Shown in pieces: positions 1-34,423 of a stretch of 34,423 bases of DNA; the stretch's first letter is position 1; every line of letters starts with the position of its first letter. This DNA is from Accumulibacter sp. (lineage in GTDB: Bacteria > Pseudomonadota > Gammaproteobacteria > Burkholderiales > Rhodocyclaceae), in the NCBI GenBank assembly GCA_020049495.1, contig JAIFKU010000164.1, positions 1 through 34,423 on the forward strand, read 5' to 3'. The translations under genes were made by a program, and so were the position numbers. A model generated the notes under the pieces. That model was given only the letters and a program-made list of their open reading frames with translations, did not search any database and was not told the origin of the DNA.

Positions 1-82
1 CAACAGGTCGGATATACGGTCGCAGTCGCACCCATTTGCCAAATCTCAACTCACTCTTGCAAATAGGGAGGAGTCCATATAC

Positions 83-134
83 GGAATCCAGGGGTTTGAA
101 GTGTCTCTGAATCCCGGCTTTCGCCGGGATGACG
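83..134. repeat. REP-like palindromic repeat in the left-edge intergenic region
   Basis: The 381 bases before the first gene hold no convincing coding sequence. They contain a perfect 8-bp stem (ATCCCGGC/GCCGGGAT, 4-base loop) at 111-130, flanked by a GGAATCCAG half and a GATGACG tail. The same layout recurs at 21003-21123 and 24861-24995, so this belongs to a dispersed REP/BIME-type family. No promoter was assigned here. Confidence 0.7.
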
Positions 135-381
135 TTTGCAAATGAGTCTTGCGCCTAACTGAACCGTATTACCTGTTCCTGAAGGTCTTTATGCGTGTTC
201 CATGGTCATCTATTGCGTGCGGGCGCCGGGACCGGCCCTGCACAACCGATGTCCGCGCGGGAAGCCAATGCCTGAAGCATGGCCTGACAAACAGTCTACC
301 GATGCCTTGATGGAGCGTTATGATGACCGATTCATGCCTGTCCGGATTCGCCGGGCGCGCGCTTTTCAGGAGATCACGATC

Positions 382-621
382 ATGAGCAAGCCGGAAATTG
401 CCAGCAAATCCTCATTTCCCGTAGTCGTCGAAAAAGGCAAGGACTACTGGTGGTGTGCCTGTGGCCGCAGCAAGTCGCAGCCTTTATGCGATGGTTCGCA
501 CAAGGGCACGGAATTTTCACCGACGAAATATACGGCTGAAGAAAACAAGCAGGTTTCTTTCTGTGGCTGCAAGCAGTCGAAAAAAGCACCGTTCTGCGAC
601 GGTACGCACAGATCGCTCTAG
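382..621 (+). CDS. Dual CDGSH iron-sulfur domain protein
   Basis: Small (79 aa) cytosolic protein predicted to bind 2Fe-2S clusters. It carries two CDGSH-type motifs: CACGRSKSQPLCDGSH in the first half and CGCKQSKKAPFCDGTH at the C-terminus. Each has the three Cys and one His that hold such a cluster. The ATG at 382 is chosen because a CAGGAG ribosome-binding site lies about ten bases upstream and conserved sequence begins just after it; a longer reading frame from 202 has no family resemblance in its extension. Proteins of this family are redox-active or cluster-transfer proteins, but the exact role is unknown. It precedes a rubrerythrin, a rubredoxin and a rubredoxin reductase on the same strand, which suggests a part in electron transfer or peroxide defence. 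Confidence 0.9.
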   Translation: MSKPEIASKSSFPVVVEKGKDYWWCACGRSKSQPLCDGSHKGTEFSPTKYTAEENKQVSFCGCKQSKKAPFCDGTHRSL

Positions 622-736
622 CCACCTGCGCGCAGCCCTTCTCAAGGGCTATGGCAGCCTGTCTTGCCGTTGGTACTGCAGGTGTGTCTCTCGACTTCCC
701 TGTCGTATCGAACCATCCTCACCGCGGAGTAAAAAA

Positions 737-1177
737 ATGAGCTCTCCTTTCCACAGCCCGGATTCGCCGACGATTCAGAATCTGCAAGCCGCTTTTGCCG
801 GCGAATCCATGGCCCATATCAAATACCGTTATTTCGCCAGGCTCTGCCGTGAAATGGGTGACGAGGCAACAGCAAAGGCGTTTGAAGCCACGTCCGATCA
901 GGAGGTGATGCATGCTTTTGGTCACCTTGATCTGCTCTTTCCAAAGAGCCAGATGAGCCCGGCCAAGGCGCTGCAATTCGCCATCGACGGCGAGACCCAC
1001 GAATACACCGAGATGTACCCCAAGTTCTACGATGCTGCTGTGACCGAAGCTCAGGCTGCCTCCGAACCGTTCAAGGCCGTTCTGGAAAAAGCCGGCAAGC
1101 GTTTTGCCGCGCTGGCCAAGGTGGAATTGCGTCATGCCGCTCACTACCAGACGGCTCTAGACACCATCAAGGCCTGA
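737..1177 (+). CDS. Rubrerythrin-like diiron protein lacking the rubredoxin domain
   Basis: A 146-aa four-helix-bundle ferritin-like protein of the rubrerythrin family, which reduces hydrogen peroxide at a diiron site. Candidate iron ligands are visible: the Glu in AGESMAH, the Glu and His in SDQEVMHAFGH, the two Glu in DGETHEYTEMY and the Glu and His of KVELRHAAHY. Classical rubrerythrins end in a rubredoxin-like CxxC...CxxC domain. This protein stops at ALDTIKA without one, and a separate rubredoxin gene begins 36 bases downstream. The start at 737 follows a GCGGAG motif. The organisation implies that electrons arrive from the free rubredoxin next door. Peroxidase activity is inferred from the family. 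Confidence 0.88.
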   Translation: MSSPFHSPDSPTIQNLQAAFAGESMAHIKYRYFARLCREMGDEATAKAFEATSDQEVMHAFGHLDLLFPKSQMSPAKALQFAIDGETHEYTEMYPKFYDAAVTEAQAASEPFKAVLEKAGKRFAALAKVELRHAAHYQTALDTIKA

Positions 1178-1213
1178 GCCTTCAGACCAATCCAGGCGAA
1201 ACGGAGAAGACCG

Positions 1214-1378
1214 ATGAAAACTTATCAATGTGTGGTTTGTGGCTGGATTTACGACGAAGCCAAAGGCTGTCCTGAAGAAGGCCTTGCCCCGGGTACCCGC
1301 TGGGAAGACATTCCGGATGACTGGAACTGCCCTAGTTGCGGTGTTGGCAAAGGCGATTTCGAGATGGTCGCCGTTTAG
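1214..1378 (+). CDS. Rubredoxin
   Basis: A 54-aa rubredoxin, an FeS4 one-electron carrier. The two iron-binding knuckles are [13 protein letters not shown] near the N-terminus and [14 protein letters not shown] near the C-terminus, with the usual acidic and aromatic residues ([11 protein letters not shown]) between them. The start ATG follows a GGAGAAG ribosome-binding site. Gene spacing (36 bases after the rubrerythrin, 57 before a reductase) argues for one transcription unit. Inferred role: shuttle electrons from the NADH-dependent reductase at 1436-2587 to the rubrerythrin-like protein. Confidence 0.95.
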
Positions 1379-1435
1379 ACGCTGTTTTCCCGACTGGCGT
1401 CGTCAGGCCGCGCCGGCAAGCACAGGAGTCATTCC

Positions 1436-2587
1436 ATGTCCGCCCCCATCGTCATCCTCGGCACAGGACTCGCCGCATACACCCTGGCCAGGGAATGGCG
1501 CAAGCTCGACAGCAGTTCCCCGCTGTTGCTGGTCACCCGCGATGGCGGCGGTTTCTACGCCAAGCCTACGCTCTCCAATGCCCTGGCCAACAACAAGACC
1601 CCGGCGCAGTTGCAGATCAAGAGCGTCGAGCAGATGGCCGCAGAACTCAAGGCCGAAATCCGTACTCACTGTGCAGTCACCGGCATCGACGCGCAGCGCC
1701 GGCAGATCATCCTGGCCAATGACGACCGCTTGGCCTATGACCGCCTGGTCATCGCCTGCGGCGCCGACCCCTTCCGTCCGCCCATGGAAGGCGACGGTGC
1801 GGGCGAGGTGCAATCGATCAATGATCTGGACGATTACAGCCGTTTTCATGCCGGTCTGGAAAACGCAAAGTCGGTGGCGGTCATCGGTGCCGGGCTGATC
1901 GGCTGTGAGTTTGCCAACGATCTGGCGACGCGTCAGATCAATACCAGCCTCATCGACCCCGCGCCCTGGCCGCTGTCCCGGCTGTTGCCGGAAGCCGCCG
2001 GCGAGCAATTTACCGCCGGCTTGCAAGCCACGGGCATCAAATTTTGCCTGGGTACCTCCGTAAAGGGCGTCCACAAGACCGCTGCCGGCTACCGTCTTGA
2101 ACTCGCCGATGGCCGTCAACTGAGCGCCGACCGGATCCTCTCGGCGATCGGCCTGAGGCCACGCACGGCGCTGGCCCAGGCCGCCGGGATCGCTCGCCAG
2201 CGCGGCATCGTTGCCAACCGTCTGCTGGAAACCAGCATTCCCGGCATCTACGCCATGGGGGATTGCGCCGAAATCGCTGGTCTGATCCTGCCCTATGTCC
2301 TACCCATCATGCACCAGGCACGAGCCCTGGCCAGAACACTCGCCGGCACGCCGACGACACTCGGCTACCCGGCCATGCCGGTGGTGGTTAAAACCCCGGC
2401 CTGCCCGACGGTCGTCTGCCCTCCGGCACCGGGCACCGAAGGCACTTGGCAGTGCCTGTCCGTAACCGGGGGCCTGGAAGCCCGCTTCCTTGGCCAGGCT
2501 GGGGATCTGCTGGGGTTTGCTCTGCTCGGCAGCACCACTGTCCAGAGCAAGGCGCTGGCCGCCCAGATCCCGGCGCTGCTGGCCTAG
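1436..2587 (+). CDS. NAD(P)H-dependent rubredoxin reductase (FAD protein)
   Basis: A 383-aa FAD-dependent pyridine nucleotide-disulfide-type oxidoreductase. The FAD-binding Rossmann motif is at the N-terminus (VILGTGLAAYTLAREWRKLD), the NAD(P)H-binding GxGxxG motif is in the middle (VAVIGAGLIGCEFANDLA), and the second FAD signature GIYAMGDCAE is at about residues 270-280. There is no redox-active CxxxxC near the N-terminus, as expected for rubredoxin or ferredoxin reductases rather than disulfide reductases. The rubredoxin directly upstream makes rubredoxin the probable partner. An AGGAG ribosome-binding site precedes the ATG. The gene ends the redox set and is followed by the regulatory region of the liv operon. 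Confidence 0.88.
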   Translation: MSAPIVILGTGLAAYTLAREWRKLDSSSPLLLVTRDGGGFYAKPTLSNALANNKTPAQLQIKSVEQMAAELKAEIRTHCAVTGIDAQRRQIILANDDRLAYDRLVIACGADPFRPPMEGDGAGEVQSINDLDDYSRFHAGLENAKSVAVIGAGLIGCEFANDLATRQINTSLIDPAPWPLSRLLPEAAGEQFTAGLQATGIKFCLGTSVKGVHKTAAGYRLELADGRQLSADRILSAIGLRPRTALAQAAGIARQRGIVANRLLETSIPGIYAMGDCAEIAGLILPYVLPIMHQARALARTLAGTPTTLGYPAMPVVVKTPACPTVVCPPAPGTEGTWQCLSVTGGLEARFLGQAGDLLGFALLGSTTVQSKALAAQIPALLA

Positions 2588-2594
2588 CCATCAA

Positions 2595-2641
2595 TCACCA
2601 GGATGGTGCGCAGCCTCCTGAAAATGCACCAATCGGGTTCG
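2595..2641 (+). promoter_or_regulatory. Two NtrC-like enhancer sites upstream of livK
   Basis: The NtrC consensus is TGCACC-N5-GGTGCA. Site one at 2595-2609 reads TCACC-AGGAT-GGTGC, 9 of 10 core bases. Site two at 2625-2641 reads TGCACC-AATCG-GGTTCG, 10 of 12. They lie about 180 and 150 bases upstream of the predicted start of transcription from the sigma-54 promoter at 2758-2773, a normal enhancer distance. The first begins 8 bases past the reductase stop codon. Binding is inferred, not shown. Confidence 0.55.
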
Positions 2642-2757
2642 GCCTGCATGCTTTTCATCGTTTGCTCATCGCTGGCGGGGATTAGCTTCGGTCTATGAGC
2701 CCAGAAGCCTATGGCAATCTTCAGGGGTCATGAAAATTTCGGCCGTGCCCCCATTTC

Positions 2758-2773
2758 TGGCACGAGTTGTGCA
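2758..2773 (+). promoter_or_regulatory. Sigma-54 (-24/-12) promoter of the liv operon
   Basis: TGGCACGAGTTGTGCA matches the consensus TGGCAC-R-N4-TTGC-W at all defined positions except one T in the -12 box, with the obligatory GG-N10-GC spacing. Predicted transcription start is near 2783, giving a leader of roughly 108 bases before livK. With the NtrC-like sites upstream it points to induction under nitrogen limitation. The rest of this 304-base gap shows no other feature. Confidence 0.7.
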
Positions 2774-2891
2774 TTAATCGCTGCCGTGGCTGTGTTCACG
2801 CCTTTTTTGCATTGACATCATCGTGATAGGCCAGCAAAATTCATTGCTTAATCCGCATCATTCCCTCAACACCGCATTCGGAGGTAACACC

Positions 2892-4205
2892 ATGCAGTTA
2901 TTGCGCATTTCCAGTATGACTCTTGCTATCGCTGCCGCCATGGCCCTGATCGGCTGCGGTCAGAAGGAAGAACCCAAACCCGCCCCCGCCCCGGCACCCG
3001 TTGCTGCCCCGGTGCCGCCACCGAAGCCCGAACTGACGGTACAACTCGGTCACGTGGCCCCGCTCACCGGTCCGCAGGCCCACCTCGGCAAGGACAACGA
3101 GAACGGCGCCAAGATGGCTATTGACGATCTGAATGCCAAAGCACTGGAAATCGGCGGTGCCAAGATCAAGTTCGTGCTCGTCCCGGAAGACGATCAGGCT
3201 GATCCGAAGCAGGGCACCATCGTCGCCCAGAAGTTGGTCGACGCCAAGGTAAACGGCGTTATCGGTCACCTTAACTCCGGAACCACGATCCCGGCCTCCA
3301 AGATCTATTTCGACGCCGGCATCCCGCAGATTTCCGGTTCGGCCACCAATCCTAAGTACACGCAGCAGGGCTTTGCCACCACCTTCCGCGTCATGGCCAA
3401 CGATGTCCAGCAGGGCAAGGTGCTTGGCGAGTACGCGGCCAAGCAGATGGAAGGCAAGAAGATCGCCATCATCGACGACCGCTCTGCCTACGGTCAGGGT
3501 CTGGCCGACGAGTTTGAAAAGGCCGTCGTCGCCGCTGGTGGCAAGGTCGCCGCGCGCGAATTCACCAACGACAAGGCCACCGATTTTGCGGCCATTCTGA
3601 CCAAGATCAAGTCGAAGAAGGTCGATGTCATCTTCTACGGCGGCATGGACGCCCAGGGCGGCCCGATGACCAAGCAGATGAAGTCGCTTGGCCTGAAGGC
3701 GAAATTCCTGACCGGTGACGGCGGCTGTACGCCGGAATACATCAAGCTCGCCGGTGCGGCCAGCGAGGGTCAGTACTGCTCGCTGCCGGGTGTTCCGCTC
3801 GATCAGATGCCCGGCGGCAAGGCCTTCGGCGACGCTTTTACCGCCAAGTACGGCCAGATCCAGCTTTACGCGCCCTACGTTTATGATGCCGTGATGGTCA
3901 TGGTCGATGCCATGAAGCGTGCCAATTCGGTTGAGTCGGCCAAGTTCCTGCCGGAAATCGGCAAGACTGACTATCAGGGCGTCACCGCCAAGGTGCAATT
4001 TGACGACAAGGGCGACCTCAAGGGCGGCTCGATCAGCCTGTATCAGGTCAAGGACGGCAAGTGGGAGTACCGCGAAACCATCGGTGGCGCACCGGTTGAA
4101 GCGGCTCCGGTGGCGGCACCTGCCGCTCCCGCAGCGCCAGCGGCCGCTCCAGCCCCGGCAGCTGCTCCGGCTCCCGCTGCACCTGCCCCGGCAGAGAAGA
4201 AGTAA
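2892..4205 (+). CDS. livK: Branched-chain amino acid ABC transporter, substrate-binding lipoprotein
   Basis: A 437-aa periplasmic binding protein (LivK/LivJ family, type I fold) delivering amino acids to the LivHMGF permease encoded downstream. The N-terminal signal ends in a lipobox (ALIGC, Cys at about residue 22), so it is probably a lipoprotein anchored in the periplasm. A Pro/Ala-rich linker follows, then the ligand domain from about residue 50. The GHLNSGTTIPAS segment corresponds to the leucine-binding loop of the family. The ATG at 2892 is preceded by a strong GGAGG; an upstream in-frame start at 2823 would bury the signal peptide. The C-terminal 40 residues are an unusual Ala/Pro repeat tail ending in EKK. 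The substrate could also be a related amide or amino acid. Confidence 0.93.
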   Translation: MQLLRISSMTLAIAAAMALIGCGQKEEPKPAPAPAPVAAPVPPPKPELTVQLGHVAPLTGPQAHLGKDNENGAKMAIDDLNAKALEIGGAKIKFVLVPEDDQADPKQGTIVAQKLVDAKVNGVIGHLNSGTTIPASKIYFDAGIPQISGSATNPKYTQQGFATTFRVMANDVQQGKVLGEYAAKQMEGKKIAIIDDRSAYGQGLADEFEKAVVAAGGKVAAREFTNDKATDFAAILTKIKSKKVDVIFYGGMDAQGGPMTKQMKSLGLKAKFLTGDGGCTPEYIKLAGAASEGQYCSLPGVPLDQMPGGKAFGDAFTAKYGQIQLYAPYVYDAVMVMVDAMKRANSVESAKFLPEIGKTDYQGVTAKVQFDDKGDLKGGSISLYQVKDGKWEYRETIGGAPVEAAPVAAPAAPAAPAAAPAPAAAPAPAAPAPAEKK

Positions 4206-4221
4206 ACACAGCAAGCCTCTG

Positions 4222-4251
4222 GACAAACGGCACCTGAGGGTGCCGTTTGTC
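4222..4251 (+). terminator. Perfect 12-bp hairpin between livK and livH
   Basis: GACAAACGGCAC at 4222-4233 and its exact reverse complement at 4240-4251 enclose a 6-base loop. No clean T-run follows (TGTTCCGATTTT), so it may act as a partial terminator or an RNA-stabilising 3' end. This would raise the binding protein above the permease, a common arrangement in such operons. Confidence 0.65.
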
Positions 4252-4303
4252 TGTTCCGATTTTATCCGCTTCATTCCAGACGCATTTCAGGCACCCTCTA
4301 CCG

Positions 4304-5227
4304 ATGGATATTTTCATCCAGCAAATCATCAACGGTCTGGTACTTGGCAGCATCTATGCGCTTGTCGCGCTGGGCTACACGATGGTTTACGGCATCATGG
4401 GGCTGATCAACTTTGCCCACGGCGAAGTCGTCATGATCGGGGCCATGGTTGCCCTGATGGTGATCAAGCTGCTGGTGAACAGTGGTTTGCCCGTGTTCAT
4501 CATCATCCTGATCGCCCTCGCGGCGGCGGTGGCCGTCTGCATGGCCGTCGGCTACAGCATCGAGCGCATCGCCTACCGCCCCTTGCGGCGAGCGCCCAAA
4601 CTGGCCCCGCTGATTACCGCCATCGGTGTCTCGATCATCCTGCAGAACCTCGCCATGCTGGTCTGGGGGCGCAACTATCATGCTTTCCCACCGATCCTGC
4701 CGACCTCCGAGCATGATATTTTCGGCGCCACCATCACCAGCCTGCAGGTGGCCATTGTGCTCATCGCAGCCCTGATGATGACCGGCCTGATCATTCTCAT
4801 CCATCGTACCCGTCTCGGCCGCGCCATGCGCGCCACCTCCGAGAACCCGCCGATTGCCCAGCTGATGGGCGTGAACATCAACCAGATCATTTCGTTCACC
4901 TTCGTCATCGGTTCGGCGCTGGCCGCCGTGGCTGGCCTGATGGTCAGCGCCAATTACTCGATTGCCCACTACTACATGGGCTTCATGCTCGGATTGAAAG
5001 CCTTTACCGCGGCCGTTCTCGGCGGCATCGGCAATATCGCCGGCGCGGTCCTCGGCGGCATCCTGCTCGGCCTCATCGAATCGCTCGGCGCCGGCTATAT
5101 CGGCGACCTGACCGGCGGCTTCCTCGGCAGCCACTATCAGGACATCTTCGCCTTTTTCGTACTGATTGGCGTATTGATCTTCCGCCCCTCGGGGCTGATC
5201 GGCGAAAAAGTCTCGGAGCGTGCATGA
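4304..5227 (+). CDS. livH: Branched-chain amino acid ABC transporter, permease LivH
   Basis: A 307-aa inner-membrane permease with about eight hydrophobic segments. It opens with the family sequence QQIINGLVLGSIYALVALGY and contains the conserved NFAHGE motif. The segment GRAMRATSENPPIAQLMGVN is the cytoplasmic loop expected to contact the ATPases. The ATG at 4304 gives the canonical N-terminus; the longer frame from 4247 would run through the hairpin. The stop codon overlaps the livM start by four bases (ATGA), so translation is probably coupled. It forms the membrane channel with LivM. Confidence 0.93.
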   Translation: MDIFIQQIINGLVLGSIYALVALGYTMVYGIMGLINFAHGEVVMIGAMVALMVIKLLVNSGLPVFIIILIALAAAVAVCMAVGYSIERIAYRPLRRAPKLAPLITAIGVSIILQNLAMLVWGRNYHAFPPILPTSEHDIFGATITSLQVAIVLIAALMMTGLIILIHRTRLGRAMRATSENPPIAQLMGVNINQIISFTFVIGSALAAVAGLMVSANYSIAHYYMGFMLGLKAFTAAVLGGIGNIAGAVLGGILLGLIESLGAGYIGDLTGGFLGSHYQDIFAFFVLIGVLIFRPSGLIGEKVSERA

Positions 5228-6345
5228 TGGGTTTCCTTGCTTCGTTCGAGGCCCTGCGTCATGACAAGCGCGCGGCCATTGCGGCCATTGCGGCTACTGT
5301 GGCCATGGGCATAGTGCTGGCTGTCTTTCCCTTCATCGTCGGCAGCGCTCTCGGCAACTCCTGGCTGCGCATCGTCGATTTCGCCATGCTCTATATCATG
5401 CTGGCGCTCGGTCTCAATATAGTGGTCGGTTTCGCCGGCCTGCTCGACATGGGCTATATCGCCTTTTATGCCGTCGGCGCCTATCTCTACGCGCTGCTGG
5501 CCAGCCCGCATTTCGGACTGCATCTGCCGGTCTGGCTGATCATTCCGGCCGGGGCCGTGCTCGCCGGAATTTTCGGGGCGCTGCTCGGCGCGCCGACACT
5601 GCGTCTGCGTGGCGACTATCTGGCCATCGTCACGCTCGGTTTCGGCGAAATCGTGCGCATTTTCCTGAATAACCTCAATGCCCCGGTGAACATCACCAAC
5701 GGTCCCCAGGGCATTTCCGGAATCGATCCGATTCACCTCGGCGGCATCACGCTGGCCAAGCCGATCAGTGTTCTCGGCTTCACGATTCCCTCGCTGCACG
5801 CGTACTACTATCTTTTTCTCGTTCTTGCCCTGGGCATTGTTTTTGTCACCATCCGGCTGGAAAACTCGCGCATCGGCCGCGCCTGGGTGGCCATCCGCGA
5901 GGATGAGATCGCCGCCAAGTCCTGTGGTATCAACACGCGCAACATCAAACTGCTGGCCTTCACCATGGGCGCCAGTTTCGGTGGTGTCGCCGGCGGCCTG
6001 TTTGCCGGCTTCCAGGGTTTTGTCAGCCCGGAATCCTTCAACCTGATGGAATCGGTCATGGTGCTGTGCATGGTCGTCCTTGGCGGCATGGGCAATATCC
6101 CCGGTGTCATTCTCGGCGGCATTCTGCTGACCGTGCTCCCGGAAGTCTTCCGCCACGGCGCGGGCCCGGTGCAGATGGCTCTCTTCGGCAAGATCCTGCT
6201 CGATCCGGAAGCCCTGCGCATGCTGCTCTTCGGCCTGGCGCTGGTGGTCGTCATGCTCTACCGACCGGCCGGCCTGTGGCCATCGACGACCCGGCGACGC
6301 GAGTTCAAGGGCGAATCAACCGACGTGCTGAAGGAGGGCGAATGA
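5224..6345 (+). CDS. livM: Branched-chain amino acid ABC transporter, permease LivM
   Basis: A 373-aa integral membrane protein of the LivM family. Conserved blocks include LALGLNIVVGFAGLLDMGYIAFYAVGAY (positions about 56-83, split here only for orientation), LRLRGDYLAIVTLGFGEIVR and GRAWVAIREDEIAAKSCGIN, the coupling loop to the ATPases. ATG 5224 overlaps the livH stop; the next codon is also ATG, so the true start could be three bases later. The C-terminus reaches the livG start with an ATGA overlap. Confidence 0.92.
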   Translation: MMGFLASFEALRHDKRAAIAAIAATVAMGIVLAVFPFIVGSALGNSWLRIVDFAMLYIMLALGLNIVVGFAGLLDMGYIAFYAVGAYLYALLASPHFGLHLPVWLIIPAGAVLAGIFGALLGAPTLRLRGDYLAIVTLGFGEIVRIFLNNLNAPVNITNGPQGISGIDPIHLGGITLAKPISVLGFTIPSLHAYYYLFLVLALGIVFVTIRLENSRIGRAWVAIREDEIAAKSCGINTRNIKLLAFTMGASFGGVAGGLFAGFQGFVSPESFNLMESVMVLCMVVLGGMGNIPGVILGGILLTVLPEVFRHGAGPVQMALFGKILLDPEALRMLLFGLALVVVMLYRPAGLWPSTTRRREFKGESTDVLKEGE

Positions 6346-7112
6346 GCAGCGTACTTCTCGACGCCCGCGCCATTGCCAAGCATTTTGGCGGGGTCAAGGC
6401 ATTGCACGATGTCTCGTTGTCGATCAATCAGGGTGAAATTTATGGTCTGATCGGCCCGAACGGCGCCGGCAAGACGACCTTTTTCAACGTGCTGACCGGC
6501 CTCTACCACCCCGATGGCGGCGAACTGATTTTTGCCGGCGAAAAATTGCCGGCCAGCGCACCGCACAAGGTGGCCAAGCGCGGCATCGCGCGGACTTTCC
6601 AGAACATCCGGCTGTTCGCCAACATGTCGGCGATGGAAAACGTCATGGTCGGATGTCATGTCCGTACCCATGCCGGCGTCTTCGGCGCTGTTGTGCACGA
6701 CCGCCGCACCACGGCGGAAGAAGTCGCCATCCGCCGTCGCGCCGAGGAACTACTGCATTACGTGAATATCGCCGACCGTGCCGATGATCTGGCCCGGCAT
6801 CTCTCTTACGGCGACCAGCGCCGCCTCGAAATCGCCCGCGCGCTGGCCACCGATCCGAAGTTGCTGGCCCTCGACGAACCTGCTGCTGGCATGAACGGCA
6901 CCGAGACCGAAGCCTTGCGTGAATTGATCGAAGGCATCCGCAAGGATGGCATTACCGTGCTGCTCATCGAACACGACGTCAAGCTAGTGATGGGTCTGTG
7001 CGACCGCGTTGCCGTTCTCGACTACGGCGAAAAAATATGCGAAGACGTGCCTGCGGTCGTGCAGAAAGACCCCAAGGTCATCGAAGCCTATCTGGGAGGC
7101 AGCCTTGCTTGA
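6342..7112 (+). CDS. livG: Branched-chain amino acid ABC transporter, ATPase LivG
   Basis: A 256-aa ABC ATPase. Walker A is GPNGAGKTT at residues 38-46, the signature is LSYGDQRRLEIARAL at about 154-168, Walker B is LLALDEP at about 174-180, and the H-loop is IEHDVKLVMGLCD. The C-terminal VIEAYLGG is typical of the LivG/LivF pair. The start at 6342 is supported by AAGGAGGG just upstream and the four-base overlap with livM; in-frame sequence upstream to 6066 is not family-like. The signature is YGDQR rather than SGGQQ, as is usual for LivG. Confidence 0.94.
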   Translation: MSSVLLDARAIAKHFGGVKALHDVSLSINQGEIYGLIGPNGAGKTTFFNVLTGLYHPDGGELIFAGEKLPASAPHKVAKRGIARTFQNIRLFANMSAMENVMVGCHVRTHAGVFGAVVHDRRTTAEEVAIRRRAEELLHYVNIADRADDLARHLSYGDQRRLEIARALATDPKLLALDEPAAGMNGTETEALRELIEGIRKDGITVLLIEHDVKLVMGLCDRVAVLDYGEKICEDVPAVVQKDPKVIEAYLGGSLA

Positions 7113-7809
7113 GGTAACCGGACTACGCGTCGCTTACGGCGGCATCCAGGCGGTGCGCGGCATCACCTTCCACGTCAATCAGGGTGAAATGGTCGCGCTG
7201 ATCGGAGCCAACGGCGCGGGCAAGACAAGCACGCTCAAAGCCTTGGCACGACTACTCAATGCCGCGGGCGGCAGCGTGCGCTATTGCGGCAAGGAAATTT
7301 CCCGGCTGGAGCCACACCAACTGATATCGGAAGGCATCGCCCTGGTGCCGGAAGGACGTGGCGTGTTCCCGCGCATGAGCATCGTCGAGAACCTGCTGAT
7401 GGGCGCGTACAGTCGCCACGACAAGGACGGAATCGCCGCCGACAGCGCACACGTTTTCTCGCTCTTCCCGCGACTCAAGGAACGCTCGCAGCAACTGGCC
7501 GGAACCCTGTCCGGCGGCGAGCAACAGATGCTGGCCATCGGACGTGCGCTGATGAGCCGTCCGAAACTGCTGCTGCTCGACGAGCCGTCAATGGGTCTGG
7601 CGCCGCTCATGGTGCAAAAGATTTTCGAGGTGATCCGCACCGTGGCCGACGAAGGCATGACCGTTCTGCTCGTCGAGCAGAACGCCAAGCTGGCGCTGGA
7701 AGTCAGCCAGCGCGGCTACGTCATGGAGAGCGGCGAGATCACGCTGACCGACGAAGCCGCGAAACTGCTCGCCAATCCCAAGGTGCGCGAAGCCTATCTG
7801 GGCGAGTAG
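7105..7809 (+). CDS. livF: Branched-chain amino acid ABC transporter, ATPase LivF
   Basis: A 234-aa ABC ATPase. Walker A is GANGAGKTS near residue 38, the signature is LSGGEQQMLAIGRAL, Walker B is LLLLDEPSMGLAP, and the switch region is LLVEQNAKLAL. A TTG start at 7105 is chosen: GGGAGG lies about six bases upstream, and it gives LEVTGLRVAYGG, the standard LivF N-terminus. The in-frame ATG at 7009 lies deep inside livG. The gene overlaps the livG end by eight bases. It closes the operon; no clear terminator is visible before the convergent nudC. Confidence 0.92.
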   Translation: MLEVTGLRVAYGGIQAVRGITFHVNQGEMVALIGANGAGKTSTLKALARLLNAAGGSVRYCGKEISRLEPHQLISEGIALVPEGRGVFPRMSIVENLLMGAYSRHDKDGIAADSAHVFSLFPRLKERSQQLAGTLSGGEQQMLAIGRALMSRPKLLLLDEPSMGLAPLMVQKIFEVIRTVADEGMTVLLVEQNAKLALEVSQRGYVMESGEITLTDEAAKLLANPKVREAYLGE

Positions 7810-7842
7810 GGAAGGGGCGTCAGGTCGAATACAGACCGCGCC

Positions 7843-8634
7843 TTACCCCGCCTGATGACACGCGGCATCGATCAATCGACGGGAAATGCTCACCGGGTCC
7901 GGCAGCGTTGGCAGCGCGCTGCGCGGGAACCAGCCCGCCGCCTCGATTTCCGACGGATCTGGGGTGATCGTTCCGGCAGCGTAGTCAGCAAAGAAGGCTA
8001 TCATCAGCGAATCCGGAAACGGCCACGGCTGGCTCTGAAAATAGCGCAGACGGGTAATTTCGATGCCCACCTCTTCGCGCACTTCGCGCACCGCACATTG
8101 CTCCAGGGTTTCGCCGGCTTCGACAAACCCGGCCAGGGCACTGAAGACACCGGGCTTGAAATGGGGGCTGCGCGCCAGCAGCAGATCATCACCACGACTG
8201 ACCAGCACCATCACCGCCGGCGAAATCCTCGGGTAAGCCAGCAGACCGCAGGCCGGGCACTGCATGGAAAATTCAGTCGTTTTCATCGTGGTGGGCGTGC
8301 CGCACCGGCCGCAATAGCGGTGGTTCTTTTTCCAGTCCAGCAGCAGAGCGGCACGGCCGGCGAGGGCAAAGACCTCGGCACCGGCCAGGCCGAACAGGGG
8401 GCGCAGCGACGTCAGTTCCCCGGCAATGCCTTCCGGGAGGCGGTCGACGTCGGCTGCATAGCAAGGCAGCCCTTGCCATTCTCCGACCAGCAAGGCGTCC
8501 GCAGGGTTGCCGAAGTCCTCTGCCCGCCCACGCGGAAAAACCGTTCCAGGAGCCTTGTCAGGGGTAATGAACAGTTGGTTTTCGCAGCGCAGTAGCCAGT
8601 AGCTTGATTCGTTCATGGTGATTGGTTCGTTCAT
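7843..8634 (-). CDS. nudC: NAD(H) pyrophosphatase NudC (also an RNA NAD-cap hydrolase in the family)
   Basis: A 263-aa Nudix hydrolase. The zinc ribbon is CGRCGTP...CPACG (Cys near 108, 111, 126, 129). The Nudix box is GFVEAGETLEQCAVREVREEVG at about 169-190, split by no insertions. The NADH-pyrophosphatase hallmark SQPWPFPDS follows it. The family cleaves NADH or NAD+ to NMN(H) and AMP and, in E. coli, removes NAD caps from RNA. Two candidate starts, 8634 and 8616 (MNESSYW), cannot be separated because neither has a good ribosome-binding site. It is convergent with livF. Confidence 0.93.
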   Translation of the reverse strand: MNEPITMNESSYWLLRCENQLFITPDKAPGTVFPRGRAEDFGNPADALLVGEWQGLPCYAADVDRLPEGIAGELTSLRPLFGLAGAEVFALAGRAALLLDWKKNHRYCGRCGTPTTMKTTEFSMQCPACGLLAYPRISPAVMVLVSRGDDLLLARSPHFKPGVFSALAGFVEAGETLEQCAVREVREEVGIEITRLRYFQSQPWPFPDSLMIAFFADYAAGTITPDPSEIEAAGWFPRSALPTLPDPVSISRRLIDAACHQAG

Positions 8635-8716
8635 CCTGTATTGGCCGAGCCCGGGCTAGCATTTTAACCGACCCAGCGCTGCGCATGCTGCGTCTGGCTG
8701 TGACTTTCGCCAGGCT

Positions 8717-9601
8717 TCAGCGCCTGATCAACACGGTTCCCACAGCGGCCAGAATCAGCAGGGCGGCCAGGCCTTCGCGCCAGCCCAGAGTTTCACCCAG
8801 AAAAAGGACTCCGCCCAGAACACCAATCAGCGGTGTGATCAGAGAGGAAAGGCAGGATACGGCCACGGGCACCATGAGCACGATGCGGTTCCAGGCCCAG
8901 TAGCAGAGCATGAAAGCGACAATCGTATTGTAGGCCAGGCCGAAAGCCGGCCAGAAGCTGGGAACGAACAGGCGCGAGGTTTCCAGCGGGATGGCGGCGG
9001 CCAGCATGGGAATTGCGCCGAGCAGCATGATCCAGCCGGTCAGGGCTGAGGTCGGCATGGCCACCGGCAGTCGCTTGAAGAGCACGATTCCGAGCGCCCA
9101 GCTCCACGCGGCCACAATCATGCAGGCGACTCCAACCGGCGCCTGCCGCATTCCTTCCAGGCTGCCGCCCATGAGCGCCACTATCCCGGCCAGCCCGAGA
9201 AGCAATCCGAGGAGATGCCGGCGGGTGACCCGTTCGCCAAGGATCCAGACGGACAGGATGACCCCCCACAGGGGCATGGTATACCCGAGCAGTGCCGCGC
9301 GCCCCGAGGGCAGCAGCGAAACGCCATAGACGACCAGCACGTTCCAGCCGGTGATATTGAACAGTGAAAGCAGCAGCAATCGCTTCCAGCAGTCCCGGGG
9401 AACAGCGAGGCAAATGCCGTTGATACGGGCAAGCGCCAGCATGCCCGCCCCGCCGAGCAGCAGACAACTGGCGCGAAAGTAGAGCGGCGGCACTTCGGAC
9501 AATACCGTCTTCATGATCGGCCAGTTGAGGCCCCACAAGAGAGAGATCGCCGCAAGCATCAGAAGCCCCTGACGGGGCAGGCGGTCGTGTGTGCCAGGCA
9601 T
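8717..9601 (-). CDS. DMT/EamA-family transporter
   Basis: About 294 aa with roughly ten hydrophobic segments, arranged as two EamA repeats of five. Conserved features include the N-terminal WGLNWPIMK and, in the second half, the LISSLITPLIGVLGGVLFLGE-type motif near the C-terminus (here CLSSLITPLIGVLGGVLF). Members export amino acids or other metabolites; the substrate cannot be told here. The start is uncertain: ATG 9601 gives the usual length, whereas a GTG at 9661 would add 20 residues. About 200 bases to its right, up to 9804, hold nothing recognised. Confidence 0.85.
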   Translation of the reverse strand: MPGTHDRLPRQGLLMLAAISLLWGLNWPIMKTVLSEVPPLYFRASCLLLGGAGMLALARINGICLAVPRDCWKRLLLLSLFNITGWNVLVVYGVSLLPSGRAALLGYTMPLWGVILSVWILGERVTRRHLLGLLLGLAGIVALMGGSLEGMRQAPVGVACMIVAAWSWALGIVLFKRLPVAMPTSALTGWIMLLGAIPMLAAAIPLETSRLFVPSFWPAFGLAYNTIVAFMLCYWAWNRIVLMVPVAVSCLSSLITPLIGVLGGVLFLGETLGWREGLAALLILAAVGTVLIRR

Positions 9602-9804
9602 GGTGATGTGATGGATCCCGAATATCCGGACATGAATTTCCGGAAACGACAAGCCTGACACTTTGACCGGTTTTTCTGGTCAGAGCAACACTTGATTATC
9701 CGCTTCGAATAGCATCTCTGCGCCTCTGTGGTGGATTTTTAAGTTAAGTGTGATGACTCTGTCTTCTGACCTGTACCGAGGATTTGACACCGGTTGTCGC
9801 GTTT

Positions 9805-10875
9805 TCATGCATAGGCGGGCGCGAAGGTTTTTTCTCCTCCATCCACGGGGCCATTCCCGCTCCAGTACGGCGACAGCTTGGGCAACCGGGCGATGATAGG
9901 TGGCACGGCGGTGATGACGCGGTCGATCTCGGATTCGGTGGTGTAGCGCGACAGCGAGAAGCGCGTGGTGCCATGTGCAGCGGTATAGGGAATGCCCATG
10001 GCACGCATGACGTGCGAAGGTTCGAGCGATCCCGAGGTACAGGCCGATCCACTCGACGCGGCGATGCCCTGCTTGTTGAGCAGGAGCAGGATGGCCTCGC
10101 CTTCGACGAACTCGAAAGCGATGTTAGCGGTGTTGGGCAGGCGGTTGGATGAATCACCAGTGACAAAGGAGCACGGTACCTGCGGCAGGATGCCGACTTC
10201 GAGCCGGTCGCGCAGGCGTTTCACTTCGGTGTTCTCAAAGGTCATGTGCTCCAGCGCCAGTTGCGCTGCGACGCCGAGGCCGACGATGGACGCCGCATTC
10301 TCGGTGCCTGCCCGCCGGCCGCGTTCCTGATGGCCACCGCGCAGCAGCGGGCAGAAACGCGTATTACGGCGCAGATAGAGCACACCGACGCCCTTGGGCG
10401 CGTGCAGCTTGTGCCCCGAGAGCGAGAGCATGTCAATCTGCGTTTTCTTCAGGGCTATGGCCACCTTGCCGATCGCCTGCACGGCATCGGTATGGAACAT
10501 GGCGCCGACGGCATGTGCCATCTCGGCCATTTCCTCGACCGGAAACAGCGTGCCGGTTTCATTGTTGGCCCACATCGCCGATACGATGGCCGTACGCGGC
10601 GAGAGCAGCGACCTGTATTCGGCCAGATCGAGGCGGCCCTTCTTGTCGACGCCGAGGCGATGCACGACCATGCCATCCTTTTCCAGATAGTCGCAGAGCG
10701 TGAGAATCGCCGGATGTTCGACGGCCGTGGTGATGATCTGGTTGCGTTCGGGTTGCGCTTTCAGTGCCGAAAGAATTGCCGTCGAATCAGACTCGGTGCC
10801 GCACGACGTAAACACGATTTCCGAATCGTGCTCGGCGCCAAGCAGGGCCTGCACGCGCTCACGGGCTTCTTTACG
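9805..10875 (-). pseudogene. nifS: nifS, 5'-truncated (nitrogenase cysteine desulfurase)
   Basis: NifS is a PLP enzyme that releases sulfur from cysteine for nitrogenase FeS clusters. The remnant keeps AEHDSEIVFTSCGTESDSTA, the PLP-lysine region SGHKLHAPKGVGVLYLRR, the catalytic-Cys motif SSGSACTSGSLEPSHVM and the tail SPYWSGNGPV...FAPAYA. These resemble Azotobacter-type NifS more than housekeeping IscS. About 50 N-terminal residues, including the YLDNNATT segment, are absent. Similarity stops at KEARERVQ (about 10875), where draT sequence on the opposite strand begins. An in-frame GTG at 10854 could start a 349-aa product, but without the N-terminal segment it is unlikely to be a normal enzyme. 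No nifU lies upstream. Confidence 0.85.
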
Positions 10876-11189
10876 CCTACAGCCAATACGAATTCCGGCG
10901 CAGCGCCAACGTACCGGCCAGCATCGAGCTCTATCGCGGCATCAATCACATTGCCGAACACGAAGTGCTGACCGGCAGCAAGCACCGCCAGGTCGTTCTC
11001 TTCAACAATCTGGTTTCATTCACGTCCTCGCGCGAGCGCGCCGGCGAATTCGGCGATTACATCCTGGCCACCCGGGTACCGACGGCGAAAATATTCTTCA
11101 ACTGCGGACTGCTGCCCGGCGTACTCAAGGGAGAGGACGAATACCTGGTCATCGGTGGTGTTTACGACATCGCCATCAGTACGCTCTGA
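10869..11189 (+). pseudogene. draT: draT, 5'-truncated (dinitrogenase reductase ADP-ribosyltransferase)
   Basis: DraT switches off nitrogenase by ADP-ribosylating NifH when ammonium or darkness signals arrive. The remaining ~106 codons are the C-terminal part of the family: LLYAYSQYEFRRSANVP, IELYRGINHIAEHEVL, VLFNNLVSFTSSRERAGEFG, VPTAKIFFNCGLLPGVLKGE and DEYLVIGGVYDIAISTL, ending at a normal stop. Roughly the first 60 percent of the gene is missing, with no start codon or promoter. The 5' end runs directly into the nifS remnant on the other strand. No frameshift is visible in what is left, so truncation looks recent or the join is artificial. Confidence 0.85.
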
Positions 11190-11355
11190 AATTTGGAACG
11201 GATTTACCCGTGGGTAAGCATTGCTTTGCTCAGTAAAATTGGAAGTGCTCATCCTTGCGGAGGGCACCCTCAAAATTGCACTCTTTGCCTTGGTGTTGAG
11301 AACAATCCTTCTTTATTCGTCCCGCTTAGCCGTCAGTACGAAGAGAAAAGGCATT

Positions 11356-12462
11356 TCAAAGTTCTCCGACGACAGAGTCATCCACGGCAAAGAGATGGCA
11401 CGAAATTTCTTTCTTCCCGCGACAGAAGTCGATAGCCCGCTTTTTCGCATCTTCTCCGCCATTTGCGTATCCGCATGTATTGTCGGAAACTGCAAAAGCT
11501 CTTGGATAGTCGGCATCGAGAAAAGTCTGGTAAATCTCTTTGCAACGGTCACTCAGTGACAACTTATTGCCAGCTTCCTGAAGGCGCGTGGTGACCGGAT
11601 CGCTCTCAGCAGTTGCCGGCAATATCTGTGTCGGCAATCCTAGATCAATCAGGAATTTCTCCACCTCCGGCCACCAGATCGCAAGGCCATCGCGATGTCC
11701 GAACATTCCGTGGGAATCGCCCTTGAAGGTCCCGTATGCCACCATGCGTGCCATACCTCCCGCGCCAACGTAACGGGAGTACATCTCGGCAATGGTTTCC
11801 TTGGGCCAGTAGGAATCATTGTCGCCATAAAACCACAAGGTCGGGAATCGGTTCTTCTCGCCAAAGCTTTCGAAGGCCTTTATCAGCGATCTCTCCCATC
11901 CCCCGCAATCGGTCAGTCTCAGCCCTCCAGCAAAATTGACCAATCCTCTAACCCCGGGGTACGGCTCGGTACCCAAAGCCATCGTTGTCAAACCGCCGTG
12001 TGATTGCCCCATAACAAGGATCTTCTGCCTATCGACATAAGGCAGGGTGACGGCATAATCAAGAGCCGCACGCACGTCTTTGGCCTGAGGCCAACTGTTT
12101 CCTTCGATATTGCAACCGCCTGCTATATAGCTGCCTGATGAACGCGAAAAACCACCACGCATGGGGATCATCACCACGTAGCCGCGCTTCACAAATTCCC
12201 GCGCTGCAATGATGTATCTTGCCCTTGGCTGAAAATGCGGGTTTCCTGATGCCTTGCCATGATTGATGACCACAAGCGGGAAGGGCCCATTCCCGACCGG
12301 CTTGAAAAAAGTCGTTTCCAGATCGGTACTGAAAATCCCGGAACCATTCTTGATGAAGACAACTTCTTCATTCAGCGATTTGTTAAGAACGTGCTCGGCA
12401 GCAAGCGAAGATATCGAAATGACAGAGAGAGCCGCGACTATTGCAAAAGTGAGTTTCATCAT
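11356..12462 (-). CDS. Secreted alpha/beta hydrolase (dienelactone-hydrolase-like) with Cys-containing C-terminal domain
   Basis: A 368-aa protein with an N-terminal Sec signal (MMKLTFAIVAALSVISISSLAAE). The hydrolase core is clear: oxyanion region VVINHGKASG, nucleophile elbow GQSHGG (Ser) and a late GDSHGMFGH that could supply the catalytic His, with WFYGDNDSYWP as the probable Asp region. After residue ~300 comes a separate small domain, CKEIYQTFLDADYPRAFAVS followed by CGYANGGEDA, DFCRG and ISCHLFAVD, with four Cys that may pair in the periplasm. The substrate is unknown. The base composition is clearly less GC-rich than the liv or nif regions, suggesting acquired DNA. The start could be 12462 or 12459. 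Confidence 0.82.
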   Translation of the reverse strand: MMKLTFAIVAALSVISISSLAAEHVLNKSLNEEVVFIKNGSGIFSTDLETTFFKPVGNGPFPLVVINHGKASGNPHFQPRARYIIAAREFVKRGYVVMIPMRGGFSRSSGSYIAGGCNIEGNSWPQAKDVRAALDYAVTLPYVDRQKILVMGQSHGGLTTMALGTEPYPGVRGLVNFAGGLRLTDCGGWERSLIKAFESFGEKNRFPTLWFYGDNDSYWPKETIAEMYSRYVGAGGMARMVAYGTFKGDSHGMFGHRDGLAIWWPEVEKFLIDLGLPTQILPATAESDPVTTRLQEAGNKLSLSDRCKEIYQTFLDADYPRAFAVSDNTCGYANGGEDAKKRAIDFCRGKKEISCHLFAVDDSVVGEL

Positions 12463-12562
12463 GAGCGTTCAGTGCTGCGTCAGTGTTCTGAGTAGCGTCT
12501 TCAATCGAGGAGTTATCCAATATGCCGGACGTGGAGTGAGTTACGAATCTTCGTCAGTCTAA

Positions 12563-12802
12563 TTACAGCTTTCCAAAATTGCGAACCCTCGTTCCCGACC
12601 CTGAAGAGCCATACAGGTTTTTCGCCTCACTGACAGCAATGCAGTAAGAACGGACGGTCGTGCACGGTAACGACGAAAAACAATCAACTCCGTAGTTACC
12701 GCAGTTTTTTGCACAAACTACGTATGTACAATCGTTGCCATTTCTGCAAGCATCCCATACGTTCTCCAGTTCATACAACGTTGAAGGGAGTTTTGCCCCC
12801 AT
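12563..12802 (-). CDS. Hypothetical Cys-rich small protein, probably disrupted at its 5' end
   Basis: A 79-aa frame with several cysteines in its central part (DACRNGNDCTYVVCAKNCG, DCFSSLPC, SYC) and a basic end (RVRNFGKL). I do not recognise a family. The present start codon lies inside the second copy of the 44-bp tandem repeat at 12754-12841. Before the duplication and IS insertion, the same frame could have begun at an ATG across the site now occupied by the IS (MAKLPST...), which would have overlapped the Cache gene's start on the other strand. It may be a remnant or not a gene. Confidence 0.35.
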   Translation of the reverse strand: MGAKLPSTLYELENVWDACRNGNDCTYVVCAKNCGNYGVDCFSSLPCTTVRSYCIAVSEAKNLYGSSGSGTRVRNFGKL

Positions 12803-12841
12803 ACGTTCTCCAGTTCATACAACGTTGAAGGGAGTTTTGCC
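12754..12841. repeat. Perfect 44-bp tandem duplication abutting the IS element
   Basis: Two identical 44-base units, 12754-12797 and 12798-12841, each starting CCCATACGTTCTCC and ending AAGGGAGTTTTGCC. The last 14 bases of the unit occur a third time at 14229-14242, on the far side of the IS3 element and directly in front of the ATG of the Cache gene. The unit therefore seems to be the original 5' leader of that gene, duplicated and then cut off from it by the insertion. Confidence 0.92.
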
Positions 12842-12878
12842 TGTACCGGCTCGCATTTTCTGGACACGGTTTTGCAAC

Positions 12879-13778
12879 TCAGGCCGCCTTTCTCATGGCA
12901 TAAGCCTGTCGGGCTTCAAGGGGTGACATGAAGCCCAGTTTTTCCAAACGCCAATGATGATTGTAACGTTCCTTGAACTCGGTGACGGCAACGCGAACCT
13001 CTTCGACATTGCGGAAGACATGGCCATGAATGGCCTGTTCCTTCAAGGTCCGGTTGAAGCGTTCTGCGACGCCATTGGTCTGGGGTTCGGCGACGTAAGC
13101 GAAACTCGGTGTGACGCCCCAGAACTTGACCTGATTGAGAAAGTCATCGGCCGTATATTGCGTACCGTGATCCATGCGCAGCGTCAGCCCGCGCCCGGCC
13201 TCGGCGCCCGTGGCGCCAAATTCGGACTGGAGCCCCTGGGCGATCGGCTGCAAGGCGGCGAAACGGTTGCCGGTCTTGACCGCATGGATGCCGACACAAA
13301 ATGCATCAAAGTGATCCACCGCCGCGAACACCCAGACCCAACCCTGATCGACGGTCTCGATACGAATACCGTCAGTACCCCACATGTCGTTTGGGCGATC
13401 CGTGGTAATCGTTCCGTCGTGCAGGTTCGCTGCGCCCTGAGGGCGACGATGCGGCGAGAGCAGAGCATTCTCACGCATCAGACGCAATACTCGAGTGCGG
13501 GAGACACGGAGGCTGCGGAGGATACGCAGCCGCGCCCAGACCTTGCGGTGTCCCTCACCGATGAAGGGCGATGCGTCCAGGTCGGCCCGGATGGCAAGCA
13601 AGAGGTCGGCATCCGGAATCTTCGGTTTCGGGCCGCGCCGCACCGGATGCAGGGAAATAACTCTGGCCGATTCACGTTCCTGCTGCGCATAGATCGTCGA
13701 GCGGGGAAAGTCGAGGACTCGACAGACCCGCTCCAGGCCATAGGGCTTGTCAGAACCTGCGGAGGTCTCGCGGCTCAT
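12879..13778 (-). CDS. IS3-family transposase OrfB (DDE integrase domain)
   Basis: A 299-aa retroviral-integrase-like transposase. After an N-terminal HTH_21-type region (EGHRKVWARLRILRSLRVSRTR) it shows the catalytic core: Asp in DMWGTDGI, Asp in LRMDHGTQYTADDFL and Glu in the TNGVAERFNRTLKE motif, i.e. the DDE triad. The start at 13778 overlaps the orfA stop in ATGA, which permits reinitiation or a frameshifted OrfAB fusion. The open frame extends further upstream to 13955, but that extension is orfA DNA read in another frame. No disabling mutation is visible. Confidence 0.92.
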   Translation of the reverse strand: MSRETSAGSDKPYGLERVCRVLDFPRSTIYAQQERESARVISLHPVRRGPKPKIPDADLLLAIRADLDASPFIGEGHRKVWARLRILRSLRVSRTRVLRLMRENALLSPHRRPQGAANLHDGTITTDRPNDMWGTDGIRIETVDQGWVWVFAAVDHFDAFCVGIHAVKTGNRFAALQPIAQGLQSEFGATGAEAGRGLTLRMDHGTQYTADDFLNQVKFWGVTPSFAYVAEPQTNGVAERFNRTLKEQAIHGHVFRNVEEVRVAVTEFKERYNHHWRLEKLGFMSPLEARQAYAMRKAA

Positions 13779-14167
13779 CGCGATGACCTCCGACCGACCA
13801 AAGGGCGTTTGGCCCGCCGCTCCTTTTGCAGGATGTCGACTTCCATGACCAACTCGCCGATGCGCCGGTTGGCCTCGCCGAGCTGCTTCTCGAGCGGATC
13901 GTTCTCGCGTTCCTTGAGGCCGGAATCGATGCCGGCTAATGCCCGGTCGCGCCATTGTTCGAGCTTGTATATCGGCACAGATACTTCACGCGAGACCGCA
14001 TCCACCGATTCGCCACGCAACAGGCGCAGGACAACTTCGCGCTTTCGATTAGTCGACCAGCGCCCCACGATGGCGGCCGCGCCGGGGTCGCCTCCAGTCG
14101 CGCTACACGCTCCTTTCAGCAACACCGGCGCAACCCCAGTTCCATCCTTCTCTCTCAGCATTTCCAA
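13775..14167 (-). CDS. IS3-family transposase OrfA (helix-turn-helix)
   Basis: A 130-aa DNA-binding subunit. A helix-turn-helix is recognisable in KREVVLRLLRGESVDAVSRE followed by VSVPIYKLEQWRDRAL, and a heptad-like leucine zipper, LEKQLGEANRRIGELVMEVD, follows as in IS3 OrfA proteins. The stop overlaps the orfB start by four bases. The start may be 14167 or the ATG two codons on. It would bind the terminal inverted repeats. Confidence 0.85.
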   Translation of the reverse strand: MEMLREKDGTGVAPVLLKGACSATGGDPGAAAIVGRWSTNRKREVVLRLLRGESVDAVSREVSVPIYKLEQWRDRALAGIDSGLKERENDPLEKQLGEANRRIGELVMEVDILQKERRAKRPLVGRRSSR

Positions 14168-14242
14168 CTCCTTTTCCCAGACACGGTTTTACCCCAAATT
14201 CGTGTCCAGAAAAATAGGGGCCGGTTCAAAGGGAGTTTTGCC

Positions 14243-14701
14243 ATGAAGACATTTGTTATCACTCTTGCCTTGTCCGCAATGATGGGAGCTGTATTCGCCG
14301 GTGAGAAAGAAGAAGCAATCGCCGGTGAGAAAGAAGAAGCAATTCAGATAGTTAACGAGGCCGCTTCTGCTGTCAGCAAAGATAAGAGCACTGCAATTTC
14401 AGAAATAGGTAACCCCAAGGGCCGTTTCATTAAGGGTGCAATCTATGTTTTTGCCTATGACTTGAGCGGCACGATGGTAGCCCACCCGATCAATGCAAAG
14501 CTCGTCGGCAAAAACCTGATTGACGTTCCTGATGCCGGAGGAAAAATGTTCCGTAAGGAGATCGTCGAAGGGATCAAGGCCAGCGGCACGGCTACGGTCG
14601 ATTACAAGTACAAGAACCCGCAAAGCGGTGCAATTGAAGACAAGGTCACTTACTGCAAAAAGGCGGCTGACCTCGCTGTTTGTGCCGGTTATTACAAGTA
14701 A
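14243..14701 (+). CDS. Periplasmic single-Cache-domain protein
   Basis: A 152-aa exported protein. Residues 1-19 are a signal peptide (MKTFVITLALSAMMGAVFAG). The rest matches the single Cache (sCache_2) fold: ISEIGNPKGRFIKGAIYVFA, YDLSGTMVAHPINAKLVGKN, GIKASGTATVDYKYKNPQSG, then CKKAADLAVCAGYYK with a probable disulfide. Such domains bind small ligands, often organic acids. It is followed 54 bases later by a chemoreceptor and may feed it a ligand signal. The ribosome-binding site AAGGGAG is in the 14-bp repeat left by the IS insertion, so the original promoter is separated by 1.4 kb. The longer frame from 13955 crosses the IS and is not used. Confidence 0.8.
   Translation: MKTFVITLALSAMMGAVFAGEKEEAIAGEKEEAIQIVNEAASAVSKDKSTAISEIGNPKGRFIKGAIYVFAYDLSGTMVAHPINAKLVGKNLIDVPDAGGKMFRKEIVEGIKASGTATVDYKYKNPQSGAIEDKVTYCKKAADLAVCAGYYK
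14297..14344. repeat. 24-bp in-frame tandem duplication in the Cache gene
   Basis: GCCGGTGAGAAAGAAGAAGC plus AATC at 14297-14320 is repeated at 14321-14344 with one final-base difference. It encodes AGEKEEAI twice, just after the signal peptide. Being a multiple of three it leaves the frame open and only lengthens the N-terminal linker. Confidence 0.92.
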
Positions 14702-14755
14702 TTCCTATCGCTGGTCTTTGAGGGTAACCGGTGAGAGCCGGTTATAGTTGTTGTC

Positions 14756-16372
14756 ATGCCATCACTTGGTTTTCGCAAGAGTCTTCATCTCCTGGCCATC
14801 ATTGCCGGGGTTTGCCTCCTGCTCTCGACACTCGGCGGGGTCTGGCAAGCAACTGTTGCTTCCGGAGCTGCCTCACGGATCTACGAAGAACGGACAGCGC
14901 CGACGATCGAACTGATGAAGGCGGTGGATGCCCTCCATAGAGCACGACAAATCATTCTGATCGCTCTTTCCGAAGAGCGTGAAGAGGTTGCAGAAGCGCA
15001 TCTCGGCAAGTTAAAAATACTGGACGATGCCATGAAGGACGCTCTCAAGGCGTCTGCGGCTGCCGTTCCGGATCAAAGGGAAGCCCTGGCTCAACTGGAA
15101 CTTTTGATTTCCGAGTACAACAAGGTACGTGACCAGTCGGTCAAAATGATTCAAGTTGGTGACTTGCCGAGTGCTTTGGGCAATATCAAGCAGAATGCTG
15201 GACCCAAATTTGACAAGGTTCTACTGGCACTGACTGATGTGATCCAGAGTCAGGCCAATCTGGCCCTCAAGGATTCTCAGGACACGTCGTCCAACCTGAG
15301 AATGCGTACCAATACCCAGATCGTGCTGTCCTTGATGCTATTGCTTGGCATGGGCCTTATTTTTACCTTGATCGTACGTGGTGTCTTCCGGCAACTCGAC
15401 GAAATGGGTAAAACCATAGCCGATGTTGTTCAGCGCGGCGATTTCACCGTCAGTGTACCGGTTAGAGGCAAAGATGAAATTGCCGCTGTGGCCACCAGTT
15501 TCAATGAATTGGTGGCTTCCTTCCGTGGCATATTAAAGACGCTCAATCGAGATGTGCTCAGTGTTGATTCAACGGCGCATGAACTTAGTCAGAACGCTGC
15601 CGCTTCATCATCCAGTGCTTCAACAACCAGCGCCTCAGCGTCGAGCATGGCAGCCGCGGTTGAAGAAATGTCAGTTGGCCTGGATCAGATGCGGGATAAC
15701 ACGACTGTGGCAATCCAGGTAGTTGAAAGCGCCGCGGGGTATTCGAGCAAAGGCGGCGAGGTTATCCACGAGGCCATGAAGGATCTGGAGCATATTTCCA
15801 ATGAAGTGCGTCTGGTGGCCGATCGAATTGTCGAACTGGGCGATCAGACGCAACAGATTTCAAGCGTGGTCGCCCTGATTCGTGAGGTGGCTGACCAGAC
15901 GAATCTGCTCGCATTGAATGCCGCCATCGAGGCGGCCCGAGCCGGTGAGCAGGGCCGTGGTTTTGCCGTGGTTGCCGATGAGGTACGCAAATTGGCCGAG
16001 AGGACTGCCGGGGCAACGCAAGAAATTTCCACCATGATCCAGAATATTCAGAACAGTGCGGCGGCGGCTTCCGACATGATGAAAAAAGCCCTGAGCGACG
16101 CGGATGCAGGGACTTCGCTCGGTCACCAGGCGAGTGCAGCCATCGAACGCATTGAAAAATCCGCCAGTGAAGCCGCGGGGGTCGTCAGGGATATTGCCAA
16201 TGGGATCGCCGAACAGTCAGCCGCGGGCCAGTCTATTGCCGCCAGTGTCGAGCAGGTTGCCCAGGCGGCTGACAACAGCAGGGTGATTGTCGCCAAAACG
16301 GCAGACGCAGCGCGCGTCCTGGAGTCCTTGTCCAATTCCATTCGCGGTCAGATCAGCCATTTCAGGGTCTAG
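14756..16372 (+). CDS. Methyl-accepting chemotaxis protein
   Basis: A 538-aa chemoreceptor. TM1 spans about residues 9-30 and a periplasmic helical sensor (4HB-type) about 35-185. TM2 spans about 187-210, followed by a HAMP domain to about 265 and a cytoplasmic coiled-coil signalling domain. The hairpin tip that contacts CheA/CheW is unmistakable: [20 protein letters not shown] followed by [20 protein letters not shown]. Long Ala/Ser/Glu heptads around it carry potential methylation sites. There is no C-terminal NWETF-type tether for CheR/CheB. Its ligand is unknown; the adjacent Cache protein is a candidate partner. The start follows a weak ribosome-binding site, so a few residues of uncertainty remain. 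Confidence 0.93.
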
Positions 16373-16934
16373 AGCAGAGCCTCCGGGCGGTGAAGTGGAT
16401 CGCGAGACACAGCGTTTCAGACGTTCGCTTTGACCAACATCGACAAAGTGATGTTCCACTCCGAACAAATCTCGGGGACGGTCATCGACAACCAGCCTAC
16501 CTACAATCATGATTTGGTTATGGACAAACTCAGCATCGTCGCTGTCCCGGATCCCGACACCTACGCCATGCCGGTAGTTGGCCTGTGCCGAAATGGGGGG
16601 CATTGCACGTAGTCGCAAGAGCAAGCCTGATCGTGAACGCGTTTTGCATTTCTTGATGGCGATAGGGAATGACTACAATCTGAAGCGGTACAACAGACTT
16701 TGCCATCAAATGACTCTTTTTAGCCGACAGCACCGCTTGCTGGATGTCGGCTCTGGAGCATCAGAAATCAGGATACACACTTTGGCAGTTTTGTGCATCC
16801 GTCATGCCTGGACGATTACTCTGTTCAGGCAGGCAAAGGCAAACTTGGAAAAAGCCATAACGAGATTGCAGATCTCTGATCAGTCGAGGTCGACTTGGGT
16901 ATCCAACCTGGAAGAGTCCGGCCCTCCTGAAATT
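16373..16934. other. Intergenic region without a convincing gene; contains an inverted repeat
   Basis: This stretch is less GC-rich than neighbouring genes. A 60-codon frame at 16430-16612 starts with TTG, lacks a ribosome-binding site and resembles nothing I know. The only structure is a perfect 8-bp inverted repeat, AGCCGACA at 16722-16729 and TGTCGGCT at 16745-16752, with a smaller GCA/TGC pair inside. No T-run follows on either strand, so it is not a clear terminator. The right part leads into the NifA-type site at 16935. Confidence 0.5.
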
Positions 16935-16950
16935 TGTCGCAACTGCGACA
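16935..16950. promoter_or_regulatory. NifA-type upstream activator sequence (TGT-N10-ACA)
   Basis: TGTCGCAACTGCGACA is a perfect palindrome of the NifA consensus TGT-N10-ACA. It shares TGTCGCAA with the site upstream of nifV at 20017-20032. Its centre is about 97 bases upstream of the predicted transcription start of the SIR2-like gene, the usual NifA enhancer distance. TGT-N10-ACA occurs by chance several times in 34 kb, so the spacing, symmetry and match to the nifV site carry the argument. Confidence 0.65.
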
Positions 16951-17013
16951 ATGCCACCACCGCGTCACCCTCGGAAAATCGAGCACCCCGAGCATTGGCA
17001 AGACATCACACCG

Positions 17014-17029
17014 CGGCGCGGTTCTTGCG
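17014..17029 (+). promoter_or_regulatory. Sigma-54 promoter of the SIR2-like gene
   Basis: CGGCGCGGTTCTTGCG has the GG-N10-GC core and a full TTGC -12 box. It differs from TGGCAC-N5-TTGCW at the first T, the A of the -24 box and the last base. Predicted transcription start is near 17040, giving a leader of about 22 bases with AAGGA before the ATG at 17062. The match alone would be moderate in GC-rich DNA; the palindromic NifA site at the right distance strengthens it. Confidence 0.55.
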
Positions 17030-17061
17030 GGCACAAGGACATCTACCACGCAAGGACAGCC

Positions 17062-17916
17062 ATGACTCCCCAACTGCGCACCCGCCTCGTAACCGGCCTC
17101 AAGGACGGCAGCATCGTTCCCTATCTGGGTCCAGGTGTCCTCGCCGATGTGCTGTCCACGACGAGCGGCGAGCCGATGCCGGCCAGCAGCGAGCAGTTGA
17201 TCATCGGCCTCAATGGCGGTAAGCCGATGGCTCCGAAGCTGATGTACGAATTTCCGCGCGCGGCGATGAACATCGAACTGAAGCGCGGACGTACCGCCGT
17301 GACGCGTTTTCTCAATACCACTTACGGCAACACACTATGGAGCCGCTCGGCAGTGCACGACTGGCTGCAAACACTCTGCCCGCACTACGTCATCGACATC
17401 AACCGTGACACACAATTGATCGACAGCTATGCCGGTCTGCCGCACACCCTGATTCTCGGCTGCGCGCGCATCGGCGGCAGCGATTACCGCTTCAAACTCT
17501 ATGCCTGCAACGGCGCTGAGTATAAGGAAATCGCCCCGGAGCAGGCCGATACGAGTGTGCCGATCCTGTTCAAGCCGATGGGCGCGCCAATGCCCAAGCC
17601 TTGTTACATTGCCTCCGATGCCGACTATGTCGATTACATAACCGAACTGATGGGCGGCTTCGCGGTGCCGGCATTCGTCAAGACACTGCGTCGCGACAAG
17701 CGCTATCTGCTGCTCGGCATGCGTCTGAACCGCGATACAGAACGCATGGTGCTGGCCGACCTGGTCTATAGTGCCGCATCGCCTGCAGGCTGGGCACTGA
17801 TCGAGAATCCCACGGACAAGGAGCGACGCTTCCTGAAGAAACTCGGAATCGAGTTGATCGAGGCGAGTTTTCAGGAACTGATTGAGATGACGCCAGTCAC
17901 CGTGAATTGCCCATAA
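17062..17916 (+). CDS. Atypical SIR2-like domain protein, candidate NifA-regulated gene
   Basis: A 284-aa soluble protein with the outline of a SIR2-like fold. The N-terminal nucleotide-binding loop is SIVPYLGPGVL (canonical: GAG), the TxNxD-like strand is YVIDINRDT, a putative core segment is ILFKPMGAP where active sirtuins have a His-Gly, and RYLLLGMRLNRDTERMV resembles the late LFLGYSLxD block. The His normally needed for NAD+-dependent deacylation is not visible, so it may bind NAD+ without classical activity. ATG 17062 follows AAGGA. It lies behind a NifA-type site and a sigma-54 promoter and near draG/nifV remnants, suggesting a nitrogen-fixation role. SIR2-like proteins also occur in phage defence; no defence partner is seen here. 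Confidence 0.7.
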   Translation: MTPQLRTRLVTGLKDGSIVPYLGPGVLADVLSTTSGEPMPASSEQLIIGLNGGKPMAPKLMYEFPRAAMNIELKRGRTAVTRFLNTTYGNTLWSRSAVHDWLQTLCPHYVIDINRDTQLIDSYAGLPHTLILGCARIGGSDYRFKLYACNGAEYKEIAPEQADTSVPILFKPMGAPMPKPCYIASDADYVDYITELMGGFAVPAFVKTLRRDKRYLLLGMRLNRDTERMVLADLVYSAASPAGWALIENPTDKERRFLKKLGIELIEASFQELIEMTPVTVNCP

Positions 17917-17920
17917 TGGT

Positions 17921-17943
17921 GTGCGCAGGGGAGTATCGCGCAC
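17921..17943 (+). other. Weak hairpin after the SIR2-like gene
   Basis: GTGCGC at 17921-17926 pairs with GCGCAC at 17938-17943, starting a few bases past the stop codon. There is no T-run behind it, so it could slow or trim rather than end transcription between the SIR2-like gene and the next gene. Confidence 0.3.
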
Positions 17944-18030
17944 CAGATTTGGGTGTTCCATCGAACCTGTCGATTTCCGTGGTGTCCATGTTTTCCATGA
18001 AATCAGCCAGTTGGATCGGGAAACACATTT

Positions 18031-18046
18031 CAGCATGTTTATTGCT
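18031..18046 (+). promoter_or_regulatory. Degenerate sigma-54-like element before the 324-aa gene
   Basis: CAGCATGTTTATTGCT keeps the complete TTGCT -12 box at the right spacing but has AG instead of the near-invariant GG at -24. No TGT-N10-ACA site was found upstream of it within the gap. It may be a decayed promoter or chance; the gene may instead be read from the promoter at 17014. Confidence 0.25.
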
Positions 18047-18079
18047 TGATGAAAAAAATTCCATAAACGGCGCCGCGCA

Positions 18080-19054
18080 ATGACCAACGTACACTCCTTC
18101 TTATACAAACAGCAAGACGATGATTTCCCCCCGGAAGGCACGCGCCGCAAGTTTGCCGATCAGGAAAGGGTGTTTTACGACGGCTACTGGATCAAGACCT
18201 ACCCGGTTCCGGCCGATTCGCTGGACGCCAAGAAACGCTTGATCGAGGCGCTGACCCGGCGCCTGTTCAACCATACCGAACACGGTCTGAACATTCCGGG
18301 ACCCCGGATGGCCGAAGCACGGAAAAGCTATGAGGCCGAAAGCGATCCTGCGCGACGCCGGGTCAAGGGCGCCATGCTGGCTGGTGCGATGTTCAACCGG
18401 GCTACCGACATTTTCAGAAAACTGGTCGAACTGCAGGCCGAAGGAGTGGAAATCAACAGCAGCGATGCGCTGATGCGCGAGTGCGGCAAATGTCTGCTCG
18501 AAGCCATGGAACTGGGCCGTTTCGTTCTCCACCGCAGTGGCGAGGAAGGGATTGACGAACTCTGGGGCGAACCGTTCCGCGTTTTCTCGATTCCGGTCGA
18601 GGATTTCTACGAAAGCCGCTATATCAAGATCGGCCAGAGCATGCGCGATATCGACCGGATCGCCGATGCGATGGTCGCCAATTTCACCCGGATTCCTGCT
18701 TTTTCAAACGTCGAAGCGCCGATTCGTGACTTTGCCCAGGCCGCCAGGATCAAGACGGAAACCCTGCGTACCGATCCGGAGATTTTCGACATCTGGCCGC
18801 AACTGGTTACCGCGGCTGAGCGTCTCGCCAACTTTGCCCCGCAAGCGCCTGCGCTGCTGCCCGTCGTCAATGAGACTCCGTTGTACAGCATCTCGGACGG
18901 CCTGCAACTGATCCGCAGCGGCCGCGATCTGATTTTCTACATCACTCGTGCCCGGACGCCGATGCCCAAGAGCACGCGTGAATATATCGAGCGTTGCGAG
19001 ATTTATCTGCAGACCGGTCTGGCACCGCTGACCCCGGCACCGCTTCCCGCCTGA
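18080..19054 (+). CDS. Conserved-looking hypothetical protein, possible partner of the SIR2-like gene
   Basis: A 324-aa protein that I do not recognise. No signal peptide, membrane segment or nucleotide-binding motif is visible. It is rich in charged helices (for example PGPRMAEARKSYEAESDPAR, LAGAMFNRATDIFRKLVELQ) and ends in a Pro/Ala tail (APLTPAPLPA). A central segment has many aromatics (FRVFSIPVEDFYESRYIKIG). It looks like a cytosolic, mainly alpha-helical protein. It starts 163 bases after the SIR2-like gene on the same strand and could be co-transcribed. No good ribosome-binding site precedes the ATG. Codon use matches the GC-rich chromosomal background, unlike the accessory genes to the left. 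Function unknown. Confidence 0.75.
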   Translation: MTNVHSFLYKQQDDDFPPEGTRRKFADQERVFYDGYWIKTYPVPADSLDAKKRLIEALTRRLFNHTEHGLNIPGPRMAEARKSYEAESDPARRRVKGAMLAGAMFNRATDIFRKLVELQAEGVEINSSDALMRECGKCLLEAMELGRFVLHRSGEEGIDELWGEPFRVFSIPVEDFYESRYIKIGQSMRDIDRIADAMVANFTRIPAFSNVEAPIRDFAQAARIKTETLRTDPEIFDIWPQLVTAAERLANFAPQAPALLPVVNETPLYSISDGLQLIRSGRDLIFYITRARTPMPKSTREYIERCEIYLQTGLAPLTPAPLPA

Positions 19055-19061
19055 ATTGGGC

Positions 19062-19094
19062 AAAAAAAATCCCACACCGGTTGGGTGCGGGATT
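19062..19094 (-). terminator. Rho-independent terminator for minus-strand transcripts (draG side)
   Basis: Arms at 19068-19078 and 19084-19094 form an 11-bp stem with one mismatch. Read on the minus strand it is followed by TTTTTTTT (eight A on the plus strand, 19062-19069), a textbook terminator for the draG/nifV direction. On the plus strand the stem lies just after the 324-aa gene but lacks a T-run. Confidence 0.8.
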
Positions 19095-19240
19095 AAAGAT
19101 TCCATCTTTGCGATGGATCAGGGAGGGTCAAACATTGCCAGCGGGGGACGCTGAAGCAACAAGGCCATTCTAGGTATAGCCGGGCGGCGTGTCTGTTGCG
19201 CGTGTTCAGTGTTTGCGTAACCGTTTGTAAGAAGACAGCT

Positions 19241-19772
19241 TCAGCGTGCCGTATCAACAGTCGATGAACAGGCCACCAGCGACCGCGCCTGCGCCAGACA
19301 GGCTTTGCGCACCGCAGGATCGAGCGCCTTGAGCCAGCGCGGAGGAATGGCCGCCAGACCATAATACGCGCCGGCCAGCATGCTGGCGATAGACATGGCG
19401 CAAGGCTTCGCCACGCACGAAGTTCTGTACCGCGAGCACAATGAATTCGCAGGTGGCATCCGAAGCCGGGTTGTGGTGCGTCACGTGGGCCTGAACGCAC
19501 GGCGGCCTCGTCGCTGGTCAGCGTGCACAGCGCGACAGGCAGCACGCGCATGGCTGCGCCATTGCTGGCATCGTATTCCGATGGCGCTGCGCAGGGATCG
19601 CCGTTGCGCCTACAGGCGATCAGATTGCGCCGCACGGTATTGCCTATATCGATCGGCTTGCTGCGCATCCAGCATCAGCACCAGCACCATGCTCGTGTCG
19701 TCGGTGACCTGACCGGGCTTGATTCCCAGTCAGACCCCTCCACGGATTTCGCGATGAATGTCGTACTGGTGC
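19241..19772 (-). pseudogene. draG: draG, decayed (dinitrogenase reductase-activating glycohydrolase)
   Basis: DraG removes ADP-ribose from NifH to reactivate nitrogenase. Fragments of the family appear in order but in shifting frames: [12 protein letters not shown], an in-frame stop, [18 protein letters not shown], then [16 protein letters not shown] and NGAAMRVLPVALCTLTSDEA. After a frameshift comes CVQAHVTHHNPASDATCEFI, and after another SIASMLAGAYYGLAAIPPRW plus LKALDPAVRKACLAQ. Segments are missing after VLVL and before SIASML, including the late metal-binding DADTT region. The 5' end is replaced by nifV codons. With at least one stop, two frame changes and internal deletions, this is a true pseudogene, not a single sequencing error. 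Confidence 0.85.
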
Positions 19773-19928
19773 CGGAATGCCGATCTCCAGCTCCGGCACG
19801 CCGATGGCGTCGAGATGGCTGGCGATATCGATTTTTTCCTCGAGGCTGAACGCGACCCCGGCTGACTGTTCGCCGTCGCGCAGCGTCGTGTCGTTAATGA
19901 CTAGAAAATTGTATTCTGGCTGTGACAT
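19770..19928 (-). pseudogene. nifV: nifV, 3'-truncated (homocitrate synthase)
   Basis: NifV makes homocitrate, the organic ligand of the nitrogenase iron-molybdenum cofactor. The first 53 codons are intact and typical: [40 protein letters not shown] and EIGIPA, including the conserved RDGEQ that binds the metal and substrate. At IPA (19770) similarity stops and draG sequence begins on the same strand; the reading frame runs on to 19644 as a meaningless tail. The start at 19928 has an AGGAG ribosome-binding site and an upstream sigma-54 promoter with a NifA-type site, so the fusion could still be transcribed. More than 300 C-terminal residues of a normal NifV are missing. Confidence 0.88.
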
Positions 19929-19949
19929 AAAGGCTCCTGGATTTTCTAA

Positions 19950-19965
19950 AGCAATTCCGGTGCCT
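19950..19965 (-). promoter_or_regulatory. Sigma-54 promoter of nifV
   Basis: On the minus strand AGGCACCGGAATTGCT matches GGCAC-N5-TTGCT with exact GG-N10-GC spacing; the first T and the R position of the consensus differ. Predicted transcription start is near 19939, only about a dozen bases before the nifV ATG, with AGGAG in between. This is one of the best sigma-54 matches in the window. Confidence 0.72.
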
Positions 19966-20016
19966 ATAAAATATTCCTTTTGTATTCATGCACTAAGTCG
20001 CACATGACGCCAGTAA

Positions 20017-20032
20017 TGTCGCAAAGAAGACA
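20017..20032. promoter_or_regulatory. NifA-type upstream activator sequence of nifV
   Basis: TGTCGCAAAGAAGACA fits TGT-N10-ACA and shares its first eight bases with the site before the SIR2-like gene. Its centre is about 85 bases upstream of the predicted nifV transcription start. Apart from this site, the sigma-54 promoter and a degenerate repeat at 20133-20217, the 366-base region between nifV and the racemase gene holds nothing recognisable. Confidence 0.62.
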
Positions 20033-20132
20033 ATGCCGGAGGGCGTTCGTGGCGTACTTGTGGAACCATACAACAGCTTTCGACTCTACTCAGGGCCAGG
20101 GATTGTTGATCGAAGGAAACGCTGACTTGTTT

Positions 20133-20217
20133 GTTTCCGTCGTTCCCGTGTAGGCGACCGTAGGAAATGTGCCCGGCAGGCAAAGGGGTCTTGGGCTCAA
20201 CTACCCTGGGGGTACAG
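20133..20217. repeat. Degenerate copy of the REP-like repeat found at 24861
   Basis: GTTTCCGTCGTTCCCGTG here matches GTTTCTGTCGTTCCCGCG at 24861. Further on, GGCAAAGGGGTCTTGGGCTC matches GGCAACGGGGCCTTTGGCTC at 24942. The central palindromes are lost in this copy, so it is probably a decayed or internally deleted relative. Confidence 0.55.
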
Positions 20218-20294
20218 AACCGGGAATCCGGTCGTGATGTATATCAAGCAGCCGGAAGTATTCTGAAAGCCAAATTTTTTAAAAGAGAGATGCA

Positions 20295-20951
20295 ATGAAA
20301 AAGATCGTACTGCTTCAGACCAGCATGGTGTCATTCAAGACGTTCAACGACTTGTTCCATGAAATCATTCCTGAGGCTCAAGTTTCAAATCTGGTTGATG
20401 AGGATTTGCTGAACACGCTGAATCTCAACAAAGGCATCACGTCCTCGATTATTCAGCGAATCACCCAATACTGCATTTTTGCCGAGGCAGCGGGTGCCGA
20501 TCTGATTTTCAGTCAGTGTTCATCGACGCGCGAAGGCATTGAGTGCGCAAGAAGAATGGTTAACATCCCGCTAGTCATGGTGGACGATGGCATGGCCGAA
20601 CAGGCGATTAACATGGGTGCCAGAATCGGTGTCGCGGCTACCGCTGCCGCTACTCTGAAGCCAACCGCTTCGGCGCTTTCGCAGGCGGCGAACAGTGCGG
20701 GGAAGAGCATTGAAGTCAAGTCCTATCTGGCCGACGGTGCCTTGGATGTGCTGATGAAGGAAGGAAACCGGGAGAAGCATGACAAGCTGGTTTTGGACCT
20801 TCTGAAGCGGGCAGAAAAGGAAAATGATGTGATCGTTCTGGCGCAAGGCAGCATGATTACACTGGAACCCTACCTGTCGCAAATCGCGGTTCCGGTATTG
20901 ACCAGCCCTCGTCTTGGTGTGCAAAGGGCGCGCAAGATTCTTTTTGGATAA
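20295..20951 (+). CDS. Aspartate/glutamate racemase family protein
   Basis: A 218-aa cytosolic protein with the Asp/Glu/hydantoin racemase fold. The N-terminal catalytic Cys motif is IFSQCSSTREG near residue 75, and MVDDGMAEQAINMGARIGVA is the family's linker segment. The second catalytic Cys, expected in a CT/CS motif of the second half, is replaced by AQGSM at about 184-190. Racemase activity by the two-base mechanism is therefore doubtful, although some family members (e.g. maleate isomerase and decarboxylase relatives) vary here. The start ATG follows AAGAGAG. It stands alone between nifV and a transporter; the substrate is unknown. Confidence 0.75.
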   Translation: MKKIVLLQTSMVSFKTFNDLFHEIIPEAQVSNLVDEDLLNTLNLNKGITSSIIQRITQYCIFAEAAGADLIFSQCSSTREGIECARRMVNIPLVMVDDGMAEQAINMGARIGVAATAAATLKPTASALSQAANSAGKSIEVKSYLADGALDVLMKEGNREKHDKLVLDLLKRAEKENDVIVLAQGSMITLEPYLSQIAVPVLTSPRLGVQRARKILFG

Positions 20952-21002
20952 AACTCAGGCTGAACGATAATGCCGTTCAGTTAAGCGTAAAAACTCATTT
21001 AC

Positions 21003-21123
21003 GAACGTCATCCCGGCGAAGGCCGGGATCCAGAATGCTTGAAAACCCTGGCTCTGCATTCCCTGCGGTCAGATTCCGGCATCCCAAGGGTACTTCCTTC
21101 GGGGCGCTTTCGCCGGAATGACG
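21003..21123. repeat. REP-like inverted pair between the racemase and LysE genes
   Basis: A stem ATCCCGGC/GCCGGGAT at 21010-21029, opening with CGTC and followed by CCAG, faces a second arm pair ATTCCGGC (21073-21080)/GCCGGAAT (21112-21119) that ends in GACGG. The two units are in opposite orientation, as in a bacterial interspersed mosaic element. It is transcribed neither as a gene nor near a T-run. Confidence 0.75.
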
Positions 21124-21152
21124 GCAGGGCTCTTAACTGGAGAAGGAGCAAC

Positions 21153-21764
21153 ATGTCCTGGGAAGCACTGACCCTCGTTCTGGCTATTCATGCCGTAGCG
21201 CTCATCTCGCCGGGGCCTGATTTCGCCATCGTCACCCGCTTGTCCATCGTTTCCGGTCGGCGGGCCGGCTTGTGGGCTGCTGCCGGCGTTGCCGCAGCGA
21301 TTGGCGTCTATGTGCTGATTTGCGCTTTTGGTCTATCCCTCATCATCGCTGCACTGCCCGGGCTCTCCACTGTATTGACCGTAGGCGGTGCCTTGTATCT
21401 TGCCTGGCTCGGGATTTCGTGTTTGCGCTCCAGGGGGCAATTGCCTGAAGCCAGTTCCAGCGGGACGGGTGGCAGGGCGTTCGTGACCGGCTTTTTCACC
21501 AATCTCCTCAATCCCAAGGCCATGCTTTATTTTGGTTCCGTCCTCTCTCAGGCGTTGAACCCCGGCCTCGGCCTGGCCGATACGGCACTTCTTTGGGGTT
21601 TGCTGATAGCAGAGTCTTTCCTGTGGTTTGGCTTCGTAGCCGCTGTGTTTTCTTCCCGTCAGGTACTCGAATGGCTTCGCGGGCGCCTGATGTGGTTTGA
21701 TCGGGCCATCGGCGTGGTACTGATGGGGCTGGCTGCCAGGATAGCGTTGTCGGCGTCTCGATGA
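21153..21764 (+). CDS. LysE/RhtB-family amino acid exporter
   Basis: A 203-aa inner-membrane protein with about six transmembrane helices. The family hallmarks are present: LISPGPDFAIVTRLSIVSGR near the N-terminus and the FFTNLLNPKAMLYFGSVLSQ block in the middle. Members export amino acids or homoserine lactones; the substrate cannot be read from sequence. ATG 21153 has AGAAGGAG upstream, whereas the frame from 21039 would begin inside the repeat element. After it, 21765-22043 shows only the promoter of the toxin-antitoxin pair. Confidence 0.88.
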   Translation: MSWEALTLVLAIHAVALISPGPDFAIVTRLSIVSGRRAGLWAAAGVAAAIGVYVLICAFGLSLIIAALPGLSTVLTVGGALYLAWLGISCLRSRGQLPEASSSGTGGRAFVTGFFTNLLNPKAMLYFGSVLSQALNPGLGLADTALLWGLLIAESFLWFGFVAAVFSSRQVLEWLRGRLMWFDRAIGVVLMGLAARIALSASR

Positions 21765-22008
21765 ACGCCAGCCCAGCGGCAGCTATCAAGAAACGCCACT
21801 ACGTACTGGCGACCCAATCCGGCCGGTCACCTGTCCGAATACTCAATGACAAGTAACTGAGTACAGCCGCCGTTCCAGCCGACTGCTCACTGGAAAGTCA
21901 TAGGCCAAAGTCGACATTCGACCCTATAGCATCTATTGGCCGGTGTGGAATCTAAACCAGCCGCAGGCAAACGCTACACGCATTTACAGGCTGATAAGCT
22001 GGGTTAGC

Positions 22009-22036
22009 TTGACAAGCGTACCAATATTGATACACT
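22009..22036 (+). promoter_or_regulatory. Sigma-70 promoter of the toxin-antitoxin pair
   Basis: A perfect -35 TTGACA (22009-22014), a 16-base spacer and TACACT (22031-22036) as -10. The hexamer ends only seven bases before the toxin ATG at 22044, so transcription would start at or next to the initiation codon. No Shine-Dalgarno sequence fits in between. Confidence 0.6.
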
Positions 22037-22043
22037 GCAGACC

Positions 22044-22385
22044 ATGAATCCTGTCCTTGATGTCCGATTCTTCTGCACCGATGCAGGTAAAGAGCCGGTT
22101 CGGGAGTGGCTGAAGGAACTAACCCCGATTGACCGCAAGGCCATCGGGGAGGACATCAAGACGGTGCAGTTTGGCTGGCCGCTGGGAATGCCCTTGGTGG
22201 ATCATATGGGCGGCGACATATGGGAAGTTCGGGTCAGGCTGAATAACCGTATAGCGCGCGTCCTGTTTGCCCTGGAAGGAAAAACGATGATTCTGCTACA
22301 TGGTTTAATCAAAAAGCAGCAAGCCACACCAAAACCGGATCTCGACCTTGCAAGAGATCGTCTCAAGCAGTTACGAAAGAAATGA
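22044..22385 (+). CDS. higB: HigB/RelE-superfamily toxin (Gp49-like)
   Basis: A 113-aa basic protein of the phage-derived Gp49-like/HigB group, predicted to cleave mRNA at the ribosome. Typical features are EPVREWLKELTPIDRKAIGE, GMPLVDHMGGDIWEVRVRL and the C-terminal strand ARVLFALEGKTMILLHGLIKK with its catalytic-type Lys cluster. The toxin comes first and the HTH antitoxin second, the order usual for HigBA. The last bases overlap the antitoxin start (ATGA). Codons AAA and AAG dominate its end. Expression seems to start directly at the ATG (see the promoter at 22009). Activity is inferred from family only. Confidence 0.88.
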   Translation: MNPVLDVRFFCTDAGKEPVREWLKELTPIDRKAIGEDIKTVQFGWPLGMPLVDHMGGDIWEVRVRLNNRIARVLFALEGKTMILLHGLIKKQQATPKPDLDLARDRLKQLRKK

Positions 22386-22675
22386 CCATGGGCAAAAAGA
22401 ATATCGGCAGCAGTTTCGACGACCTTCTGGCCGAAGATGCGATGCTCGAAGAAGTTACAGCAGTCGCGCTGAAACGGGTGATTGCTTGGCAAATCGCTGA
22501 GGAAATGAAAGCCCAGCACCTCACAAAAACCGTGCTCGCAAAACGCATGCATACAAGCCGTGCTGCCTTAAATCGCCTCCTCGATGAGGAAGATTCAAGC
22601 TTGACGCTTACAACGCTGGCAAGCGCTGCGGCCGCGCTTGGAAAAACCATCAATATCGGTTTTTCTGCCGCGTAA
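22382..22675 (+). CDS. higA: HigA-type antitoxin, XRE helix-turn-helix
   Basis: A 97-aa DNA-binding antitoxin. The helix-turn-helix is LTKTVLAKRMHTSRAALNRL, followed by LTTLASAAAALGKTINIGF, the usual end of this family. It should neutralise the HigB-type toxin and repress the promoter at 22009. Start is 22382 (overlapping the toxin stop by four bases) or the ATG six bases later. About 100 bases between its stop and the convergent gene at 22781 show nothing recognised. Confidence 0.88.
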   Translation: MTMGKKNIGSSFDDLLAEDAMLEEVTAVALKRVIAWQIAEEMKAQHLTKTVLAKRMHTSRAALNRLLDEEDSSLTLTTLASAAAALGKTINIGFSAA

Positions 22676-22780
22676 ATCGCCAGCGAGGTTGCGAACAGCC
22701 ACTCCGGAAAGCTGCCGGCTGTAATGAAATTGAGTCGCTCTCCAGGGAAACTCTTTGAATTGGCCTGCATCGCCAGAATG

Positions 22781-23311
22781 CTATTCACCTTTGCCGTCAA
22801 TCGCCTTCGTGAGCAGCAGCTTTTCGATCTTGCGGTTCGCCCCCTGCAATTTCTTGAAGAGCGCCAGCAACAAGGCTTTATCGAGACATGTCATGGCATC
22901 GGCATCGGCTTGCAAACTATCGATGGCGGCTTTATTGAATTCCGCAGCAATGATTTTGTAATCGGCGATCACTGTCGCTGAACTCGAGATGTTCCCATCG
23001 GCAAAAAACACGCCCTCGCCGATGCATTCGCCAGTATCTATCGTTCCAACCAACTTGCCGTTACGGTACGCTTCGGCGGTGCCGTGCAGGATGACATAGA
23101 AGGCTTTGGTTTCGTCGTCCTGCGAAGTCAGGCAGACATCCGAATAAAATGTCCGGATTTGTGCCATATCCGAGATGCGCCTCAGCCATTCATCGGGCAC
23201 CGGTGCGAAGAATGAACAACTGCGCAGTGTCTTGAATCGAACCGCAGAGTCTTCAACGAGTAGCTTGGCTAAACTTGAAAAATTGTCTTCGATGGCGGCG
23301 AATTCGTCCAT
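22781..23311 (-). CDS. Cyclic nucleotide-binding domain protein
   Basis: A 176-aa protein with a Crp/cAMP-type beta-roll. The region FKTLRSCSFFAPVPDEWLRR opens the domain, AFYVILHGTAEAYRNGKLVG is the central strand pair, and TGECIGEGVFFADGNISSSA is the phosphate-binding cassette, where GEGVFF replaces the usual FGE-x-A and the Arg that grips cyclic phosphate is Ser. Ligand binding is therefore uncertain. There is no DNA-binding domain; a helical tail (KKLQGANRKIEKLL) ends the protein. The ATG at 23311 follows AAAGGAG. It lies 20 bases after pilU on the same strand, which suggests a part in twitching motility control. Confidence 0.78.
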   Translation of the reverse strand: MDEFAAIEDNFSSLAKLLVEDSAVRFKTLRSCSFFAPVPDEWLRRISDMAQIRTFYSDVCLTSQDDETKAFYVILHGTAEAYRNGKLVGTIDTGECIGEGVFFADGNISSSATVIADYKIIAAEFNKAAIDSLQADADAMTCLDKALLLALFKKLQGANRKIEKLLLTKAIDGKGE

Positions 23312-23331
23312 ACACTCTCCTTTCAATCTGC

Positions 23332-24660
23332 TTATGCCTTCGGTGGCGCTGGATGATCAGACAGTTCCAGCGTGAGCGGAGCCGCTTTTGCCGCCGCCGC
23401 GTCTTCAGCCGCCTTGTTCATGGCCGCTTTTCTCAGAGCCAGCTCCTTCAGGGCCGCGTCTTCTTCTTCCTTTTTCTTGGCGGCTTCCTTCTCCTTGTCC
23501 ACCTGGCCGTCAAAAGTCAAACCGGAGGCTTGGCTGCCCGCATCGCCTCCCAACACTTCCCTGGTAAAGCGTGCACTTTGCAGCTTCAGGCGCAGCATCA
23601 GGTCACCCTTGGCGTCTGAATTGAGCTGCAATTCCTGCAGGGAAATTTCGCCGGCGTCGTACAGTTCATAGAGGCACTGATCGAAGGTCTTCATTCCCTG
23701 TTCGACCGATTTCTTCATGATCTCTTTCAAGCCCCCGACCTCTCCCTTGGCAATCGCATCCCTTGATGATGCCGTACTCAACAGAATCTCGATGGCGGCA
23801 GCACGCCCTCCGGCGATCTTGCGCACCAGGCGCTGCGAAATGATGGCGCGCATGTTCAGCGAGATGTCGTTCAGCACCTGCTCACGCTTTTCAATGGGGA
23901 AAAAGTTAACGATGCGGTCGATGGCCTGGTTGGCGCTGTTGGCATGCAGCGTGGCCATGCACAGATGCCCGGTCTCGGCAAAATTCAGCGCATATTCCAT
24001 CGTTTCCTGATCGCGGATCTCGCCGATGAGGATGACGTCGGGTGCCTGGCGAAGTGAATCCTTAAGCGCGTCAAACCACCCTGCCGTGTCTACGCCAACC
24101 TCGCGATGGGTAACGATGCAATTGATGTGGGTATGCACGTATTCGACCGGGTCTTCGATGGTGATAATGTGGCCGTACGTTTCCCGGTTGCGCACTCCAA
24201 GCATCGCCGCCAGCGTGGTCGACTTGCCCGACCCGGTGCCGCCAACGAGCAGGACCAGCCCGCGTTTTTCGAGTACAACGGACTTCAGCACCTGCGGCAG
24301 ATTCATCTTGTCGAAATCGGGGATTTCGGTGGTGATGACGCGGATGACCATTCCGGTGTGCTGCTGCTGCGTGAATACGTTGATCCGGAAACGGCCGATA
24401 CCTTCCAGCGAGATGGCGAAGTTCGAGCCTTTGCTGTCAATATAGTTTTGCCACTGTTTCTCGGTCGAAATGGAATGCGCCATTTTTTGCGTCTGTTCTG
24501 CAGTGAGCGGCGTGTCGTTGAGCTTGGTGAGTTTGCCGTTCAGCTTAATCGCTGGCGGGAAACCCGCTGTGATGAACAGGTCCGACCCCTTCATCCCCAC
24601 CATCGTGGTCAGCATCCTGTGCACTACGCCCCGGTACTGCGACTTTTCTTGTTGTTCCAT
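23332..24660 (-). CDS. pilU: Type IV pilus retraction ATPase PilU, with extended C-terminus
   Basis: A 442-aa secretion-superfamily ATPase. Walker A is VGGTGSGKST at about 139-148, the Asp box is ITIEDPVEYVH, Walker B is DVILIGEIRDQETM at about 208-221, and the His box is GHLCMATLHANSANQ. Sequence details (e.g. VVEK-type region VLEKRGLVLLV and RFRINVFTQQQ) favour PilU over PilT. It helps retract type IV pili for twitching. The last ~60 residues form a charged Lys/Glu/Ala helix (KEKEAAKKKEEEDAALKELA) not expected in PilU. Start ATG 24660 has GAGG upstream. pilT, the usual neighbour, is not in this window. Confidence 0.88.
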   Translation of the reverse strand: MEQQEKSQYRGVVHRMLTTMVGMKGSDLFITAGFPPAIKLNGKLTKLNDTPLTAEQTQKMAHSISTEKQWQNYIDSKGSNFAISLEGIGRFRINVFTQQQHTGMVIRVITTEIPDFDKMNLPQVLKSVVLEKRGLVLLVGGTGSGKSTTLAAMLGVRNRETYGHIITIEDPVEYVHTHINCIVTHREVGVDTAGWFDALKDSLRQAPDVILIGEIRDQETMEYALNFAETGHLCMATLHANSANQAIDRIVNFFPIEKREQVLNDISLNMRAIISQRLVRKIAGGRAAAIEILLSTASSRDAIAKGEVGGLKEIMKKSVEQGMKTFDQCLYELYDAGEISLQELQLNSDAKGDLMLRLKLQSARFTREVLGGDAGSQASGLTFDGQVDKEKEAAKKKEEEDAALKELALRKAAMNKAAEDAAAAKAAPLTLELSDHPAPPKA

Positions 24661-24860
24661 GACCAACCTCATCTAGTTAGTAATTTGCCTGGACCGACAG
24701 GGTCAGGCTATTTCAGTAGATAGTCCGGTTGCTTGCCAAGCCGAATTCACCAGTTGACGGATGCTATTCTAGCGCTTCCGGTGTCGGATCACGATGATGA
24801 AACTCGCTTGCCATGTTCTGGCCAATGGCTGAGTTCGGTTAGGGAAATGCGGATAAATTC

Positions 24861-24995
24861 GTTTCTGTCGTTCCCGCGCAGGCGGGAATCCAGTTAAATC
24901 GACATTCTGGATCCCCGCCTACGCGGGGATGACGTCCCGAAGGCAACGGGGCCTTTGGCTCAAGTCCTCCTGGGTGACGAATAGTTCAGCATTTC
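24861..24995. repeat. REP-like inverted pair in the pilU-adh intergenic region
   Basis: The palindromes TTCCCGC-GCAG-GCGGGAA (24871-24888) and ATCCCCGC-CTAC-GCGGGGAT (24911-24930) face each other, joined by CCAG...CTGG and bounded by GTCG and GACGTC. A tail with GGCAACGGGGCCTTTGGCTC follows. A degenerate relative lies at 20133-20217. The remaining parts of the 492-base gap (24661-24860, 24996-25152) hold no gene I can support; a TAGAAT near 24769 on the minus strand might be the -10 box of pilU. Confidence 0.8.
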
Positions 24996-25152
24996 CTTAG
25001 CCGAAATATCGCATCAGGCAGAGGTTTGGCCTGCGCCTCGCCGGATCGAGGTGGTGCGCCCGTCAATCAAGCGCGGCACCCGGCAAAGGCAAGGCGCTGG
25101 CGTTACGCTGCAGTTGCCATGGTGGCCTTGCCGAGATTGTCTGATGTGAAGA

Positions 25153-26166
25153 TCAGAAACCTTCCAGCACGATCTTGCCCCGCGATTTTCCAGATTCCAG
25201 CAAGGCGTGAGCGCGTTTCAGATTGGCCGCGTTGATCAGTCCGAAGTTTTCGTTGACCGTGGTACGCACCACACCCGCGTCGACCAGCCGCGTCATCTCG
25301 GATAGCAAGTGATGTTGGGCGATCATGTCGTCCGTATTGAAAATGGAGCGCGTGAACATCAACTCCCAGTGTAATGAAACGCTCTTGCGCTTCAGCAGTG
25401 TTACGTCGATTGGCTTGGGGTCGTCGATCAAGCCGAACTTGCCTTGCGGGGCGATGGCTTCAACAATTTGCGCGAAGTGCTGGTCGGTGTGCGTCAGGCT
25501 GACGATGTAATCCGCATGCTGAATGCCAATCCGCTTGAGCTCATCGGTCAGCGAGGCGCTATGGTCGATGACATGGTGAGCGCCCAACTGACTGGCCCAG
25601 GTCTGGGTCTCCGGTCGCGATGCGGTGCCGATGACGGTCAGCCCGGTAAGCCGACGCGCAAGCTGGGTCATGATGGAGCCGACACCACCCGCCGCGCCGA
25701 TGATGAGCAGGGACTTGTTGTTGGGCATCTTGCCCGGATCGATAGCCAGCCGGTCAAACAGCATTTCCCACGCCGTGATACTCGTCAGCGGCAGCGCGGC
25801 GGCAGAGGCAAAATCGAGTGAGCCCGGCATTTTGGCGACGATGCGTTCATCGACAAGATGCAGCTCGCTATTGCAACCGGCGCGGGTAATCGAACCGGCA
25901 TACCAGACCCGGTCGCCCGGCTTGAACAGGGTCACCTCCGGGCCGACGTCACGAACTATGCCAGACGCATCCCAGCCCAGGATGTTCCATTCGCCGGCAG
26001 GCGGTGTGGTTCTCATGCGTACTTTCACATCCACCGGATTGACGGAAATGGCCTTAACCTCAACCAGCAGATCGCGACCTTGGGCGACTGGATCCGGCAG
26101 CGTAACGTCTACAAGCGAGTCAGCCAGGTCGATGGCAAGAGGTCTCTGGTGGGCAACGGCTTTTAT
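25153..26166 (-). CDS. Zinc-type alcohol dehydrogenase-like oxidoreductase with apparent AUA start
   Basis: A medium-chain dehydrogenase/quinone reductase (337 aa from 26166). The NAD(P)H-binding motif is LLIIGAAGGVGSIMTQLARR. Other family blocks are ILGWDASGIVRDVGPEVTLF, GDRVWYAGSITRAG and the C-terminal RAHALLESGKSRGKIVLEGF. Zinc-ligand Cys residues of true alcohol dehydrogenases are absent. Family similarity begins at KAVAHQRPLAIDLADSL, immediately after an ATA codon (26166-26164) placed six bases behind GGAG. No ATG, GTG or TTG lies between the amtB stop, in the same frame, and that point. The first standard start, GTG 26034, would remove 44 residues of conserved sequence. So either AUA is used or the gene lost its start. 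Confidence 0.75.
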   Translation of the reverse strand: MKAVAHQRPLAIDLADSLVDVTLPDPVAQGRDLLVEVKAISVNPVDVKVRMRTTPPAGEWNILGWDASGIVRDVGPEVTLFKPGDRVWYAGSITRAGCNSELHLVDERIVAKMPGSLDFASAAALPLTSITAWEMLFDRLAIDPGKMPNNKSLLIIGAAGGVGSIMTQLARRLTGLTVIGTASRPETQTWASQLGAHHVIDHSASLTDELKRIGIQHADYIVSLTHTDQHFAQIVEAIAPQGKFGLIDDPKPIDVTLLKRKSVSLHWELMFTRSIFNTDDMIAQHHLLSEMTRLVDAGVVRTTVNENFGLINAANLKRAHALLESGKSRGKIVLEGF

Positions 26167-26193
26167 GGGAATCTCCGGGTTGAGCAGGGTTCG

Positions 26194-27396
26194 TCACCAG
26201 TTGGGTTCGCGTTCCGGTGTTGCAGTAATCCTGTGGATGGACAGGTCGGCACCGTCGAACTCTTCTTCCCGATCAAGACGCAGCCCCATTGTCGATTTTA
26301 TCAGGCTGTAGACGATGAAGCTGCCGCTCAGGGCAACAGCAATCGCCATGCCGGTCATGATCAATTGCGGCATGAAGGCAATGCCTCCCGCCCCGCCCAG
26401 CCCCTTTTGCCCGAAGATGCCGGCGGCGATGCCGCCCCAGACGCCGCACAGTCCGTGCAGAGGCCAGACGCCAAGCACGTCATCGATCTTCCAGCGGTTC
26501 TGGGTCAGGGTGAACATGACGACGAACAGGCCCCCGGCTATGCCGCCAACGACCAGCGAACCCATTGGATGCATGATGTCGGAACCGGCACACACGGCCA
26601 CCAAACCGGCGAGCGGGCCATTATGCACGAAGCCCGGGTCGTTCTTGCCGGCGACCAGGGCCACCAGCGTGCCGCCGACCATGGCCATCAGCGAGTTCAT
26701 CGCCACCAGCCCGGAGATCTTGTCGAGCGTCTGCGCGCTCATGACGTTGAAGCCGAACCAGCCGACGGTGAGAATCCACGCACCCAGTGCGAGGAAGGGG
26801 ATGGATGACGGCGGGTGCGCGGAGATCCGGCCTTCCTTGGTGTAGCGTCCGTGCCGCGCCCCGAGCAGCAGCACGGCAGGCAGGGCGATCCAGCCGCCCA
26901 TGGCATGCACCACCACAGAACCGGCAAAATCGTGGAACTCCTCGCCGAAGCTGGCCTTCAGCCAGGCCTGGATACCATAGGCCTGATTCCACGCAATGCC
27001 TTCGAAGAAGGGGTAGATGAAGGCGACGATCAGTAAGGTGGCGACCAGTTGCGGATTGAATTTGGCACGTTCGGCCACGCCACCGGAAATGATCGCCGGG
27101 ATGGCTGCGGCAAAAGTGAGCAGGAAGAAGAAACGGGTCAGTTCGTAGCCGCTCTTCTGCATCAGCGTTTCTGCGCCCGAGAAAAAGTTGATGCCGTAAG
27201 CCACCGAAAAGCCGACAAAGAAATAGGCGATCGTCGATACCGAGAAGTCGACAAGAATCTTGACCAGGGCATTGACCTGGTTCTTCTTGCGCACCGTGCC
27301 CAGTTCAAGGAAGGCAAAACCCGAATGCATGGCCAGCACCATGATGCCGCCAAGCAGAATGAACAGAACGTCACTACCCGATTTGAGCGCTTCCAT
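26194..27396 (-). CDS. amtB: Ammonium transporter
   Basis: A 400-aa Amt/Mep/Rh-family channel with about eleven hydrophobic segments. Signature blocks include FILLGGIMVLAMHSGFAFLE, FEGIAWNQAYGIQAWL and the family motif DFAGSVVVHAMGG with its twin-His site, followed by LGAWILTVGWFGFNVMSAQ and LHGLCGVWGGIAAGIFG. ATG 27396 follows AGGAGG; the frame from 27429 would start inside the sigma-54 promoter. It takes up ammonium when it is scarce. There is no adjacent glnK (the PII protein that gates AmtB), which is unusual. Regulation by NtrC and sigma-54 is likely from the sites at 27429 and 27498. The alcohol dehydrogenase follows 27 bases downstream. Confidence 0.93.
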   Translation of the reverse strand: MEALKSGSDVLFILLGGIMVLAMHSGFAFLELGTVRKKNQVNALVKILVDFSVSTIAYFFVGFSVAYGINFFSGAETLMQKSGYELTRFFFLLTFAAAIPAIISGGVAERAKFNPQLVATLLIVAFIYPFFEGIAWNQAYGIQAWLKASFGEEFHDFAGSVVVHAMGGWIALPAVLLLGARHGRYTKEGRISAHPPSSIPFLALGAWILTVGWFGFNVMSAQTLDKISGLVAMNSLMAMVGGTLVALVAGKNDPGFVHNGPLAGLVAVCAGSDIMHPMGSLVVGGIAGGLFVVMFTLTQNRWKIDDVLGVWPLHGLCGVWGGIAAGIFGQKGLGGAGGIAFMPQLIMTGMAIAVALSGSFIVYSLIKSTMGLRLDREEEFDGADLSIHRITATPEREPNW

Positions 27397-27428
27397 GCGG
27401 CCTCCTGAAAATTTATCGGAGGCACGCA

Positions 27429-27444
27429 TGCAATCTTCGTTCCA
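27429..27444 (-). promoter_or_regulatory. Sigma-54 promoter of amtB
   Basis: On the minus strand TGGAACGAAGATTGCA matches TGGCAC-R-N4-TTGC-W with one change (C to A in the -24 box) and correct GG-N10-GC spacing. Predicted transcription start is near 27418, giving a leader of about 22 bases with AGGAGG before the amtB ATG. Confidence 0.75.
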
Positions 27445-27497
27445 CAGTAGCGTATGTTGCTAATTCAACGAGTTACGTGCCTGCCCTGCAGCACAGC

Positions 27498-27512
27498 GCA
27501 CCGGCATGGTGC
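27498..27512. promoter_or_regulatory. NtrC binding site upstream of amtB
   Basis: GCACC-GGCAT-GGTGC is a perfect inverted repeat of the NtrC core with the proper five-base spacer. Its centre is about 87 bases upstream of the predicted amtB transcription start, a standard enhancer position. Confidence 0.7.
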
Positions 27513-27571
27513 TTTCTGCAAAAAACGGTCACCACTATGGAGCAAAAACCACAAGGCACATCAGTCGCGGT

Positions 27572-28831
27572 CTATTTTGGTGCGACACCGGGCGGGAGGA
27601 GTACCCACATCTGGCCCTGCTGCTTCATTCGTCCGGCCTGGGCGCCGGCCTCGGCGCCAAAGCCCCAGAAGAAATCGGCGCGCACCACGCCACGGATGGC
27701 CCCGCCGGTGTCCTGCGCCAGCATCAGGCGCTGCAAGGGCGTGGCAGAATTGGGTTGCGTCGTCGACAGGAAGACCGGAGCGCCAAGCGGCACATGGCGC
27801 GGGTCGACGGCAATGCTGCGTTCAGCCGTCAGCGGCACACCCAGGGCCCCTTGCGGCCCTTCGTTTTCGTTACCCTTGACGGACACTTCACGGAAGAAGA
27901 CATAGCTTGGATTGGCGTTGAGCACTTCGTCGAGCTTGGCCGGATTGGCCCGTGCCCAGGCCTGTATGCCCTGCATGGAGGCCTGCTCGGCGCGAAGTTC
28001 GCCACGTTCGATCAGCACCCGGCCAACGGAATGATAGGGGTGTCCGTTCTGGTCGGCGTAACCAATGCGCACCGTGCTGCCATCGGGCAGCTTGACGCGA
28101 CCGGAACCCTGGATCTGCAGAAAGAAGAGTTCGACGGCGTCATCCACCCAGAGCAGGACGCGGTCGGCGTAATTCTTCTCGCGGCCAACAATATCCGCAC
28201 GCGAATAATAGGGAATGACCCGGTTCCCTTGCAGGCGACCACGCAGGCGCATGTTCTTCAGATCCGGCAGCACGTCGGAAAGATCGATGGTCAGGAGATC
28301 CGAAGGCACTCCCAGAACGGGTTGCGAGAAGGTTGCGCTGCGCGTGCGCGAACCGCGCAGAAGGGGTTCGTAATAACCCGTCACCGTCCCGCTGGTTGTA
28401 CCGTCCGGGTTGGTCAGCAGGTAAGGTTCGAAGCGCGCTTCGAAGAAGCGGTGCAAGGTGGCGCTGTCGGTTGCGACGAGACCTTTGGCTTCTTCGCAGG
28501 CCGCCCGCCAGAGCAGCCATTGCGCTTTACTGGTCAAGCCCCGGCAGGATTGCAGGAAGGCCGGCCAAGCGACGGCAAGATCGTCCTCTGCCCAGCCGGG
28601 CAGGTCGCTCCAGCGCGCCGCCTGCATCGGTTTGGCCGGCGGCTGTATTTCCGGAACGACGGGTTGAACCGGACAGGGCTGGACAGCCGGACACACCGGG
28701 CAGGACGGGCAGGACGGGCAGACGGCTACGGCGGATGGCGGTGCTTCCCTGACTGTGGCGCAGGCGGCGAGCAGCACACCGATCAGGCTGGCAAGGAACA
28801 GCGGGAGTCGTCTTGTTTGGCTTTTGCTCAT
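27572..28831 (-). CDS. mltA: Membrane-bound lytic murein transglycosylase A
   Basis: A 419-aa outer-membrane lipoprotein that cleaves peptidoglycan to 1,6-anhydromuropeptides. The signal peptide ends in the lipobox LLAAC (Cys 24). A Cys/Pro-rich linker with repeated CP units (about residues 38-55) follows. The MltA domain includes GTVTGYYEPLLRGSRTRSAT and LFFLQIQGSGRVKLPDGSTV, and the C-terminal 3D domain contains LMLAQDTGGAIRGVVRADFF, whose Asp residues include the catalytic acid. The Cys-rich linker is not typical. It is divergent from the DUF815 ATPase gene with a 49-base gap. The start ATG has no strong ribosome-binding site. Confidence 0.92.
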   Translation of the reverse strand: MSKSQTRRLPLFLASLIGVLLAACATVREAPPSAVAVCPSCPSCPVCPAVQPCPVQPVVPEIQPPAKPMQAARWSDLPGWAEDDLAVAWPAFLQSCRGLTSKAQWLLWRAACEEAKGLVATDSATLHRFFEARFEPYLLTNPDGTTSGTVTGYYEPLLRGSRTRSATFSQPVLGVPSDLLTIDLSDVLPDLKNMRLRGRLQGNRVIPYYSRADIVGREKNYADRVLLWVDDAVELFFLQIQGSGRVKLPDGSTVRIGYADQNGHPYHSVGRVLIERGELRAEQASMQGIQAWARANPAKLDEVLNANPSYVFFREVSVKGNENEGPQGALGVPLTAERSIAVDPRHVPLGAPVFLSTTQPNSATPLQRLMLAQDTGGAIRGVVRADFFWGFGAEAGAQAGRMKQQGQMWVLLPPGVAPK

Positions 28832-28880
28832 GGTTTGGCTAAAGTGCAGGGGTTTTCAAACCTAGCGAGTATACCGCCCG

Positions 28881-29777
28881 ATGAGCGACCCAGCCCAGCA
28901 GCTTGCCAGTTTCCTTGCCCGCGCCGAAAAATTGCTCGAACGCATCGAGCCCTTGTTGCCGCCCGCCTCGCCCTCGCCGGACTGGAATTCAGCGATTGCC
29001 TTTCGCTGGCGCAAGCGCGGCAATACGGGTTATCTGCTGCCGATCACACGGCCGTCCGCGATGCGCCTTCAGGACCTGCACGACATTGATGAGCAGAAAG
29101 CCCGGATCGACGCCAACACCCGCCAGTTTGTCAGCGCACAGCCGGCCAACAATGTCCTGCTTACCGGCACACGCGGCTCGGGCAAGTCCTCCCTGATCAA
29201 GGCCTTGCTCAACGAATATGCCGCCAGGGGTTTGCGCGTCATTGAAGTCGAGAAAGGCGACCTGATCGACCTGCCCGACATCGTCGAACTGGTCGAAGGG
29301 CGTAACGAACGCTTCATCATTTTTTGCGACGACCTTTCCTTCGATGCCGGAGATGCCACATTCAAGGCGCTGAAGGTCGTCCTTGACGGTTCGCTGTCCT
29401 CGCCCCCCGACAATGTTCTGATCTACGCCACGTCGAACCGTCGTCACCTGATGCCGGAATATTTCGAGGAAAACCTCGAAGGCAAACGCGTCGGTGACGA
29501 AATTCACCCGGGCGAGGCCGTCGAGGAAAAGATATCGCTCTCCGAACGTTTCGGCCTCTGGCTGTCGTTCTATCCTTTCGATCAGGAAGCCTATCTCAAC
29601 ATCGTTGCGCACTGGCTCGGGTCATTCGGTTGCAAAAAATCCGAGATCGCGCGCGCCGAGCGCGATGCGCTCAACTGGGCCCTGCTGCGCGGCTCGCGCA
29701 GCGGTCGCGTGGCCTGGCAATTTGCCAAGGATTGGGCAGGGACGCACAAGCCGGCCAAAGCAAAACGCGGCCGATGA
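28881..29777 (+). CDS. DUF815-family AAA+ ATPase
   Basis: A 298-aa cytosolic P-loop ATPase. Walker A is GTRGSGKSS near residues 96-104, Walker B is FIIFCDDLSFD at about 145-155, and sensor-1-like ATSNRRHLMPE follows. The N-terminal ~85 residues are a helical region, and the C-terminus ends in a basic tail (KPAKAKRGR). Members of this family are widespread but of unknown function. The stop overlaps the start of the MutT-ThiE fusion by four bases (ATGA), so the two are translated together. The ATG at 28881 opens conserved sequence, though no strong ribosome-binding site is visible. Confidence 0.85.
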   Translation: MSDPAQQLASFLARAEKLLERIEPLLPPASPSPDWNSAIAFRWRKRGNTGYLLPITRPSAMRLQDLHDIDEQKARIDANTRQFVSAQPANNVLLTGTRGSGKSSLIKALLNEYAARGLRVIEVEKGDLIDLPDIVELVEGRNERFIIFCDDLSFDAGDATFKALKVVLDGSLSSPPDNVLIYATSNRRHLMPEYFEENLEGKRVGDEIHPGEAVEEKISLSERFGLWLSFYPFDQEAYLNIVAHWLGSFGCKKSEIARAERDALNWALLRGSRSGRVAWQFAKDWAGTHKPAKAKRGR

Positions 29778-30757
29778 AAAAAATCGTCGACGTCGCTGCC
29801 GCCATCCTGCTGCGCGATGGCCAGGAGGGCGCCGAGTTTCTGCTGGCCCTGCGCCCGCAGGGGAAAGCCTATGCCGGCTACTGGGAATTTCCCGGCGGCA
29901 AGGTCGAACCGGGCGAAACCCTGCGTCAGGCTCTGGTACGTGAGATCGAGGAAGAACTGGGCGTTGTCATCGATCGCGCCTGGCCGTGGCTGTCCTGCGA
30001 GTTCACCTACCCGCACGCCAGCGTCCGCCTGAAATTCTTCCGCGTGACGTCGTGGCACGGCGAAATCGTAGCGCTTGAGCACAGCGGCATTGTCTGGATG
30101 AAAATCGGGGACAGTGCGCCCGTTGCCCCATTACTGCCAGCCAATGGCCCCATCCTGCGCGCGCTCGAACTGCCGTCGATCTACGCGCTGACCCATGCCG
30201 CCGGGAACAGCATCGAGAGCGAACTGGCGAAACTTGAAACAGCACTGGCCGGCGGACTGCGACTGATCCAGGTCCGCGACAAGACCTTATCTGCGGCCCA
30301 GCGCTTGCGCCTGGCACTAGGGGTAATGGCCCTCGCCAGAGACTATGGCGATGCTGTCGTGCTGGTCAACGACGACGAGGAGCTGGCGCGTGCAACGGGC
30401 GCCCACGGCCTGCACCTCTCGTCCGGACGACTCATGCAACTCAGGCAGCGTCCACCCTTCGCGCGGGTTGCGGCCTCCTGCCATCGTGCCGAAGAACTCG
30501 CGCACGCCGCTACGCTGGGTCTGGATTTCGCCGTACTCGGTCCGGTGCTGCCGACACCGACCCATCCGGAAGCCAGCGGCATGGGCTGGGATGACTTTGC
30601 GCACCTGATCGAGCGATCACCTTTGCCGGTATTCGCCCTCGGGGGCATGCAGCTGGAGAGTCTTGAAACAGCCAGGGAGAAAGGCGCTCACGGCATCGCC
30701 CTGATGCGTGGCTGGGGCGGTCAGAAGACAGAGGACGGAGGACAGAGAACGGAGTGA
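29774..30757 (+). CDS. MutT Nudix hydrolase fused to a ThiE-like domain
   Basis: A 327-aa two-domain protein. Residues 1-130 are a MutT-type Nudix hydrolase: EFPGGKVEPGETLRQALVRE followed by IEEELGV is the Nudix box, expected to destroy 8-oxo-dGTP. Residues ~137-312 resemble thiamine-phosphate synthase (TIM barrel): LRLIQVRDKTLSAAQRL, VLVNDDEELARATGAHGLHL, FAVLGPVLPTPTHPEASGMG and VFALGGMQLES. Whether the ThiE half makes thiamine phosphate is unclear; the same fusion is known in proteobacteria and is thought to act in repair. The tail has a short repetitive GGQKTEDGGQRTE. The start at 29774 overlaps the ATPase stop codon. Confidence 0.88.
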   Translation: MKKIVDVAAAILLRDGQEGAEFLLALRPQGKAYAGYWEFPGGKVEPGETLRQALVREIEEELGVVIDRAWPWLSCEFTYPHASVRLKFFRVTSWHGEIVALEHSGIVWMKIGDSAPVAPLLPANGPILRALELPSIYALTHAAGNSIESELAKLETALAGGLRLIQVRDKTLSAAQRLRLALGVMALARDYGDAVVLVNDDEELARATGAHGLHLSSGRLMQLRQRPPFARVAASCHRAEELAHAATLGLDFAVLGPVLPTPTHPEASGMGWDDFAHLIERSPLPVFALGGMQLESLETAREKGAHGIALMRGWGGQKTEDGGQRTE

Positions 30758-30764
30758 ACTACTA

Positions 30765-30959
30765 CTACTCGGCCTTGGGTGGGTCGGACAGGGGGTCCTT
30801 TGTTTCCTGCACCGATACCCGGTACGCTTCGGAAGCCCAGGCCCCCAGATCGATCAGCTTGCAGCGCTCGCAACAGAACGGGCGAAACGCATTGTCGGCA
30901 CTCCACACCGACTCGCCACCGCATTGCGGACAGCGCACTATGGTTACCTTCAGGGTCAT
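30765..30959 (-). CDS. yacG: DNA gyrase inhibitor YacG
   Basis: A 64-aa zinc protein. The metal site is CPQCGGE...[20 protein letters not shown], with two CxxC pairs and the conserved DLGxW motif. In E. coli YacG binds GyrB and blocks DNA binding. It follows zapD by two bases and is in the usual coaE-zapD-yacG order. It is convergent with the MutT-ThiE gene, seven bases away, and no terminator is evident. Confidence 0.95.
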
Positions 30960-30961
30960 CG

Positions 30962-31723
30962 CTACAGGTTGCAGAAAATCAGGTCAAAGGGCACATCAAC
31001 GCCCTCTTCGCTATGCCGCGGACGATGCTCGTTATCGGGGCGGGTAAAGCGGATGTTCAGGGCGTATTTGTTGGCACTGATTTCGGGAACGAACGGGGCA
31101 TGCAGTTTGAGCGAGATGCGCACCATCTGGGACGCGCTGCCCCCCAGCATCAGTTGAAACGCTCCACCCCTGGCCACCTGATGCTCGGCATTTCCGCTGG
31201 CGCGCAACAGGCGTAGAACGATAAACAGTCCGTCACGCAGCGGCAGCAGCGGCTTCAACCAGCCATGCAGGGCATTGCCACGCCCTTCGGTCGTCTGATG
31301 CAGCCAGTGATGATAGGACGGCAGGTCGAATTCACATACGCCGCCGGGAATGGCTGCGCGGCTCTTGATGCCCATCAGCCAGTCGTTCTCGCGCAAATAC
31401 TGGCCAATCTTGCCAGTCATGCCGAGCAGGGCCGCCGAGGCCTGCTCGATTTCGTAAAGCGCGCCGGAAAGCGCTTCTTCGGAGATTTCGGGATTATCGC
31501 GAAAGGCCAGCAAGGCCTGCCGCTGCCGCTCAAGTTCCTGGATCAGATCCATCTTGAGGTCGGCACGACTCGCCACTTCGAGAATCTCGAATAGCGTCAG
31601 CAAGGCCACGTGGTGTTCGCGCGAGCCGTTCTGCTGGATAAAATAAGACGCTTTTTCGAACAGATCCTCAAGGCGCAACAGCGTACGTATGCGCTCATTG
31701 AAAGGATATTCGTAAGTAATCAC
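30962..31723 (-). CDS. zapD: Cell division protein ZapD
   Basis: A 253-aa cytosolic protein that cross-links FtsZ filaments at the division ring. It opens with [20 protein letters not shown], the family signature, and includes [20 protein letters not shown] and the [14 protein letters not shown] segment. The length matches the family. It lies 60 bases after coaE and two bases before yacG, presumably in one operon with them. Confidence 0.95.
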
Positions 31724-31783
31724 GCCGCCGCCAGTTTAGATAACGGGAAAGTGGCTGGATTCTGAGGCATTTACAACAAAACC

Positions 31784-32422
31784 TCAAGAGTTCGCATTAG
31801 GTTTATCTGCTAACTGTGCGTTATGCGCCAGTTCAAGATAACGCTGATGCAGGAGGACAATCTGCGTGCCAAGTTTTTCCCGCCCCCCGGTATTCGTCAC
31901 CACGTCATCGGCCAGCGCCAGCCGCTCGGCTCGTGAAGCCTGTGTGGCCATGATCGCCAGCACTTCTTGCGTGGAGAGGCCACTGCGCGCCATGACGCGT
32001 GCAATCTGCACGTCCTCGGCGCAATCAACGACCAGAATCCGGTCAATCCGCTGGCGATATTCACCCGACTCGACCAGCAGCGGCACGACCAGTAGCACAT
32101 AAGGCACGCCCGTCGCAGCGCGGCAACGCAGTTCGCTCTCGCGGCGGATCAGCGGATGCAGAATGGCCTCCAACCTGATTTTTGCCGAGGCGTCGGAGAA
32201 AACAAGCTGGCGCATGGCGGCCCGGTCCAGAGCACCATCGGCGAGCAGCACACTCTGGCCGAATGCGGTGGCGATCTTCGGCATGGCGGCACCCTGCGCC
32301 GCGGTCAATTCATGCGCAATGGCATCGGTATCGACGATGGCCGCGCCAAGATCGGCAAAAAGACCGGCGACCGTACTTTTGCCGCTGCCGATACCACCGG
32401 TCAGCCCGATGACAAGATTCAT
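31784..32422 (-). CDS. coaE: Dephospho-CoA kinase
   Basis: A 212-aa kinase for the last step of coenzyme A synthesis. The P-loop is [12 protein letters not shown] (residues 6-17), followed by [11 protein letters not shown], the CoaE-type DTDxIAH motif, and then HPLIRRESE and [12 protein letters not shown]. Its ATG overlaps the stop codon of the SPOR-protein gene by four bases. The usual upstream partner pilD is absent here. The length fits the family. Confidence 0.95.
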
Positions 32423-33102
32423 TGCGCCGGGGCCGTCTGAATCCTGCAGGTCGCCGGCTTATTCTGCGGCAGCGCTTCGGCAACGGCCTGGCGCAGCGAA
32501 TCCGCCTGTGCCTCAGGCCCGTGAATCTCGAGCGTAGCCGACGCCGGCTTGACATCGCGCTCGCCTATCCTGGCCGATTTGACGCCCTTGGCACGAAGTT
32601 CTTCAAGGCGATCGGCGGCGGCTTCCCTGTTCGAGAAAATTCCGAGAGAAATGGCGAAACGGTTGGCCCCTTCCTGCACTACGAAGAACTCCGGAACGCG
32701 AAGTTTCTTCAACTCACCCGCCTTCTTGTCAGCATCTTGTTTGCCGGGTAATGGCGGAATGTAGACCCAATAGCTGCCGCTTCCCGCGTTCATGCTGCGT
32801 TCCGCCCTGAAGGCCGGCAATTTGTCCGCCAGCAACGTCTCGAACCTGAGCACGTCGGCAATCGGCAAGTCGCTCAGCAGAAGGCAAATTTCTACCGCTT
32901 TCTTCTCGACCGGCTTGCCGGCTTTTTCAGGCATTAGCGTTTCCGCCGGCGGCTCGTCGCGCGCGACGATCTTTACCTGGTCAGCCAGCAACTGCTGTTG
33001 CACGCGCAGGGCATCGGGATCCGACGACGCAGGGAAATAGCCGCCCACCCAGGCAAAGAACAGCAGGTTGGCCAGTATCAGCAGAAAGACAAAGGCACGC
33101 AT
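32419..33102 (-). CDS. SPOR-domain membrane protein
   Basis: A 227-aa bitopic protein. A membrane helix at residues 2-20 ([20 protein letters not shown]) anchors it, and the C-terminal region from about 120 ([40 protein letters not shown]) is a SPOR-like fold that binds denuded peptidoglycan at division septa. Start 33102 puts the helix at the N-terminus, with GGGAG about 14 bases upstream; a longer frame from 33132 overlaps trpB. It is 22 bases after the trpB-like gene and four-base-overlaps coaE. Role in septation is inferred. Confidence 0.8.
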
Positions 33103-33124
33103 CGGGCAGTCGTTCTCCCGCGGT

Positions 33125-34423
33125 TCAGCCAAACTTCGGAAGATGTTTCAGGGATTCCTTGATCGCTTCTTCAGGATACTCGAAGTCTCCGAGTTCGCCC
33201 GCCAGATAACGGTCATAGGAGGCCATGTCAAAGTGACCGTGGCCGGTCAGGTTGAAGAGAATGGTCTTGGCTTCGCCGGTTTCCTTGCAACACAGCGCCT
33301 CGTCGATCGCGCCGCGGATGGCATGGTTCGATTCCGGCGCGGGGATGATGCCTTCGGCATGGGCGAACATCACGCCCGCTTCGAAGGTCGCCAGTTGCGG
33401 CACGGCCATCGCCTCGATCATGCCTTCCTTGTAAAGCTGCGAAACGAGCGGAGAGGCACCGTGATAGCGCAGACCGCCGGCGTGAATGCCCGGCGGCATG
33501 AAGTCGTGTCCCAGCGTAAACATCTTCATCAGCGGGGTGAAGCCGGAGGAATCGCCGAAGTCATAGGCATAGACACCCTTGGTCAGTGACGGGCAGGACG
33601 ACGGCTCGACAGCCACCAGGCGCACCGGCTTGCCATTGCGCCCACCAGAGGCATTTTCGGCCACGAAGGGGAAGGCGATGCCGGCAAACGACGAGCCGCC
33701 ACCGCACGGCGCGAAAATGACATCCGGCCAGTCACCGGCCATCTCGAACTGCTTTTTGACTTCCTGACCGATGATGGTCTGGTGCAGCGCCACGTGATTG
33801 AGTACCGAGCCGAGCGCATAATTGGTATCGGCGCGCGAGGCGGCTTCTTCGACCGCTTCGGAAATCGCCAGTCCAAGCGAGCCCTGATTATCCGGATCCT
33901 TTTCCAGCGCATCGCGGCCGGTCTGCGTCATGGTCGACGGGCTGGCAAAGACTTCGGCTCCCCAGGTCTGCATCATCGAGCGCCGGTAAGGTTTCTGGCC
34001 GTAGCTGACTTTGACCATATAGACGCGGACTTCAAGCCCGAACATCTGTCCGGCCAGCGCCATCGAACAGCCCCATTGACCGGCACCGGTTTCGGTGGTG
34101 ATGCGCCTGATCCCGGCCTGCTTGTTGTAGAAGGCTTGCGCGACAGCGGTATTGGGTTTGTGCGAACCGGCCGGCGAAACGCCTTCGTTCTTGTAGTAGA
34201 TCTTGGCCGGAGTGCCGAGCATTTCTTCGAGACGAATCGCGCGTACCAGCGGTGACGGACGCCACAGGCGATAGATTTCGCGTACTTCCTGCGGGATCGG
34301 AATCCAGCGCTCGGCCGACATCTCCTGTTCGAGAATGGCCATCGGGAAGATGGCGCTCATCTGCTCCGGCGTCGCCGGATTACCGTCCGGCCCGAGCGGC
34401 GGCAACGGCGCATTGGGCATGTC
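33125..34423 (-). CDS. trpB: Tryptophan synthase beta chain, TrpB2 type (partial, 5' end outside the window)
   Basis: A PLP enzyme that condenses indole and serine to tryptophan. The PLP lysine is in EGVSPAGSHKPNTAVAQAFY, the phosphate-binding loop is PCGGGSSFAGIAF, and the end is GHGHFDMASYDRYLAGEL. The extra N-terminal region (MPNAPLPPLGPDGNPATPEQ) and overall sequence are those of the TrpB2 group, which can work without TrpA. Family members begin about 20 residues further upstream. The frame is open to the window edge (codon GAC before ATG 34420), so the ATG is probably internal. No trpA is nearby in this window. Confidence 0.9.
   Translation of the reverse strand, partial: DMPNAPLPPLGPDGNPATPEQMSAIFPMAILEQEMSAERWIPIPQEVREIYRLWRPSPLVRAIRLEEMLGTPAKIYYKNEGVSPAGSHKPNTAVAQAFYNKQAGIRRITTETGAGQWGCSMALAGQMFGLEVRVYMVKVSYGQKPYRRSMMQTWGAEVFASPSTMTQTGRDALEKDPDNQGSLGLAISEAVEEAASRADTNYALGSVLNHVALHQTIIGQEVKKQFEMAGDWPDVIFAPCGGGSSFAGIAFPFVAENASGGRNGKPVRLVAVEPSSCPSLTKGVYAYDFGDSSGFTPLMKMFTLGHDFMPPGIHAGGLRYHGASPLVSQLYKEGMIEAMAVPQLATFEAGVMFAHAEGIIPAPESNHAIRGAIDEALCCKETGEAKTILFNLTGHGHFDMASYDRYLAGELGDFEYPEEAIKESLKHLPKFG

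Follow-up and report, generated by a model that had tools for sequence, protein, structure and literature searches.

A probable pnfA orthologue with a predicted SIR2 fold, apparently left behind in a decayed nitrogen fixation locus of Accumulibacter sp.

RESULTS

A SIR2-like gene lies among remnants of nif and dra genes

The window, by which we mean the whole 34,423-nucleotide stretch of an Accumulibacter contig (JAIFKU010000164.1) that was analyzed, contains a SIR2-like gene with an intact reading frame, surrounded by remnants of genes for nitrogen fixation and its regulation (Table 1). The open reading frame spans positions 16951 to 17916, and its start was placed at the ATG at 17062 by reference to orthologues. 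The resulting 31.5-kDa protein scored 29.6 bits against the Pfam model SIR2_2 (cut-off, 24.5). As the preliminary description had stated, it carries a degraded motif, with GPG at residues 23 to 25 and PMG in place of His-Gly at residues 172 to 174.

Table 1. Features of the locus, with positions in the window
Feature	Position	Strand	Remarks
nifS	9805..10854	-	lacks about the first 51 residues; broken 5' end 11 bases from draT remnant
draT remnant	10866..11186	+	last 107 of 298 residues (192-298) remain; 83% identity with L019 DraT
Transposase-type gene	12879..13955	-	integrase core (rve, HTH_21); between draT remnant and pnfA
Methyl-accepting chemotaxis protein	14756..16372	+	between draT remnant and pnfA
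Putative NifA-type upstream activator site, TGT-N10-ACA	16935..16950	+	similar distance in 75/80 orthologue loci
-24/-12 (sigma54-type) promoter element CGGCGCGGTTCTTGCG	17014..17029	+	equivalent element in 79/80 loci
pnfA orthologue (inferred)	17062..17916	+	SIR2-like (SIR2_2, PF13289) nitrogen fixation accessory protein; 284 aa; frame intact
Gene for 324-aa protein	18080..19054	+	function unassigned; common in genus with or without nif; probably no partner
draG remnant	19262..19771	-	four pieces (residues 55-86, 109-171, 173-209 and 271-314 of L041 DraG)
nifV remnant	19770..19928	-	only the N-terminus is left; 19904-19770 matches positions 2-46 of the NifV model; ATG 19928
-24/-12 element AGGCACCGGAATTGCT	19950..19965	-	before nifV remnant; read by eye
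Second TGT-N10-ACA site	20017..20032		upstream of nifV remnant

The neighboring draG and nifV remnants, reported previously, are present. The NifV model matched its remnant with an E value of 5.9e-19; the same model also finds matches in all 14 control genomes, and the name nifV therefore leans on the draG neighbor. Searches of the window genome, which is 85% complete, did not detect nifD, nifB, or NifA. The organism looks like a former diazotroph. A deletion appears to have brought nifS up against the end of draT. The transposase-type gene, together with other genes, separates draT from pnfA, and draG and nifV are fragmented; pnfA and its promoter are still intact. Pairwise dN/dS values between the window gene and nif-bearing relatives were 0.12 to 0.20, compared with 0.10 to 0.22 among the relatives themselves, and relaxed selection following nif loss was not detectable by this measure. 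Such a pattern would be expected if nif was lost recently, but also if the window copy serves a second function.

The promoter of the SIR2-like gene is conserved among orthologues

The putative upstream activator site, TGTCGCAACTGCGACA, falls within a perfect 8-bp inverted repeat, TTGTCGCA-AC-TGCGACAA, and both this site and the -24/-12 element CGGCGCGGTTCTTGCG lie 5' of the predicted start codon. Taken alone, neither motif is informative. TGT-N10-ACA occurs 7 times in the window versus 4.4 expected, which is within chance (17 of 100 shuffles reach 7); the -24/-12 element is a modest match to the consensus (9 of 12), and a loose search for such elements returned 383 matches versus 355 expected. 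We therefore relied on conservation across 80 orthologous loci, the best 80 of 493, which are mutually related and thus not independent. TGT-N10-ACA was found 70 to 180 nt before the start in 75 of them (50 Markov shuffles, mean of 1.2 and maximum of 5; inside the gene, 0/80). A GG-N10-GC element, counted when its score was at least 8 of 12, was found 40 to 62 nt before the start in 79 loci (shuffles, mean of 2.3 and maximum of 6; inside the gene, 3/80). Both elements occurred together, at similar distances, in 75 loci. From the conserved placement of these sequence elements across orthologues, we conclude that the predicted promoter is real. Conservation rules out a chance promoter, and a promoter belonging only to draT is ruled out by the site lying directly 5' of the SIR2-like gene even at loci where kilobases separate the two genes. 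The earlier proposal of a SIR2-like gene controlled by NifA and sigma54 is thus upheld at the level of predicted elements.

The gene is tied to nif and nifT

Of 59 genomes, 18 carry the SIR2-like gene, the window genome included, and 17 of these have a complete or fragmented nifD (P about 1e-11, kinship ignored); the sole carrier lacking nifD is the window genome itself. A phylum-wide sample of 398 genomes contained 17 carriers, of which 14 had nifD above the cut-off (P about 6e-13, kinship ignored) and 15 had nifT; nif genes lay within the fetched stretch at 15 of 16 loci. As a family, then, the gene goes with diazotrophy, the window genome being an exception. These data agree with the suggestion that it is a nitrogen fixation accessory gene, and homologues proved to be neither mostly non-diazotrophic nor located in phage defense islands, as shown by the co-occurrence with nifD and the lack of any match in 50,697 phage records. 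The family is a recurrent, unexplained component of proteobacterial nif clusters: 40 genomes in the phylum sample have nifD, and 14 of them carry the gene while 26 do not. Because these 26 lack it, and because the Mesorhizobium loti gene msi351 is dispensable for symbiosis (the mutant being fully effective; PMC3538637), its role in nitrogen fixation is not universal.

Gene order in relatives was read by tblastn with identified proteins. The usual arrangement in Rhodocyclales is nifKDH / draT-SIR2 / draG. nifH was found in 52 of the 80 loci, whereas the window retains only remnants of other nif and dra genes; in 52 of 52 loci with both nifH and draT, nifH runs opposite to the SIR2-like gene and draT in the same direction. 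This order, together with a fold shared with NAD+-binding proteins, would suit a third part of the DraT/DraG switch, one that adjusts NifH ADP-ribosylation in response to NAD+ or ADP-ribose. Indeed, 56 of the 80 loci have draT upstream in the same orientation, 48 have draG downstream in the reverse orientation, and 36 have both (many contigs are cut), and the association of the gene with DraT over the 398 genomes is weakly positive (P = 0.005). However, DraT was detected in 5 of the 17 carriers, one of them being the window genome with its remnant, and 12 lack it. Within the 40 nifD-bearing genomes the association is negative (both, 4; SIR2 only, 10; DraT only, 22; neither, 4; kinship ignored). 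Moreover, in alpha- and gammaproteobacterial loci the gene adjoins or is near nifT; in 7 of the 8 plasmid loci opened, namely the rhizobial ones, it comes just after nifT, and no draT or draG is annotated in the stretch shown for those 7. The link to the NAD+-using DraT/DraG pair proposed in the preliminary description therefore stands for Rhodocyclales gene order and fails in the phylum sample. We regard the DraT/DraG partner reading as weakened and improbable; the SIR2-like gene is tied to nif and nifT, not to DraT.

The 324-aa neighbor is probably not a partner

The protein encoded downstream had been proposed as a partner of the SIR2-like protein. It has no family match and no PDB sequence match, and its predicted fold (pLDDT, 70.1) gave no PDB match at an E value of 0.001 or better. 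The gene occurs in 24 of the 59 genomes, 11 of which lack the SIR2-like gene and 11 of which lack nifD; in one genome the two genes are 575 kb apart. Over the 59 genomes it is positively associated with the SIR2-like gene (P = 0.0016) and with nifD (P = 0.004); within the genus, the association with the SIR2-like gene has a P value of 0.08 (both, 12; 324-aa gene only, 9; SIR2 only, 1; neither, 6). It follows the SIR2-like gene on the same strand, 62 to 2,821 bases away, in 7 of the 80 loci, and its placement is therefore old in some lineages. Given its occurrence without the SIR2-like gene and without nifD, and at a distance, a partnership is unlikely, and the 324-aa gene is probably no partner of pnfA.

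The protein has a predicted SIR2 fold and lacks the full catalytic pair

Structure prediction, put forward earlier as a check, yielded a SIR2 fold with a pLDDT of 92.6. The nearest solved folds are those of the phage defense NADases DSR2 and KomC (TM about 0.6). KomC was also matched by sequence, at 2.4e-5, in a PDB search with the mixed profile A2; this match depends on the mixed profile, because a profile built only from close relatives (referred to as betas) found no SIR2 chain. Both similarities could point to a defense-type SIR2 NADase unrelated to nitrogen fixation. This reading is extremely improbable: the co-occurrence with nifD speaks against it for the family, relatives show nif context and a NifA-type promoter, and a defense gene is ruled out by the lack of any PADLOC defense-model match for the gene and of any homologue in the phage records.

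The position of the catalytic Asn was mapped by HMMER alignment, while we take the catalytic His to correspond to residue 173 from motif context; HMMER places the His region of KomC at query residues ~150 to 153, with moderate support, and not at 173. In the 95 betas, Asn114 is present and the His position holds Met, Leu, or Cys (His, 0/95). In 24 other aligned sequences, Trp replaces the catalytic Asn in 20, and His-Gly is lost in 13. None of the 120 aligned sequences has both the Asn and the His of SIR2 NADases. Sirtuin deacylases are characterized by GAG, His-Gly, and zinc cysteines. In the betas, the middle residue of the glycine motif is Pro in 86 of 95 and Ala in 5 of 95, and no cysteine is invariant or 90% conserved among 54 aligned sequences (A1). 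Asp112 and Asp116 are retained; the glycine turn is conserved, as are several residues that we take to be pocket-lining (G23, D112, D116, and G174).

Because 0 of 120 sequences keep both catalytic residues, a non-cleaving NAD-type sensor appears likelier than a deacylase. The protein could nevertheless retain enzymatic activity through altered chemistry, working on nitrogenase proteins as a deacylase or NAD+ hydrolase. The retained Asp112, Asp116, and, in betas, Asn114 favor such activity, as does a study of Zymomonas in which ZMO1821 is proposed from its annotation to be a deacetylase and nif proteins are acetylated (PMC8600466). The loss of His-Gly or Asn across the family and the lack of a conserved cysteine make it unlikely.

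DISCUSSION

The family is not unstudied, contrary to what had been suggested. Its features agree with those of PnfA (PST1325) from Pseudomonas stutzeri A1501, for which promoter, expression, and mutant data exist (PMC2820453), and msi351 has also been mutated. PnfA expression depends on NifA and RpoN, and the protein is required for full nitrogenase activity: the mutant retained 23% activity with normal nifH mRNA and lost nitrate-supported fixation (PMC2820453). pnfA is oriented opposite to nifHDK, and the named homologues are 49 to 92% identical to the A1501 protein; one in Dechloromonas aromatica RCB is given as a 54% homologue (PMC2820453). The main text of that paper does not contain the word Sir2; PST_1325 is listed elsewhere as "SIR2 family protein" (PMC11332353). 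The window gene resembles PnfA in its predicted NifA-sigma54 promoter including TGT-N10-ACA and in protein size (31.7 kDa reported); its relatives are linked and opposed to nifHDK and go with diazotrophy. A search of 13 genomes through named loci turned up exactly one family member in each, and five of these genomes bear the title Dechloromonas, in line with the homologue reported from that genus. Unlike the P. stutzeri locus, the window appears to have lost its nif core. Set against PST1325 by description, the SIR2-like gene is very probably a pnfA orthologue that survived intact when the nif locus around it was deleted.

Overall, the best explanation, to which we assign a probability of roughly 0.6, is that the gene is a pnfA orthologue encoding a NifA/sigma54-controlled nitrogenase accessory, left behind after nif loss, that may bind an NAD-type ligand. 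As to mechanism, we tentatively propose that PnfA lost NAD+ cleavage, that its old SIR2 pocket would bind NAD(H) or ADP-ribose, and that through protein contacts it may keep nitrogenase or its electron supply active during respiration of oxygen or nitrate. A more specific version, in which a phage-defense-type SIR2 NADase was turned into a non-cleaving NAD(H)/ADP-ribose sensor holding nitrogenase active during respiration, with the two subfamilies losing catalysis separately (through His or through Asn), is speculative and rather unlikely as a whole. PnfA might instead act with NifZ/NifT in nitrogenase assembly or protection, the SIR2 fold being a mere scaffold with no nucleotide ligand. The proximity of nifT and its presence in most sampled carriers are consistent with this, and the P. 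stutzeri authors suggested a role in electron transfer or oxygen protection (PMC2820453). Yet conservation of the glycine turn, G23, D112, D116, and G174 would not be required of a pure scaffold, and the P. stutzeri mutant is also defective during nitrate respiration in the absence of oxygen (PMC2820453); this possibility is somewhat doubtful.

What is new here is the recognition, in a predicted model, of a SIR2 defense-NADase fold and of the lack of a complete catalytic pair in the PnfA family. It gives PnfA function its first testable form, the binding of NAD(H) or ADP-ribose, and connects the phenotype of the mutant described in 2010 with rhizobial, Rhodobacter, and Zymomonas genes that carry the annotation "SIR2"; such nif cluster genes should not be called deacetylases. 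In addition, the window clearly exemplifies nif locus decay. If the non-cleaving sensor reading is true, PnfA would represent a second NAD-linked posttranslational control of nitrogenase beside DraT/DraG.

The genes of the DraT/DraG switch are neighbors of pnfA in Rhodocyclales, but they encode separate protein families, and 12 of the 17 sampled carriers have no DraT match. The predicted fold resembles those of KomC and DSR2, and KomC is also of comparable length (264 aa); unlike them, the PnfA family lacks the catalytic His and/or Asn, and no defense context was found. A SIR2-like annotation and a nif location are shared by Rcc03262 of R. capsulatus, which was not found in a nifA double mutant, msi351 of M. 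loti, ZMO1821 of Z. mobilis, and a gene of the R. etli symbiotic plasmid; the first three are likened to the window protein by annotation and location. The rhizobial plasmid relatives were found by tblastn at 24 to 30% identity (among the 60 of 72 matches listed). The rhizobial members that were aligned form a second subfamily, with Trp for the catalytic Asn and mostly located after nifT.

A conserved NifA-type promoter precedes the SIR2-like gene

The 284-aa SIR2-like gene of the window, which we infer to be an orthologue of pnfA (discussed below), follows a TGT-N10-ACA site and a -24/-12 element; comparison with orthologues placed its start at ATG 17062. The window holds 7 TGT-N10-ACA matches versus 4.4 expected, and the motif alone is no evidence. 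The promoter counts as evidence because it is conserved across orthologous loci. In the best 80 of 493 such loci, the upstream site was present 70 to 180 nt 5' of the start in 75, the -24/-12 element at 40 to 62 nt in 79, and both together in 75, as the preliminary description of a NifA/sigma-54-controlled gene had led us to expect. Fifty shuffles of the upstream regions gave at most 5/80 and 6/80, respectively, and equal-length stretches within the gene gave 0/80 and 3/80. By title, these loci, which are related and not independent, are mostly Rhodocyclales (Dechloromonas, Azonexus, Propionivibrio, Accumulibacter, Zoogloea, and similar); the remainder comprise several titled only Proteobacteria, Betaproteobacteria, or Gammaproteobacteria, one Comamonadaceae, and one Thiobacillus. 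Since the promoter elements directly adjoin the SIR2 gene even where up to 9 kb separate it from draT, the gene seems, judging by its upstream sequence, to form its own NifA unit in the relatives.

Table. Positions of the features discussed
Feature	Position	Strand	Remarks
NAD+ diphosphatase gene	7843-8634		PRK00241 above cut-off; two genes from nifS remnant
nifS remnant	9805-10854	minus	Begins at NifS model position 52
draT remnant (C-terminal third)	to 11186	plus	Begins at residue 192, 11 bases beyond nifS end
Cut nifS adjoining draT remnant	9805-11186		Likely scar of nif-core deletion; nifS cut N-terminally
TGT-N10-ACA site	16935-16950		TGTCGCAACTGCGACA, embedded in TTGTCGCA-AC-TGCGACAA
-24/-12 element	17014-17029		CGGCGCGGTTCTTGCG, upstream of pnfA start
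SIR2-like gene (probable pnfA)	17062-17916	plus	284 aa
Neighbouring gene	18080-19054	plus	324 aa
Second NifA-type promoter	19950-20032		Ahead of nifV stump; TGT-N10-ACA at 20017-20032; AGGCACCGGAATTGCT at 19965-19950, minus strand
Ammonium transporter-like gene	26194-27429		301 versus 343 bits, under curated Amt cut-off

The SIR2 gene is tied to nitrogen fixation

Against Pfam, the protein scored 29.6 bits for SIR2_2 (cut-off, 24.5), and it had no match among NCBIfam or PADLOC models. The gene occurred in 18 of 59 genomes, the window's own included, and 17 of these carriers have nifD, above the cut-off in 15 and in pieces in 2 (G008 and G025). Two genomes have nifD and lack the SIR2 gene (G006 and G034); five with weak nifD-like matches only (E of 2e-26 or worse; G012, G017, G020, G024, and G035) were scored as nifD-less. 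In a 398-genome sample of the phylum, SIR2 matches fell into two classes: full-length and strong (E of 2e-78 or better), or fragmentary and accompanied by a full copy in the same genome. In co-occurrence tests that ignore kinship, 14 of the 17 carriers in this sample had nifD above the cut-off, 15 had nifT, and 5 had DraT, the remnant in the window counted. The three carriers without nifD above the cut-off were G126, whose only match was of NifE strength; G309, with a match of that strength plus a broken nifD fragment; and the window's own genome, with none. The gene was missing from 26 of 40 nifD-bearing genomes. In this sample, the proposed link to both nitrogenase and DraT held for nifD but not for DraT. 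Across the 40 nifD genomes the SIR2 gene and DraT were negatively associated (both, 4; SIR2 gene only, 10; DraT only, 22; neither, 4), which kinship may explain. Two carriers of one genus, G309 (L154) and G101 (L169), hold SIR2 fragments elsewhere in the genome in addition to the full gene, and their nif proteins are near-identical to those of R. etli.

Apart from the window, 16 phylum-sample loci were taken with up to about 10 kb per side; nif genes were visible in 15 (all except G126), and 9 had the order nifB, nifZ, nifT, SIR2 gene. Plasmid matches (n = 72) came from Rhizobium, Sinorhizobium, Mesorhizobium, and Bradyrhizobium (70), Methylococcus (1), and Paraburkholderia (1), and all 8 plasmid loci opened were nif loci. 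At least one of nifH, nifD, nifK, nifB, draT, and draG was visible in 69 of the best 80 of 493 loci. Within the bounds set by contig ends and locus length, draT lay 5' on the same strand in 56 of the 80, draG 3' on the opposite strand in 48, and both in 36. In Propionivibrio dicarboxylicus, nifK, nifD, and nifH on the minus strand are followed by draT and SIR2 on the plus strand, then by draG on the minus strand, a flavorubredoxin-like gene, and nifB. The flavorubredoxin-like gene (nitric oxide/oxygen reductase type; L041, 12522-14210), with matches in 33/80 loci, is close to draG and nifB in many Rhodocyclales nif loci.

The 324-aa gene had been proposed as a partner, a role that these data do not bear out. 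It was present in 24/59 genomes (21/28 within the genus), including 11 without the SIR2 gene and 11 without nifD, and followed the SIR2 gene in 7 of the best 80 of 493 loci. The two were positively associated over the 59 genomes (P = 0.0016) and less so inside the genus (P = 0.08), perhaps mostly through both being commoner there. More plausibly, it is a gene widespread in the genus that also occupies this position.

A SIR2 fold is predicted, without the full catalytic pair

An AlphaFold2 model (54-sequence input; pLDDT, 92.6) predicted a SIR2-type fold. The best solved structures among the 50 Foldseek matches listed of 332 were DSR2 and KomC (TM about 0.6; 13 to 16% identity). A profile of 18 diverse members matched KomC at 2.4e-5, aligning the TTNYD motif with D-x-N/W-x-D; a beta-only profile matched no SIR2 chain among PDB chains. 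We compared residues in 95 close relatives, termed betas (L002-L016 together with L019-L098, a set in which some sequences come from both searches), and 24 further members. Residue 114, the catalytic Asn, is Asn in 95/95 betas and Trp in 20/24 others. Residue 173, which we take to be the catalytic His position from the P-x-G and following S-D-x-D-Y context of the SIR2_2 motif (the HMMER alignment with KomC stops short of it), is His in none of the betas (Met, 89; Leu, 5; Cys, 1) and in 11/24 others. The degraded His-Gly motif noticed earlier is general among the betas, with P172 and G174 kept. None of the 120 sequences, the window protein included, has both Asn and His, and G23, E72, R77, H99, D112, D116, G133, P172, G174, D186, D188, V190, R228, and E254 are invariant or almost so family-wide. 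Thus, the sequences suggest that the family keeps many fold residues and lacks the catalytic pair, whose absence takes two forms.

The window as a probable relic of a nif locus

One deletion appears to have taken out the segment between the nifS and draT remnants, a stretch that in relatives holds nifH and the remainder of draT. Transposase-type, hydrolase-type, and chemotaxis genes lie between draT and pnfA. The draG and nifV remnants reported beside the SIR2 gene are indeed such: draG is in four pieces and nifV comprises about the first 45 residues. In the window's own genome, nifD, nifB, nifT, and an above-cut-off NifA were not found, an absence that is likely real but not certain because this genome is 85% complete. 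The SIR2 protein has 0 deviations at 61 positions 99% conserved among betas, and its dN/dS against relatives, 0.12 to 0.20, is similar to that among the relatives themselves (0.10 to 0.22).

Relation to PnfA and known systems

PST1325 of Pseudomonas stutzeri A1501 was named pnfA in 2010, in a report that gives its expression as NifA and RpoN dependent and its product as sharing 54 to 55% identity with proteins from Dechloromonas aromatica RCB and Azoarcus BH72 (PMC2820453); a 2024 paper lists PST_1325 among SIR2 family proteins (PMC11332353). Promoter, size, gene order, co-occurrence with diazotrophy, single-copy presence, and the Dechloromonas homologue named in the 2010 report together make the window gene a probable pnfA, with PST1325 compared through its published description. 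A single SIR2-family copy was present in 13/13 genomes reached via named loci, 5 of them titled Dechloromonas. The module had been called unstudied, and yet pnfA expression and mutant data were already published. As reported there, a nonpolar P. stutzeri mutant had 23% nitrogenase activity under microaerobic conditions with nifH mRNA unchanged, matched the wild type anaerobically without an acceptor, and lost nitrate-supported fixation while still Nif+ (PMC2820453). In Rhodobacter capsulatus, the series nifB1-rcc03265-nifZT-rcc03262 is preceded by putative NifA and RpoN sites; the product of its last gene, Rcc03262, was undetected in the proteome of a nifA double mutant (PMC6925177). Mesorhizobium loti msi351, called sirtuin-like, lies downstream of a NifA-regulated promoter, and its mutant was fully effective (PMC3538637). 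Zymomonas ZMO1821 is in the nif cluster, its deacetylase role being a guess (PMC8600466, PMC8594446), and a Rhodovulum figure legend places the gene after nifT (PMC9412634). Our search of the open-access literature found no biochemical study of a PnfA-family protein.

NifA and sigma54-RNA polymerase would turn pnfA on together with nif, as others have shown in relatives and as the conserved elements here suggest. PnfA would then act posttranscriptionally, as in P. stutzeri, possibly binding an NAD-type ligand without cleavage and sustaining nitrogenase, or the electron supply to it, while the cell respires. Because the P. stutzeri defect is seen with oxygen and with nitrate and is absent without an electron acceptor, a redox link would fit better than oxygen protection alone.

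In predicted fold, the window protein resembles DSR2 and KomC, the SIR2 NADases of phage defense. It resembles P. stutzeri PnfA in both promoter elements (TGT-N10-ACA and -24/-12) and in size (31.5 versus 31.7 kDa). P. stutzeri pnfA is oriented opposite to nifHDK (PMC2820453), as the P. dicarboxylicus SIR2 gene is to nifKDH.
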